A stretch of 51,604 nucleotides of DNA from Methanobacteriota archaeon. Lineage in GTDB: Archaea > Thermoplasmatota > Thermoplasmata > Methanomassiliicoccales > UBA472. The translations under genes were made by a program, and so were the position numbers. The notes under the pieces were generated by a model, which ran no database searches, was not told where the DNA came from, and saw only the letters and a list, made by a program, of their open reading frames with translations. The stretch spans positions 1 to 51,604 of the forward strand of contig JAJFUT010000039.1 of the NCBI GenBank assembly GCA_021372315.1, read 5' to 3'. This document shows, one piece after another, positions 1-51,604 of the stretch; position 1 is the stretch's first letter, and every line of letters begins with the position of its first letter.

Positions 1-1
1 A

Positions 2-700
2 TACGATATCAAGTACGAGGCCCTGGACGGCACGTTCAAGTATTGCCACCAGACGACGTTCGGAATGAGCGAGAGGCTACTGGGGGCGGTCGTCGGCGTT
101 CACGGCGACGACAAGGGGCTCGTCCTCCCGCCCGATATCGCTCCATTCCAGGCCGTCATCATCCCGATCCTTGCGAAGGGCAAGGTTGACGAGGTGGCCG
201 CCGAGGCCCGCAAGCTCAAGGAGGAACTCGTCAAGGCGGGCGTGCGCGTCACTCTGGACGACAGCGACGAGAGGCCGGGGAGCAAGTTCTTCAAGTGGGA
301 GATCAAGGGCGTTCCTCTGAGGCTCGAGCTGGGCATGAGGGACATCGAGGCCGGCAAGGTCTCCTTCGCCGTCCGTCTGGACGGCAGGAAGGGCACGTTC
401 GAGAGGAAGGAAGTCGCCGAACAGGTCAAGGCAACGCTTCAGACGATCAGAGAGCAGATGGACGACGGCGCCAGGGAGAAGATGCTGGCGAGGATCCAGA
501 CGATCGAAAGCGCCGACTCCATCCCGAGCAAGGTCGTCAGGTTCGGATGGTGCGGGGAACTCGAGTGCGGCCACGCCTTCGAACAGAGGACCGAGCTCAA
601 GCTCCTAGGGACCCCTTACACGAGCGAGGAGTTCGTCGGCAAGTGCATCATCTGCGGGAAGGAGACGAATACGTCCGCCTACGCCGCCAGGTCGATGTGA
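2..700 (+). CDS. proS: Prolyl-tRNA synthetase, C-terminal part (partial)
   Basis: The frame is open to the left edge, so only the last 232 residues are visible. They begin in the class II motif 3 region (TTFGMSERLLGAVVGVHGDD), followed by the anticodon-binding domain and the C-terminal Cys-containing zinc-binding module (CGELECGHAF ... CIICGK) of the archaeal/eukaryotic-type ProRS. The enzyme charges tRNA-Pro with proline in the cytoplasm. The very C-terminal extension after the zinc module is typical of this ProS class. The gene is followed by a hairpin/T-rich terminator, so it appears to be transcriptionally separate from xseA. Identity is secure; the true start lies outside the window. Confidence 0.95.
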   Translation, partial: YDIKYEALDGTFKYCHQTTFGMSERLLGAVVGVHGDDKGLVLPPDIAPFQAVIIPILAKGKVDEVAAEARKLKEELVKAGVRVTLDDSDERPGSKFFKWEIKGVPLRLELGMRDIEAGKVSFAVRLDGRKGTFERKEVAEQVKATLQTIREQMDDGAREKMLARIQTIESADSIPSKVVRFGWCGELECGHAFEQRTELKLLGTPYTSEEFVGKCIICGKETNTSAYAARSM

Positions 701-720
701 CCTGGCCAGACCCAAATAAC

Positions 721-754
721 GCCGCCTGCGTAGCGGCCTCCTTTCCTAATTTTT
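721..754 (+). terminator. Hairpin plus T-rich terminator after proS
   Basis: GCCGC and GCGGC (721-725 and 733-737) form a 5-bp stem, followed by a pyrimidine tract ending in five T residues (750-754). It lies 20 bases after the proS stop and before the xseA promoter region. Confidence 0.55.
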
Positions 755-774
755 GAGAATCCTCCGGCAAAGAT

Positions 775-784
775 GATATTTTAG
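775..784 (+). promoter_or_regulatory. Candidate TATA box for xseA
   Basis: GATATTTTAG is the only AT-rich TATA-like element between proS and xseA. It would give a leader of roughly 40 bases. A ribosome site GAGGT at 832-836 lies 6 bases before the TTG start. Confidence 0.35.
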
Positions 785-842
785 AATCCCCTGCGAGACA
801 TGGTATCCCCCTTCGGATCCGGGGAGCGCCTGAGGTTTTGAC

Positions 843-2054
843 TTGACAAAGACCATCCCTCCTGGGACAAGGACCATCACGGTCACTCAATTGAACACGC
901 TGGCCAAGGGCGTCATATCTGCAGCGACCGAGCTGAACGAGATCTGGGTGTCGGGGGAGGTCTCGAACCTCACCAAACACAGCTCTGGCCATTACTATTT
1001 CACTCTCAAGGACCAGAGCAGCGAGATACGCTGCACGTTCTTCAGGGGGGCCAGGTTGAGGGCGTCCCTTGAGATCGATGAGAACATGAAGGTGCTGGCC
1101 TTCGGCTCGATGGACGTCTATGTCCAAAAGGGAAGCTACCAGTTCAACGTCCAGGACGTCAAGGCGGATGGGATGGGGCAGCTCTTTCTGGCGTACGAGG
1201 CGCTCAAGAAAAAGCTCGAGGGAGAGGGGCTCTTCGACCCGGCCAGGAAAAGGGCATTGCCCAGGTACCCCACGAGGATCGGCGTTGTCACCTCGCCGAC
1301 AGGGGCTGCCGTCCATGACATATTGAACGTCACGGCTAGAAGGTTCCCGGCCGACATCCTGCTCGCGCCCGCCCTCGTCCAGGGGGAAGGGGCGGACAAG
1401 AGCATCTGCGAAGGGATCAGGGTATTGAACGAAGCTGGAGTGGACGTTATCATCGTGGGAAGGGGAGGCGGTTCCCTGGAGGACCTGTGGGCCTTCAACA
1501 TGGAGACCGTCGCGAGGGCGATATTCTCATCCAAGGCTCCCATTGTCTCGGCGGTCGGCCACGAGACAGATTTCACGATATCGGACTACGTTGCCGATTT
1601 GCGGGCCCCGACCCCGTCAGCGGCCGCCGAGCTGGTCCTTCCAGATAGGATCGGAGAGACGGCGAACCTGGCTAGCCTCCTCTCCAGAGCAAAGATGGGG
1701 CTCATGGCGCCGATAGAGAGGATGAAACGCCGGTTGTCGATGACGGAAAGACCTCTCTCCCTGAGGACCATGATGAGCGGCATCGAGCAGGGCTCAGCGC
1801 GCCTGGACGAACTGAACATGAGGATGGGGCACGCGATCGATGTCGATATAAGGACCGCCGCCGAGCTGCTTGGCCAGTTCGACGCTTCCCTGAGGGGGCT
1901 GAACCCTCGGAACGTTCTGCAGAGAGGTTATTGCCTTCTCCGCTCCTCCGACGGGAGGACGCTCGCATCGAAGGACGACGCGGATGTCGGGGAAGAGGTC
2001 GAGGTCGTGATGAGGGACGGGGCTTTGTGGACCGTCATAACAAGGAAGGTGTGA
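843..2054 (+). CDS. xseA: Exodeoxyribonuclease VII large subunit
   Basis: This 403-residue protein is the catalytic subunit of ExoVII, a nuclease that degrades single-stranded DNA to oligonucleotides. It shows an N-terminal OB-fold (about residues 15-110, VSGEVSNLTKHSSGHYYFTLKD) and the ExoVII catalytic core with GVVTSPTGAA, VGRGGGSLEDLW and the signature GHETDFTISDYVADLRAPTP. The TTG start is supported by GAGGT 6 bases upstream and by the position of the OB-fold. It is slightly shorter than many bacterial XseA proteins, mainly in the coiled-coil region. xseB follows after 4 bases, so the two subunits are probably co-translated. ExoVII is a mainly bacterial enzyme, found in some methanogens and other archaea. 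Confidence 0.95.
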   Translation: MTKTIPPGTRTITVTQLNTLAKGVISAATELNEIWVSGEVSNLTKHSSGHYYFTLKDQSSEIRCTFFRGARLRASLEIDENMKVLAFGSMDVYVQKGSYQFNVQDVKADGMGQLFLAYEALKKKLEGEGLFDPARKRALPRYPTRIGVVTSPTGAAVHDILNVTARRFPADILLAPALVQGEGADKSICEGIRVLNEAGVDVIIVGRGGGSLEDLWAFNMETVARAIFSSKAPIVSAVGHETDFTISDYVADLRAPTPSAAAELVLPDRIGETANLASLLSRAKMGLMAPIERMKRRLSMTERPLSLRTMMSGIEQGSARLDELNMRMGHAIDVDIRTAAELLGQFDASLRGLNPRNVLQRGYCLLRSSDGRTLASKDDADVGEEVEVVMRDGALWTVITRKV

Positions 2055-2058
2055 TCCG

Positions 2059-2292
2059 ATGGACGAAGGTAAGGAGATCGGGACGATGAAGTTCGAAGAG
2101 GCGATGAAGGAGCTAGAGACGATCGTCCAAACGCTGGAGAAGGGAGACCTCAAGCTTGAAACGAGCCTGACGATGTACGAGAGAGCGGTGGCCTTGCGCG
2201 ATCACTGCCAAAAGATACTGGACACGAGCGAGAGGAAGGTCCAGCGCATAGTCGATGGAGAACAGGGACAGAGCATCGAAGATTTCGAATGA
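2059..2292 (+). CDS. xseB: Exodeoxyribonuclease VII small subunit
   Basis: This 77-residue helical protein matches XseB: KFEEAMKELETIVQTLEKGDLKLETSLTMYERAVAL is the conserved two-helix segment that wraps the coiled coil of XseA. The ATG at 2059 has GGTG about 8 bases upstream, at the end of xseA. An internal ATG at 2086 would still contain the whole domain, so the first 9 residues are less certain. It sits directly after xseA, as in bacteria, and the pair forms the holoenzyme. Confidence 0.93.
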   Translation: MDEGKEIGTMKFEEAMKELETIVQTLEKGDLKLETSLTMYERAVALRDHCQKILDTSERKVQRIVDGEQGQSIEDFE

Positions 2293-2309
2293 CCTCGTTG
2301 CAGACCCCC

Positions 2310-2325
2310 GGCGATTGAGATCGCC
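2310..2325. terminator. Hairpin between convergent genes
   Basis: GGCGAT and ATCGCC form a perfect 6-bp stem around a 4-base loop, midway between the stops of xseB and the minus-strand membrane protein gene. An A/T-rich stretch lies beside it, so it may act on both strands. Confidence 0.45.
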
Positions 2326-2351
2326 ATTGAAAAATCAAGGTGCTGAAAAGA

Positions 2352-2573
2352 TTACTTCTTGCCTGCAGGCTCTTCGCCCTTCTTCTTCGCCAGAAGGAAC
2401 CCGAATATACCGAACAGGAGCAGGGTTATCGTGATGGCGTAGACGCCCATGTACTCCTTGGCGAACATGTTCCATCCGTCGAAGAAAATTCCCCATAGGA
2501 GATAGAACACCACGGCTGCCACGATGAGCAGGACAGACAGTATGGACCAAACGTTCAGGTTGAACTTTGCCAT
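2352..2573 (-). CDS. Small two-helix membrane protein
   Basis: This 73-residue protein has two predicted membrane helices (WSILSVLLIVAAVVFYLLWGIFF and YAITITLLLFGIFGFLLA) and a Lys/Glu-rich tail (KKKGEEPAGKK). I do not recognise a family. The ATG at 2573 is chosen because a TATA-like palindrome lies about 27 bases upstream, giving a leaderless transcript. An upstream in-frame extension to 2705 would cross this promoter and looks non-coding. Confidence 0.7.
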   Translation of the reverse strand: MAKFNLNVWSILSVLLIVAAVVFYLLWGIFFDGWNMFAKEYMGVYAITITLLLFGIFGFLLAKKKGEEPAGKK

Positions 2574-2594
2574 CAGGCCGCAAAATGACGAGTG

Positions 2595-2606
2595 CCTATT
2601 AATAGG
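2595..2606. promoter_or_regulatory. Palindromic TATA element
   Basis: CCTATTAATAGG is a perfect 12-base palindrome centred 27 bases before the ATG of the minus-strand membrane protein gene, the right distance for a leaderless archaeal promoter. Being symmetrical, it could also be a repressor site. Confidence 0.5.
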
Positions 2607-2708
2607 TTGTGAGGATGGCCATCCGGACCGGCCCGAGGCCCTTGTCCGAAGCAACATGCGATCTGCCCCATGATACCACTCCAGAACCGTATGCTGGCCA
2701 GCCATTTC

Positions 2709-2746
2709 GAAAATATATTTTATATCGAAATAATAAAATTAAATAG
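2709..2746 (+). promoter_or_regulatory. AT-rich promoter region
   Basis: A strongly AT-rich block contains two TATA-like stretches (ATATATTTTATAT near 2713 and AATTAAAT near 2737) upstream of the gene starting at 2776. Which one is used cannot be decided by eye. Confidence 0.5.
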
Positions 2747-2775
2747 CAATACCGCATTGTAGTTTTGGGATTGGG

Positions 2776-3294
2776 ATGAGCATAGCAGGGATGGACTTCG
2801 ATTGGCGGATCTTGTTGTTCGCCTGGTTGATTCTGGGCATCGCATCGTCGATGCTCGTATATTGGGACATGGACAGGCGAAAGAAGGTGAAGGGCGTTTT
2901 GGCCCTCATCTGCATACCGTTGTGCGTCTTCGGATTGCTGATCTACTTTTTGTTCAGGGGCAAGATCGAGGACCGCGGAAGGAACCTGCCGCCGAAGCCG
3001 AACTACGGCAAGCCCGAATATCGTTTCAAGGACGAGCAGAAGCCTGCCACGACAGAAGAGCCGGAGAAGGTGGCTGCGCCTGAACCGGTCCCGGTTAAGG
3101 AGGCGGAGCCGAAGCCGAATAAGGAGGAGGGGCCGTTCCCGGAACCCCCGGCGGCCAAGAGGCCCGATATCCGGCTAGAGGAAGGGGCCTCGAAGAGCAT
3201 GGACATCGAAGGCATACCGAGATGCCCGAAGTGCAGGGCCGCGGTCTCGTCATTCGATACCGTGTGCGGCGAATGCGGTGCAAAGTTGAAGTGA
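2776..3294 (+). CDS. Membrane-anchored zinc-ribbon protein
   Basis: This 172-residue protein has two N-terminal membrane helices (about residues 8-28 and 38-60), a long Pro/Glu/Lys-rich linker (about 65-140) and a C-terminal zinc ribbon with two CxxC knuckles (CPKC ... CGEC). The layout suggests an integral membrane protein holding a small zinc domain in the cytoplasm. The family is not recognised; similar zinc-ribbon membrane proteins are common in Thermoplasmata. It is not obviously linked in function to trmI, which starts 21 bases later and may be co-transcribed. Confidence 0.8.
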   Translation: MSIAGMDFDWRILLFAWLILGIASSMLVYWDMDRRKKVKGVLALICIPLCVFGLLIYFLFRGKIEDRGRNLPPKPNYGKPEYRFKDEQKPATTEEPEKVAAPEPVPVKEAEPKPNKEEGPFPEPPAAKRPDIRLEEGASKSMDIEGIPRCPKCRAAVSSFDTVCGECGAKLK

Positions 3295-3315
3295 CCGTTC
3301 GGAGTTGAGGTTCCG

Positions 3316-4101
3316 ATGAAAGGGATCCGCGAAGGTCATCTTGCATTCCTCCTGGACGACAAGGGCAAGAAATACTGGATCAAGCTCGAAGGCGGGATGC
3401 TGAAGATCCCGGCGCTCGGCGTCGTCGATGGGGCGAAGCTGCTGGAGGCCGGGGATGGGGGTGAGATCGAGCTCGCCGGAAAGAGGTTCGTTCTGTTCTC
3501 GCCCGGCGCCAAGGACCTGATGGAGACCGTCGAGAGGGGGGCGCAGGTCATAGTGCCGAAGGATGCCGCGACGATCGTCTTCGAGCTCGACCTCAAGGAG
3601 GGGGACGTCGTGGTCGAGGCGGGGCTTGGCTCGGGCTCGTTGACGACAGCGTTGCTGAACGCGGTCTGCCCTTCGGGAAAGGTCGTCTCAGTGGAGATCA
3701 GGGCGGATTTCAGCGACAAGGGCCGCAGGAACGTATCCAGGACGGGGAACCAGGACAATTGGCAGCTCAGGATCGGCGACGTCAAGGAGGTCGACCTGGA
3801 GTTCAAGGCCGATGCGGTCATGCTAGATATGCCAGACCCATGGGACGCCGTGGACAACGTCAAACGCTTCCTCAGGTGCGGTGGACGCCTCTGCGCGTAC
3901 GTGCCGAACACCAATCAGCTCGAGCTCGTCGTGAAGAAGATGAGGTCCTCGGGGTTCGTCGAGGTCAGGGCGATGGAGAACATCCAGCGCATGATGGAAG
4001 TGCACGAGATGGGCGTGCGCCCCTCGTACGAGACGCTGGGCCATACAGGCTATCTTGCCTTCGGACGGCTGGCGTGCGGGGGCGTGTCAGGCAAAGCATA
4101 A
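3316..4101 (+). CDS. trmI: tRNA (adenine-N1)-methyltransferase TrmI
   Basis: This 261-residue SAM-dependent methyltransferase methylates A57/A58 in the T-loop of tRNA in archaea. The N-terminal beta-rich domain (about 1-75) precedes the Rossmann domain, where VVEAGLGSGSLT is the SAM motif I; LDMPDPWD (about residues 176-183) is the catalytic motif seen in Trm61/TrmI. The C-terminal HEMGVRPSYETLGHTGYLAF also matches the family. Length is normal. Start at the ATG is supported by the N-terminal alignment (REGHLAFLLD). Confidence 0.93.
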   Translation: MKGIREGHLAFLLDDKGKKYWIKLEGGMLKIPALGVVDGAKLLEAGDGGEIELAGKRFVLFSPGAKDLMETVERGAQVIVPKDAATIVFELDLKEGDVVVEAGLGSGSLTTALLNAVCPSGKVVSVEIRADFSDKGRRNVSRTGNQDNWQLRIGDVKEVDLEFKADAVMLDMPDPWDAVDNVKRFLRCGGRLCAYVPNTNQLELVVKKMRSSGFVEVRAMENIQRMMEVHEMGVRPSYETLGHTGYLAFGRLACGGVSGKA

Positions 4102-4105
4102 TAAG
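4097..4105 (+). promoter_or_regulatory. TATA box for marC
   Basis: CATAATAAG, overlapping the trmI stop codon, is centred 28 bases before the marC ATG and would give a leaderless transcript. Confidence 0.5.
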
Positions 4106-4128
4106 CACTTCCCAAATTAGTCAACCCG

Positions 4129-4791
4129 ATGGGTCTCGAGTTCGCGCTCACCGCCATAGCTTCGATATTCGCTATACTCAACCCGCTGGGCAACATCCCG
4201 GTGTACGTTGCGATCACCGAAGGATATACGCCGGAGCAGAAGAAGAGGGTGATCAAGAAGGTGTTCATTGTCGTCGTCGCCGTTCTCATCACCTTCGCCC
4301 TTCTCGGCAACTACATCTTCGCTCTCTACGGGATAACCATCCCGGCGTTCAAGATCGCCGGAGGATTGCTCCTCTTCACCATCGCGTCGTCGATGGTCCG
4401 CGGCCAGCTGTCAGGCACAAAGATGACGCCGGCCGAGAAGGAGGAGGCTACGGCCAAGGAGGAGGTCGGCGTCGTGCCGCTGGGCATCCCGTTGTTCGCG
4501 GGACCGGGCGCGATAACGACGGTCATGATCTATGTCACCTACGCCCTGGACGGCTCCGATGTGGCGTTCGACCTGATGTCGATCTTCGTCGGGATCGTCA
4601 TCATAGCGGTCATGAGCTACTTCATGCTCAGGTTCTCCGACCCCATATTCGCAAAGATGGGGAAGAGCGGCGCGGCCGCCTTCTCGAGGATCATGGGTCT
4701 GCTGCTGGCGGCCATCGCGATAGAGTTCATCCTTTCGGGCAGCTTCCAGGCTATAGAGGAGTATTGGAACCTCTCGCCATTGGTCGTGTAG
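4129..4791 (+). CDS. marC: MarC family integral membrane protein
   Basis: This 220-residue protein has six predicted membrane helices and begins with the typical MarC signature FAILNPLGNIPVYVAITEGYT; the second half has PLFAGPGAITTVM, a repeat of the same half-site. The function of MarC (UPF0056) proteins is unproven; the old link to antibiotic resistance has not held up. The start ATG fits a TATA box 28 bases upstream. The gene ends with a TAG codon. Confidence 0.92.
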   Translation: MGLEFALTAIASIFAILNPLGNIPVYVAITEGYTPEQKKRVIKKVFIVVVAVLITFALLGNYIFALYGITIPAFKIAGGLLLFTIASSMVRGQLSGTKMTPAEKEEATAKEEVGVVPLGIPLFAGPGAITTVMIYVTYALDGSDVAFDLMSIFVGIVIIAVMSYFMLRFSDPIFAKMGKSGAAAFSRIMGLLLAAIAIEFILSGSFQAIEEYWNLSPLVV

Positions 4792-4800
4792 GAACGACAA

Positions 4801-4809
4801 CTTATTTAG
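4801..4809 (+). promoter_or_regulatory. TATA box for the purSLQ operon
   Basis: CTTATTTAG lies about 38 bases before the purS ATG, between marC and purS. Confidence 0.45.
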
Positions 4810-4842
4810 CGGCCATTCGATTCTCGAACCGGTGCTTTAGAA

Positions 4843-5082
4843 ATGGTCGTCGCCGAGATCCGGATCGAGCTCAAGCAAGGGGTCGCGGACCCAGAGGGGC
4901 AGAACACGAAGAAGGCCCTCGAGCTTCTGGGGTTCAAGGGAATCAAGAACGTGAAGTCCATCAAGGTCTTCGACATCGAGCTGGACGCAGATGCCGCTGA
5001 AGCGAAGAAGGCGGGCGAGGAGATGTGCAGGAAGCTCCTGGCCAACCCGGTCATTCAGAAGTTCTCAGTGCAGATAAAGTGA
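4843..5082 (+). CDS. purS: FGAM synthase subunit PurS
   Basis: This 79-residue protein is the small bridging subunit of phosphoribosylformylglycinamidine synthase (step 4 of purine synthesis), which helps pass ammonia from PurQ to PurL. It shows the family pattern: EIRIELKQGVADPEGQNTKKALELLGF, then VKSIKVFDIEL and a final strand. Length is normal. purL starts 5 bases after its stop, and purQ follows, so all three subunits are in one operon. Confidence 0.95.
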   Translation: MVVAEIRIELKQGVADPEGQNTKKALELLGFKGIKNVKSIKVFDIELDADAAEAKKAGEEMCRKLLANPVIQKFSVQIK

Positions 5083-5087
5083 TCACC

Positions 5088-7418
5088 ATGACGGTCGACC
5101 ACCTGCTGATAAAAAGGAACGTCCCGTTCGAGCTGTACGACGTGGACATCTTCTCCGCATCAGATGCCGAGCTCAGAGATCTCAGCAAGGACCTGGGCCT
5201 AAACCTCAGCCTCGACGAGATGAAGAGGGTCCGGGAGCATTTCAAGAACGTCGGCCGTATCCCGTCCGACGTTGAGATCCAGTCGCTCGCCCAGGCGTGG
5301 AGCGAGCACTGCTGCTACAAGAGCTCCAAGGCGATACTGAGGGAGCACGTCTTCAATATCCAGAACGACGAGGTCCTCTCGAAGGGCGACGCCGGCGTCA
5401 TGGTGTTCGATGACGAGCACGGCTACGCCCTGAGGGTCGAGTCGCATAACCATCCGTCGGCGATAGAGCCGTATGGCGGGGCCGCCACTGGCATAGGCGG
5501 CATAGTCAGGGACGTGCTGTGCATGGGCGCGCAGCCCATCGGCCTCATCGATCCTCTGTTCTTCGGTCCGATCGACAAGCAGGTCGACCTCCCGAACGGG
5601 ATGAAGACGCCGAAGTACCTCGTGAGCGGCGTCGTCAGCGGCATACGCGATTATGGCAACAGGATCGGCATCCCGACGATCGCGGGCGGGATCTGGTTCG
5701 ACGATTCCTACATAGGCAACTGCCTGGTCAACGTCGGCTGCATCGGCATCGTGAAGAGGAAGGACCTCGTCAACAACGCCGTCAAGGGACCTGGCGACAT
5801 GTTCATACTGGTCGGCGGAAGGACCGGAAGGGACGGCATACACGGGGTCACCTTCGCCTCGGCCGAGCTCAAGGAGAACTCCGAGGAGGAGTCGCGCGGG
5901 GCCGTCCAGCTTGGCGACCCCATCACGAAGGAACCTTTGATACACGCTTGCCTCGAAGTGAACTCTGCGGGCCTCATACATGGGATGAAGGACCTGGGCG
6001 GCGGCGGCCTGTCCTGCGTCGTCGGCGAGATGGCACTGTCAGGAGGCTGCGGGGCCGAGGTCGACCTGGACAAGGTCCCGCTCAAGGAGGAGGGCCTCGC
6101 CCCGTGGGAGATATGGGTGTCTGAATCGCAGGAGAGGATGATGCTCGCCGCGCCAAAGAAGATCGTGAAGCGCATCCTCGAGCTGTTCGACCTTTGGGAC
6201 GTGAACGCGACCGTCATCGGCACCGTCGTCCCAGGGAACGAGGTCAAGCTCCGCTTCAAAGGCGAGACGATCTTCCAGCTGGACCTGGAGTTCCTCACCA
6301 AGGGCCCGGAGTACTGCAGGCCGGCCAAGGCCAAGTCCCCCCAGACGAAGAAGGGCGAGGACTTCCCGAAGCTGCCTGGCGATTTCGACAAGATACTTTT
6401 GAAATTGCTTTCGGACCCCAACATCGCGTCGAAGGAGTGGGCCATCAAGCAGTACGACCACGAGGTCCGCGGGAATACAATCATCAAGCCGATGACCGGC
6501 AAGATCAACAAACGCGGGCCGTCGGATGCGACCGTCGTCAAGCCCCTTCCCGATTCGTTCAGAGGCTTGGCCGTGGCCGTAGGTGTCAATCCGTGGTTCA
6601 CTGCGCTCGACGCCTACAGGGGCGGGGCGACCTCGATCGACGAGGCGTGCAGGAACATCGTCGCCGTCGGCGGAAGGCCGCACGCGATCACGAACTGCCT
6701 GAACTTCGGCAACCCAGAGAAGCCGGAGAGGCTTGGGGAGCTCAGGGACGCCATAGCCGGCATGGCGGAGGCGTGCAAGGCACTGAACCTGGCCGCACCT
6801 TCCGGCAACGTATCGCTCTACAATGAGGCGTCGACAGGCGCCTGTCTCCCGACCGTCACGGTCGTGGGGCTGGGCATCGTTGACGACATCAGGGAATGCA
6901 TCACCACCGACCTCAAGGAGGAGGGGGATCCGATCTACGTGGTCGGCACCACCAAGCCCCAGTTCGGCGGCTCCGCGCTGTTCCGCGTCTTCGGAGGAAA
7001 GGGCGGGGAGGTCCCGGACGTGGACCTTGAAGCGCTGAGGAGGTCGATGGAATGCCTTAGAGGCGCTATGAAGGGCAGGATGGTCCGCTCATGCCACGAC
7101 ATTTCGGACGGCGGCCTGGCGGTCGCGATGGCCGAGATGTGCATCGGTGGCGACGTCGGCGCCGAGCTGGACCTGTCGGTCCTTCCGCTACCGAACCTGG
7201 TCTCCCTGTTCTCCGAATCGAACACCAGATGGGTGGTCGAGGTCGACAGGGCAAAGGAAAAGGAGTTCGTCGAGGCGATGGACGTCCCGATCTTCAAGAT
7301 CGGCAAGGTCGGGGGCAAGAAGCTGAAGGTCATGAACGAGGACGCCGTCGTCCTCGAGCAGATGGTATCGGACCTCAGGGAGAGATGGAGCAAGCCTCTC
7401 TGGGAACTGCTGGGTTAG
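5088..7418 (+). CDS. purL: FGAM synthase subunit PurL (small-type)
   Basis: This 776-residue catalytic subunit converts FGAR, ATP and glutamine-derived ammonia to FGAM. It has the small PurL fold: SLAQAWSEHCCYKSS near residue 70, VESHNHPSAIEPYGGAATGIGG (ATP/Mg binding) and a second half repeating the AIRS/PurM-like domain (CHDISDGGLAVAMAEM). The glutaminase domain is absent and supplied by PurQ. The ATG at 5088 is preceded by GTGATC; an in-frame extension to 5025 lies within purS and is not credible. The gene ends in TAG, followed 12 bases later by an in-frame TGA. Confidence 0.97.
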   Translation: MTVDHLLIKRNVPFELYDVDIFSASDAELRDLSKDLGLNLSLDEMKRVREHFKNVGRIPSDVEIQSLAQAWSEHCCYKSSKAILREHVFNIQNDEVLSKGDAGVMVFDDEHGYALRVESHNHPSAIEPYGGAATGIGGIVRDVLCMGAQPIGLIDPLFFGPIDKQVDLPNGMKTPKYLVSGVVSGIRDYGNRIGIPTIAGGIWFDDSYIGNCLVNVGCIGIVKRKDLVNNAVKGPGDMFILVGGRTGRDGIHGVTFASAELKENSEEESRGAVQLGDPITKEPLIHACLEVNSAGLIHGMKDLGGGGLSCVVGEMALSGGCGAEVDLDKVPLKEEGLAPWEIWVSESQERMMLAAPKKIVKRILELFDLWDVNATVIGTVVPGNEVKLRFKGETIFQLDLEFLTKGPEYCRPAKAKSPQTKKGEDFPKLPGDFDKILLKLLSDPNIASKEWAIKQYDHEVRGNTIIKPMTGKINKRGPSDATVVKPLPDSFRGLAVAVGVNPWFTALDAYRGGATSIDEACRNIVAVGGRPHAITNCLNFGNPEKPERLGELRDAIAGMAEACKALNLAAPSGNVSLYNEASTGACLPTVTVVGLGIVDDIRECITTDLKEEGDPIYVVGTTKPQFGGSALFRVFGGKGGEVPDVDLEALRRSMECLRGAMKGRMVRSCHDISDGGLAVAMAEMCIGGDVGAELDLSVLPLPNLVSLFSESNTRWVVEVDRAKEKEFVEAMDVPIFKIGKVGGKKLKVMNEDAVVLEQMVSDLRERWSKPLWELLG

Positions 7419-7429
7419 GAGGCGCCAAG

Positions 7430-8266
7430 ATGAGAAGCGAAGAGATCAAGGTGTGCGTGCTTCGGATCGAGGGCACGAACTGCGAGGATGAGATGTACCA
7501 GGCGTTCCGCGAGCTCGGTGCGTCCCCAGAGAAGGTCCATCTGAAGCAGCTCCTAGGCAAGTGCCCGGCCGACATGAAGAGGGAGCTTGACGACTACAAC
7601 ATCCTGGCATTGCCAGGCGGGTTCTCGGCGGGCGACTACGTCCGCGCCGGGGCGATCTTCGCGGCGAGGATAAAGAGCGAGCTGTCCAAGGACATCAGGT
7701 CCTTCGTCGAGAGCGAGAGGCCGGTCCTCGGCGTATGCAACGGTTTCCAGATCCTTGTCGAGCTGGGGCTGCTCCCCGCGTTCGAGGGAACGATGTCGGA
7801 GCACCCCGAGGCGGCGCTCTACACGAACATATCTGGAAGGTTCGAATGCACCCCGACCATATTGAAGCATGAGAGCCGCGGGAAGTGCATATTCACCAAG
7901 AGGATCGAGAAAGGACGGATGATGCTCGTCCCCTGCGCCCACGCAGAAGGCAAGCTGATGTTCGCCAAAGAGAAGGAGGAGAAGCTCCTGGCGAAGCTAG
8001 AGGAGAACGACCAGATCGTCTTCAGGTACGTCGATGAGGACGGAGAGTACGCGGGGTACCCGTGGTGCCCAAACGGCTCGCTGTCGAACATCGCCGGCAT
8101 ATGCAATCCGGCCGGGAACGTGATGGGCATGATGCCTCACCCCGAGCGTGTCGTGCACAGGTACACGCATCCGGACTTCACCAGGACCGCTGCCGACGTC
8201 AACGGCGCCGGCGACGGGAAGGCGATATTCGAATCGGTGATCGAGAGCGTGAAGAGAAAGGCCTGA
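7430..8266 (+). CDS. purQ: FGAM synthase glutaminase subunit PurQ
   Basis: This 278-residue class I glutamine amidotransferase hydrolyses glutamine and feeds ammonia to PurL. The catalytic Cys lies in VLGVCNGFQILVELGLLP, and the His/Glu pair in MMPHPERV; LPGGFSAGDYVRAGAI is typical of PurQ. AGGAGG directly upstream of the ATG at 7430 decides the start. The protein is somewhat longer than bacterial PurQ (about 230), which is usual in archaea. It is the last gene of purS-purL-purQ and abuts the convergent ribK, the stop codons being adjacent. Confidence 0.96.
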   Translation: MRSEEIKVCVLRIEGTNCEDEMYQAFRELGASPEKVHLKQLLGKCPADMKRELDDYNILALPGGFSAGDYVRAGAIFAARIKSELSKDIRSFVESERPVLGVCNGFQILVELGLLPAFEGTMSEHPEAALYTNISGRFECTPTILKHESRGKCIFTKRIEKGRMMLVPCAHAEGKLMFAKEKEEKLLAKLEENDQIVFRYVDEDGEYAGYPWCPNGSLSNIAGICNPAGNVMGMMPHPERVVHRYTHPDFTRTAADVNGAGDGKAIFESVIESVKRKA

Positions 8267-8276
8267 TCAGATCAGG
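8262..8276. repeat. Inverted repeat across the purQ/ribK stops
   Basis: CCTGATC and GATCAGG are separated by one base and contain both convergent stop codons. The arms are largely forced by the codons at the two gene ends, so it may be incidental rather than a terminator. Confidence 0.3.
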
Positions 8277-8950
8277 TTGACCCTGACCTCGACCTCGCTT
8301 CCGTCGTTCAGACCGAGCGTCCTTCTCAGGTGGTACTTGCACAGCACCTCAAGGACGTCGTCGTAGTGGGACCTGGTAGGCAGGACGATGGCGCACTCGA
8401 CGTTCTGTATCGTCGCCTTGTGGCATTCGACGTCACCGAACGTCCTTCCGTTGCGCTCGAACCCCTTGACGACGATCGGTTTGGCCTTCTTCACCGTCTG
8501 GACCTTGTGGAGCTCGTTCGCAGGGACCTTCACGTTGAGAGTCCCCTCGTAAGGGGTGAAGCCCAGCTTCTCGCTGAACTGCTCGATGTAGCCAGGCTGC
8601 GTTACGTAGTACTGGCCCTCGCCCATCCCGGTGATGACGGTCCCCTTGATGGCGACCTCGTCCCTCATCTCGAATATGCGCTGGTACTCGCTGTACTCCT
8701 TCCTCAGCAGGTCGACGCCCTTCTGCGTCAGCTTGATCCTCTGCCTTCGTGCGCCGAGGTCCCTGCTGATGAGCCCCTCGTCCAGCAATTCTAAGATTCT
8801 CTTCGATGCGGACTGCTGGCTCATCGTCAGCATTTCGCCCAGCTCTCTCGAGGAGATGATGACATAGTCATGCATTCCCCCCATCAACGCGATTCGTCTA
8901 AGGGCCAGGATGAATTTCTCATCACCCTCCGACTGCGAGATCTCGGACAT
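8267..8950 (-). CDS. ribK: CTP-dependent riboflavin kinase with HTH domain
   Basis: This 227-residue protein has an N-terminal winged helix-turn-helix (about 10-85, SSRELGEMLTMSQQSASKRILELLDEGLI) and a C-terminal archaeal riboflavin kinase domain (DUF120, about 95-227) with GMGEGQYYVTQPGYIEQFSEKL and PYEGTLNVKV. The kinase makes FMN from riboflavin using CTP; the HTH part probably makes it also an FMN-responsive regulator, as in other archaeal HTH-RFK proteins. The ATG at 8950 fits a TATA box at 8968-8975 (leaderless); a TTG two codons earlier is less likely. It converges on purQ with no gap. Confidence 0.92.
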   Translation of the reverse strand: MSEISQSEGDEKFILALRRIALMGGMHDYVIISSRELGEMLTMSQQSASKRILELLDEGLISRDLGARRQRIKLTQKGVDLLRKEYSEYQRIFEMRDEVAIKGTVITGMGEGQYYVTQPGYIEQFSEKLGFTPYEGTLNVKVPANELHKVQTVKKAKPIVVKGFERNGRTFGDVECHKATIQNVECAIVLPTRSHYDDVLEVLCKYHLRRTLGLNDGSEVEVRVNLI

Positions 8951-8967
8951 GAGCAACGCCTCTACGG

Positions 8968-8975
8968 GTATTTAC
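8968..8975 (-). promoter_or_regulatory. TATA box for ribK
   Basis: GTAAATAC on the minus strand lies about 22 bases before the ribK ATG, fitting a leaderless start. Confidence 0.4.
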
Positions 8976-9040
8976 TCCCCTATTGGTGAGCGATGCTCTA
9001 ATCAAAAAAGGCTCATTTAATGGTTTCCTGAATCTCGTTC

Positions 9041-9057
9041 GGAAGGCACGGCCTTCC
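9041..9057 (-). terminator. Hairpin downstream of the MtaA-like gene
   Basis: GGAAGGC and GCCTTCC form a perfect 7-bp stem around a 3-base loop, 20 bases after the minus-strand stop at 9078. No T-tract follows directly, so its role as terminator is uncertain. Confidence 0.4.
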
Positions 9058-9077
9058 AACAGGTGCCGGATGCAAGC

Positions 9078-10103
9078 TCACGGCCGCTTCGCGGACATCT
9101 TGACCGTGTTGGCCATGGCCCTCATGTTGGCGAGCGGCGTCCTAGGAGCGAACCCACAGCCAGGCGCTACAACGTCCGTCCCTTTCCTCATCGCGTCCAT
9201 CGTCTCGTATTCGACATCGGACGTCCTCTTAGAGAGGAGCGTGGTCGTCGGGCTGACGTTGCCGATGCAGGCGGCCCTCCCCTTGAGCAGCATCGACACG
9301 TACCTCATGTCCATGCACTGGTCGACGCTGACGCCGCCGAAGCCGCAATCGGCCATCATGTCGAGGTCCCTCGAGGTGTCGCCGCATATGTGCAGGACGG
9401 ACCTGGACCCGTCGAAGGCGATCCGCTCGGCGATCGCTCTTTGGTATGGCAATGCGAACGAACGGTACTGCTCCGGGGAGAGAATGTCCCCGCTGGACGT
9501 GGCGTCGGTGAGGGCGATAACGTCCGCACCGGCACGAATGGCCTCGTCGATGAACGAGACGCACCATTCCGTCGCGCTCTCCAGCATTCGGACGATCAAT
9601 TCCGGCTCGACCACGACGTCGATCATGGCACGATCGATCCCACGTAGCTGGCACGACAGCATGAAAGGTCCTGTGACGCCGCATATCACAGGTGTGCCCC
9701 TGAGATCAGGGTCCTCCTTGAGCTCACGTATCGCGGCGAGGAGCATTGGCGACCTTCCGTCGCGGAGCGGGTCGGGGACATCGATGTCGAGTCGAGCGTC
9801 CGATGGGAAGACCGGGGCAATGACGGCCGGCTGGCGGTCGATGCGCTCCATGCCGGTCCTCGCGCCAAAGGCCGATGCGTCGACGGTGACGTCGAACGGG
9901 ACCCTGACGCTCTCGATCCCCGCGAACGTATGGGACGCCTTCGCCAGCCTGGCCATGGCCCTTGGCTCGATGTGTGCCTCGGGCCACCATGCCTGGGCCT
10001 TCTCCATCAGCTCTACGGTGCCGGTCTGCAGAGGCGACGCGCAGGGGACCCTGTCTACGGACGTTCGGTCCAGCGCTCCGAAGAGCCTCTCCTTCTCCGT
10101 CAT
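9078..10103 (-). CDS. MtaA/MtbA-like methylcobamide:CoM methyltransferase (URO-D superfamily)
   Basis: This 341-residue protein belongs to the uroporphyrinogen decarboxylase superfamily branch that includes MtaA, MtbA and CmuA. Those enzymes move a methyl group from a corrinoid protein to coenzyme M. The zinc ligands of that branch are visible: His238 and Cys240 in LHICGDT, and Cys316 in APGCGFAPRTPL. CGVTGPFMLS and SPEQYRSFALPY also match. No corrinoid protein or substrate-specific methyltransferase is adjacent, so the substrate cannot be told. It stands divergent to the methanogenesis marker 8 gene. A role outside methanogenesis is possible. Confidence 0.85.
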   Translation of the reverse strand: MTEKERLFGALDRTSVDRVPCASPLQTGTVELMEKAQAWWPEAHIEPRAMARLAKASHTFAGIESVRVPFDVTVDASAFGARTGMERIDRQPAVIAPVFPSDARLDIDVPDPLRDGRSPMLLAAIRELKEDPDLRGTPVICGVTGPFMLSCQLRGIDRAMIDVVVEPELIVRMLESATEWCVSFIDEAIRAGADVIALTDATSSGDILSPEQYRSFALPYQRAIAERIAFDGSRSVLHICGDTSRDLDMMADCGFGGVSVDQCMDMRYVSMLLKGRAACIGNVSPTTTLLSKRTSDVEYETMDAMRKGTDVVAPGCGFAPRTPLANMRAMANTVKMSAKRP

Positions 10104-10154
10104 CGCCGCGATCGTATCAACCCCGTTCTCATTACCTGAAGGCTGAATTACAAT

Positions 10155-10164
10155 CTTTATCTAT
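10155..10164 (+). promoter_or_regulatory. TATA box for the marker 8 gene
   Basis: CTTTATCTAT is centred about 34 bases before the ATG at 10194 in the 90-base divergent region with the MtaA-like gene. Confidence 0.45.
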
Positions 10165-10193
10165 GCCTTCCTTAATCACAAGGGTCGATCATT

Positions 10194-11012
10194 ATGGCAA
10201 AGCACGTGATGGAAGCTATGGGCATGTCGAGGGTCGTCATCGTCGACGGCAAGGTCGTCGAGGTCAGCGAGCCCCGGGTCCGTTACTGTCCATTGTTCCA
10301 CAAGCACCGCGGCATCGAGGAGATCGACGCCGACGTCGTGCGCGATAACATCGAGTTCAGGATCAGAGACTTCGGCATGTGCGCACCGAACAGGAAGATG
10401 AGGATGAGGGACTTCCTCTCGTTCGGCGTCTCTGAGCTGCTGGGCATGTCGGTCTCGAAAGGACTTCTCGATTGCGCCGTCATCGCCTGCGACGGCGCTG
10501 GAACTGTCATCATCGATGAGCCTGAGATGATACAGGGGATCGGCGGAAGGATATCCGGCCTGGTCGAGACGTCCCCGATACCCGAGGTAATAGAGGCGAT
10601 AGGCGCGAACAGGGTGCTGGACCCGCTGACCGCTAAGATGGACATGTTCCTCGGGGCGATGAGGGCCGAGGCCATGGGATATCAGAGGATCGGCGTGACG
10701 GTCGCCCTGGCGAAGGACGCCGAGAGCATAAGGCACGAGCTCGGCTCTAGCGCCGTCATATTCGCAGTGCACACGTCGGGCCTCTCCGAGGAGGACGCCC
10801 GTTCGATCTTCGACCACAGCGACATCGTGACCGCCTGCGCGTCCAAGGCCGTGAGGGCCGAGGCCGAGAGGAGGGGGGCCATGAAGGTAGGGAACAAGGT
10901 CCCTATTTTCGCCGTGACCGAAATAGGAAGGAAGATACTTGAGACGAGGCTTGAGCAGATAGGGTACATGCAGCCCGAAGGGGCGGACGACCCGCCGAGG
11001 CCGCTCATCTAG
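10194..11012 (+). CDS. Methanogenesis marker protein 8 (DUF2099)
   Basis: This 272-residue protein matches the DUF2099 family, found in methanogens and used as a methanogenesis marker; its biochemical role is unknown. Visible landmarks are VVEVSEPRVRYCPLFHKHRGIEEID, FGMCAPNRK, FLSFGVSELL, the glycine-rich segment IQGIGGRISGLVETSPIPEVI and a C-terminal FAVTEIGRKI. Length is normal for the family. Its presence is the strongest sign that the host is a methanogen. The TAG stop overlaps the TAG stop of the convergent PIN gene within one CTAG. Confidence 0.9.
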   Translation: MAKHVMEAMGMSRVVIVDGKVVEVSEPRVRYCPLFHKHRGIEEIDADVVRDNIEFRIRDFGMCAPNRKMRMRDFLSFGVSELLGMSVSKGLLDCAVIACDGAGTVIIDEPEMIQGIGGRISGLVETSPIPEVIEAIGANRVLDPLTAKMDMFLGAMRAEAMGYQRIGVTVALAKDAESIRHELGSSAVIFAVHTSGLSEEDARSIFDHSDIVTACASKAVRAEAERRGAMKVGNKVPIFAVTEIGRKILETRLEQIGYMQPEGADDPPRPLI

Positions 11013-11365
11013 AAATCATCGAGGAACAAGTGGTTCTTGGACCTGAGAAATATCGTTCGAATGCCTGCCTGGCGCAGCTTCTTCTGCAGCGGGAAGTCGT
11101 TGGTGACCACGTACGCGCCTAGTTCCTGAGCGGCCTGTATGACGCCAGCGTCCCCCTGCGTCTGCATCTCGTAGACCTTGTACTTGCTCGCCAGTGCCAG
11201 CGCCGACCTCGCGTGCTTGCTCTTCGACCTCTTTAGCTCGCCGATGACCGGCCCGGGCACGAATATCTCGCACTCGCCGAGCAATGACCTAAGACCCAGA
11301 TCGAGGTTGAAAGAAGACTCGAAGGGCATCAGAAGTGCGTTGGTGTCGAGCACGACGCGGTGCAT
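11009..11365 (-). CDS. PIN-domain ribonuclease-like protein (FCF1/Utp24-like)
   Basis: This 118-residue protein is a single PIN domain with the four acidic positions in place: Asp6 in VLDTNALL, Glu in IGELKR, Asp in QGDAGVIQAA and Asp in VTNDFPLQKKLRQ. Such domains cleave RNA. It lies 6 bases after aIF2 gamma, an arrangement seen in many archaea, where the linked PIN protein resembles Utp24/Fcf1 that acts in rRNA processing. That context argues against a VapC toxin, and no antitoxin is present. Confidence 0.85.
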   Translation of the reverse strand: MHRVVLDTNALLMPFESSFNLDLGLRSLLGECEIFVPGPVIGELKRSKSKHARSALALASKYKVYEMQTQGDAGVIQAAQELGAYVVTNDFPLQKKLRQAGIRTIFLRSKNHLFLDDF

Positions 11366-11371
11366 GCTCCC

Positions 11372-12595
11372 TCACTGAAGGATGCCGTACCCGATGAGGC
11401 GCCACTTGTTCGATATCTTCCTCGATATCGCGACGCGCTGCGACCTCTCGGCGCAAACGGGCAACTTGAGGGCTACATCGACGCTCTCGGCCCTGGCGCT
11501 GGTGACCACGCCGACCGTGGTGGCGGTCCCGACGCTGAGCATGAGCGGCTCGTTCGTCTTGATGCTCTCGACGGCGAGGTCCTCGGCGGCGCCGACGACA
11601 CGCTCGAGCAGGTGCGTAGACATCGTGAGCTTCTGCAGCATCGGCGGCAGCGTCCCTGGCCTTCCGATGACTCGGCCTGTCAGCCCATCGGACTTCGTCA
11701 TCGACGGGTCAAGCTGAGTTCCGATGGCGATGAGCCCGCCGGGCTTAGCCTTATGGATCTCGGTGTCGCCCACGTGCAGCGATACGATCGTGGTGGTGAT
11801 CCTCTCCCAGGAGGTCTTGCCTCCGGGCAGGTCGACCTTGCGGCCGGGCATGAGCTCGATCTCGTCTCCGATCTCGAGCCTTCCCTGGGTGATGGAGCCT
11901 CCGAGGACGCCTCCCTTGAGGTTCTTCGGCTCCGTTCCAGGCGTGTTGATGTCGAAGCTCCTCGCGACGTACATCCTCGCAGGCTTCTTGTCGTCCTGCT
12001 TCGGAGTCGGGATGTACTTCTCGATCGCTTCGATTAGCTTGTCGATATTGACGTCGTGATGCGCGGAGACCGGTATGATCGGCGCGTTCTCCGCTATCGT
12101 ACCTTTAACAAAGGCCTTGATCTCCTTGAAGTTCTCAAGTGCCTCTTCCTTGGTGACTATGTCGATCTTGTTCTGGACGATGATGATCTTCTCGACGCCG
12201 ATGATCGTCAGCGCCATGAGATGCTCCTTCGTCTGGGGTTGCGGGCATTTCTCGTTCGCGGCGACGAGCAATAGGGCACCGTTCATCATGGCCGCCCCGG
12301 AGAGCATGGTCGCCATGAGGGTCTCGTGCCCTGGCGCATCGACGAACGATACGGCGCGCAGGACCTCGGGCTTGCCTCCGCAGAGGCATTCGGCCTTGGA
12401 TGTGTATGAGCCGCAGTCGGGGCATTTGTAGAAAACCACGTCCGCATAACCGAGCCTGATGGAGATCCCTCTCTTGACCTCCTCGGAGTGACGGTCTGTC
12501 CAAGCCCCGCTAAGGGCCTTGGTCAGCGTTGTCTTTCCATGATCGACGTGACCGATCATTCCGATGTTGATTTCGGGCTGGCGGACTGATTTCAT
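11372..12595 (-). CDS. Translation initiation factor 2 subunit gamma
   Basis: This 407-residue GTPase is the core subunit of archaeal IF2, which binds initiator Met-tRNA and GTP. It has the G1 motif [10 protein letters not shown], a zinc knuckle (CPDC ... CLCGG), DAPGH (G3) and NKID (G4), then domains 2 and 3 of the EF-Tu type. The ATG at 12595 gives the standard N-terminus [20 protein letters not shown]; the longer frame to 12661 lies inside S6e. It follows S6e after 10 bases and precedes the PIN gene, forming an archaeal translation operon. Confidence 0.97.
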
Positions 12596-12605
12596 CAAAT
12601 TTGCC

Positions 12606-13007
12606 TCACTGCTTCGGGGCTTCATCTTTCTTGACGATGAGGTCCTCGATCGGCTTGGCACCCAATGCAGTGATCTTCATGTTCAGCTGGACTGTGTCGG
12701 GGGCGATCGCGTTTCCGCGGAAGGACTTCTTCTTCCTGAGTCCGTCCTCCGGGGTGTTGAATCCGTGACCAGCGGTCACGAGTAGCTTCTTCCTGCGGGG
12801 GCCCGGCAGGTCCCTGCGCATCGGGAATCCGTCCTTGTCGCTTCCACCGGTGACCTGAAGCTTGTAGCCCGGGAGACCGACGAAGATACCGTCAACGATA
12901 TCTCCGATCTTCTTGCCGATAAGAGAGTTAGCGTGGTGGCCAGTGACATCGACCTGGTAGGACTTACCAGATTTTCCGTCGTTAATGACTGCTTTGAACT
13001 CGACCAT
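12606..13007 (-). CDS. rps6e: 30S ribosomal protein S6e
   Basis: This 133-residue protein matches archaeal S6e: [62 protein letters not shown] is the conserved S6e core, including the basic [13 protein letters not shown] segment. It is the first gene of the S6e, aIF2 gamma, PIN operon. A ribosome site AAGGTGAT precedes the ATG. Confidence 0.97.
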
Positions 13008-13044
13008 ATAATCACCTTAGAGTATCCGCCCTAATGTAGTTCCC

Positions 13045-13055
13045 CTTAAATAATT
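13045..13055 (-). promoter_or_regulatory. TATA box for the S6e operon
   Basis: AATTATTTAAG on the minus strand is about 43 bases before the S6e ATG, leaving a leader of about 15-20 bases that holds the GGTGAT ribosome site. Confidence 0.5.
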
Positions 13056-13186
13056 TTTCATTCGTGCCCTTTCTGGACATTTATAAGGGGATATGCGAAC
13101 GCTTGGGCATCTGGGTCCTTGCATATAAGGCAATGCATGTTAAATCGGAAGGGCTTCGGAGGATGATGTTCGATGACATCTCATGC

Positions 13187-13417
13187 CTACAATAGGATAA
13201 GCGCGATGAAGAACAGCAGCACCAGCACCACCTTCACCACCTGCTGCCATAGGGGCGCGCCCTCTCCCTTCTCTTCGGTCGCCGGTTCGTTGATCCCTCG
13301 GTCCAGACCGAGCCTCGTTTGGTAGGGCGAGTAGATGTTGGCGTTACAGTAGGGGCAATAGAGCCTCTCCTTCGATACGGTCCTCCCGCAGCGAGGGCAA
13401 CGGATCCTCAAGAACAT
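13187..13417 (-). CDS. Small zinc-ribbon membrane protein
   Basis: This 76-residue protein has an N-terminal zinc ribbon (RCPRCGRTVSKERLYCPYC, two CxxC knuckles) and one C-terminal membrane helix (VVKVVLVLLFFIALILL), with a short charged linker. It is probably tail-anchored with the zinc domain in the cytoplasm. The family is not recognised. It may be co-transcribed after aIF5B, whose stop lies 99 bases upstream in the direction of transcription. Confidence 0.75.
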   Translation of the reverse strand: MFLRIRCPRCGRTVSKERLYCPYCNANIYSPYQTRLGLDRGINEPATEEKGEGAPLWQQVVKVVLVLLFFIALILL

Positions 13418-13516
13418 GACGATGATATTCGGGCAAGCGATGATATTAGTTCTGCTCCCCCGGAAGATGAAATGAAGCGCAAGAAGCGAGAAGGGGATGC
13501 TTTGCCTTGCTATGGA

Positions 13517-15271
13517 TCACATGCCCCAGAACGGGTCCTGCCTGCGCTTGATCTGCTCGATCTCGTCCATGACCATCTTCTCGTCCGAGTTGAGGTTGTA
13601 GTCGTGCAGGTTCTTGTAATCGGATTCGTAGATGTCCACGTAAAGGACGTCCTCGACCATGATCTGCCTTCCGACGGTCGGTCCCTCGATCGCCACGGCG
13701 AGCTCCCCCCCGGCCATCCCTTCCTTCAGGGTCTCCTCGCCGGTCCTCAGGGACTTGATCTTGCCGATCTCCTTCCCGTCCTTGTCGATGACGTTCTGAC
13801 CGTTCCTGATTCGACCGGCCAGTACCCTGACGCCGACGATCGCGGGCTTGCTCACCCTGAACACGCAGTTCGGAAGGATCTTGAACTTGCCGGGGAAGGA
13901 CGTCAGCGCACGCTTGGCCTCCTCGGCCTTGCGGCTCTCCTCGGTGACGTACCTCTGATAGTCGTCGATGAGGCCGTAAACGACGTTGTTCATGAAGACC
14001 TTGCCATCGTAGTTCGGGAGCGCGTCCTTCGCGTCCGGTAGGAGGGCGACGTTGAAGGCCAGCAAGATCTTGTGCATCGGGTCCGTGTATGATGATACCT
14101 CGATGATGTCCCTCCTCGAGATGTCCCCGACCTCGTACTTGTGAATTGGTATAGATGCCTTTTCGGCCTCGAAGGCCAACGCCTCCAGGGAACCGATGGC
14201 GTCGGCCTTGATCATTATCCCCGCCTCCTGCGTCGGGATCGTGACCTTGGCCTCCTGCTGTATCTCTTCGATGACCTCGTTCATGTTCCCGCCGGATATG
14301 ACCCGGAAGGGGGCTCCGGCAACGACTCCGTCCAGCGTCTGACAGTTGACCTTGATGCCGGCTGCCGCGGATATCTCCTTGACCGAGTCGAAGCGGTCCC
14401 TCGGGTCGCGGATCTCGTCCAGCGGCTTCGGTTTGAGTATGGCCTTGACCTTCGTGATGAGGGGTTTCCCGCTCTTGGTGCCGAGCGCGACCGTGTCCCC
14501 CCTCTTGAGGGTGCCTGAGTAGATGATCACGTCCAGCGTCTGTCCTAGGCCTTTCTCCTCCTTGACCTCGAGGATGGTGCCCTTCGCCGGACCTTCCTCC
14601 GTGTTGAGCTCCTCCTCAAGGAACCTCTGGGCGAGGCCTATCAGTACCAATAGCAGATCTGGTATCCCCTCACCGGTCTTCGCCGAGACAGGGATGAGCG
14701 CGATGTTCTTGGTGAAATCCTCTATGCGGTCGTACCGATCGGACGACAGGCCCTCCATGCTGAGCCTGCCGATGATCTCGTACATCCTGTTGTTCAGGCG
14801 GTCCCTGACCTCATCGTTCTGTTTCTTCTCGGAGAGGATGAACGGTTGCTTCGGGCTCGATATCCATCCGTCAACGAGGTCGATCTTGTTCATCGCGATG
14901 ACGAAAGGCGTCTTGAAGCGGCGGAGGATGTTGATCGATTCTATCGTCTGAGGTTTCAGGCCCTCGTTGATGTCGATGACGAGGACGGCGATATCGGCTA
15001 GCGAGCCACCCCTCGCCCTTAGAGAAACGAACGATTGGTGACCAGGGGTGTCGATGAAAAGCAACCCGGGCACGGAGAACTTCTTAGCGCCCATGAGCTT
15101 GGCGCAGACCTCGTTGATGTGCTCGAGAGGCACCTCCGTCGCGCCGATATGCTGGGTGATGAACCCCGCCTCCCTTGCGGAGACCGTCGTGCCACGGATA
15201 TAGTCCAGTAGACTGGTCTTGCCGTGGTCGACATGACCCAGAACGCTCACGATCGGCTGCCTGATGCTCAT
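13517..15271 (-). CDS. infB: Translation initiation factor IF-2 / aIF5B
   Basis: This 584-residue GTPase of the IF2/eIF5B family promotes ribosomal subunit joining. The G domain starts right at the N-terminus ([22 protein letters not shown]), with DTPGH and NKIDL following; the archaeal insert VPLEHINEVCAKL is present. Domains II-IV follow, with the long helix reaching the C-terminal domain. The ATG at 15271 fits a TATA box 28 bases upstream, so the mRNA is probably leaderless. Length is normal for archaeal aIF5B, which lacks the bacterial N-terminal extension. Confidence 0.97.
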   Translation of the reverse strand: MSIRQPIVSVLGHVDHGKTSLLDYIRGTTVSAREAGFITQHIGATEVPLEHINEVCAKLMGAKKFSVPGLLFIDTPGHQSFVSLRARGGSLADIAVLVIDINEGLKPQTIESINILRRFKTPFVIAMNKIDLVDGWISSPKQPFILSEKKQNDEVRDRLNNRMYEIIGRLSMEGLSSDRYDRIEDFTKNIALIPVSAKTGEGIPDLLLVLIGLAQRFLEEELNTEEGPAKGTILEVKEEKGLGQTLDVIIYSGTLKRGDTVALGTKSGKPLITKVKAILKPKPLDEIRDPRDRFDSVKEISAAAGIKVNCQTLDGVVAGAPFRVISGGNMNEVIEEIQQEAKVTIPTQEAGIMIKADAIGSLEALAFEAEKASIPIHKYEVGDISRRDIIEVSSYTDPMHKILLAFNVALLPDAKDALPNYDGKVFMNNVVYGLIDDYQRYVTEESRKAEEAKRALTSFPGKFKILPNCVFRVSKPAIVGVRVLAGRIRNGQNVIDKDGKEIGKIKSLRTGEETLKEGMAGGELAVAIEGPTVGRQIMVEDVLYVDIYESDYKNLHDYNLNSDEKMVMDEIEQIKRRQDPFWGM

Positions 15272-15293
15272 AATTGTTGGATTAAGGAAACCC

Positions 15294-15303
15294 TATATGT
15301 ATT
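15294..15303 (-). promoter_or_regulatory. TATA box for aIF5B
   Basis: AATACATATA on the minus strand is centred about 28 bases before the ATG at 15271, consistent with a leaderless mRNA. Confidence 0.55.
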
Positions 15304-15340
15304 TTCCTTAGAGAGATGGACCCATAGGCGTTGCTGGAGG

Positions 15341-15370
15341 AAAACAAAAGATAAGAAAGGGAAGAAATTG
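15341..15370 (-). terminator. Pyrimidine-rich terminator after ndk
   Basis: On the minus strand the 3' flank of ndk is a long T/C-rich run with several groups of three or four T residues. It has no hairpin, as is usual for archaeal terminators, and separates the L7Ae-ndk operon from infB. Confidence 0.5.
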
Positions 15371-15387
15371 AACGAAAGTGTTTGTGC

Positions 15388-15840
15388 CTACTCGTAGAGC
15401 CACGGGTCGACGCTGCGCGTCCAGGACACCAGCTCGTAGTCGTTGAAGAACAGGTCGATCTCGCGCTTCGCCGACTCGACGGAATCGGAACCGTGAACGA
15501 TGTTCCTTCCCGTCTGCTGCGCGAAGTCCCCGCGGATCGTCCCGGGCATCGCATCCTTAGGATTCGTCTTGCCCATCATGACCCTGATGTCCGCAACGAT
15601 GTTCTCTCCCTCCCACACCATCGCCAGCACTGGGCCGGAGGTGATGTAGTCGATGAGACCGTTGAAGAAGCCCTTTCCCTTGTGCTCCCCGTAGTGCCTT
15701 TCGGCCAGCTCGCGTGGGATGCGCATGAGCTTCATGGCGACGGGCTTGTAGCCCTTGGCCTCGAAGCGGGCGACGATATCGCCCATGAGCCCGCGCTGGA
15801 CGGCGTCTGGCTTGAGCATCACGAACGTGCGCTCGATCAT
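15388..15840 (-). CDS. ndk: Nucleoside diphosphate kinase
   Basis: This 150-residue enzyme transfers the gamma phosphate between NTPs and NDPs. All family landmarks are present: [30 protein letters not shown], the catalytic-His motif [12 protein letters not shown] and the C-terminal [11 protein letters not shown]. The ATG at 15840 aligns with the family; the Arg-rich extension to 16017 is L24e read in another frame. It is the last gene of the conserved archaeal cluster L7Ae, S28e, L24e, ndk. It ends in TAG. Confidence 0.97.
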
Positions 15841-15844
15841 CGGC

Positions 15845-16186
15845 TCACGCCTTGGTCTCTTCCGCAGGCTTCTCGGCCTTGGCCTTCTTCGCTGCCGCCG
15901 GCTTCTTCTTCGCCGACTTGGGCTCCTCTGCCTTGACCGTCTCCTCTGCAGGCTTCTCTTCCGCTGCCTTAGGTTCGACGTGCTTCTCGGCCTTGGCGTA
16001 CATCTTGGTCTGCGCATATGCGCGGGTCCATTCGGTGGTACGCGGGACGCGGCCTAGCTCGATCATGTTCTTCTTGCACTTGTTGGTGCAGAACATGTAT
16101 ACCGTTCCGTCCTTCTTGACGTACATCTTGCCCGTTCCAGGCTCGATGTTCGCTCCGCAGAAGGAACATAGCTTTTGCTCAACCAT
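15845..16186 (-). CDS. rpl24e: 50S ribosomal protein L24e with Ala/Lys/Glu tail
   Basis: The first 60 residues match archaeal L24e: the Cys4 zinc site ([34 protein letters not shown]) and the basic segment [13 protein letters not shown] further 50 residues of Ala, Lys, Glu and Pro follow, roughly doubling the usual archaeal length of about 55-70. The start ATG at 16186 is preferred over the ATG at 16192 because GGAGG then stands 8 bases away rather than 2. It lies between S28e and ndk in one operon. Confidence 0.93.
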
Positions 16187-16203
16187 TGTCATTCCTCCTA
16201 AGT

Positions 16204-16422
16204 TCAGCGGATCGAGAGCTTCCTTGCTTCTCTGGAAGTCTCACGGAGCATCAGGATGTCGCCCATGCGGACGGGACCCATGATGTTGCGGGTGATGATA
16301 CGGCCCTTGTCGCGTCCATCGAGCACACGGACCTTGACCTGGGTTGCTTCTCCGGTCATACCAGTGCGTCCGATGATCTCAACGACCTCAGAAGGGATGC
16401 TGTTTCCCTCATCTTCTGCCAT
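16204..16422 (-). CDS. rps28e: 30S ribosomal protein S28e
   Basis: This 72-residue OB-fold protein matches S28e: [60 protein letters not shown] is conserved throughout, ending at the family-typical basic tail. It follows L7Ae after 14 bases and precedes L24e. Confidence 0.97.
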
Positions 16423-16436
16423 TATTCACACCACAC

Positions 16437-16808
16437 TTACTTCTTAAGCTTCTTAACCTGGTCAACAAGGTTGTCCAAGACTGGCTTTCCCTTTCCGGCA
16501 TCTAGGATCGCGATCGACGCGGTCGGCTTCGACAGTCCGCATGCGTTCCCCAGCTCGGCCTTGCTCGGCACGTAGACGTATGGCACGTTGCGCTCCTCGC
16601 ATAGGTAGGGCATGTGGGCCAGGATCTCTGGTGGCTGGACGTCCTCGGCCATGACGATGAGCACGGTCTCGCCGCGCTCGATCAGCTTCGTGACCTCGTT
16701 TGTCCCCTTCTTGATCTTGCCAGAGTCGCGAGCGAGCTCGACGACCTCGTAGGCCTTGTCCTGCAATTCCTTGGGCATCTCAAATTTAACGAAGATTGGC
16801 TTTGCCAT
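16437..16808 (-). CDS. rpl7ae: Ribosomal protein L7Ae
   Basis: This 123-residue K-turn-binding protein is part of the 50S subunit, of box C/D and H/ACA guide RNPs and of archaeal RNase P. The L7Ae/L30e/S12e fold signature is clear: KKGTNEVTKLIERGETVLIVMAEDVQPPEILAHMPYLCEERNVPYVYVPSKAELGNACG. It leads the four-gene operon L7Ae, S28e, L24e, ndk. GGAGG stands a few bases before the ATG. No clear K-turn was found in its leader, although autoregulation by L7Ae is known in archaea. Confidence 0.97.
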   Translation of the reverse strand: MAKPIFVKFEMPKELQDKAYEVVELARDSGKIKKGTNEVTKLIERGETVLIVMAEDVQPPEILAHMPYLCEERNVPYVYVPSKAELGNACGLSKPTASIAILDAGKGKPVLDNLVDQVKKLKK

Positions 16809-16888
16809 TCTTTAACCTCCTTCCGACGCTTTCACACGTCCTCATTATTCACGGGCTCAAAAGAGCAAAACGACACAAAGGAGTGGTC

Positions 16889-16898
16889 ATATAAAAGG
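16889..16898 (-). promoter_or_regulatory. TATA box for the L7Ae operon
   Basis: CCTTTTATAT on the minus strand lies about 85 bases before the L7Ae ATG, predicting a leader of about 55-60 bases. That is longer than most leaders in this window. Confidence 0.5.
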
Positions 16899-17006
16899 AT
16901 TTGTAGCTCTGGAACAGGGCACATATCCTACCTATCCAGTCATCGTTCCGGACAGGGTCCGTCCGGCCGTTTTCGAAGGCAACGTCCACCGATCACCTAT
17001 CCTTTT

Positions 17007-17978
17007 TCAGACGCCGTGCAATGGGTCCCCGTCGAAATGAAGCTCCTTCTCTCCATTGTATATCGCGCACGCGGGCTGCTCGACGTCGTGGCCGTAGTGA
17101 TAGTACCATTTGGCGCAAAGCCAGCGCTGCAGCGTGTTCAGGTCGTCGTTGTCCATGTGCCTGAACCGACCCTGCATATGGAGATATTCGGTCACGGGCC
17201 TCATCGTGTGGGGCTTGTACGTCGACCTCGCCTCGCCTTCCTCGTACTCGAACAGCGTCCACATGCCTGTCTCCACCGCCAGCTTCGCGATCTCTACGCT
17301 CTTCGACGCCTCCGTCCTCCATCCCGGGACGCAGGGTGTCAGCACGTGGAGGAACCGGAATCCGCTCTTGTGCTTCGCCTTCTCGACCTTCCTGATGAAG
17401 TCGTTGTAATGCGCGATCGACAGCGTCGCCGCGTACTCTGGGTCGTGTGCGATGACCAGGTCCATGACGTCCTTCTTCATCTGCCTCTTGCCCTGGGTGA
17501 CCTTACCGACCGGCGTCGTCGTTGTCCAGGCCCCGAAAGGCGTCGAGCCCGACCTCTGGATGCCGGTGTTCATGTACGCCTCGTTGTCCACGCAGATGTA
17601 GAGGACGTCCTCCTGCCTCTCCGCGGCGCCCGATAGCGCCTGGAGCCCGATGTCGAACGTCCCACCGTCGCCGGCGATCCCGACGACCGTGCCCTCGATC
17701 CCCCTGCGCCTCTGGGCGGCCTTGATCCCCGTTATGACTGCGCCAGTGTTCTCGAAGGCGGTGAACAGCAGCGGCGTCCTGAAGGCCGACGTCGGATACA
17801 GCGCGCTGAACACTATCAGGCATGAGGCCGGCACGTAGACCGTCGTATCGCTGCCCAATATCCTCATGATGTTGTTCACGGCGATGGCGACGCCGCAGCC
17901 CGGGCATGCTCCATGTCCGCTCACGAAGTAGTCGTTGTTCGGCATCTCCTTGATGGTCGATATCTCGTCAGCGGTCAT
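17007..17978 (-). CDS. porB: Pyruvate:ferredoxin oxidoreductase beta subunit
   Basis: This 323-residue subunit binds thiamine diphosphate and an iron-sulfur cluster and catalyses reversible oxidative decarboxylation of pyruvate to acetyl-CoA with ferredoxin. GHGACPGCG holds two cluster cysteines; GDGGTFDIGLQALSGAAER is the TPP/Mg motif; VDNEAYMNTGIQRSGSTPFGAWTTTTPVGK is the stretch typical of pyruvate rather than 2-oxoglutarate enzymes. The ATG at 17978 overlaps the porA stop as ATGA, fixing the start. It is the last gene of the por operon. Confidence 0.94.
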   Translation of the reverse strand: MTADEISTIKEMPNNDYFVSGHGACPGCGVAIAVNNIMRILGSDTTVYVPASCLIVFSALYPTSAFRTPLLFTAFENTGAVITGIKAAQRRRGIEGTVVGIAGDGGTFDIGLQALSGAAERQEDVLYICVDNEAYMNTGIQRSGSTPFGAWTTTTPVGKVTQGKRQMKKDVMDLVIAHDPEYAATLSIAHYNDFIRKVEKAKHKSGFRFLHVLTPCVPGWRTEASKSVEIAKLAVETGMWTLFEYEEGEARSTYKPHTMRPVTEYLHMQGRFRHMDNDDLNTLQRWLCAKWYYHYGHDVEQPACAIYNGEKELHFDGDPLHGV

Positions 17979-19150
17979 CCCTTCGCCTCCCTGAGCCCGT
18001 GCCAGTAAACCCTCTTGACCTTCCCTTCCTCGACGCTCGCCTCGATGAGCGAAAAGACCTTCCTCATGTCGCGGACGGTGATGTCCCTTCCGCCCAGCCC
18101 CCCGATGTGGTCCGTGATAGGGACCCCTGAGCCGCACAGTGAGCCGCTCACCTCGGTGAACACGGGGCCGTAGCGGTTGAAGCTGACCGAGCGATCGAAC
18201 ACACCCAGCGCCTTTAGGCCCGAGCATGCCCTTCGCAGTTCGTCGTGGGGGAACGGCCTCATGAACCTAAGCTTGATCAGCCCGACCTTCCTCCCCTCGG
18301 CCCTAAGTTCGTCGACCGCCGCGCGCGCTGTGCTGGCGGCGGTGCCTAGGACGATCAGCGCGAACTCCGCGTCGTCCATCATGTACTCGTCGATCAGACC
18401 GCCGTAACCCCTGCCGAAAGCGGCCTTGAACGCCTCGTCGACCTGATGCACGACGTTCCTGGAATCGTCCATGGCCCTATCGAGCTGGTATCTCATCTCT
18501 GTCGTGTACTCCGGCGGGACGATGGGGTTCATCATCACGGGCTCCGAAGGGTCCAATGAGGACCTGGGGACGAAGGCCGGGAGGAACGCATCGACCTCGC
18601 CCTGCTCCGGCACCTCCACCTTCTCGACAGTATGCGAGAGTATGAAACCATCCAGGCAGACCATCACCGGCAACAGGACGCGCTCGTCCTCGGCGATCCT
18701 GTAGGCCTGAAGAGTCATGTCCAGGGCCTCCTGGCTGTCCTCGACGTACACCTGCATCCATCCCGACTCTCGCTCTGGCATGGAATCATTGTGCTCGGCC
18801 CATATCCCGCCCGCCGCTCCCAGCGTGCGGTTCACGTTGACCATGACGATCGGCAACCGGTTCTGAGGTACGGCGTAGAGCATCTCGTGCATCAACGCCA
18901 GCCCCTGGGACGCGGTCGCCGTGAAGGTGCGCACCCCGCCAGCGGAGGCCCCTACGGCCACGCTCATCACGCTGTGCTCGCTCTCCGCCGGTATGAGATC
19001 GGCATCCAGCTCGCCGTTCGATATGAACTCCGCCAGGAGCTCCATTATCAGCGTCTGCGGCGTGATCGGGAACGCCGGTATGACCTCCGCCTTCGCGAGA
19101 CGGACCCCCCACGCGACGGCGTGGTCCGCGCTCAGCGCCTTCATCACCAT
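17975..19150 (-). CDS. porA: Pyruvate:ferredoxin oxidoreductase alpha subunit
   Basis: This 391-residue subunit carries the pyrimidine-binding domain and domains II and III of the oxidoreductase. Landmarks are VIPAFPITPQTLIMELLAEFI, PAESEHSVMSVAVGASAGGVRTFTATASQGLALMHEML and a C-terminal LIKLRFMRPFP. The start is either ATG 19150 or ATG 19144; the first has GGGGGTG 5 bases upstream and is preferred. Its start overlaps the stop of the fused gamma-delta gene and its stop overlaps porB, so translation is probably coupled. Confidence 0.93.
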   Translation of the reverse strand: MVMKALSADHAVAWGVRLAKAEVIPAFPITPQTLIMELLAEFISNGELDADLIPAESEHSVMSVAVGASAGGVRTFTATASQGLALMHEMLYAVPQNRLPIVMVNVNRTLGAAGGIWAEHNDSMPERESGWMQVYVEDSQEALDMTLQAYRIAEDERVLLPVMVCLDGFILSHTVEKVEVPEQGEVDAFLPAFVPRSSLDPSEPVMMNPIVPPEYTTEMRYQLDRAMDDSRNVVHQVDEAFKAAFGRGYGGLIDEYMMDDAEFALIVLGTAASTARAAVDELRAEGRKVGLIKLRFMRPFPHDELRRACSGLKALGVFDRSVSFNRYGPVFTEVSGSLCGSGVPITDHIGGLGGRDITVRDMRKVFSLIEASVEEGKVKRVYWHGLREAKG

Positions 19151-20055
19151 TCGTGCACCCCCTTCACCATATCGATTGCGTCCACGGGGCACACGTCCGC
19201 GCATATCCCGCAGCCCTTGCAGTAACGGTAGTCCACCTTGACGTGGTCGTCCTCGAGGCGCTTGATGCATACGTCCGGGCAGGTGAACCAGCATCTTAGA
19301 CATCGAATGCATTTCTCGCGGTCGTACTTGGGCGACGAGGTTCGCCATGTCCCGGTCATGTTCTGTATCGACGATCCGGGTCCGACGGCCACACCTTCGA
19401 TGTGCTCGGGCTCCAGCGCGACGCCGGTCGGCACCTCGTCCCATTCCGGAAGCCACATCCTCCTCTGGACGATGGATCTTGCGCCAAGGCATCTGCCTTC
19501 CTTCGTACCGTCATATGCCAATTGCGCTGCCAGGACGTTCGCCTCCGCCGCCCTTGGTCCCAGCTTCTCGCCGAACCGGTCAGCGATGGCCTTCTGAATA
19601 TTCTCTAAAGTGACGAGGTCCAGCACCTTGGCCACTGCGCCGAGCATCGCGGTGTTGACAACGGGCGCCTTCAGCGCCTCGATCGCCACCGACGTCGCGT
19701 CCACCGTCGCGCATCGCACCGACACCCCGATGTCCAGCTCGGACGGGGCCTTCCTCGTGTTCACGACCGCCGAGCCGTTGGACCTCAGCCCGTCGACGAC
19801 GGGGTCTATTTCCAGAAGGGTCTCGTCGAGGATGACGACCATGTCCGGCTCGTAGATCTGGGACCGGATCGATATCCTCTTGTCATCGATCCTGGTGAAG
19901 GCGCGCACCGGCGCCCCTCTGCGCTCCGCCCCGAAATACGGGAACGCCTGGGCGTGATGCCCTCCGAGGATGGCCGCCTCGGCCAAGGTCTGCGCGGCCA
20001 TGACGGCTCCCTGCCCGCCCCTTCCGTGGAATCGAACCTCGTACAAATCAATCAC
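19144..20055 (-). CDS. porG: Pyruvate:ferredoxin oxidoreductase fused gamma-delta subunit
   Basis: This 303-residue protein joins PorG (about residues 1-190, starting EVRFHGRGGQGAVMAAQTLAEAAI) to the ferredoxin-like PorD (about 195-303). PorD has two 4Fe-4S motifs, CIRCLRCWFTCP and CKGCGICADVCP, which carry electrons to external ferredoxin. In many archaea porG and porD are separate adjacent genes; here no stop lies between them. The GTG at 20055 is near the expected transcription start; a TTG three codons later with GGTGAT upstream is an alternative. The operon order is porGD-porA-porB. Confidence 0.9.
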   Translation of the reverse strand: MIDLYEVRFHGRGGQGAVMAAQTLAEAAILGGHHAQAFPYFGAERRGAPVRAFTRIDDKRISIRSQIYEPDMVVILDETLLEIDPVVDGLRSNGSAVVNTRKAPSELDIGVSVRCATVDATSVAIEALKAPVVNTAMLGAVAKVLDLVTLENIQKAIADRFGEKLGPRAAEANVLAAQLAYDGTKEGRCLGARSIVQRRMWLPEWDEVPTGVALEPEHIEGVAVGPGSSIQNMTGTWRTSSPKYDREKCIRCLRCWFTCPDVCIKRLEDDHVKVDYRYCKGCGICADVCPVDAIDMVKGVHEW

Positions 20056-20080
20056 CGACGATTATGATAGCTGAGCTGGA

Positions 20081-20090
20081 AATATTAAAC
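20081..20090 (-). promoter_or_regulatory. TATA box for the por operon
   Basis: GTTTAATATT on the minus strand is centred 30 bases before the GTG at 20055, giving a transcript with almost no leader. Confidence 0.55.
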
Positions 20091-20100
20091 ACTGTCAGTG

Positions 20101-20130
20101 CGAAAACGAAAGAATTGGAAATGGAAACGG
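20101..20130 (-). terminator. T-rich terminator after ilvE
   Basis: The minus strand 3' flank of ilvE is T/C-rich with repeated TTT and TTTT runs, and stands between ilvE and the por promoter. Confidence 0.45.
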
Positions 20131-20146
20131 TTTAGGAACCGAACGT

Positions 20147-21070
20147 TCAGACCAGGTCGAGCCAGGCCTTGTACTTCGGGTTCTTGCCCTTGACGATGTC
20201 CGAGAAGGTGCTCTGAAGGGCCTTCGTGACCTCGCCGGCCTTGCCCTTTCCGATCTGGATGTCATCGATGGTCCCGATCGGTGTGACCTCCGCCGCGGTA
20301 CCGGTGAAGAAGGCCTCGTCCGCGAGGAACAGCTCGGACCTGGTGATCGGTCTTTCCTCGACGATGTATCCAAGGTCCTTGGCGACGATCATGATGCTGT
20401 CCTTCGTTATGCCTTCCAGGATGCCCGACGCAAGGTCCGGCGTGACCAGCTTTCCCTTCCTGACCATGAAGATGTTCTCCCCGGTGCCCTCGGCGACGGT
20501 CCCGTTGGAGTTCAGCATCAGCGCCTCGTCGGCCCCCCTGCTGTTCGCCTCCATCCTTGCCACGACGGAGTTGATGTAGTTGCCGTTGATCTTGGCGTTC
20601 AGCATCGCCGCCCTGTTGGACGGCTTCTCCCAGCTGGACGTGATGACCTTGGCGCCGTGCTCGAGCTGGTCCGCTCCGACGTACGCTCCCATGTGCGTGC
20701 AGGCGATGATCACGTTGGTCGGGTTCTTCTCGGTGCTCAGACCGATGTTGCCGGCCGGGTTCATTCCGTAGAATGCGAGCGGCCGGAGATAGTCGCCGTC
20801 CGCAGGGGCGGTCCTGACGACCACCCTGCACGCCTCGCACAGCTCGTCCAGTGTGTAGGGTATCTTTAACGATATGACCTTCGCTGAGCTGAGGAAGCGC
20901 ATCATGTGCTCCCTGAGCCTGAATATCGCCCGCCCCTGCTCGGTCTCGTATACCCTGATCCCTTCGAACACCCCGCTTCCGTAGTGGAGCCCGTGGGCCA
21001 GCACATGGACGCTCGCCTTTTCGAAATCGACGAGCTTCCCGTCCATCCATATCTTGGAATCGTTTGTCAT
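20147..21070 (-). CDS. ilvE: Branched-chain amino acid aminotransferase
   Basis: This 307-residue fold-type IV PLP enzyme interconverts Leu, Ile and Val with their 2-oxo acids. Landmarks are KIWMDGKLVDFEKASVHVLAHGLHYGSGVFEGIRVYET, the PLP lysine region AMLNAKINGNYINSVVARMEA, and EGTGENIFMVRKGKLVTP with EGITKDSIM. Length and pattern fit the archaeal/bacterial IlvE group. ATG 21070 has GAAGGTG six bases upstream; a GTG at 21079 is less likely. It follows ilvN by 11 bases, so the two are in one operon. Confidence 0.94.
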   Translation of the reverse strand: MTNDSKIWMDGKLVDFEKASVHVLAHGLHYGSGVFEGIRVYETEQGRAIFRLREHMMRFLSSAKVISLKIPYTLDELCEACRVVVRTAPADGDYLRPLAFYGMNPAGNIGLSTEKNPTNVIIACTHMGAYVGADQLEHGAKVITSSWEKPSNRAAMLNAKINGNYINSVVARMEANSRGADEALMLNSNGTVAEGTGENIFMVRKGKLVTPDLASGILEGITKDSIMIVAKDLGYIVEERPITRSELFLADEAFFTGTAAEVTPIGTIDDIQIGKGKAGEVTKALQSTFSDIVKGKNPKYKAWLDLV

Positions 21071-21081
21071 TGACAGCACCT

Positions 21082-21447
21082 TCAGATCGCGTTGATCGCC
21101 TTCACGAACTTTTCCGGCTTGTACGCATCGATCAATGCGTCCACCTCCTCGGTGGAGCCGATGAGCCTGGCCTTTCCGTTCGTGTTGCTGATTAGCGCAT
21201 ACGCCTCGTGCCTTGAGGGGTCCAATATCTCGATCGAGATGATGTCATGCACCCTCTGCTTAAGCGCGCTAACGCTGGACTCCGCGTCCGCACGGTCGTT
21301 CACTCCAAGAACGACCCTGGCCTTTCCGGGGATCTCACATTTTCCGACGACGATCGTCTCGATGTTGATCTTTCTCCTTGTGAACTCGCCTACGATCCTC
21401 TGCATCACGCCGAACTCGTCGTTAACGACCATCGATACGACTTCCAT
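21082..21447 (-). CDS. ilvN: ACT-domain protein, acetolactate synthase small-subunit type
   Basis: This 121-residue protein starts with an ACT domain close to IlvN/IlvH (VSMVVNDEFGVMQRIVGEFTRRKINIETIVVG), the regulatory subunit that lets valine inhibit acetolactate synthase. The second half is short, without most of the usual C-terminal domain of IlvN (about 160 residues). GGAGGTG upstream of ATG 21447 decides the start. No catalytic ilvB is in the window. It sits between an unknown small ORF and ilvE, so it may act on a distant IlvB or serve as a separate sensor. Confidence 0.82.
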   Translation of the reverse strand: MEVVSMVVNDEFGVMQRIVGEFTRRKINIETIVVGKCEIPGKARVVLGVNDRADAESSVSALKQRVHDIISIEILDPSRHEAYALISNTNGKARLIGSTEEVDALIDAYKPEKFVKAINAI

Positions 21448-21467
21448 TTTTACACCTCCACGATCGC

Positions 21468-21704
21468 CTACTTCTTCCTGCTCTTGCTGGTTTCCTCGTA
21501 GTTCTTCATCGTGTGCAGCTTCTTTATCGGAGAGTAATAACCCTCGTCGTCCTTGCCGTTGTCGATGCCCTTCGGATATTTCGGCGTCGAGTTCCACGCT
21601 ACCTGGAACTGCGAGCTCGGATCGCCGTCGTCCATGAGCTTCTTTGGCTTCGTCCTTGCTCCGCCCCCGACGAGGCACCTTGTTACCAACCAAGAGACCA
21701 GCAT
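21468..21704 (-). CDS. Unrecognised small protein upstream of ilvN
   Basis: This 78-residue ORF starts at an ATG that overlaps the TAA of the leader ORF (TAATG) and ends in TAG 20 bases before ilvN. Its first 12 residues are MLVSWLVTRCLV, rich in Leu and Val; the rest is hydrophilic, with KYPKGIDNG and DDEGYYSPIKK, and ends in a basic tail. The latter part uses the GC-rich third positions of the host, which supports coding, whereas the first dozen codons include rarer ones (TCT, TTG, GTA, ACA). A start at an internal ATG (21635) is possible but has no ribosome site. No family is recognised. Confidence 0.5.
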   Translation of the reverse strand: MLVSWLVTRCLVGGGARTKPKKLMDDGDPSSQFQVAWNSTPKYPKGIDNGKDDEGYYSPIKKLHTMKNYEETSKSRKK

Positions 21705-21751
21705 TAGCATCCACTACCCATCAGTTTCATTCCACAAAGGAGGTCGCTCAC
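21704..21751 (-). CDS. Candidate 15-codon leader ORF of the ilv operon
   Basis: GTG at 21751 is preceded by GGAGGTG (21763-21757) at a spacing of 5 bases, the best ribosome site in the window. The ORF reads MSDLLCGMKLMGSGC and stops at TAA, which overlaps the next ATG. Three of its 15 codons are Leu (CTC, CTT, CTG). The ribosome site lies in the 5' arm of a hairpin whose 3' arm is inside this ORF. It could be a regulatory leader peptide; no expression evidence exists here. Confidence 0.45.
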   Translation of the reverse strand: MSDLLCGMKLMGSGC

Positions 21752-21837
21752 CGAGCCACCTCCCCTTTCAAATAACAAGCTGCCCGCTAACATAGACGAC
21801 AATGACAGACCGCGGGGCAGCGCTGCACATAGCGGGC
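21704..21837 (-). promoter_or_regulatory. Structured leader upstream of the ilvN-ilvE operon
   Basis: Between the TATA box and the small ORF the minus strand holds three symmetric elements. The outer arms GCCCGCTA (21837-21830) and TAGCGGGC (21789-21782) are perfect 8-base complements. Inside them is the palindrome GCAGCGCTGC (21826-21817). A separate hairpin (21763-21739) pairs GGAGGT with ACCTCC and GCTC with GAGC around a 3-base loop, enclosing the ribosome site and GTG of the leader ORF. The first arm falls close to the predicted transcription start, so it may act in DNA or in RNA. Confidence 0.45.
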
Positions 21838-21854
21838 GATTGTATCGGGACGAG

Positions 21855-21864
21855 CATATTTAAG
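21855..21864 (-). promoter_or_regulatory. TATA box for the ilv leader
   Basis: CTTAAATATG on the minus strand predicts a start near 21834, leaving a leader of about 80 bases to the leader ORF and 130 to the next ORF. Confidence 0.5.
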
Positions 21865-21908
21865 AATTGCCATTTCTTGTCACGGTGACGCATCTGGATG
21901 ATGCATGG

Positions 21909-22805
21909 TCAGCGCAACCCGAACCATCTCTTGAGCCCTGTCCTCGCGTCGTTCTTGACGACCTCCTTCGCGCTTTGCTCGGCCACAGGCGCCGTTTCGC
22001 ATGTGCCGTTCCCGTTCTCCAGGGAGGTGTCCTCATAATTAGGCTTCAAAGGGTCCATCGCGTCTACCTGACACAATATCCTCTTAAGGAAAACCTTCGT
22101 CCTCTCGTTCTTCGGGTTGACGAATATCTCCTCGGGCGGACCCTGCTCGCAGATGACCCCTTGGTCCATGAAGATGACGTGGTCGGCCATCTCTCTGGCG
22201 AAGCCCATCTCGTGCGTGACGACGACCATCGTCATCCCTTCCAACGCGAGACGCTTCATGACGTCCAGCACCTCCCCGATCAGCTCGGGGTCGAGCGCCG
22301 ACGTCGGCTCGTCGAAGAGAAGTGCCTTTGGTTGCATGGCCATGGCCCTCGCGATCGCTACGCGTTGCTGCTGCCCTCCGGATAATTGGCCAGGATATGC
22401 GTCGGCCTTATCGGATAGACCGACCTTCGCGAGCATCTTCAAGGCCATGTCCTCCGCCTCGGCCTGCTCGACGCCCTTGACCTTCATAAGGGCGAGGGAT
22501 ATGTTCTTCTTTGCCGTGAGATGCATGAAGAGGTTGAAGCTCTGGAAGACCATGATCATCTGGGCCCTGATGAGGTTGATGTCGATATCCTCGGCCGCTA
22601 TGTCGTGGCCCTCGAACAGGATGGTCCCCCCGGTCGGTTCGTTGAGATGGTTCATGCACCTGAGCAGGGTGCTCTTACCGCTTCCGCTCGGACCGATAAC
22701 GACCACGCACTGCGAAGGCATGACCTGCATGGATATTCCCTTGAGGACCTCGTTGTCCCCGAACGCCATCCTCAGGTCCTTCGTTTCGATTATTGGTGTT
22801 GCCAT
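21909..22805 (-). CDS. Polar amino acid ABC transporter, ATPase
   Basis: This 298-residue ATPase belongs to the GlnQ/HisP group. It shows Walker [10 protein letters not shown] (about 38-46), the Q-loop [13 protein letters not shown], signature [17 protein letters not shown], Walker [15 protein letters not shown] and the switch His in VVVTHEMGF. The core ends near residue 250; a hydrophilic tail of about 45 residues follows and is unusual for GlnQ. It starts one base after the permease stop, so it belongs to the binding protein, permease, ATPase operon. Substrate is probably a polar amino acid but cannot be fixed. Confidence 0.92.
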
Positions 22806-22806
22806 C

Positions 22807-23478
22807 TTACTCGCCTCCCATCGTACCGGGGATCGCGAACTTCCTCTCCACGAACCTCATTATGCGCGAGGTGGAGAAGGTCATTACGAAGTAGACGACC
22901 GCGATGAAGATGTATAGCACGAACGGCTGGAAGGTGTCTGCGATCACGTCCTTCGCGCTGTACGTGAGCTCCAGAACACCGATCGCCATCACGAGCGACG
23001 AGTCCTTGATCAGCGTGATGAACTCGTTGGTATAGGTCGGCATCGAATTCCTCAGCGCCTGAGGGATGATGACGTGAAACATTGATTGGTTGTAGGTCAT
23101 GCCCATCGACCGGGACGCCTCCATCTGGCCTTTGGGTATGGATTGAACGCCGGCCCTGAATATCTCTGCTTGGTACGCGGCGCTGTTCAGAGAGAGCGCG
23201 AGTATGCCTGCCATGAGCGGAGTGAACTGCAACCCGAGAGATGGCAGACCGAAGTAGATGAGGAAGATCTGCACAAGGAGCGGAGTTCCCCTGAACGCCT
23301 CGATATATCCTGTGGATATGCCATAGACCGCCCGGTTCTTTGAGATCCTTGCCATTCCCAGCAGGATCCCGCCGGCGAAACCGAACAAGATCGCGATGAT
23401 TGCGATGATCAACGTCAGCTTCGCGCCGTCCATCAAGAACCAGAAGTTCTCGGGAATTACGCTCCAGTCTAGATTCAT
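22807..23478 (-). CDS. Polar amino acid ABC transporter, permease
   Basis: This 223-residue HisM/GlnP-type permease has about five membrane helices and the conserved segments [21 protein letters not shown] and the EAA loop ([46 protein letters not shown]). It forms the membrane channel with the ATPase encoded downstream and the binding protein upstream. The 83-base AT-rich gap after the binding protein gene may lower read-through into this gene. Confidence 0.93.
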
Positions 23479-23561
23479 CTTAACGACCTTTTTGATCTTT
23501 TAAATGGAAATTAAATGAAGGGAAATGGTTTGGGAAAGATTTTGAGATGAACTCCAGACCA

Positions 23562-24422
23562 TTACGTCCAGAGGTCGATGATATCGTCCATCGACCCATC
23601 GTTCAGCATCTCAAGGATGATGGCGTCTATGACGTTCTTCAGACCCGCGTTGTCCTTGGGTATGACGATGCCGTAGTGCTCATCGGTCGGGATGTAGAAG
23701 GCCACCTTGAGATCGTACGCTGTGCTGTTGGCGTACTTCTCGGCGACCGGGTGGTCCAGAACGACCGCGTCCGCGATGCCGGTATCAACGGCGATCACTG
23801 CGCTGGCGATGTCCGGGTATGTGGACACCGTCGTTGTCGAATCCAGCTCATCCTCGATCCAGTAGTTGCCGGTCGTGCCGAGCTGGGCGCCGACGTTCAA
23901 CCCGTTCAGGTCATCGGTGGAGTTCACCGTGCTGTCATCCTGCACCAGGACCGCCTGGTTGGCGATGTAGTAAGGCGTGGAGAAGTCGACCGACTCCATC
24001 CTCGCCGCCGTTATGGTGAAGGAGGATATCGCGATGTCGATCTGTCCAGCCTGGACCGCGCCGATCAAGGCGTCGAAGTCCATCTGCTTGATGACCAATG
24101 TGACATCGAGCTCAGCAGCGATCCTCTTGACTATGTCCATGTCGACACCGATGTAGGTGTCTGTCTCTGCGTCATAGTCCTCGAAGGGCGGCCAAGGGGT
24201 GTTGGTACCAACGACGAGTTCGCCGCTGGAGATGATCTTCTCAAGGACCCCGCCCTTGACATCTTCTTCCTGGTTCAGTACGAAGCCGCCGATGAGCATG
24301 CCCGCCACGAGCGCCACGACGACTAGGACCGCCGTGATGATCATGAACTTCGGTTTCATCTTCTCCTTCTTGTAAGAGGGAGCCGGATTTGCAGGGGAGT
24401 TGTTTCCCGCAGATTCTGACAT
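23562..24422 (-). CDS. Polar amino acid ABC transporter, membrane-anchored binding protein
   Basis: This 286-residue family 3 solute-binding protein has a 27-residue hydrophilic N-terminus, one membrane helix (about 28-48) and the binding domain (about 60-286): ELVVGTNTPWPPFEDYDAETDTYIGVDMDIVKRIAAEL, DIAISSFTITAARMESVDFSTPYYIANQAVLV and DAVVLDHPVAEKY. There is no Cys lipobox, so it is probably held by the uncleaved helix with the binding domain outside. Several N-x-S/T sites could be glycosylated. It heads the importer operon. Confidence 0.93.
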   Translation of the reverse strand: MSESAGNNSPANPAPSYKKEKMKPKFMIITAVLVVVALVAGMLIGGFVLNQEEDVKGGVLEKIISSGELVVGTNTPWPPFEDYDAETDTYIGVDMDIVKRIAAELDVTLVIKQMDFDALIGAVQAGQIDIAISSFTITAARMESVDFSTPYYIANQAVLVQDDSTVNSTDDLNGLNVGAQLGTTGNYWIEDELDSTTTVSTYPDIASAVIAVDTGIADAVVLDHPVAEKYANSTAYDLKVAFYIPTDEHYGIVIPKDNAGLKNVIDAIILEMLNDGSMDDIIDLWT

Positions 24423-24448
24423 GTTTCCTGCGTTATGTGATTCTTTGT

Positions 24449-24457
24449 CTTAAAACT
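24449..24457 (-). promoter_or_regulatory. TATA box for the amino acid importer operon
   Basis: AGTTTTAAG on the minus strand is centred about 31 bases before the ATG at 24422. Confidence 0.45.
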
Positions 24458-24574
24458 ATTTTCCTTATCTGGCTACAAGCTGGATGGGACTTTGTAATAA
24501 GTAAAAATCCTACGATATTCGAATATTATCAGAATGAGACAAAACCGAAGAAATGTGTTTATTTCCATACATGC

Positions 24575-24587
24575 GATATTTAATAAA
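24575..24587 (+). promoter_or_regulatory. TATA box for the PDZ-like gene
   Basis: GATATTTAATAAA lies about 59 bases before the ATG at 24640 in the 217-base divergent region, predicting a leader of about 30 bases. Confidence 0.45.
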
Positions 24588-24639
24588 ACCGTGAAAAAGG
24601 GCGAAATACCGTATTTTCCCTATCGCGTCCCAAATCTCG

Positions 24640-24996
24640 ATGAACGTTCCTACCGGGTCCTCGGTCTTCTCGATCGTGACCAAGGCGGCGAGCACGGAGG
24701 CCCTAGATAGGTCGACCGACCTTATAGTTAGGATGGACGGGATCGAGCTATCCGGTCTCTCAACCCCCCAGGACGTCATCGATGCCGCACGCTCAGACCC
24801 AGAGGATGCGATTTTCTATCTCGTCCATACAGGCGAGGTCGCTCAGCTGCTCGTGTACGTCCCTAACTTTTCGACGCACGAGATAGTGATCTCCCTGAAC
24901 CCATCAGGCTATGGCTCGTTGGAGTGGGGATTGGCAGTTTTCGGAGCGGTGGGCATCATCTGTTTGGCAGGTCACATGGTCGTCCGCCGGACCTGA
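24640..24996 (+). CDS. Small PDZ-like membrane protein
   Basis: This 118-residue protein contains a stretch like the second half of a PDZ domain: LDRSTDLIVRMDGIELSGLSTPQDVIDAARSDPEDAIFYLVHTGEVAQLLVYV, matching the pattern of hydrophobic strand, DG turn, helix and paired strands. One membrane helix follows (GLAVFGAVGIICLAGHMVV), with a short RRT tail. There is no protease domain. The PDZ reading is an inference from pattern. The gene stands alone, with T-rich sequence after it. Confidence 0.6.
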   Translation: MNVPTGSSVFSIVTKAASTEALDRSTDLIVRMDGIELSGLSTPQDVIDAARSDPEDAIFYLVHTGEVAQLLVYVPNFSTHEIVISLNPSGYGSLEWGLAVFGAVGIICLAGHMVVRRT

Positions 24997-25000
24997 CCGA

Positions 25001-25023
25001 TCTTATTTTATTCGATTTTTATC
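25001..25023 (+). terminator. T-rich tract after the PDZ-like gene
   Basis: A run of T-rich sequence with TTTTATT and TTTTTATC follows the stop at 24996. Its last part could also act as the TATA element for hddA. Confidence 0.4.
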
Positions 25024-25076
25024 TGCGATGCCCGTCAGGGAATCCCATAAATCTCCCATTGACGATAAGGTGTCCG

Positions 25077-26102
25077 ATGGCTAACAAAGGCATACTGATC
25101 AGAAGCAAGGCCCCGCTGAGGATCAGCTTTGCTGGTGGCGGCACCGATGTCTCCCCCTATTGCGATGAGAGGGGAGGCGCGGTGATCTCGGCGACGATCG
25201 ACCGGTACGCTTATTGCAGCATATCCCCCCGCCATGACAGGGAGATTTCGATCAAGTCCTTGGACTACGGAAGGGAGGAGAAGTGGACCGCGAACGGCCT
25301 TTTCGCCTACGACGGGAACCTTGACCTGATAAAGGCCGTCCTGAACCATTTCGACGTCAAGCAGGGGTTCGACATGTTCCTGCACTGCGACGCCCCGCCA
25401 GGGAGCGGGCTTGGCAGTTCGTCGACCGTCATCGTATCGATCCTGGGAGCGATCGGCGAATGGCTCAACGAGCCTATGTCCCAGTATGAGATGGCCAAGC
25501 TGGCCTATACTCTCGAGAGGGAGGAGCTGGGGTTCAAGGGCGGCAGGCAGGACCAATATGCGGCCGTCTTCGGCGGGTTCAATTATATGGAATTCAAAGG
25601 CAATGAGACGATCGTCACCCCCCTCAGGATCAAGAGCGACATCCTCAACGAGCTCCATTACCTCCTTCTGCTCTGCTACACTGGCAGGACCAGGGATTCA
25701 GGGAACATCATCGACGAGCAGACCAAAGGATACGTCGACAAGAAAGAGGACGTCGTCAACGCCCTCGACAACACGAAGAGGCTCGCGAGGGAGACAAAGG
25801 ACGCGCTCGTCATGGGCGACATCAAGAGGATGGGCGAGCTCCTAAACGAATCGTGGGAGCACAAGAAGCGGTTCACTGGGAACGTCACCAACGAGCGGGT
25901 GGACGCCATCTATTCGGCCGCGATGAACAACGGCGCGATCGGCGGGAAGATCACCGGAGCGGGAGGGGGAGGTTTCATGTTCTTCATCTGCGACTATGAA
26001 AGGAAGCACTGCGTCGCCAATGAGCTGGACAAGCTCGGGGCGAAGCCTGTGAACTTCAATTTCGACAAGTACGGATTGCAGACCTGGAGGTTCAAGCGAT
26101 GA
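25077..26102 (+). CDS. hddA: D-glycero-alpha-D-manno-heptose 7-phosphate kinase (GHMP family)
   Basis: This 341-residue GHMP kinase closely follows HddA: RSKAPLRISFAGGGTDVSPYCDERGGAVISATIDRYAY, the ATP motif PPGSGLGSSS (107-116), RQDQYAAVFGGFN and the C-terminal GKITGAGGGGFMFF. HddA phosphorylates heptose 7-phosphate at C1 on the GDP-heptose route. AAGGTGT before ATG 25077 decides the start; an in-frame extension to 24924 overlaps the PDZ-like gene. The next gene encodes the two enzymes acting before and after it, and overlaps its stop as ATGA. That context supports a heptose rather than fucose or mevalonate substrate. Confidence 0.88.
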   Translation: MANKGILIRSKAPLRISFAGGGTDVSPYCDERGGAVISATIDRYAYCSISPRHDREISIKSLDYGREEKWTANGLFAYDGNLDLIKAVLNHFDVKQGFDMFLHCDAPPGSGLGSSSTVIVSILGAIGEWLNEPMSQYEMAKLAYTLEREELGFKGGRQDQYAAVFGGFNYMEFKGNETIVTPLRIKSDILNELHYLLLLCYTGRTRDSGNIIDEQTKGYVDKKEDVVNALDNTKRLARETKDALVMGDIKRMGELLNESWEHKKRFTGNVTNERVDAIYSAAMNNGAIGGKITGAGGGGFMFFICDYERKHCVANELDKLGAKPVNFNFDKYGLQTWRFKR

Positions 26103-27136
26103 ACCACGTCATCACCAAGGAGCTGGAGGAGTCGTCGGCCACCATATCAAGGATCGATGATAGACAGATCATGGCGATCGCCAACGCGCTGGTCGGCACG
26201 CTGAAGGATGGCAACCAGATATTCTTCTTCGGCAACGGAGGAAGCGCGGCTGACGCGCAGCACCTGGCGGCCGAGCTCACCGGCAAGTACGCCATGGAGC
26301 GCCCCCCGATGAGGGCCGCTGCCTTCACCAACCTTTCATCGATCACGGCCATCGGGAACGACTACTCTTACGAGGATGTGTTCGTCAGGAACGTCGAGGG
26401 CCTCGTCCGCAAGGGGGACGCCGTCGTTGGCATTAGCACGTCCGGAGGCTCGAAGAACGTCGTCAAGGCGATCAGGAAGGCCAAGGAGATTGGCGCGACG
26501 ACGATCTCGTTCACAGGGAACAAAGGGACCCTGAAGGACGAGGCCGATCTCGCTTTGGTCATACCGTCCGACCGAACGCCGAGGGTCCAGGAAGGATATA
26601 TGGTCGCAGGGCACATCATCTGCGGCCTCGTCGAGAAGGCGATGTTCGCCAAGAAGGCAGTGTTCGTCGACAGGGACGACACGATCGTCAAGGATGTCCC
26701 CTATTGCAGCAGGCCGGAGGACCTTGTGCTTTTCCCGGGCGTCGGCAAGGCGATAAAAGGCCTCAACGACGCCGGATACCTTGTCATCCTTGTCACCAAC
26801 CAATCGGGCGTCGCGAGACGGTATTTCACCGAGGAGATGCTAGGTCTGATCCACAAAAAGCTAATGGATGAGGTCGGCAAGGAAGGTGGGAGGTTCGACT
26901 CGTTGTACTATTGTCCGCACCATCCCAACGAGGGATGCGGGTGCCGGAAGCCCGCCCCGGGACTGGTCGAGAGGGCGATGAGAGATTTCGACATCGACCT
27001 GACCGGCTCGTACATAATAGGTGACAGCGACCATGACATGGAGCTCGGGCGCCTGTTCGGGATCAAGGGATTCCAGGTCAGTGGACCCGATGGGTTCACG
27101 AAGGCCGTGGACGAGATATTGCGCTTGGGGAAGTGA
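26099..27136 (+). CDS. Fused sedoheptulose-7-phosphate isomerase and heptose-bisphosphate phosphatase
   Basis: This 345-residue protein joins GmhA and GmhB. The SIS-domain isomerase part (about 1-185) has FFGNGGSAADAQHLAAELTGKY and ISTSGGSKNVVKAI. The HAD phosphatase part (about 187-345) has the nucleophile region VFVDRDDTIVKD (Asp191, Asp193), LVTNQSGVARRYFTEE, the zinc-type loop CPHHPNEGCGC (Cys272, His274, Cys280, Cys282) and GDSDHDMELG. Together they make heptose 7-phosphate from sedoheptulose 7-phosphate and later remove its 7-phosphate. The start ATG overlaps the hddA stop, so all three activities are coupled. Confidence 0.9.
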   Translation: MNHVITKELEESSATISRIDDRQIMAIANALVGTLKDGNQIFFFGNGGSAADAQHLAAELTGKYAMERPPMRAAAFTNLSSITAIGNDYSYEDVFVRNVEGLVRKGDAVVGISTSGGSKNVVKAIRKAKEIGATTISFTGNKGTLKDEADLALVIPSDRTPRVQEGYMVAGHIICGLVEKAMFAKKAVFVDRDDTIVKDVPYCSRPEDLVLFPGVGKAIKGLNDAGYLVILVTNQSGVARRYFTEEMLGLIHKKLMDEVGKEGGRFDSLYYCPHHPNEGCGCRKPAPGLVERAMRDFDIDLTGSYIIGDSDHDMELGRLFGIKGFQVSGPDGFTKAVDEILRLGK

Positions 27137-27138
27137 GC

Positions 27139-28020
27139 CTACTTCTCGACCTGCTTGGTCGTCTCGACCACGTTCCATACCGGCTTGTCGCCCCGGTCGA
27201 GCCTCGCATGGATCGACGCATAGATTCGCGCGAACCCTTCGAGCCCGATCGCGATGGCCATCTTCCACGCGTCCCTCCAGTTGTCCCTGATGAACCCCTG
27301 GACGGCGCCTAGGAGGTAGGACTTGTCCCAGGTGGGTATGTCGAAGTCGTACCATTTCTTCATGTAGCGCTCCCCGATGTTGACCCGGGTGCGCTGTTTC
27401 ATGAAGTCGTGGACGGTCTCCGGGCCCTTGTTGATGACCGTCGCCTCGGGAACGTAGACGGAACGGAGACCTTTCCTCTCGAGGTCCATCCTGATCAGGT
27501 CCTCGTCCGACTGCATGCCGGTCGGGATCTGAACGTGCATGTTCCTGAAGGCCATCATCTCGCCGACCTTCGGATAGATGAGCGAAAGCCTGTGATGCAT
27601 GTCCCAAAGCATGAAGACCGCGAACCCGACGATGCTGTTCCTCGAGTTCACTGGCATGGGGCGTCCACCAGCGACGCCGACCTTCTCGTCCGTGAAGGGC
27701 GCCACAAGCGCGTTGAGCGAACCCTTCCCGACGATGTTGTCCGCGTTGACGAGGACGAGGACGTCACCCTTGGCCTCCCTCATGAACTCGTTGACCGCCG
27801 AGTTCTTTCCCTCCCTCTTCTCCTGCCTCACGAGCCTCACCCTGCCGTCCTTCGAGGCAATGTCCCTCACTATGTCGTCTGTGCCATCGGTGCTACCGCT
27901 GGATATCACTATCACTTCGAGCAAGTTCGCGACGCTGAGCTCCTGCGTCAGGACCGACCCGATCGACCTACCGATGTTCTTGGCCTCGTTGTAGGCGCAG
28001 ACCCCGACAGACACGTTCAT
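27139..28020 (-). CDS. Family 2 glycosyltransferase
   Basis: This 293-residue GT-A enzyme shows SVGVCAYNEAKNIGRSIGSVLTQ, ISSGSTDGTDDIVR, the metal-binding region VLVNADNIVG and, later, MQSDEDLIRMDLERKGLRSVYVPEA. A hydrophobic stretch near the C-terminus may contact the membrane. It starts 170 bases from a divergent DPM1-like gene and converges on the gmhA-gmhB fusion. The donor and acceptor are unknown; the neighbourhood suggests cell-surface or lipid-linked glycan assembly. ATG 28020 lies about 35 bases from a TATA box. The gene ends in TAG. Confidence 0.85.
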   Translation of the reverse strand: MNVSVGVCAYNEAKNIGRSIGSVLTQELSVANLLEVIVISSGSTDGTDDIVRDIASKDGRVRLVRQEKREGKNSAVNEFMREAKGDVLVLVNADNIVGKGSLNALVAPFTDEKVGVAGGRPMPVNSRNSIVGFAVFMLWDMHHRLSLIYPKVGEMMAFRNMHVQIPTGMQSDEDLIRMDLERKGLRSVYVPEATVINKGPETVHDFMKQRTRVNIGERYMKKWYDFDIPTWDKSYLLGAVQGFIRDNWRDAWKMAIAIGLEGFARIYASIHARLDRGDKPVWNVVETTKQVEK

Positions 28021-28050
28021 GATTGGACCTCTTCCCAATGTCCAAATGAG

Positions 28051-28060
28051 ATTATATTCT
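28051..28060 (-). promoter_or_regulatory. TATA box for the GT2 gene
   Basis: AGAATATAAT on the minus strand is centred about 35 bases before the ATG at 28020. Confidence 0.45.
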
Positions 28061-28155
28061 TTCCAGGGGAGACGCGCCTCGAACGAGAGGTGGGCTGGGT
28101 CCATCATGCCTCATGATATTGCCAGTCATCGAAAGGCACTGAGCGTTCGACAAAG

Positions 28156-28165
28156 CTATATATAC
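28156..28165 (+). promoter_or_regulatory. TATA box for the DPM1-like gene
   Basis: CTATATATAC is centred 30 bases before ATG 28190, fitting a leaderless mRNA and fixing that start. Confidence 0.6.
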
Positions 28166-28189
28166 TCAAGGAAATTCTCGTTCTTGGAT

Positions 28190-29293
28190 ATGGATTCCAG
28201 GTGGGCCTCGGGGAACTCCTTCTCAATCATTCTTCCGACCCTTAACGAAGGAGACAACATCGTCCCGATGTTGGATACGCTGGTCGGTCTTTACCCGAAG
28301 GCATCTATAGTCATAGTCGACGATAACTCGAAGGACGGCACCGTCCAGAAGGCGAAGGAGTTCGGCGAGGGACGCGACATCACGGTCATCGAGAGAGACC
28401 CTGACAAGAAAGGGCTCACGGCCTCCATCATGGACGGGATCCTGGCCGCAAAGACGGACCTCTTCGTCGTCATGGATTCGGACTTCCAGCACCCGCCATC
28501 CTCGGTCGGGGACCTTGTCGAGAAGCTTCATGAGGGCAACGACATCGTCATCGGCGTCAGGGAGGACCGCGGCAAGCTCTCGTCAGCAAGGAGGTTCGCC
28601 TCCTGGGGCGCGGACGCCATGGCACGGTCGTATCTGAGGTTCAAGAGACAGCAGCTCTCGATCGACACGATGAGCGGGTTCTTCGGAGGAAGGACCAAGC
28701 TGTGCCGATCGGTCATCGAGAAGAAGGGCGACAAGTTCGAGATGAAGGGCTTCAAGGCCCTGTTCGACCTCCTAAAGTTCGTGCCGAAGGACACGAAGAT
28801 CGCCGAGGTGGAGTTCAAGTTCAATTCTAGGCGTAGCGGGCAATCGAAGCTCAGCTCGACCATCATATTCTCGATCATGAGGCAATGCGGCTTCGGAGGA
28901 AAGATGCTCGCCGTCGCGATGTCGTTCTTCCTGACCAACGTCCTGGGAAGATACGTCGCGGCCTTGGGCTTCGGCCTTCTGTTCACGTTCGGGGTCCTCA
29001 ACATCACCGGCACTTTCCTAAGCCCGGTGTTCACGTACTCTATCGTCGTCGCGATGCTGCTGGCGATCGCCTACCTCGTCGTCGCGAACAAGCTGCTGTT
29101 CACCACGGGCAGCAAGAACGGCGTCATCAGGGGCATGAAGCTCGTCTACTCGGGCTTCACTGGATACCTCATCAGCCTTTACGTGTTCTATACGATATTC
29201 TCTGACATCACAGAGGTCCAGATGCTGTTCCTTTTCCTCGGTTTCGGGATCGGCTTCGCCTACGACTCGATATCCGTCCTGCTCAAGAAGTGA
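28190..29293 (+). CDS. Dolichol-phosphate mannosyltransferase-like GT2 with GtrA-type membrane domain
   Basis: This 367-residue protein has an N-terminal DPM1-type GT2 domain (FSIILPTLNEGDNIVPMLDTL, IVIVDDNSKDGTVQKAKEF, LFVVMDSDFQHPP, MSGFFGGRTKLC) and about four C-terminal membrane helices of GtrA type (residues about 245-365). Such proteins move a sugar from a nucleotide to a polyprenyl/dolichyl phosphate at the inner membrane face. The start ATG 28190 is set by the TATA box 30 bases upstream. With hddA, the gmh fusion and the sugar nucleotidyltransferase nearby, it probably feeds surface glycosylation. Confidence 0.9.
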   Translation: MDSRWASGNSFSIILPTLNEGDNIVPMLDTLVGLYPKASIVIVDDNSKDGTVQKAKEFGEGRDITVIERDPDKKGLTASIMDGILAAKTDLFVVMDSDFQHPPSSVGDLVEKLHEGNDIVIGVREDRGKLSSARRFASWGADAMARSYLRFKRQQLSIDTMSGFFGGRTKLCRSVIEKKGDKFEMKGFKALFDLLKFVPKDTKIAEVEFKFNSRRSGQSKLSSTIIFSIMRQCGFGGKMLAVAMSFFLTNVLGRYVAALGFGLLFTFGVLNITGTFLSPVFTYSIVVAMLLAIAYLVVANKLLFTTGSKNGVIRGMKLVYSGFTGYLISLYVFYTIFSDITEVQMLFLFLGFGIGFAYDSISVLLKK

Positions 29294-29373
29294 TATGCCT
29301 TGAAATCGTAGAAGGGTTTCGAGTTTCCTGGATTTGCCGTTTTTCTAGTTCGCGCGGCATCTTTCTCGGAGTA

Positions 29374-29383
29374 GGTTATAAGT
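29374..29383 (+). promoter_or_regulatory. TATA box for the tandem ACT gene
   Basis: GGTTATAAGT is about 39 bases before the ATG at 29418, leaving a leader of about 10-15 bases that is mostly the hairpin at 29403-29416. Confidence 0.5.
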
Positions 29384-29402
29384 CATAGTTGCATCCATAA
29401 AT

Positions 29403-29416
29403 GGGTCGGAGGACCC
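29403..29416 (+). promoter_or_regulatory. Hairpin displaying the ribosome site of the ACT gene
   Basis: GGGTC (29403-29407) and GACCC (29412-29416) form a perfect 5-bp stem around GGAG. The ribosome site GGAGG spans the loop and first base of the 3' arm, and the ATG follows after one base. Folding would affect ribosome access. Confidence 0.45.
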
Positions 29417-29417
29417 T

Positions 29418-29804
29418 ATGACCCTAAAGCAGTTCGATGTCTTCATACAGAATAAGCCAGGGGAGATCGCCAGGATCACGGAGATAATGGCGAAGAAGGC
29501 CGTCAACATCCGCGGGATCGCGACCGGCGTGGGCGAGAGGCCGATGGTCCATATCATCACCGACGATGACGTTTCGGCGCACAACGCGTTCAAGGCGGCA
29601 GGCGTCGAGTTCACCGAGAAGGAGATCATCATGCTGGCGATCCTTGACAAGCCTGGGGAGCTCCACAAGATCACCAAGAAGCTGGAAAGGGGAGGGGTGA
29701 ACATCGAATCGCTCTTCATACTCGGGGCGAACCTGCCCGTCGAGTCGATCGCCCTGACCGTCGATAAGACGGACCACGCGAAGGAGATACTGGACTACTC
29801 CTGA
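29418..29804 (+). CDS. Tandem ACT-domain protein
   Basis: This 128-residue protein consists of two ACT domains (about 1-65 and 68-128): FDVFIQNKPGEIARITEIMAKKAVNIRGIATG and IIMLAILDKPGELHKITKKLERGGVNIESLF. Each has the typical turn where an amino acid binds at the dimer interface. Stand-alone tandem ACT proteins in archaea are thought to sense amino acids and modulate enzymes or regulators. The target is unknown. Its 3' end overlaps the convergent EamA gene by 10 bases. Confidence 0.88.
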   Translation: MTLKQFDVFIQNKPGEIARITEIMAKKAVNIRGIATGVGERPMVHIITDDDVSAHNAFKAAGVEFTEKEIIMLAILDKPGELHKITKKLERGGVNIESLFILGANLPVESIALTVDKTDHAKEILDYS

Positions 29805-30709
29805 GCTGGCGCGACCTCTTTCCCAACCTCTTTTTCCTTTTTCGTTTTCACCGATATCAGTATCACCGCTATCAAGATGAGCAGGCCTCCGGCGACAGTA
29901 CCGATCGTAGGTATCTCGCTCAGGAAGATGACGGCGAACAGCATGCCGAAGACGATCTCGATGAGCAGGGCTATCGATGTCTTCGTCGCTCCCAATGACC
30001 TCAGCCCGAAACTGTAGAGCGTGAAGGCGATGGTGGTGCAGAACACGCCGGTGTACAATGCCATGGCCAACCCCGTCCCGTCGGTGCTAAGGTCGGGGGC
30101 ATAGAGCAATGTGATAGGCAGCTGTATGATCGTGGTCCAGATGATGATGGCGAAAGTTCCCGATACTATCGCCGTTCCGGACTTCAGCGTCTTCGTCAGG
30201 TAGACGACGTAGAAGGCCCAGGTGATCCCTGCCCCGAAGGCGAGGAGGTCGCCGACCATCGACCCCCCTCCCAGGGACGAGATGTCGCCGTTCGTCGACG
30301 TTATGAACACGCCGACCAGGGCCAGTATGAGGCCCGCCATCAGGCGCCTCGTCATCCTTTCCCTGAGGACGTAGACGGCCAGTATCGCGATGAAGACGAC
30401 GTTTATGTCGACGAGGAGGACCGTGTTCGTCGCTGTCGTCATCGTCATGCCGATGTTCTGCATGTTTATCGCCAGCGTGTTCAGCGCCGCGATGAGGAAG
30501 ACGATCGGGCTCTTCATTACCGACCTGTCGAAATGCTTGAACAGAAGGAGGAGCGGGACGATGGACATCGTGGCGAAGACGTAACGCAGGAGCGAGAACA
30601 GGACGGGGTCCATGTGTTCCACTCCGATCTTGCCTGTCACGAACGACGAGCCCCAGATGACCCCGGCGGCCAACAGCGGCAGCTCTATGCCGAACTCCCT
30701 GACCTTCAA
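29795..30709 (-). CDS. EamA/DMT family transporter
   Basis: This 304-residue protein has ten predicted membrane helices in two EamA repeats: LLAAGVIWGSSFVTGKIGVEHMDPVLFSLLRYVFA opens the first, and GDLLAFGAGITWAFYVVYLTKTL the second. Such proteins export metabolites or amino acids; the substrate is unknown. The TTG start at 30709 is supported by a TATA box about 26 bases upstream; the next in-frame ATG would delete the first helix. The C-terminus is charged and cytoplasmic. The gene ends in TAG. Confidence 0.88.
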   Translation of the reverse strand: MKVREFGIELPLLAAGVIWGSSFVTGKIGVEHMDPVLFSLLRYVFATMSIVPLLLLFKHFDRSVMKSPIVFLIAALNTLAINMQNIGMTMTTATNTVLLVDINVVFIAILAVYVLRERMTRRLMAGLILALVGVFITSTNGDISSLGGGSMVGDLLAFGAGITWAFYVVYLTKTLKSGTAIVSGTFAIIIWTTIIQLPITLLYAPDLSTDGTGLAMALYTGVFCTTIAFTLYSFGLRSLGATKTSIALLIEIVFGMLFAVIFLSEIPTIGTVAGGLLILIAVILISVKTKKEKEVGKEVAPAQE

Positions 30710-30730
30710 CGGACCAGGAAATGAAACGGA

Positions 30731-30740
30731 TTATTTAACA
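30731..30740 (-). promoter_or_regulatory. TATA box for the EamA gene
   Basis: TGTTAAATAA on the minus strand is centred about 26 bases before the TTG start, fitting a leaderless transcript. Confidence 0.5.
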
Positions 30741-30750
30741 ACCGATGCTA

Positions 30751-31836
30751 TCATCCGACGTCTGGTCGCACGACGCCCCTCAGGGAGGACGGCCCCTCGA
30801 GCACGACACCGTCCCCGAGGACGGAATCCGACAGCGCGACGCCCTTGCCGACGACGCATCTCCTTCCGAGTATGCTGTTGACGACCGACGACCCGGCCCC
30901 GACCATGCACCCTTCCAGCAGTAGCGATCCCTCGACCGTCGCCCCTTCCTCGACTATGACCGCCCTCCCCAGGCATGCGCTCGCGACCCTGGCCCCCTTC
31001 CCGACCCATACCTCGTCGTCCAGGAACGAAGGCCCGATGACCTCTCCGCCCTCTCCGGACGCGTCCCTTGCGACGATGTTGCCTACGGTCGACAGGCCCG
31101 GTATGTAGGTCGGCTCGCCCTCATGATCGGCCATCCTCAGGTTCGCCTCGAGCAGGTCCTGAGGCCTGCCGATGTCCTTCCAGTAGCCGTCGAGCTTCGC
31201 GGCGAACAGGGGCATCCCCCTCGACAATATGTCTGGGAAGAGGTTCCTCGAGAAATCGTACTTCTGCCCCTTGGGGACGAGTTCGAGGGCCTCCCTGCTC
31301 AGCACGTACGTGCCTGAGTTGATGACGTTCGAGAAGACCTCTTCTAGCCTGGGCTTCTCCTTGAACCTCTCGATCCTGCCCCTCTCGTTCGTGCCGACGA
31401 TGCCGAACTGCTCCGGCCTCTCGACCTCGGTGAGGCCCATCGTCGCGACGGCCTTCTCTCTGAAATGAAGCTCGACCAGCCCGTTGAGGTTTGCGTCGGT
31501 CAGCGTGTCCCCGCTTCCGACGAGGAAATGCTCGTCCAGGCGGGATTCGAGCAGCTTCACCGCGCCGGCCGTGCCCATTGGCACGTCCTCGATCGCGTAT
31601 TCGATCTTGACGCCGAGACCCTTTCCCTCGCCGAGCGTGTCTATGAAATCCTTGGAACGGTACCCGAGGGCAAGGAATACCTCCTCGACCCCGGCATTGG
31701 CCATGGACCTTATCGTATACTCGATGCAAGGCCGGCCGAGGACCGGCAGCAAGGGCTTGGGGCACGTGTTCGTCAACGGCCTCAGCCTCGTCCCCTCCCC
31801 CCCGGCCATTATTATCGCTTGCTTGACGCCGCTCAT
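30751..31836 (-). CDS. Sugar-1-phosphate nucleotidyltransferase
   Basis: This 361-residue protein has an N-terminal nucleotidyltransferase domain (AIIMAGGEGTRLRPLTNTCPKPLLPVLGRPCIEY, GSGDTLTD, YWKDIGRPQDLLEAN) and a C-terminal left-handed beta-helix made of hexapeptides (about 250-361). It joins a sugar 1-phosphate to a nucleotide; mannose-1-phosphate or heptose-1-phosphate guanylyltransferase are both possible. ATG 31836 has GGTG about 6 bases upstream; ATG 31860, overlapping the DUF89 stop, would add 8 residues. It lies directly after the DUF89 gene on the same strand. Confidence 0.85.
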   Translation of the reverse strand: MSGVKQAIIMAGGEGTRLRPLTNTCPKPLLPVLGRPCIEYTIRSMANAGVEEVFLALGYRSKDFIDTLGEGKGLGVKIEYAIEDVPMGTAGAVKLLESRLDEHFLVGSGDTLTDANLNGLVELHFREKAVATMGLTEVERPEQFGIVGTNERGRIERFKEKPRLEEVFSNVINSGTYVLSREALELVPKGQKYDFSRNLFPDILSRGMPLFAAKLDGYWKDIGRPQDLLEANLRMADHEGEPTYIPGLSTVGNIVARDASGEGGEVIGPSFLDDEVWVGKGARVASACLGRAVIVEEGATVEGSLLLEGCMVGAGSSVVNSILGRRCVVGKGVALSDSVLGDGVVLEGPSSLRGVVRPDVG

Positions 31837-31853
31837 CCTCTGCACCTGTCCGT

Positions 31854-32726
31854 TCAGCATTTCCTTTCGATGACCCTTACGACGTTCTGGTCCTTCTTCG
31901 CGCCGATCGCGCCGGCGACCGGTCTGCACTTGGTCCTGAGAAGATATGCCACCTTCGGGAGGCGTTCGTCCGAAAGATATTCGAAGTTCGCCATCCCCTT
32001 CGAGATTATCATGTCGGAGCCTTCGAGCTCCCTTCTAAGGGAAGGGACCTTGTCCATGTCGAGACCGACGGCGAACGTCCCGGTCGTCGTCCACGAATCG
32101 AACGCCTTGTCCATCCCCGTCGAGACGAGATCGGCCGCCGTAACGTCCGTCAGGATCGGCTCGCCCTTGACGACGCCGACGACCTTCACGCCCATGGCCC
32201 TGATCTCCTCGACGAGGAAGCGGTCGAGGACGACCTCCCCGCAGTTGTCCAAAAGATAATGCACCTGCTTCGAGCCCTTCAGAAGATGGCGGAGCCTGCC
32301 GACGTCGTTCACCTGCAGCCCCTTGTCCAGTATGCCTTTGAACTCCCTGCCGAACTCCTCCGGCGCATCCATTCCGACCTTGATGCCGAAGTCCATGACG
32401 TTGCCTGCTATGGCGACGAGGCACGCTGCCTCGAGACGGTCGGAGGAAGAATCGATGAACGCCCTGGCCTCGGGCAGCACCTTGACGGCCGCTTCGTTGC
32501 TGCGGACCTTCAGGTCGAGATATGGGTCGACGCTTCCGACTACCTCGTACGCCCTCCTGTGGACCTTGGAAGCGAGCTTTGCCGAGTTCTCTCCGCGGGG
32601 ATACCCTTCGGCTATGATCCCCAGAGCCTCCCTGACGGCAAGCTCTCTCTTCTCTGGGTCGACCAGGTCCGACTGATAGATTATCCTCGACAGCAGGCAC
32701 GGCACGCAATCGGCTGAGAATCGCAT
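31854..32726 (-). CDS. DUF89 / ARMT1-type metal-dependent phosphatase
   Basis: This 290-residue protein fits archaeal DUF89 proteins: an N-terminal CVPCLL (CxxC), YLLDNCGEVVLDRFLVEEI, VKGEPILTDVTAADL and IISKGMANFEYLSDE, the last three bearing metal and phosphate ligands. Members clear damaged or excess sugar phosphates and related metabolites (damage-control phosphatases). Its position next to a sugar nucleotidyltransferase fits a role in sugar phosphate clean-up, which is an inference. ATG 32726 stands 29 bases from a TATA box. Confidence 0.88.
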   Translation of the reverse strand: MRFSADCVPCLLSRIIYQSDLVDPEKRELAVREALGIIAEGYPRGENSAKLASKVHRRAYEVVGSVDPYLDLKVRSNEAAVKVLPEARAFIDSSSDRLEAACLVAIAGNVMDFGIKVGMDAPEEFGREFKGILDKGLQVNDVGRLRHLLKGSKQVHYLLDNCGEVVLDRFLVEEIRAMGVKVVGVVKGEPILTDVTAADLVSTGMDKAFDSWTTTGTFAVGLDMDKVPSLRRELEGSDMIISKGMANFEYLSDERLPKVAYLLRTKCRPVAGAIGAKKDQNVVRVIERKC

Positions 32727-32750
32727 CCTATGCGTATCGGAGGTCGCTAG

Positions 32751-32759
32751 AATAAGCCT
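32751..32759 (-). promoter_or_regulatory. TATA box for the DUF89 gene
   Basis: AGGCTTATT on the minus strand is centred about 29 bases before the ATG at 32726, giving a nearly leaderless transcript. Confidence 0.45.
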
Positions 32760-32798
32760 TGCCCTCGGACGCCGCCAGGCCAGAGATGCACCGAGGAA

Positions 32799-32808
32799 GG
32801 TTATTATC
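32799..32808 (+). promoter_or_regulatory. TATA box for cdc48
   Basis: GGTTATTATC is centred about 34 bases before ATG 32838; GAGGGAG stands between them as a ribosome site. Confidence 0.45.
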
Positions 32809-32837
32809 CTCAGAACAGATTCCGTTGAGGGAGCACT

Positions 32838-35036
32838 ATGACCGGTTCAATCGTCTTACGCGTCGCGAAGGCCACCCGACAGACCGAGATCGGGCTGGGC
32901 AGGGCCAGGATAGACACCCAGACAAGGAAGGTGCTGGGCGTCGAGCAGGGCGACGTCATCGAGATAATCGGGAAGAGGTCGACCGCCGCCAAGGTCTTCA
33001 GGGCGACGCAGGAGGACGAGGGCAGGGACGTCATCAGGATAGATGGGATGCTCAGGTCCAACGCCAATGTCTCGCTGGGCGAGAAGGTCACGGTGCAGAA
33101 GGCCGACATTCAGCCGGCGACGAGGATCACGATCGCGCCGAAGATAGCCGAAGGGAAGAACATCCGCTTCGGCGTAGGGGTCGAGGACCTCATCAAAAAG
33201 GGGCTCACCGCCCGGCCATTGGTCAAGGGCGACGAGATCATCATACCGAACCTCGCGCTGATGGGCGGATGGCTTCCGTTCAAGGTGCTCAACACCGTGC
33301 CCGCTGGCATCGTGACGGTCGGGGACCATACCGAGTTCGTCGTCAAGACCGAGCCGACCGAGGCCAGGGACGCGAGCGTCACGTCGATCACGTACGATGA
33401 CGTCGGCGGGCTGGACGAGGAGCTTCAAAGGGTCAGGGAGATGATAGAGCTCCCGCTCAAGCACCCCGAGCTGTTCGACAAGCTGGGCATCGACGCCCCG
33501 AAGGGCGTTCTGCTTTACGGGCCGCCGGGAACGGGCAAGACCTTGCTGGCCAAGGCCGTTGCGAACGAGGCGGGCGCGAGCTTCTACTCGATACAGGGGC
33601 CGGAGATAATCTCCAAGTTCTATGGCCAGAGCGAGGAGAAGCTGAGGGAGAGGTTCGAGGAGGCCGAGAAGAACGCCCCGTCGATACTTTTCATAGATGA
33701 GATAGATTCGATAGCGCCGAAGAGGGAGGAGGTCTCCGGAGAGCTCGAGAGGCGCGTCGTCGCTCAGCTTCTCACCTTGATGGACGGGATGTCCGGTAGG
33801 GGCCAGGTCATCGTCATCGCTGCTACGAACAGAGAGGATTCCATCGACCCGGCGCTTCGCAGGCCCGGACGTTTCGATAGGGAGATCGAGATCGGAGTCC
33901 CGTCCAAGTTCGGAAGGAAGGAGATCCTGGAGATCCACACCAGGGGCATGCCGCTCGTGGAAGGGTTCGACCTGGACCGCTTCGCCGCGACGACGCACGG
34001 CTTCGTAGGGGCGGACCTCGCCGCATTGGCAAGGGAGGCTGCGATGAAGTGCCTCGGCCGATACGTCCCTGACCTCGAACTGGACAAGGCTATCCCGCAG
34101 TCCGTGCTCGAGAAGATGCAGGTCACGATGGAGGACTTCCAGAACGCCTTGAAGGAGATGGAGCCTTCGGCGATGAGGGAGGTCCTCGTCGAGATACCGC
34201 ACGTCACCTGGGAGGACGTCGGAGGTCTCGATGACATCAAGTCGCAGCTCAAGGAGATGATAGAGATGCCCCTAGAGAACCCCGAATCGTTCAGGAGGAT
34301 GGGCATAAGGCCGGCGAAGGGAGTGCTCCTATACGGACCTCCAGGCACAGGGAAGACCATGCTGGCGAAGGCCGTCGCCACGGAATCCAGCGCCAATTTC
34401 ATCTCCATCAAGGGACCGGAGATCATGAGCAAGTGGGTCGGGGAGTCGGAGAAGGCCGTTAGGCAGGCGTTCAAGAAGGCCAAGCAGGTCGCGCCCGCCA
34501 TCGTCTTCCTCGACGAGATCGACGCCATCGCCCCTAGGAGGGGATCAGGCTCCGATTCAAGCGTCACGGAGAGGGTGGTCAACCAGCTGCTGACGTCGAT
34601 CGATGGCGCGGAATCCTTGGACGGCGTGACGGTCATCGCCGCGACCAACCGTCCGGACATCGTCGACCCGGCGCTCCTAAGGGCGGGAAGGTTCGACCGT
34701 CTGATATTGATACCCCAGCCCGACATCGGAGCGAGGCTGAGCATATTGAAGGTGCACACGGCTAAGATGCCTTTGAAGGAAGTGAACCTCGAGGGACTGG
34801 CGGCGAAGACGGAAGGTTACGTCGGAGCGGACCTGGAGAACCTGTGCAGGGAGGCGGCCATGATAGCCTTGCGCGCCGACAAGAACGCCGATAAGGTCGA
34901 GGGCGGGCATTTCGAGGAAGCGCTGAAGATCATAAAGCCGTCCGTGAACAAGGACGTCATGAAGCAGTACGAGAACATCACCAAGGTGCTTGAGAAGGTG
35001 CGCCTGGGAATGGACGACATGGGCATATACAGATGA
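32838..35036 (+). CDS. cdc48: Cdc48/VAT AAA+ ATPase
   Basis: This 732-residue unfoldase has the N domain (about 1-185) and two AAA modules. D1 has Walker A GPPGTGKT at 228-235 and Walker B FIDEID with Asp287 and Glu288; D2 has GPPGTGKT at 500-507 and [12 protein letters not shown]. Both arginine-finger regions ([26 protein letters not shown]) are intact. The last three residues, Ile-Tyr-Arg, form a HbYX motif like that used by proteasomal ATPases to dock on the 20S core, so it may feed the proteasome. The next gene starts 12 bases later. Confidence 0.97.
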
Positions 35037-35048
35037 GAAGGTAATCCA

Positions 35049-35642
35049 ATGGTCACTAAGGAGAGCAAGCCAAAGGCACGGAGTTCGACAGCGGCGAAGA
35101 AGGTTGAGCCGAAGGCCCCGGTCAAGGTGACGAGGTCCACGCCGATAAAGGTCCTCAACAGGGACAGGTCGCCGAGGGAGCTCGGGATCGAGATCCTTGC
35201 CAGGTTCTACATGGGTGAGATGGACCTCGACATGGTCAAGAGACGCGCCCTGCGCTACGAGGGCAGGACCATCGGGGACGACGAGGCCGTGCTCATGCTG
35301 CTCTCGGACATGATCAGGAACGCCGAGGACCATCAGCTGAAGGCGAGGCTCATGGAGGCGATCGCCGAGTTCTACAGCATACTCGGACAGGACCCGAGGA
35401 GGGTGCTGGCCGAGATGCACAAGACGGAGCTGGGCATCTTCAAGGAGATAGGGTTCGAGCACGTCACGATCTCGTGCAAGGACGGGGCATGCCCGGCCTG
35501 CCGCAAGCATGACGGCGCCAAGCTTTCCGTCGAAGAGGCCTTGGCCCTGATGCCGCTGCCGCACGCCGCCTGCACCAGGAAGGTCCACTCGAAGGCGGCG
35601 CCCTTCTGCCGCTGCAAGTACTTCGGAGAGTTCGTTGGCTGA
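35049..35642 (+). CDS. Unrecognised Cys/His-rich protein downstream of cdc48
   Basis: This 197-residue protein has a Lys-rich, disordered N-terminus (about 1-35), a helical middle and a C-terminal Cys/His cluster: CKDGACPACRKHDGAKL, LPHAACTRK and CRCKYFG. The spacing is reminiscent of the C-terminal motif of phage Mu F / SPP1 gp7-type head proteins, but no phage genes are near. It probably binds zinc. Being 12 bases after cdc48, it may be an adaptor or substrate receptor of Cdc48; this is inference only. Confidence 0.75.
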   Translation: MVTKESKPKARSSTAAKKVEPKAPVKVTRSTPIKVLNRDRSPRELGIEILARFYMGEMDLDMVKRRALRYEGRTIGDDEAVLMLLSDMIRNAEDHQLKARLMEAIAEFYSILGQDPRRVLAEMHKTELGIFKEIGFEHVTISCKDGACPACRKHDGAKLSVEEALALMPLPHAACTRKVHSKAAPFCRCKYFGEFVG

Positions 35643-35662
35643 TGGTCTGGGGCGGAAAAACC

Positions 35663-35672
35663 AATAAATACG
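35663..35672 (+). promoter_or_regulatory. TATA box for the first PRC-barrel gene
   Basis: CAATAAATAC precedes ATG 35727 by about 60 bases. The leader holds a small hairpin (GCAAT/ATTGC around a 4-base loop). Confidence 0.45.
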
Positions 35673-35726
35673 CACAATATTATACAATCGCAGCAATCGG
35701 GATTGCATCTGAAGGGGTGGCTTCAA

Positions 35727-35969
35727 ATGAGAAAGTTTATCACTGAGCTCAAGGGAAAGACCGTCATGACCAATGATGGCCAGATCCTCGGAATGATCGA
35801 CAACTTCGTCCTCAACACCGCGACCGGGGACATCAACCATGTGCTCGTCGTGCCAGCAGAGGAGATCGACACCAGGCTGTTCAAGAGCGACGCCCAGGGA
35901 CGCTTGATCCTGCCGTTCAGCGAGATGCGCGACGTACGCGACGTCGTCGTAATGAACATCTCCCGCTAA
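35727..35969 (+). CDS. PRC-barrel domain protein
   Basis: This 80-residue protein is a single PRC-barrel: ITELKGKTVMTNDGQILGMIDNFVLNTATGDINHVLVVPAEEIDTRLFKSDAQGRLILPFSEMRDVRDVVVMNI. Archaeal PRC-barrels occur as stand-alone small proteins, and some are linked to cell division (CdpB-type) or RNA metabolism. The start ATG 35727 has AAGGGGTGG upstream; an earlier in-frame GTG/ATG frame (from 35703) would add 8 residues before the domain. A paralogue lies at 47070. The partner is unknown. Confidence 0.88.
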   Translation: MRKFITELKGKTVMTNDGQILGMIDNFVLNTATGDINHVLVVPAEEIDTRLFKSDAQGRLILPFSEMRDVRDVVVMNISR

Positions 35970-35985
35970 ACCCCTTTAACATATC

Positions 35986-36012
35986 TTCGTTTTGAAAAAA
36001 AATTGAAAATTA
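35986..36012. terminator. Bidirectional A/T-rich terminator
   Basis: Between the convergent PRC-barrel and TPR genes the sequence has TTTT followed by eight or more A residues, so both strands carry a T-tract after their gene. Confidence 0.5.
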
Positions 36013-36027
36013 AAGGTGTTTATTCTC

Positions 36028-38751
36028 TTATGACCTGAACTTCAGCTGAAGCTTCAGCCTCTGGAGGTTGTACACCGCGTCCATGAAGTCCGGCCTTATC
36101 GTTAAGGCGTCCTCGTACAGGCGGGATGCCCATTTCAGGTCCCCTTCCTTCTCGGCGATTATCGCAAGCAGGTAGAGCACCTCGGGGCTCTCCTCGAGCT
36201 TGAGCGCTGAGGTCAGGGAGCCCTTGGCCCCTTCAACGTCGCCGACCGCCAGCTGCACGCTGCTCAGGTTGAGGTAATACTCAGGCCTCCTGTCGATCGA
36301 TATCGCCTTGCCATAGAACTCCAAGGCCTGATCATAGGCCCCTGCCGCGAAGTACACGGAGGCCGCGTTGCAGTACCCGTCGGCATACATCGGGTCTATC
36401 AGCGTAGCCAGCAGCATGAACTTGACCGGCTCCTCGTAACCGTACTCTCCCATGAACCTCATGCACACACCGAGGTTGTTCAGGCATTCGGCGTTGGCCG
36501 GGAACTGCCCGAGTATGTCCTTCCACACCTTCGCCGCGTCGCGGTACCGGCCTTTCCTCATGAGCGCCAGCGCCAGCGCGGTCATGCTGAGCTCGGAGGT
36601 GTTGATGCCTGTCTTTGACGCCTTAACCATGATCTCGTCGAACTGCTCCGTGTCCAGCAGGAACGACATCTCCCTAGCGACAGATTCCTTCGAAGGCCGC
36701 ATCCTCCTAAGGATCTGGGCACCTTCCCTCTTCTGGCCGAACAGGTACGATATCGCTTCGATGTCGTACAGGACGCGTTCGTCGTTGACCTTGGTGTACA
36801 GCCGGGACATCATCATGAGGGCGGCGTCATGCCTTCCGGACGCGGCAAGCACAGCTGCCTTGAGGCGCATGAGCCTCGGTTCCTCCGTATGCTCCTCAAG
36901 CGCCCGGTCGACCTCGACCATCGCCTGCTGCAGGTCGCCGACCAGCATCATGAACTTGATCGTGACCTCGTGCCTCCTGATAGGGTCCATCGGCTCGGCG
37001 GCCTCGGGAACCTCCGTTGTCTCACGCGCCTCAGGCCCCTCGGTCGATGGCGGAAGTTCGACGTCCTTCAATGCCTGGGCCACCTCGGCGGTCCCGGCAG
37101 GGATGTCGTCATTCCCGGCCCGTACGATGTCCTTCGCCTCGTTACCGGCATCGACGATGGCGCCAGGTCTCTGGACTATCGCTGGGACGGAAGGTCCTTC
37201 TGTCGTGACTGGGACCGACGACCTTTCGACAGTTGCCACGGCTCCCGGTCCCTCCATCTTGGCGAGGGAGGACGAACCTTCCTCGACGCCAACGATGGCC
37301 GTTGGCTCATCCATCTTGGCAGGGACGGAAGGTCCTTCGACCACGACGACCGCTCCGTGACTTTCGGCCACCATAGGAAGCTTTTCAGCCTCGGTCACAG
37401 CCAGGTTGTGCTCGCCCTCGTCCTGAGACAACTCGATGACCTCAGGCTCCGCGACCACGGCCTCGGCGACCTCCTTCGTGGCCTCTTCGCATGCCGGTGC
37501 GCGTATGGACTCTGGAGGCTCCAGCATCGCCTCGAGCTCGTCCCTCAATGCCTTGGCCTCCTGCATGTCGGGGTCGATCTCCAGGGACGACCTGGCGGCG
37601 TGCAGCGCGGATTCCAAGTCCCCGATCGCCCGGAACGAGGTGGCCATGGACATCAATATGTCCGGCCTCCTACGTTCGAGCAGGAGGGCGTTCCTCCAAT
37701 CCTCGATCGCGAGCTCGTGCTGCCCGCATTCCGTGTGGATCACGCCCATGTTGATGATCGGATTGATGTAGTTGCGGTCCAGGACCGAGGCCCTCTGGAA
37801 CGATTCCAGGGCCTCCTTCGTCCGGCCAAGCGCCTTGAGGACTATGCCCCTGTTGTTGTACGCCATCACATCGGACGGGTACTCCTTGAGCAGCTGGTCG
37901 AAGACCTTTAGGGCCTTCTCCAGCTTGCCCATCCGGTACAGCGCCGTCCCCTTGTTCAGGATGGCCGACCTGTTCCCTGGCTGGATCTTCAGGACGACGT
38001 CGTAGGCCTTGACCTCTCCTTCGAGGTCCCCCATCTGGCCCAGGATCAGGCCCATCAGGTACCACGAGGAATGCTCCCCCGGCCTCAGCTCTGTAGCCTT
38101 CCGGCAGGACTCCAGCGCCTCCTCGAGGCGGCCCAGGTTGAAGAGCGCGTTGGCACGGGACTGCCACACCTGGTCGTTCGAAGGCTTCAGCTCAAGGGCC
38201 CGGTCCAGGCTGTAGATCGCGTCCTTGAACCTTCCCTTGCCCATGTGCTCGATGGAAGCCAGCATGTGCTGGTCGAACCTCCCGGCAGATGGAAGGACCC
38301 TCTGGCCGTCCGCCTCGAGCACGCGGCGATCTATCTCCTGCATGAGCGAGTCGGCCAGCTGGTACTTCCTGAGCAGGAGGAGCAGCCGCTTCTTGTCCGC
38401 GTATGATATGCCGACCTTATCGGCGTACTCCTTGGCGTCCGCGTCCATATCGTTCGTGAGCATGATGACCGCGTTCCGTCCCTCGGACGCCGCCATCGCC
38501 CCGACCCTCCTTGCGTTCATCATAGAAGAGTGGTCGAAGAGCCTCGAGGCCATGACAAGGTACGCCCCTCCCTCCCCCTCGCCCCTGAACAGGACCGCAT
38601 CGCCCAGCTCCTCCTTCGATGTGACGATGACGCCCATGCTCTTCAGCAGGTTGGTGATGAGCTCCTGGAACTGCTGGAAGTCGAGGTCGTTGATGGCGGA
38701 GATGATGCGCTCGTCCAGCCTCTCGTCGAGCAGGCGGCTGAGATCCGTCAT
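36028..38751 (-). CDS. Large TPR protein with decayed Mrr-like N-terminal domain
   Basis: This 907-residue protein has four parts. Residues 1-110 resemble an Mrr-type restriction endonuclease fold (DFQQFQELITNLLKSMGVIVTS ... GDAVLFRGEG ... AYLVMASRLF), but the catalytic Q/E-x-K strand reads VMAS. Residues about 165-440 are TPR repeats; about 440-650 a low-complexity linker with imperfect repeats of EGPSVPA and related units; about 655-907 more TPRs. It is probably a cytoplasmic scaffold rather than a nuclease. ATG 38751 overlaps the stop of the upstream gene as ATGA. Confidence 0.85.
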   Translation of the reverse strand: MTDLSRLLDERLDERIISAINDLDFQQFQELITNLLKSMGVIVTSKEELGDAVLFRGEGEGGAYLVMASRLFDHSSMMNARRVGAMAASEGRNAVIMLTNDMDADAKEYADKVGISYADKKRLLLLLRKYQLADSLMQEIDRRVLEADGQRVLPSAGRFDQHMLASIEHMGKGRFKDAIYSLDRALELKPSNDQVWQSRANALFNLGRLEEALESCRKATELRPGEHSSWYLMGLILGQMGDLEGEVKAYDVVLKIQPGNRSAILNKGTALYRMGKLEKALKVFDQLLKEYPSDVMAYNNRGIVLKALGRTKEALESFQRASVLDRNYINPIINMGVIHTECGQHELAIEDWRNALLLERRRPDILMSMATSFRAIGDLESALHAARSSLEIDPDMQEAKALRDELEAMLEPPESIRAPACEEATKEVAEAVVAEPEVIELSQDEGEHNLAVTEAEKLPMVAESHGAVVVVEGPSVPAKMDEPTAIVGVEEGSSSLAKMEGPGAVATVERSSVPVTTEGPSVPAIVQRPGAIVDAGNEAKDIVRAGNDDIPAGTAEVAQALKDVELPPSTEGPEARETTEVPEAAEPMDPIRRHEVTIKFMMLVGDLQQAMVEVDRALEEHTEEPRLMRLKAAVLAASGRHDAALMMMSRLYTKVNDERVLYDIEAISYLFGQKREGAQILRRMRPSKESVAREMSFLLDTEQFDEIMVKASKTGINTSELSMTALALALMRKGRYRDAAKVWKDILGQFPANAECLNNLGVCMRFMGEYGYEEPVKFMLLATLIDPMYADGYCNAASVYFAAGAYDQALEFYGKAISIDRRPEYYLNLSSVQLAVGDVEGAKGSLTSALKLEESPEVLYLLAIIAEKEGDLKWASRLYEDALTIRPDFMDAVYNLQRLKLQLKFRS
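37184..37338. repeat. Imperfect repeats in the TPR protein linker
   Basis: The 17-base unit GGGACGGAAGGTCCTTC occurs at 37184-37200 and 37322-37338, in frame, encoding the repeated EGPSVPA segment of the low-complexity linker. Confidence 0.7.
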
Positions 38752-39551
38752 TGGACCGCCTCCAGATCGTTGAGGAGGTCCCTGCCCCTCTCGGTCATCC
38801 TCTCTTTCGGTAACTTCTTCAGAACTTCGATCGCCTCGGCGTCCCTGCCCATATCGTGCAGGACCTGCGAGCGCTTGATGTCCATCTCCGGCCTTTCCTC
38901 CTCTGCGGATCTTTCGGCCAGGTCCTTCAGCGAAGCCAATGCCTCCTCGGACGAGCCGGCCCAATGCCGCATGAGCGCTTTGTTGGCCCTTACGGTTCGT
39001 TCAAGGGTACTGTCCTTGAGCGCGCGCCCGTAAAGCGTCTCGGCCATGGAGCTGAGATCGCTCGCCATCTGCGACGAGTCGGATGGCTCGACCGGGAGCG
39101 ATATCGCGCTCCTGAGGGCCAGAGCGACGATGTTGCCCAATCTGGCGCAGGGCCTCGCCCACCTTTCGTCACCGAGGTCCATCGAGACGGCCGTGCGGAC
39201 CATCCTCGGGATGATCTCCCTCCTAGGGAGCATCTCGCTCCCCGTCAGGACGACCCCGATCCCGAGGCCGTTGAGGTACCTGTCGATGTACGAAGGTACG
39301 TGCGATAGGTCCTCGGACGCGATCATCCGGTCGAATGTCAGACCAGGCTCCAGACCCTTGCCCGACCTGGTCTCTCCCATGAACGAAGGGCCGATCATCA
39401 GCAGGACGCTGCCGTGCGTGAGCATCCTCTGGTCGGCCATCGGGTCCAACGCGCTCGTTCCCATGAGCAAGGGGTCTCCGACGCGCTTGAAGCATCGCCC
39501 GCACAGATGAGATCCTGGCGATGTCCTTGAACCGCATATCAAACAAACCAT
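38748..39551 (-). CDS. Zinc-ribbon TPR-like protein
   Basis: This 267-residue protein starts with a zinc ribbon (CLICGSRTSPGSHLCGRC, two CxxC knuckles) and continues with a mostly helical region ending in TPR-like repeats (ANKALMRHWAGSSEEALASLKDLAERS, HDMGRDAEAIEVLKKLPKE). The ATG at 39551 has GGTGG five bases upstream, whereas the GTG at 39560 overlaps that site. It is translationally coupled to the large Mrr-like/TPR protein that follows, so the two probably work together. No family is recognised. Confidence 0.8.
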   Translation of the reverse strand: MVCLICGSRTSPGSHLCGRCFKRVGDPLLMGTSALDPMADQRMLTHGSVLLMIGPSFMGETRSGKGLEPGLTFDRMIASEDLSHVPSYIDRYLNGLGIGVVLTGSEMLPRREIIPRMVRTAVSMDLGDERWARPCARLGNIVALALRSAISLPVEPSDSSQMASDLSSMAETLYGRALKDSTLERTVRANKALMRHWAGSSEEALASLKDLAERSAEEERPEMDIKRSQVLHDMGRDAEAIEVLKKLPKERMTERGRDLLNDLEAVQ

Positions 39552-39600
39552 ATTTTCCACCCAGGTGCATATGTTCCTGACGGAATAAATCGTTTGCCGT

Positions 39601-39610
39601 CAATATAAAA
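39601..39610 (-). promoter_or_regulatory. TATA box for the zinc-ribbon/TPR operon
   Basis: TTTTATATTG on the minus strand predicts a start about 30 bases before ATG 39551. Confidence 0.5.
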
Positions 39611-39625
39611 ATTCAGCGGCGGACC

Positions 39626-41173
39626 TCAGTCCAACCTTTTCTCCATGTGATAGCCGTTCCTCGAATACCCCATTACGGAATAGTAGCCGCGAACCCCGAC
39701 CCCGCTCGTTACCTTGATCGAGCGATAGCCTCTCTCAGCCGCCATACTTTCCGCCTCCGCCATGAGCTCCCGGCCGAACCCTCTGTGCTGGGCCTCGGTC
39801 CCCGTCTCGCCTATCCGGGCCATCTGCCCGAAGACCTTCAGCTCCCTGAGGTTCGCGGCCTCGGCACCGTCGCCCAACCTCAGCCTGGCATATCCGACCA
39901 GTGCGTCACGGTCCTCGAGCTCGATCGAGATGAAGTGCTCCTCGCCCTCCGACGCCCTGTACGATACGTCCTTCATGACGACGTCGGCCTTGGAGAACTT
40001 CCTTATGCCCATCAGCCCGACCTCCCTGCACCGGATGCAATGGCACTTCCTTCCGGTCCGGGCGAGCTCGCGGCAAGCCAGCTCCCGGAGGTCGCTCTTG
40101 TCGACGCCGGCCGATATAAGCTGGACAGGTATGTCCCTCTGGATGCGCTGTATTCGCGCCCACCTCGGCACGGTCTCCTTCATGTCGGCGATCAGCAGCG
40201 CCGCCTCGGACGTCGTGTACGGGGCGTACTCGCCCTTCTGCCACATCTCGAAAAGCTTCGTGCCCTCTACCACTAGCGTCGGATAGATCTTCAGCATGTC
40301 GGGCATGAAGCGCTCGTCGGAGAACATCATCCTGAAGCTCTCCATGTCCTTCTCCGGCGAGGAACCTGGCAGTCCGGGCATGATATGATAGCAGACCTTG
40401 AGGCCCTTGTCCTTGGCGACCTTGGTCGCGTCGACGACCGCCTTCACGCCGTGGCCGCGGTTGACCGCCCTGAGGATGTCGTCGTCCAGCAACTGCACGC
40501 CGAACTCGACCCGGGTCGTGCCTAGCGACATTACGTGATCCGCCATCGCGGGGTCGAAGCTGTCGGGCCTCGTCTCGATCGTCATCCCGATGCATCTGTG
40601 AGGGGCCGTCTCATTGAATGCATGAGCCTCCTCGAGCGTCTCAGACGGCCTTTCGTTCATGGCCTCGAAGCATCCCATGACGAACGACGTCTGGTAGTCC
40701 AACGGTCTGGATGTGAACGTCCCGCCCATGACTATCAGGTCGATCTTGTCCGTGTCGTGGCCGATGGCCTCGAGCTGCTCGATCCTCGCCCTCGTCTGCC
40801 TGATCGGATCGTACTCGTTGAATATCGCCCTTCGGGCCGCAGGCTCCTTGCCCGTGTACGATTGGGGGGAGTTGCTCTCCACGCCGCCGGGGCAATAGAT
40901 GCATTTTCCATGAGGGCAGGGCGCAGGGGACGTCATCGTCGCCACGACCGCCACTCCGCTCATCGTCCTGACGGGCTTGCGCTTGATTATGTCCTCGACC
41001 TTCCTGAACGTCTCCTCGTCGAGGCGTTCTATCGTGTCCGAGTTCGCCGGTACCGCCGCAAGCTTGAGCTCCCTGCAAAGACGGATCTTCGCACGCTGAA
41101 GATCGGCCTTGTCGCCGATCTCGCCAGACGATAGCATCGCTATAAGCCGTCTGTGGAACTCTTCTTTCGGCAT
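39626..41173 (-). CDS. elp3: Elp3-type tRNA U34 carboxymethyltransferase
   Basis: This 515-residue protein has the archaeal Elp3 order: N-terminal tRNA-binding part (1-75), radical SAM domain with the iron-sulfur motif CPHGKCIYCPGG, VMGGTFTSRPLDYQ and IETRPD, a zinc-binding loop with CHCIRCREVG, and a GNAT acetyltransferase domain (about 390-515; ELKVFGQMARIGETGTEAQHRGFGRELM). It makes carboxymethyluridine at the wobble base. In archaea it acts without the other Elongator subunits. It follows the Sm-like gene after 30 bases and may be in its operon. Confidence 0.96.
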   Translation of the reverse strand: MPKEEFHRRLIAMLSSGEIGDKADLQRAKIRLCRELKLAAVPANSDTIERLDEETFRKVEDIIKRKPVRTMSGVAVVATMTSPAPCPHGKCIYCPGGVESNSPQSYTGKEPAARRAIFNEYDPIRQTRARIEQLEAIGHDTDKIDLIVMGGTFTSRPLDYQTSFVMGCFEAMNERPSETLEEAHAFNETAPHRCIGMTIETRPDSFDPAMADHVMSLGTTRVEFGVQLLDDDILRAVNRGHGVKAVVDATKVAKDKGLKVCYHIMPGLPGSSPEKDMESFRMMFSDERFMPDMLKIYPTLVVEGTKLFEMWQKGEYAPYTTSEAALLIADMKETVPRWARIQRIQRDIPVQLISAGVDKSDLRELACRELARTGRKCHCIRCREVGLMGIRKFSKADVVMKDVSYRASEGEEHFISIELEDRDALVGYARLRLGDGAEAANLRELKVFGQMARIGETGTEAQHRGFGRELMAEAESMAAERGYRSIKVTSGVGVRGYYSVMGYSRNGYHMEKRLD

Positions 41174-41203
41174 AGCACACCGCAGGCCCGCGAACTACTT
41201 CAA

Positions 41204-41482
41204 TCAACCGTACGAGACGAGGGGGGTCTCCTTCTTCTTGACCTCTTCCTCTTCCTTCGACTCGATCACATCGATGTAGAGCACGTTGTTGGACGGTATC
41301 AGCCTGGTGACCTTATCCTTCCCGTCCGAATCGACGAGGACGCATAGCCCCGAATCCTGCCCGAACTGTACGTATCCCTGGAACTCCCCTTCGGAGACGA
41401 AGGTGCTGGAGGCCTCGGTCTTTATGACGATCTTATACCGCGACCCTTTGGTCAGCTTCGTGATCGGCTTGCTCTCCGTCAA
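41204..41482 (-). CDS. Small beta-rich (Sm/SH3-like) protein
   Basis: This 92-residue protein is mostly beta-strands: GSRYKIVIKTEASSTFVSEGEFQGYVQFGQDSGLCVLVDSDG, then VTRLIPSNNVLYIDVIES, which resembles the last strand of Sm-like barrels (IPSNNVLYIDVIE). The C-terminus is charged. The TTG start at 41482 is chosen because GGAGG stands 7 bases upstream and no in-frame ATG exists without running into the regulator gene. It starts 2 bases after the HTH regulator stop. RNA binding is only a guess. Confidence 0.7.
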   Translation of the reverse strand: MTESKPITKLTKGSRYKIVIKTEASSTFVSEGEFQGYVQFGQDSGLCVLVDSDGKDKVTRLIPSNNVLYIDVIESKEEEEVKKKETPLVSYG

Positions 41483-41484
41483 GT

Positions 41485-41931
41485 TCAGTCCTCCACGAGA
41501 CTCTGCAGGTGCTCGACCGTCTGCCTGTATGACTCCATGGCCATCTCGACATTGGCCTCGGTGAAGTTCCAGGCCTTCTTCAGGTCCCCGTACCTGATGC
41601 GGTAGCCTTTCTTCATCTTGCCATCCCTCTCGACATCGACCTCCTCCAGGATGTCCATCGACTTCAGTTTGTTCAGGTGGCGGTAGATGGTCGGCTTGGT
41701 CGTATCGAACCTGACGGCCATCTCCTCGACGAGCCATATCCTCTTCATGTTCTTCAGGAAGCAGTCCATGAACATCTGGTATGGCACGGAGCCCTCGACG
41801 TTCCTGGCGGCTGTCTTGGGGTCGTATCCCTTGGGCAAATAACCGATCTGCTGTAGGAATAAGAGGGCGACCTCGTCCGCGTCCTTCACAGGCGTTAAGG
41901 GCGTGTTGCTTACCACGTTGATCTCGAACAT
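41485..41931 (-). CDS. Winged-helix transcriptional regulator
   Basis: This 148-residue protein has a central winged HTH (WLVEEMAVRFDTTKPTIYRHLNKLKSMDILEEVDVERDGKMKKGYRIRYGDL, about 65-118), a N-terminal arm and a C-terminal helix (ANVEMAMESYRQTVEHLQSL) that probably dimerises. It resembles ArsR-type archaeal regulators. ATG 41931 stands 27 bases from a TATA element that lies within an inverted repeat, so it may control itself. It is divergent from an ABC importer whose promoter also carries palindromes. Confidence 0.82.
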   Translation of the reverse strand: MFEINVVSNTPLTPVKDADEVALLFLQQIGYLPKGYDPKTAARNVEGSVPYQMFMDCFLKNMKRIWLVEEMAVRFDTTKPTIYRHLNKLKSMDILEEVDVERDGKMKKGYRIRYGDLKKAWNFTEANVEMAMESYRQTVEHLQSLVED

Positions 41932-41951
41932 ATGTCATAGAATTGCATTTA

Positions 41952-41968
41952 ACTTAAAATAATTAAGT
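41952..41968 (-). promoter_or_regulatory. Inverted repeat over the regulator promoter
   Basis: ACTTAA and TTAAGT are perfect inverted arms separated by 5 bases. They cover the TATA region 27 bases before the HTH gene start, a good position for an autoregulatory operator. Confidence 0.5.
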
Positions 41969-42076
41969 GATCGGCTATGATATTATAGTATTACACTTCA
42001 TTATTTTTGAGCAGCACATAATAACGATTTTCCTTTCCCAGAGATCGATGAGACATAAGGGCAAAATGAAACGTAT

Positions 42077-42111
42077 ATTGTACAATTGGGTTTAAAATAA
42101 CCCTTTAAGGG
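42077..42111 (+). promoter_or_regulatory. Palindrome cluster upstream of the importer promoter
   Basis: Three symmetric elements stand in a row: ATTGTACAAT (42077-42086), GGGTT/AACCC (42088-42103) and CCCTT/AAGGG (42101-42111). They end 6 bases before the TATA box of the importer operon, where an activator or repressor could bind. Confidence 0.45.
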
Positions 42112-42116
42112 GAAAT

Positions 42117-42126
42117 CATTTAATAT
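42117..42126 (+). promoter_or_regulatory. TATA box for the NrtA/SsuA-type importer
   Basis: CATTTAATAT is centred about 36 bases before ATG 42158; GGTG stands 6 bases before the ATG. Confidence 0.5.
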
Positions 42127-42157
42127 CGTCATAATGGTAAATTTTTTTGGTGCTTCA

Positions 42158-43246
42158 ATGAACAGGAGTGTTCTGATAACAATCATCGTGGCAGTGCTTC
42201 TGATAGGGGCAGGCGGAGCCTATGTTCTGCTCTCTTCGGATGATGATGGGGAAAACAAGACATACGACGTTAGGGTCGGATATCTAGCCGGGGACTTGCA
42301 TCAGGTCGCCAGGGTCGTGGCCTCTGATGACGATGTGAATGGAGGGGAGAGCCTCTTCAAGGAGAACGGGTTGAACATATCGACGCCGTTCGCCGCGGGT
42401 TATGCTAACGGCGGATCTGTCATGGACGCTTTCGCTGCCGATGACATCGATATCGGATTCCTTGGTTCCCCTCCTGCCATATTGAAGTCGCTGAACCTTA
42501 AGATCGACATAATCATTGTCGCAATGGTCAACAGTGAGGGATCATCGGTAGTTGTAAAAGATGGCATCGACAACTTTACTGACCTGAAAGGCAAGACGAT
42601 CGCTACACCAGGGGTTTCCTCGATCCAACATCTGTTCCTGCTAGAGCTTGCCGCCGCAAATGGCATGAACGTCAAGCTTGATGGTACCGATGGGGATGAC
42701 GACACAGTATTCTACGTCCAGGTGGCACCGAAGGACATGCAGGCCGCTATGGATACGAACCAAGTCCAGGCGGCAATCGCTTGGGAGCCGTATGGGTCAC
42801 AGATGATCCTTTCGGGAGCGGGAGAACTGCTCCTCTGGTCGGGTGATGTCTGGCCCGACCACCCGTGCTGCGTAATAGCTGTGTCTAGGTCATTCGCGGA
42901 GACCAACCCGGACACGGTCGAGATGTTCCTAAAGGCGTTCATCCAAGCGAACGAAATGATCGATGGGGCCTTCGACGCCGGAAGCGGAGAGACATATGAC
43001 AGGATAATCACCCTGGCAACCGAGTTCTCCGGAACGAACGAGACCGTCGTGCTCAGCTCCATGGAACATATGGACCTAGATTACCAAATTGGTGACAACT
43101 TTGAGACCTACCTCGAAGATTACACTCAGTCCTACATCGACCTTGGATTGATCCCGGGGTCGAAACTGGCCGACAGGGACTATGCGAACGTGACGGAGTA
43201 CGTAGAGGACCTTGTTCAGGTTCAGTACCTCGAGGCAGTGGACTAA
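42158..43246 (+). CDS. NrtA/SsuA/TauA-type substrate-binding protein
   Basis: This 362-residue protein has an uncleaved-type N-terminal membrane helix (SVLITIIVAVLLIGAGGAYVLL) followed by an acidic linker and a NMT1/SsuA-like binding domain: RVGYLAGDLHQVA, DAFAADDIDIGFLGSPPAILK, FTDLKGKTIATPGVSSIQHLFL and AAIAWEPYGSQMIL. There is no Cys lipobox. Substrates of this family include nitrate, sulfonates, taurine and bicarbonate; this one cannot be assigned. Codon use is visibly more A/T-rich than in neighbouring housekeeping genes. It is the first gene of a three-gene importer. Confidence 0.9.
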   Translation: MNRSVLITIIVAVLLIGAGGAYVLLSSDDDGENKTYDVRVGYLAGDLHQVARVVASDDDVNGGESLFKENGLNISTPFAAGYANGGSVMDAFAADDIDIGFLGSPPAILKSLNLKIDIIIVAMVNSEGSSVVVKDGIDNFTDLKGKTIATPGVSSIQHLFLLELAAANGMNVKLDGTDGDDDTVFYVQVAPKDMQAAMDTNQVQAAIAWEPYGSQMILSGAGELLLWSGDVWPDHPCCVIAVSRSFAETNPDTVEMFLKAFIQANEMIDGAFDAGSGETYDRIITLATEFSGTNETVVLSSMEHMDLDYQIGDNFETYLEDYTQSYIDLGLIPGSKLADRDYANVTEYVEDLVQVQYLEAVD

Positions 43247-43254
43247 ATCATTTA

Positions 43255-43290
43255 GGCCGGCTTTGCCGGCCATATGTTTCATTTTTCTTC
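43255..43290 (+). terminator. Strong hairpin terminator inside the importer cluster
   Basis: GGCCGGC (43255-43261) and GCCGGCC (43265-43271) form a perfect 7-bp GC stem with a TTT loop, followed by a T-rich tract with TTTTT. It stands between the binding-protein and permease genes. Confidence 0.6.
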
Positions 43291-43301
43291 CGATAAAATA
43301 T
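43291..43301 (+). promoter_or_regulatory. Possible TATA box for the permease gene
   Basis: CGATAAAATAT follows the terminator hairpin and lies about 38 bases before the GTG at 43335. The inverted repeat ATGTG/CACAT (43306-43319) comes next. Confidence 0.35.
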
Positions 43302-43334
43302 TACTATGTGAGAACACATGACGAGGGTGTGGCC

Positions 43335-44147
43335 GTGAATAAGCTCAACAAATTCCCGAAGATGCTGACCAGGATGAGAGACGGATTCCTGCTCAACATA
43401 GGGTTCGCTGTTTTATCGATAGCCATATTCCTCGTCATCTGGTACGGCCTTTCGATATTTCTGGACACGGCCTATCTCCCGACCCCCGTCGAGGTATGGG
43501 ATGCGCTGGTCGATTCGTTCAACACTCCGGACCCTTCTCTGGGCGTCACCATGTGGGATTCGATCATGGCCAGCCTCAAGAGGTTCGTGATCGGGTTCGT
43601 TCTGGCTCTGGCCATAGCCGTCCCGATAGGTCTTATCATGGGCTTCTCAAAGTTCGCTGGGATGATAGGAAAACCTATAGTTGAGGTGTTCAGACCAATC
43701 CCTCCTATCGCTTGGGTCCCATTCCTTTTCGTCGTGACCGGCATGATCTGGGGCCCGATCCTGGCAATATTCATCGGAGTCCTGTTCCCAGTGCTCTCCA
43801 ACGTCATCTTCGGCGTGAAGAGCGTAGAGCCGCAGCTGATCGATGCCGCAAGAACGCAGGGAGCCTCGAAGAGCGACCTCTTCGCCAAGGTCGTCTTTCC
43901 TTACACCATCCCTTACATGATGACTGGAATAAGGATCGGGCTCGGTATAGGCTGGATGTGCATCGTTGCCGCGGAGATGATCGGGGCCAGGGGCGGCGGT
44001 GTAGGGATATACATTCTTACCCAGGCGAACATCGGCAGATATGATTACATGTTCGCAGGGATGGTCGTCATCGCCGCCTTGGGCCTCCTTACGGTCGAAG
44101 CGGCAAGCTACGTCGAAAGAAGGGTCTCGAAATGGATGGGGGCATGA
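43335..44147 (+). CDS. NrtB/SsuC-type ABC permease
   Basis: This 270-residue permease has about six membrane helices and the family EAA loop ([54 protein letters not shown]). [14 protein letters not shown] and [15 protein letters not shown] are typical of the SsuC/TauC group. GTG 43335 is preferred as start because GGGTG lies 5 bases upstream; longer in-frame readings cross the intergenic hairpin. Its TGA overlaps the ATPase ATG. Confidence 0.9.
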
Positions 44148-44911
44148 AAATGATCCTTCAGATCACAAACCTCAGAAAGCAGTTCCCAAAGGAGAACGGT
44201 TCCCTTGTGGCCATCGATGATTTCAATCTTGAGGTCGAAGAAGGGGAGTTCGTCTGCATCCTAGGTCCATCTGGTTGTGGTAAGACGACGCTGCTGCGAA
44301 TGATCGCCGGATTGGACAAGCCTACGTCAGGCAGCATCAAGCTGAAGGGGAAGGAGATCGCCAACACGGGCCCTGACAGGGGAATGGTCTTCCAAGAGTT
44401 CGCCCTTTTCCCTTGGAGGAGCGTGAGGAAGAACATCGAGTTCGGCCTCGAGATCAAGAACATGCCAGCTGCTGAAAGGCATAAGATATCTGACAAGTAC
44501 ATCGAGCTGGTGGGTCTCAAGGGATTCGAGGATTCGCATCCATATGAGCTGTCGGGGGGAATGAAGCAACGCGTTGGCATCGCCAGGGCGCTAGCGAACA
44601 ACCCATCGATCCTTTTGATGGACGAACCGTTCGGCGCTCTGGACGCTCAGACCAGGAACCAGATGCAGAAGGAACTTCTTCGTGTCTGGGAAGAGACTCG
44701 GAAGACCGTTGTTTTCATTACGCATTCGGTCGATGAGGCGGTGTTCCTAGCGGACAGGGTGGTCGTCCTGACCTCGAGGCCAAGCAAGATCAAGGAGATA
44801 TTCAAGATCGAGCATGAACGGCCCCGTGACCGCGCAGACCCTTCGTTCTTGGCACTGAGAAAGAAGATCTTATCGGAACTGGAAAGCGAGGCCAACCAGC
44901 CCTCCAAATGA
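44144..44911 (+). CDS. NrtD/SsuB-type ABC ATPase
   Basis: This 255-residue ATPase has Walker [11 protein letters not shown]-loop [21 protein letters not shown], signature [16 protein letters not shown], Walker [17 protein letters not shown] and switch His in [21 protein letters not shown] after the Q-loop is typical of the nitrate/sulfonate/taurine group. ATG 44144 overlaps the permease stop as ATGA; ATG 44132 and 44150 are alternatives. It ends 7 bases before a convergent regulator gene. Confidence 0.92.
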
Positions 44912-44918
44912 ATTAGGC

Positions 44919-45440
44919 TCAGAACACTTTCTGCGCAGCCTGGTCTATCGCCCTGAGCATGCTGTCCTTCGGTATGACCACCTGGACCGGTATTCTGAGT
45001 ATCTTCTCGATGGTCGGGGCGATTATCGGCGCGCAGACGATCGCCAGGGCGCCGTCGCGCTCGGCCTTCACTGCAGCGATGATCGCCTCTTCCATCGTCG
45101 CGGCTGGGTATTCCTTTACCCTGACCTGCCTGTTGCCCACCTGAACGATCCTCTCCTCGATCTTCACAAGGACGGGCTTGGCCGCGATGATCCCTATGAA
45201 CTCCCCGCCTGGGTATTTGTCGAGCTTCCTGACCGCCTTCATGACCGCCCTGACGGTCCTGAGGTTAGGCTCCCTCTGGTCCTGCAGTATCTTGTAGACC
45301 GTGCTCTGGGACAGCCCTGTCAGGCCGCAGAACTCAGGAACCGATATCTTGAGGTCCTCGTCCAGGATCTTCCTCAACGCATCGGAGAATCCGTCCTCGC
45401 TCCTCAGTATGCCGCTGATCAGCTCGTCGACGAACGTCAT
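44919..45440 (-). CDS. HTH regulator with PrpR_N-like sensor domain
   Basis: This 173-residue protein has a N-terminal XRE-type HTH (LKISVPEFCGLTGLSQSTVYKILQDQREPNLRTVRAVMKAVRKLD, about 30-75). The C-terminal part (EYPAATMEEAIIAAVKAERDGALAIVCAPIIAPTIEKILRIPVQVVIPKDSMLRAIDQAA) has the rhythm of the PrpR N-terminal sensor fold, an alternating strand-helix domain for small ligands; this link is an inference. It starts one base after the trxB stop, so it is co-translated with thioredoxin reductase and could sense a related metabolite or redox signal. Confidence 0.8.
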   Translation of the reverse strand: MTFVDELISGILRSEDGFSDALRKILDEDLKISVPEFCGLTGLSQSTVYKILQDQREPNLRTVRAVMKAVRKLDKYPGGEFIGIIAAKPVLVKIEERIVQVGNRQVRVKEYPAATMEEAIIAAVKAERDGALAIVCAPIIAPTIEKILRIPVQVVIPKDSMLRAIDQAAQKVF

Positions 45441-45441
45441 A

Positions 45442-46332
45442 TCACTCCACCTCCTTCCTGGCGAAGGAGGCCGCGTTCAATCCCGCGACGCACCCCTCGC
45501 CCACGGCCTTGGCCATCTGCCACGGCTGACCGGTGATGTCGCCGCATGCGAAGACACCCTCGGTCTCCGTTCTGCACTCGCGGTCGACCTTGATAGAACC
45601 GGACTCGTCCGCTATGATCCCCAGCTCTATCGCCAGATCGGCCGCGCCCTTGGCGCCGAGCTCGATGAACACGCCATCCACGTCTATGACCTTGCCATCC
45701 TTCAGGACGATGCCCTTGACGACATTCTCGCCCACTATCTTTGCGGGCCATGCGGGGGAGATGATCTCGATGCTCGAGACCTCCACCATCTCCATGAGCT
45801 CCTTCGAGGCTGTGACCGCCTTAGCGACCCAGTATACCTTGTCGGCGTAATCCTTCAGCAGGAGCGCCGCGACAGCGGCGTTGCTTCCGTTGCCTACAAT
45901 CGCGACCTTCTTCTTCTTGAAGAAATGGCAGTCGCAGTTGGCGCAATAGCTCACCCCGAGGCCATAGAATTCCTTCTCACCCTCGACGTTGAGCTTGTTT
46001 CTAGATATGCCAGACGCGATGATGAGCGCCTTGCATGCGAGATCCTTCATCCCGTCGGTCTTGACGATGAAGCCACCCTCGGACATCTCGACGGAAATAA
46101 CTTCCTCCGGGAACAGCTCCGCGCCGTAATGCCGAGCCTGCTTGGCCCCGGTCTCAAGCAGCTTGCTCCCGTCGGAGGTCTCGATCCCCAGATAGTTCTC
46201 TATGTGCGCCTTGGACAGAGCAGATGCCTCGATCTTACCGATCACGGCTACCTTGACCTTCTTCCTCGCAGCGTGTATGGCGGCCTGGAGTCCCGCAACG
46301 CCGCTCCCGATGATGACCACGTCGTAGTTCAT
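45442..46332 (-). CDS. trxB: Thioredoxin reductase-like flavoprotein
   Basis: This 296-residue flavoprotein has the N-terminal FAD motif DVVIIGSGVAGLQAAIHAARKK, the redox pair in YCANCDCHFF (Cys-Ala-Asn-Cys), a second nucleotide motif VAIVGNGSNAAVAALLL and the C-terminal GVFACGDITGQPWQMAKAVGEGCVAG. It should reduce thioredoxin using NAD(P)H or another donor. The pair normally reads CATC/CAVC; Asn before the second Cys is less common. The second motif GNGSNA differs from the usual GGGDSA, so the cofactor may not be NADPH. ATG 46332 gives the standard N-terminus. Confidence 0.9.
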   Translation of the reverse strand: MNYDVVIIGSGVAGLQAAIHAARKKVKVAVIGKIEASALSKAHIENYLGIETSDGSKLLETGAKQARHYGAELFPEEVISVEMSEGGFIVKTDGMKDLACKALIIASGISRNKLNVEGEKEFYGLGVSYCANCDCHFFKKKKVAIVGNGSNAAVAALLLKDYADKVYWVAKAVTASKELMEMVEVSSIEIISPAWPAKIVGENVVKGIVLKDGKVIDVDGVFIELGAKGAADLAIELGIIADESGSIKVDRECRTETEGVFACGDITGQPWQMAKAVGEGCVAGLNAASFARKEVE

Positions 46333-46420
46333 ACGCCCCACGCAGGAAAAATGGGATTGATTACCTTAAAGTGTTTTGCATGATACGAAAAGGAAGGATG
46401 CGATAGGCATCCTAAGAGAT

Positions 46421-46831
46421 TTATAGCATCTTTTCGAAGGCGGCCTTCATCGCTTCCTTCGGTCTGAGGCCTACGATCCTATCGACGAAGTTGCCGTTCT
46501 TGAATATAAGTACGGTGGGGATCGCGGATATGTTGAACCTCAGCGCCACGTTCTCGTTCTCGTCTGTGTTCAGCTTGCCGAAGGCCACCTTATCGGCCAT
46601 CTCGACGGATAGCTCCTCGATCTTTGGGGCCAACGCCCTGCAGGGACCGCACCACGGGGCCCAACAGTCTATGACGACCAGCTTGTCCTGCTTGATGAAC
46701 TTGTCAAAACCTGCATCGGTGATTACCTCGACGTTTCCAGCCATTTTCTTCTCTCCTTTTTTGTTCGAATGTTCGATCAACGCATTTAATTTCCTCGCCC
46801 GGATCGATTCCAACTCGTCGTCCTGTTCCAT
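46421..46831 (-). CDS. trxA: Thioredoxin with N-terminal charged helix
   Basis: This 136-residue protein is a thioredoxin with WAPWCGPCRALAPKIEEL and the cis-Pro in AIPTVLIFKNG. A 29-residue leader segment (MEQDDELESIRARKLNALIEH...) precedes the fold; the motif DELE-IR-RKL is seen at the start of several archaeal thioredoxins. The long start at 46831 leaves a leader of about 33 bases from the TATA box; the short start at residue 30 has a better ribosome site (AAAGGAGAG) and remains possible. It is followed by trxB on the same strand. Confidence 0.92.
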   Translation of the reverse strand: MEQDDELESIRARKLNALIEHSNKKGEKKMAGNVEVITDAGFDKFIKQDKLVVIDCWAPWCGPCRALAPKIEELSVEMADKVAFGKLNTDENENVALRFNISAIPTVLIFKNGNFVDRIVGLRPKEAMKAAFEKML

Positions 46832-46885
46832 CGGAGGTCCCCATTCGGTTGTGCGTTACGATTACAAAATCGTAGCTTGCTCAAC

Positions 46886-46895
46886 CATATAAATA
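46886..46895. promoter_or_regulatory. Near-symmetric TATA element for trxA
   Basis: TATTTATATG on the minus strand is about 60 bases before the trxA ATG. The element is nearly symmetric and could also drive transcription to the right. Confidence 0.5.
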
Positions 46896-47026
46896 TTTTG
46901 CATTCAACCTTCCGCATTGCGGATGGTTCAATGGTCCAGCTGCGCCTTACGGCCCGATCCGAGCCCTCTGTGGTCGGAAGGACCGGCCAAAAGGGGCTTG
47001 GATGTTGTAATGAAATTGGCCACGAA

Positions 47027-47036
47027 GTATTTTAAT
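47027..47036 (+). promoter_or_regulatory. TATA box for the second PRC-barrel gene
   Basis: GTATTTTAAT is centred about 38 bases before ATG 47070; GGTAGGAG directly precedes the ATG. Confidence 0.45.
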
Positions 47037-47069
47037 GATGTTCGGCCATATAGCCGCAGAGGGTAGGAG

Positions 47070-47354
47070 ATGCTAGAGGAAGCCTCTGAATTGATCGGAC
47101 TTGAAGTGTATACACCAGCTGGCGTACACCTGGGTACCGTTAACAATCTTGTCGTTGATATTGAGAACAAAAAGATAGATGGCCTCTTCATCGATGAGAC
47201 CAACCCGCTTCTCGTGGAGGATTCCAAGGCGGTCAACGTTCCATACCGCTGGATCCAGTCCATCGGCGACGTGGTCCTCCTGAAGTACTTCCCGAAGAGG
47301 GTCACATCTGCAAAGAAAGCGGCACCTCCGAAGGCGCCCGCCAAGGCAGAGTAA
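47070..47354 (+). CDS. PRC-barrel domain protein with Ala/Lys/Pro tail
   Basis: This 94-residue protein is a PRC-barrel (ELIGLEVYTPAGVHLGTVNNLVVDIENKKIDGLFID ... VNVPYRWIQSIGDVVLLKYFP) followed by a basic, flexible tail (KRVTSAKKAAPPKAPAKAE) that may contact nucleic acid or a partner. VPYRWIQSIGDVVLL is typical of archaeal stand-alone PRC-barrels, which have been tied to cell division (CdpB family) in haloarchaea. The start is fixed by GGTAGGAG. It is a paralogue of the gene at 35727. Confidence 0.9.
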   Translation: MLEEASELIGLEVYTPAGVHLGTVNNLVVDIENKKIDGLFIDETNPLLVEDSKAVNVPYRWIQSIGDVVLLKYFPKRVTSAKKAAPPKAPAKAE

Positions 47355-47393
47355 ACCTTTTAACTGGCTTTTCAAACCCCGGGAGGGACCGTA

Positions 47394-47885
47394 TTGGACA
47401 AGATCTACGTGGACCCCTCAGCGGTCATAATTGGTGATGTGAGATTATCAGAGGGCGTCAGCATATGGCCGTGCGCTGTCCTGAGAGGGGACATGAACAG
47501 CATAGAGATCGGCGAGGACAGCAACGTGCAGGACACCGCCGTCATCCATGCCAGCCATGATTTTCCAACGGTGATCGGCAGGGGGACGACGATAGGGCAT
47601 GGCGCCGTGATCAACGGAGCCAAGGTAGGCAACGATTGCCTCATCGGTATCAACTCTACGATCCTGGACGGCGCCGTCATAGGCGACGAGTGCATAATCG
47701 GGGCCAACGCGATCGTGACGGCTAAGATGGAGATCCCTCCGAGGTCGGTCGTCATGGGCGTGCCTGGCAAGATCGTGAGGTCTGACGACGAGAGCATACT
47801 CGAGACGTCAAGGCGTTCGTCGTTGAGCTACCAGACCCTTCGGGACGACCACATCAACGGGAGATATAAGCGGCACATCTTTTGA
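47394..47885 (+). CDS. Gamma-carbonic anhydrase family protein
   Basis: This 163-residue protein folds as a left-handed beta-helix of hexapeptide repeats (SVIGD-type units from about residue 10 to 125) with a C-terminal helix. The metal-binding histidines of the gamma-class lie in IHASHDFPTVIGRGTTIGHGAV. Members include active carbonic anhydrases and related acyltransferases (YrdA/PaaY type); activity cannot be told. TTG 47394 is preceded by GGGAGG at 7 bases. The last 32 bases overlap the 3' end of the opposite-strand HD gene. Confidence 0.9.
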   Translation: MDKIYVDPSAVIIGDVRLSEGVSIWPCAVLRGDMNSIEIGEDSNVQDTAVIHASHDFPTVIGRGTTIGHGAVINGAKVGNDCLIGINSTILDGAVIGDECIIGANAIVTAKMEIPPRSVVMGVPGKIVRSDDESILETSRRSSLSYQTLRDDHINGRYKRHIF

Positions 47886-48438
47886 GGGCCTTGGTCCTGA
47901 CCTCTGAATCCTCGAGCAGCAGGTCGATGTCGATGCCGCATCTCGCCGAGAGCTCCTCGTGCATGACCTTCATCCTCGATGCGGTCGTCCGATAGCCTCT
48001 CACCTCGAGGTCTTCGACCGCCTCCTGCAGGGTCATGATGTCGTCATCGCCGACGAGGTTGTCGGAGTGGCAGACGATCTTCTCCTCGAGGGAGGAAGGC
48101 ATATAATCGCCTGGGGGCAGGCCGATAGCGGCTGCCTCGTCCTCTGTGAAACCGGCGGCCACGTGCGTCGATATCACCCTCACGAGCTCCTCGGGAAGAT
48201 TTCTGGACCTGGCGATCGCCACCCCCTCGGAGACGTGCTTGACGCCATGAGTCCTCGACCTTCCGACATCGTGAAGCCACGAACCCGCATTGACGAGCTC
48301 GAGGTTGGCCCCGCATGCCTTCGCCAAGGTCATCGCGACGAAGTTCACTACGCACACATGACGGACGACCTTGTCCGAGCATCCCTCCTGTTTCAGGATC
48401 TCAAGGCATATCTTCTCGTTCGGCAGGGTTGATGACAT
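47854..48438 (-). CDS. HD-domain protein (TIGR00295 type)
   Basis: This 194-residue protein carries an HD phosphohydrolase domain: VRHVCVVNFVAMTLAKACG with the first His, SWLHDVGRSRTHGVKH with the His-Asp pair, STHVAAGFTEDEAAAIGLP and VCHSDNLVGDD with the last Asp. It matches the archaeal TIGR00295 group, of unknown substrate, perhaps a nucleotide. ATG 48438 overlaps the upstream aTrm56 gene by 38 bases in another frame, which points to coupled translation. Its 3' end overlaps the convergent gamma-CA gene. Confidence 0.88.
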   Translation of the reverse strand: MSSTLPNEKICLEILKQEGCSDKVVRHVCVVNFVAMTLAKACGANLELVNAGSWLHDVGRSRTHGVKHVSEGVAIARSRNLPEELVRVISTHVAAGFTEDEAAAIGLPPGDYMPSSLEEKIVCHSDNLVGDDDIMTLQEAVEDLEVRGYRTTASRMKVMHEELSARCGIDIDLLLEDSEVRTKALKRCAAYISR

Positions 48439-48946
48439 TCTTTCCCCTCGCGCATGGAAGGACTTTGATCGTGCCGCCCTCGAACTCCTTCTCGACCCAG
48501 GACCCCTGGGAGAGCCTGTCAAGGAGTATCGCCAGCGCGGCGACCTCTGAATGGGGCTGATTCCCCACGGAGATATTGAAATCTGCGATCTGGTAGAGCT
48601 CGGCCGGCACCTTCTCGGCCCCGACGACGATGAGGAGGTCCTTGTCGAGCGAGACGTTCTTAGCGACGTCGTCCACGGGCATGCCGTACATGGTCAGGTG
48701 GGCTATCCGCCCTCCCTTCGCCTTGAACTCCTTCAGAAAGCTGTGCCAACTGACGCCAGTCCTGATCGTGAAGTCCCCGCCGAAACGGTGGACCACGTCC
48801 ATGACGCTGTCCTCCAGGACCTCGTCCTTGGTCGAGACGATTATGCCCTTGGCACCGAAGGTCCTCGCCGTCAGTGCGACGTGGGTCGTAATTCGCTTGT
48901 CGCGTTCCGGCCTATGCCCCAATCTTAGAATCCAAATCTCAGCCAT
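48401..48946 (-). CDS. trm56: tRNA ribose 2'-O-methyltransferase aTrm56
   Basis: This 181-residue SPOUT-class enzyme methylates the 2'-OH of C56 in tRNA and is specific to archaea. Landmarks are the N-terminal WILRLGHRPERDKRITTHVALTARTFGAKGI, HLTMYGMPVDD, and the knot region LLIVVGAEKVPAELYQIADFNISVGNQPHSEVAALAILLDRL. Length is normal. It is followed by the overlapping HD gene and preceded by a regulator gene. Confidence 0.95.
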   Translation of the reverse strand: MAEIWILRLGHRPERDKRITTHVALTARTFGAKGIIVSTKDEVLEDSVMDVVHRFGGDFTIRTGVSWHSFLKEFKAKGGRIAHLTMYGMPVDDVAKNVSLDKDLLIVVGAEKVPAELYQIADFNISVGNQPHSEVAALAILLDRLSQGSWVEKEFEGGTIKVLPCARGKNVINPAEREDMP

Positions 48947-48961
48947 CGGGATCCCAAAAAA

Positions 48962-49459
48962 TCACTCTTTTAACCGCTCCAGGCGGTGTCCTCTATAGTC
49001 CATCTTTACGGACCTCTTCACCACTGACTTGAGCATGGTGGAGGTCAGGCCCATGCTCTCGGCGACGTCGCCTGCGAACTTGCCCTCCTTCCCGACCTGC
49101 TCAAGGATCTTGTCCTCGATCTCCTGAAAGTCTTCCTCGGGCATCATAGCCACGGACAGGACGTCGCTGATCTCGTAGACGGGCCACTGGGCGTTGATGT
49201 GGAAAGAGTTGTAATACGTGTGGTACGCCTTCTCCGGACGATTGCCGCCGGACGGCTGCCACCTTGTCTCGACCAATTTCATCTTCTCGAAGAACTTCAA
49301 CGCATCTTTACCTTCTGCCCCGTACTTGTCCTCGACCTCCTTGAGCGTCTTCCACTCAATGGTCACCTCCTTGAGGACGTCCCTCTTAACGGGGGTATCA
49401 ACGGCTCTCAGCATTGGAACGAGCTCTGAGGGTTCGTTGATCACTTTTATCTTGTTCAT
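48962..49459 (-). CDS. Predicted archaeal transcriptional regulator
   Basis: This 165-residue protein has two helical DNA-binding-like regions: a first winged-helix part (VKRDVLKEVTIEWKTLKEVEDKYGAEGKDALKFFEKMKLVETRW, about 25-70) and a C-terminal one (EKILEQVGKEGKFAGDVAESMGLTSTMLKSVVKRSVKMDYRGHRLERL). It resembles a conserved archaeal family of predicted ArsR-like regulators (COG3388-like), with no known target. ATG 49459 is 27 bases from a TATA box. aTrm56 follows after 15 bases. Confidence 0.82.
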   Translation of the reverse strand: MNKIKVINEPSELVPMLRAVDTPVKRDVLKEVTIEWKTLKEVEDKYGAEGKDALKFFEKMKLVETRWQPSGGNRPEKAYHTYYNSFHINAQWPVYEISDVLSVAMMPEEDFQEIEDKILEQVGKEGKFAGDVAESMGLTSTMLKSVVKRSVKMDYRGHRLERLKE

Positions 49460-49480
49460 TATTAAGTAAAGGGTTATGAT

Positions 49481-49490
49481 GCATATAAAT
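49481..49490 (-). promoter_or_regulatory. TATA box for the regulator-trm56-HD operon
   Basis: ATTTATATGC on the minus strand is centred 27 bases before ATG 49459, giving a leaderless mRNA. Confidence 0.6.
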
Positions 49491-49612
49491 ATCTAAGTCA
49501 TTACCATTTTACCTGTGGGTTTTTTTGGCACACTGGCTAAACCAATGCCCCAGCGATTACTACGATGCTACCTCGTTTTTGTAGAGCTGTCGAGGCGCTG
49601 TTCCTTCCATTA

Positions 49613-49622
49613 AAGTTATATT
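49613..49622 (+). promoter_or_regulatory. TATA box for the small zinc-finger gene
   Basis: AAGTTATATT is centred 28 bases before ATG 49646. The inverted repeat TTCCC/GGGAA (49627-49641) lies between TATA and start, where an operator could act. Confidence 0.5.
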
Positions 49623-49645
49623 CCCGTTCCCTGTTAGGGAATGTC

Positions 49646-49789
49646 ATGAAGACCGTGTACCAGTGCTGGGCCTGTGGGAAGGCACACGACACTGAGGAAG
49701 CTGCGCTGAAGTGCCATAACTCTTCGATCCAGGCGTTCCAGAAGGGTTACCAGCGTTGGTTCAAGAGGAAGGGGCTGCTCGGACAGTGA
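49646..49789 (+). CDS. Small zinc-finger protein
   Basis: This 47-residue protein is a single CxxC...CxxxH-type finger: MKTVYQCWACGKAHDTEEAALKCHNSSIQAFQKGYQRWFKRKGLLGQ begins with CWAC and continues to CH, with a basic C-terminus. The spacing is like a C2H2-type finger with a Cys/His second pair. ATG 49646 fits the TATA box (leaderless); the longer frame from 49565 would include the promoter. Function unknown; nucleic acid or protein binding is likely. Confidence 0.75.
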   Translation: MKTVYQCWACGKAHDTEEAALKCHNSSIQAFQKGYQRWFKRKGLLGQ

Positions 49790-49833
49790 ACCTTCAACTT
49801 TTTTATTAATTCCTGTTCCCCTAGCTGTATTGC

Positions 49834-50418
49834 TCACAGCACTTGCGTGAGCGTCAAGATAGCCCATATGAGGACGGCGGGTATCACCATCATCGTCATG
49901 TCGTCGTCCAGCTTCCAGAACCTCTGCCTCTCCACCCATACCGCCACTGGGGCGGACAAGGCCGCTGCGATGAACGTCCATGTGTTAAGCCCGACGAGCA
50001 GCGTCAACGAGATGAGCGAAAGGAAGAAGTAGACGGCGATAGGGACCTGGGGATAGAGCTCCCTCTTCCGCGCCCTGAGCTCCCCTATCAACGGATCGAC
50101 CCACGCCATACCTATGACGGCCGGCACCGCTACCTCGAAGGGCATCGTCAGGAATACGAACGTGAGGCCCATAGCCGCCCACGCGTACGCGGCCATCCTC
50201 ATCCTCTCATAGTCCCTTAGGCCCACGACATTCAGTCCGGATATCCTCCTGATCGTCTCGAAAAGGAATACCAGCATGAGGAGGGATACGAGCCCCACTC
50301 CCTTGGACGGACCGCCCGTCCATAAGGGGTCCGGGACCCAATAATAGACCAGGAAAACTGGCGTTAGAAGATGGACCAACCTTCTGAACACCTCCCCTCT
50401 GGACATGTACCTAGTCAT
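49834..50418 (-). CDS. SEC59/CDP-archaeol-synthase-like membrane protein
   Basis: This 194-residue protein has about six membrane helices and a start (MSRGEVFRRLVHLLTPVFLVYYWVP) like SEC59-type dolichol kinases and related CTP-dependent enzymes; IGMAWVDPLIGELRARKR occupies the place of the nucleotide-binding loop. It may phosphorylate a polyprenol or act on a related lipid, which would fit glycan synthesis elsewhere in this window. ATG 50418 or ATG 50406 could be the start. It starts 28 bases after the permease gene stop on the same strand. Confidence 0.65.
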   Translation of the reverse strand: MTRYMSRGEVFRRLVHLLTPVFLVYYWVPDPLWTGGPSKGVGLVSLLMLVFLFETIRRISGLNVVGLRDYERMRMAAYAWAAMGLTFVFLTMPFEVAVPAVIGMAWVDPLIGELRARKRELYPQVPIAVYFFLSLISLTLLVGLNTWTFIAAALSAPVAVWVERQRFWKLDDDMTMMVIPAVLIWAILTLTQVL

Positions 50419-50446
50419 CGCTCGCCCTGATGATAACCTTAAGCGA

Positions 50447-51604
50447 TCAGGAAAAGGCTTCTCCCGCCCATTTCCGCTCGATTCCATCGTAGAAGAGCTT
50501 CGTCGCTACGAGGAGCAGGGCCAGGGCCAGGAAAATACCTGCTATCGTGATCGTCGGTGAGGTGTCGATGCTGAACGACAATATCGTTATCGATATGTCG
50601 GGGACCATCGCCATGACGACGAACTTGGCCATCACCGACGGGTCGAACAGGAAGGAGCTCGTCCTCAGCCCGGTCAAATACGCGGTCGCCGTGACCATGT
50701 ACACCGAAGTGACGATGAGCACTGGGATGGCCAGCCACAGAAGCCTCGTCTCTCCGTTCATGAGCGCGATCAGCAGTACGGAGGCGATCGATATGGCGGT
50801 CGTGATGATAAGAAAGGATGCCAGCTTGGTCCTGATCACCATCGGAACGTCCACGGGCATCGTCTCGTAGTAGTCGTTGAGATCGGTGTTCGTAAGCCAG
50901 TTGTAGACTATCACCCCGAAGAAGCCCACCATCCCTGCGTAGAATATTATGTTGAATCCGACGGGGATCTTCAGTCCCGTGTTGATGTACCAGGTCGAGA
51001 AACCGAGGAAGAGAAGGGGGGCGACATATGCGAAGATGAGCTTGCTGAACATGCCGGACCTTCTTATGTCGACGAGCTCCTTGGCCAGAAGCGAATCGTA
51101 CGAACGGAAGGCCCGTAGCTTGTTCTTGTAGTCCGAGAACTTGTCCCTGTAAGTGTAGCTCTTGCCACTCCTTTCGACATTGACCAGCTGGACCGCGAGC
51201 GCTATGAACGCTAGCGAGGCGGCGACGCTGAGGACGATGTAGAAGGAAGCGGCGATCGGGTCCGATCCGAAAGGCTGGACGTTTTGCTGTGCCCCCACGG
51301 TGGGAATGAGCGCCTCCAGCGGGAAGGCGTCGAAGACCCCGTACGCGATAAGGCATGCTATGAACCCGAATGCGATCGTCAAGAACGCCAGGGCGCTCCT
51401 CGTGTAGATCACGGACACGAAGAAGCTGAACGATATGCCGACGAGGAAGCTGATGAAGAGGAGGACGAACAGCAATGCGATGGAGACGAAATGATATCCG
51501 ACGATCAGTCCTGCGAGCGACAGTCCGACGAACGCCGGCGCAAGCATCAGCAGCGAGTAGTAGATCAGGTCCCTTAGGAACATGTCGAGATATGCCCTTT
51601 TGAA
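50447..51604 (-). CDS. ABC-2-type permease-like membrane protein (5' end outside window)
   Basis: The frame is open to the right edge; 385 residues are visible, and the codons before ATG 51583 (FKRAYLD) read naturally into the rest, so the true start probably lies beyond. It has about ten membrane helices in two groups with a cytoplasmic loop between (KSYTYRDKFSDYKNKLRAFRSYDSLLAKELVDIRRS), a layout seen in ABC-2-type exporter permeases. The ATPase would be expected just outside the window. Substrate unknown. Confidence 0.7.
   Translation of the reverse strand, partial: FKRAYLDMFLRDLIYYSLLMLAPAFVGLSLAGLIVGYHFVSIALLFVLLFISFLVGISFSFFVSVIYTRSALAFLTIAFGFIACLIAYGVFDAFPLEALIPTVGAQQNVQPFGSDPIAASFYIVLSVAASLAFIALAVQLVNVERSGKSYTYRDKFSDYKNKLRAFRSYDSLLAKELVDIRRSGMFSKLIFAYVAPLLFLGFSTWYINTGLKIPVGFNIIFYAGMVGFFGVIVYNWLTNTDLNDYYETMPVDVPMVIRTKLASFLIITTAISIASVLLIALMNGETRLLWLAIPVLIVTSVYMVTATAYLTGLRTSSFLFDPSVMAKFVVMAMVPDISITILSFSIDTSPTITIAGIFLALALLLVATKLFYDGIERKWAGEAFS

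Follow-up and report, generated by a model that had tools for sequence, protein, structure and literature searches.

A candidate leader-peptide switch before the acetolactate synthase genes of Methanomassiliicoccales archaea

Results

The window, by which we mean the whole stretch of 51,604 nucleotides that was analysed, is a contig of a 1.75-Mb genome whose family (f1) would be the Methanomassiliicoccaceae, judging from the named relatives that share the locus, which belong to the Methanomassiliicoccaceae and Methanomassiliicoccales. A TATA box, a short leader ORF and two hairpins stand before an 80-aa ORF, ilvN and ilvE (Table 1), and both the TATA box and this gene order agree with an earlier sequence-only reading of the same DNA. 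The 2-oxoacid:ferredoxin oxidoreductase genes that follow are likely the remainder of the ilv operon, its extent being judged from gene order and strand. The 80-aa ORF was found in 15 of 61 relatives (L001-L015), between the leader and ilvN and only in genera g1-g4; its product is basic, with a hydrophobic N-terminus and the core GGGxRxKPKKLM..STPKYPxGxDNGRDDEGYxxPIKK, and profile searches of Pfam and NCBIfam gave no match to it. The genes of a polar amino acid ABC transporter (binding protein, permease and ATPase; 24422-21909, minus strand) lie directly 5' of the leader, which they also precede in many relatives, and may be part of the same nutrient response. Searching the window for known riboregulator families, such as the T-box, yielded no Rfam 15 match at gathering thresholds.

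Table 1 Features of the ilv locus in the window
Feature	Position	Strand	Evidence and remarks
TATA box TTAAATA	21857-21863	minus	Sequence; centre 30 nt 5' of leader start (26-28 nt in most relatives)
Leader ORF MCSAAPRSVIVVYVSGQLVI	21768-21830	minus	V/I/L run SVIVVYV; terminal LVI directly before TGA
Hairpin 1	21775-21826	minus	21826-21812 (leader codons 2-7) pairs with 21787-21775 (codons 15-19); fold and co-adaptation
Hairpin 2 GGGAGGTGGCTCGGTGAGCGACCTCCT	21738-21764	minus	Begins 3 nt past leader stop codon; fold z and compensatory changes
15-codon GTG ORF MSDLLCGMKLMGSGC	21704-21751	minus	Proposed by the sequence-only reading; judged non-functional; lost in G002 and other genera
80-aa small ORF	21468-21710	minus	Opens the operon in genera g1-g4
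ilvN, acetolactate synthase small subunit, regulatory ACT domain	21082-21447	minus	PF22629; TIGR00119 partial
ilvE, branched-chain amino acid transaminase	20147-21079	minus	TIGR01122 and NF005146 above cut-off
2-oxoacid:ferredoxin oxidoreductase genes (gamma/delta, alpha, beta)	17007-20055	minus	TIGR02175, TIGR02179, PF01855

The sequence-only reading had proposed that a peptide encoded by the GTG ORF controls the operon. In the window the parts that it named are all present: the ribosome site GGAGGTG (21763-21757) lies in the hairpin, 5 nt before the GTG (21751-21749), and the TAA of the ORF overlaps an ATG. However, conservation fails at each of these points. The congener G002 has GAG in place of the GTG and a TGA that breaks the frame, alignment of the locus across f1 revealed no counterpart of the ORF in other genera, only genera g1 and g3 have a perfect ribosome site within the hairpin, and the TAATG overlap is not kept in relatives. 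The conserved ORF is the one just upstream (Table 1), which was absent from the list of that reading and whose stop codon is directly 5' of the proposed hairpin.

This leader ORF precedes ilvN in all 20 readable Methanomassiliicoccaceae genomes. Other ilvN leader peptides of the family are MSFAALRSIIIVMVSGKLIV, MRSTAACKIIVLLVSERYVVI, MLSVAQTPVLIVVVEQLVLGI and MYALRISTDIVLVQRVLGI, while genera that have no 80-aa ORF encode MSSPAAWGIVLSGAVSLQVLVI and MSSLAVSPGGNSVLVSLRILVI; the C-terminal motifs QLVI, QVLVI and RVLGI recur among them. The layout consists of a TATA box, a near-leaderless start, 19-28 codons, a terminal Val/Ile/Leu run, a hairpin 0-3 nt after the stop, and then the ribosome site of the next gene. 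A family search found that ilvB, which is unlinked to ilvN, has its own leader of this kind (19 loci); in the genome of the window it encodes VSNNSTNVSAVLRLGVVVVI (L164). Such leaders also stand before ilvB in further Methanomassiliicoccales families, namely f3, f4, f5, f6 and three genera of f2, with two ilvB copies and two leaders in f5 and a leader ending in LGVVVVLIR in f6. Beyond the order, one archaeon has an ilvB leader, Euryarchaeota archaeon RBG_13_57_23 (L066). Together the ilvN and ilvB leaders make a set of 67 loci, many of them closely related and from draft genomes, so that they represent far fewer independent events, spread over six Methanomassiliicoccales families and one record from outside the order, with f1 contributing two gene contexts. 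The leader was absent in the f9 and f17 genomes examined and before most MKGSRALL-type ilvB genes in f2 (genomes L193-L197, L203-L213, L238, L247 and L248), while the ilvBN operons of three f2 genera keep it; presence and absence within f2 offer a natural comparison set. The end of the f1 ilvN leader (SLQVLVI before the stop) resembles that of the intact ilvBN operon in f3 and f5 (SVQVLVV; L222, L220-L224), which suggests that f1 lost the ilvB of an ilvBN operon and retained the leader of that operon before ilvN.

Val, Ile and Leu account for 69% of the last ten leader codons in the 67 loci, whereas the two remaining frames give 10% and 21%. Counted back from the stop, their share is 61% at -1, 81% at -2, 99% at -3 and 90% at -4; it is 70% at -9 and 79% at -10. 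Among the differences between leaders, third codon positions vary most (43%), and changed V/I/L codons remain V/I/L in 74% of cases versus 51% expected for random single changes. Judged from these substitution patterns, the leader ORF is under coding constraint. Two further observations concern particular leaders. The Asn codons (AAY AAC) at the N-terminal end of the g1 and g2 ilvB leaders (L162-L180) show complementarity to the Val/Ile control codons (GUU RUU), so that RNA pairing appears to dictate the first residues of these peptides. The stop codon is TAG in 27 of the 67 leaders (L169, L172, L173, L178, L179, L226-L246); some Methanomassiliicoccales members read UAG as pyrrolysine, and a ribosome that reads through UAG could give the switch a second input.

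The same architecture was also sought in the complete genome of the congener G002, read in stretches, as a TATA box with a short ORF, a hairpin at its stop and a long ORF behind. The top match was VSNNSTNAIVVLRLGVVVVI, before ilvB and far from ilvN, and a search blind to gene identity returned three matches, which were ilvN, ilvB and one (position 67558) that is followed by no gene on the same strand. An ORF with a run of His codons (GGCHHRHH) 5' of hisA was rejected, because it is embedded out of frame in hisH. Beyond these matches, G002 yielded no leader of this layout for Trp, His or another amino acid.

Of the 61 loci in which a box was recognised, 51 have the TATA centre 26-28 nt before the start codon. 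From this spacing, the RNA would start at or near the leader start codon; for the window the start is expected within about 4 nt of 21830, so that 21837-21831 is probably not in the RNA. This affects the two 8-base arms that had been proposed as a stem. The arms GCCCGCTA (21837-21830) and TAGCGGGC (21789-21782) are exactly complementary, but most of the upstream arm probably lies outside the RNA, and when the window leader is folded the 3' arm pairs instead with bases inside the leader ORF.

The leader region of the window folds better than shuffled sequence (z = -2.25), and two hairpins are supported, one within the leader ORF and one past its stop. Hairpin 2, which the sequence-only reading had placed at 21763-21739, has a z of -4.4 in the window, with mean z of -2.1 before ilvN and -3.4 before ilvB, versus -0.1 and -0.4 in controls. 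An automated scan of the 67 loci put its onset 0-3 nt past the stop, and in many ilvB leaders the stop is UAG, whose G can be the first stem base. That reading had also proposed covariation of both stems in relatives as a check. Hairpin 2 does show compensatory changes: in genus g2, 3 of its 8 pairs are changed on both sides, and 92% of cells pair compared with 43-79% when the arms are slid. For the other stem, the arm at 21837-21830 is replaced by the in-ORF partner, giving hairpin 1, whose 3' arm (codons 15-19) adjoins and partly overlaps the control codons in the window leader. Folding energy supports hairpin 1 weakly (mean z -0.7). RNAalifold on MAFFT alignments found little because the hairpins differ in length and register, and shuffles, base-anchored counts and permutation tests were therefore used. 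In a co-adaptation test of nine region pairs, which compared true partners with partners from dissimilar loci over the 67 loci, only hairpin 1 (z -1.65) and hairpin 2 (z -1.92, a value biased by the choice of hairpin 2 by fold) stood out.

The same test gave values close to zero for the control codons with the arms of hairpin 2 (z -0.20 for the 5' arm), which argues against a mutually exclusive antiterminator pairing in the 67 loci. Values were likewise near zero for the stretch past hairpin 2 when it was matched with hairpin 2 itself, with the control codons or with the start of the leader. A U-tract, as an intrinsic terminator would have, is missing after hairpin 2 in most loci; G002 has five U's directly past it. 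Two candidate couplings to the ribosome site were rejected: sequestration by the 3' arm of hairpin 2, where accessibility barely altered without the 5' arm (0.53 vs 0.47) and the pairing was not co-adapted, and pairing of the control codons with the ribosome site (mean z 0.08; 0.02 in the co-adaptation test). In a model that masks the RNA under a ribosome, with a footprint size assumed from bacterial ribosomes, hairpin 2 pairing was 0.94 with the ribosome at -4, 0.63 at -2, 0.23 at -1 and 0.04 at the stop, and accessibility of the ribosome site differed little between ribosome positions. A motif AUYG, often CAUUGU, occurs a few bases after hairpin 2 in 46 of the 67 loci, before both ilvB and ilvN, compared with 8% of control windows. 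Could it be a pause site?

Discussion

Comparison among the genomes establishes the leader ORF, its codon content, the hairpins, their geometry and the association with ilv genes. Taken together, these features strongly support ribosome-sensed leader-peptide control of the ilv genes. The core idea of the sequence-only reading, a peptide-controlled leader of an archaeal ilv operon, is thus strongly supported, but through another ORF. We consider it very probable that the leaders form a branched-chain-amino-acid-sensing switch in archaea, which tunes acetolactate synthase through the position of the ribosome on the leader. From the established features we infer the near-leaderless start, the stalling, the direction of the response, in which starvation would raise expression, and the output.

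The switch may work as follows. The promoter would give an RNA whose 5' end falls on the start codon or a few bases from it, and a peptide of 19-28 residues would be translated first. The ribosome on the leader would sense the supply of charged Val, Ile and Leu tRNAs. With a good supply it would reach the stop codon and cover the 5' arm of hairpin 2, and with a short supply it would wait at the control codons (V/I/L is most constant at -3 and -4), holding hairpin 1 open and leaving hairpin 2 closed. The position of the ribosome would in this way be converted into RNA structure just before the first structural gene, and ilvB and, separately, ilvN-ilvE would be tuned to demand. As output, our best guess is that the structural gene is controlled in its translation or early elongation. 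Intrinsic termination is disfavoured because hairpin 2 has no U-tract. Several observations speak against the model: hairpin 2 has no conserved alternative pairing to the ribosome site or to the control codons that would account for the output step, the modelled accessibility of the ribosome site hardly depends on where the ribosome stands, many of the loci come from closely related drafts, and most MKGSRALL-type ilvB genes of f2 have no leader.

The best-surviving alternative is a textbook transcription attenuator, with hairpin 2 as intrinsic terminator and an antiterminator that would be favoured when the ribosome stalls at the control codons. The logic of the leader and the class of genes are those of bacterial ilv attenuators, hairpin 2 comes immediately past the leader, and the five U's of G002 would fit a terminator. 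Yet archaeal intrinsic termination has been reported at poly(U) (PMC8116511), which most of the loci lack, and the control codons and the 5' arm of hairpin 2 are not co-adapted; we regard this explanation as unlikely. We give still less credit to ligand-dependent arrest by the nascent peptide, in which free amino acids, and not hungry codons, would make the hydrophobic peptide itself stall the ribosome at the stop or close to it. The recurring C-terminal motifs of the ilvN leaders speak for it, but the peptide sequence differs widely among genera while the V/I/L class is constant, as codon sensing predicts. It is also very improbable that the ORF is a small functional hydrophobic protein merely accompanying the ilv genes: coding constraint with the most variation at third positions would be expected of such a protein, but conservation is confined to the V/I/L class near the stop and to the neighbouring hairpin, and two subunits of one enzyme have two dissimilar leaders. 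Control by the GTG ORF, with a ribosome site in the hairpin and TAATG coupling, is hardly credible, for although the window genome has every feature and the congener L003 a similar overlap near the small-ORF start, the arrangement is kept neither in G002, of the same genus, nor in other genera, and the hairpin of genus g2 contains no ribosome site.

In the trp and ilv attenuators of Enterobacteria, the ribosome on a leader rich in cognate codons sets the RNA structure, and at the stop it covers the next RNA segment. The archaeal leaders appear similar in that a short leader ORF stands behind its own promoter and is enriched in codons for the end products of the pathway, and a ribosome at its stop would cover the next segment. 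They differ in having no detectable mutually exclusive terminator and antiterminator pairings, and, in most loci, no U-tract after the hairpin. Candidate ilvB leader peptides have been described in Actinobacteria, where V/I/L codons overlap terminator hairpins with poly-U (PMC1262725), and Corynebacterium glutamicum has an ilvBNC attenuator (PMC11857589); for C. glutamicum, the title of a paper cited in PMC13158618 also reports a leader peptide that is made without a ribosome site. These systems share with ours a short ORF with runs of Ile/Val/Leu codons before ilvB, the run lying at or beside a hairpin. However, their hairpins are followed by poly-U and read as terminators, whereas the archaeal leaders have no U-tract; the host here is an archaeon, and ilvN has a separate leader too. 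The LEU element of actinobacterial leuA, in which Leu codons pair with the ribosome site (PMC1262725), likewise places control codons in a leader ORF, together with RNA structure, ahead of a gene for branched-chain amino acids, with no obvious terminator, but in the archaeal loci the pairing of control codons with the ribosome site is no better than chance. We found no described case of archaeal leader-peptide attenuation in the open-access literature; a Ribo-seq study of Methanosarcina mazei reports uORFs in a general way, and searching its text by terms turned up no reference to attenuation.

Translated leader-peptide attenuation is a classic form of bacterial gene control, and in the open-access literature we found it described only there. 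What we see here is probably archaeal control by ribosome position with a non-bacterial layout: a near-leaderless mRNA, a hairpin formed from early and late leader codons, a second hairpin flush with the stop, and neither U-tract nor antiterminator, used in parallel at unlinked genes of one enzyme and kept across several families of a methanogen order. A layout that does without the bacterial terminator and antiterminator may be a new way of reading the position of the ribosome. Two leaders per genome, their absence in some relatives and an apparent gene loss with the leader kept make the system readily testable. If the switch operates as proposed, it would provide a natural assay for transcription-translation coupling in archaea, and it would mean that archaea sense amino acids through the ribosome on a leader RNA.
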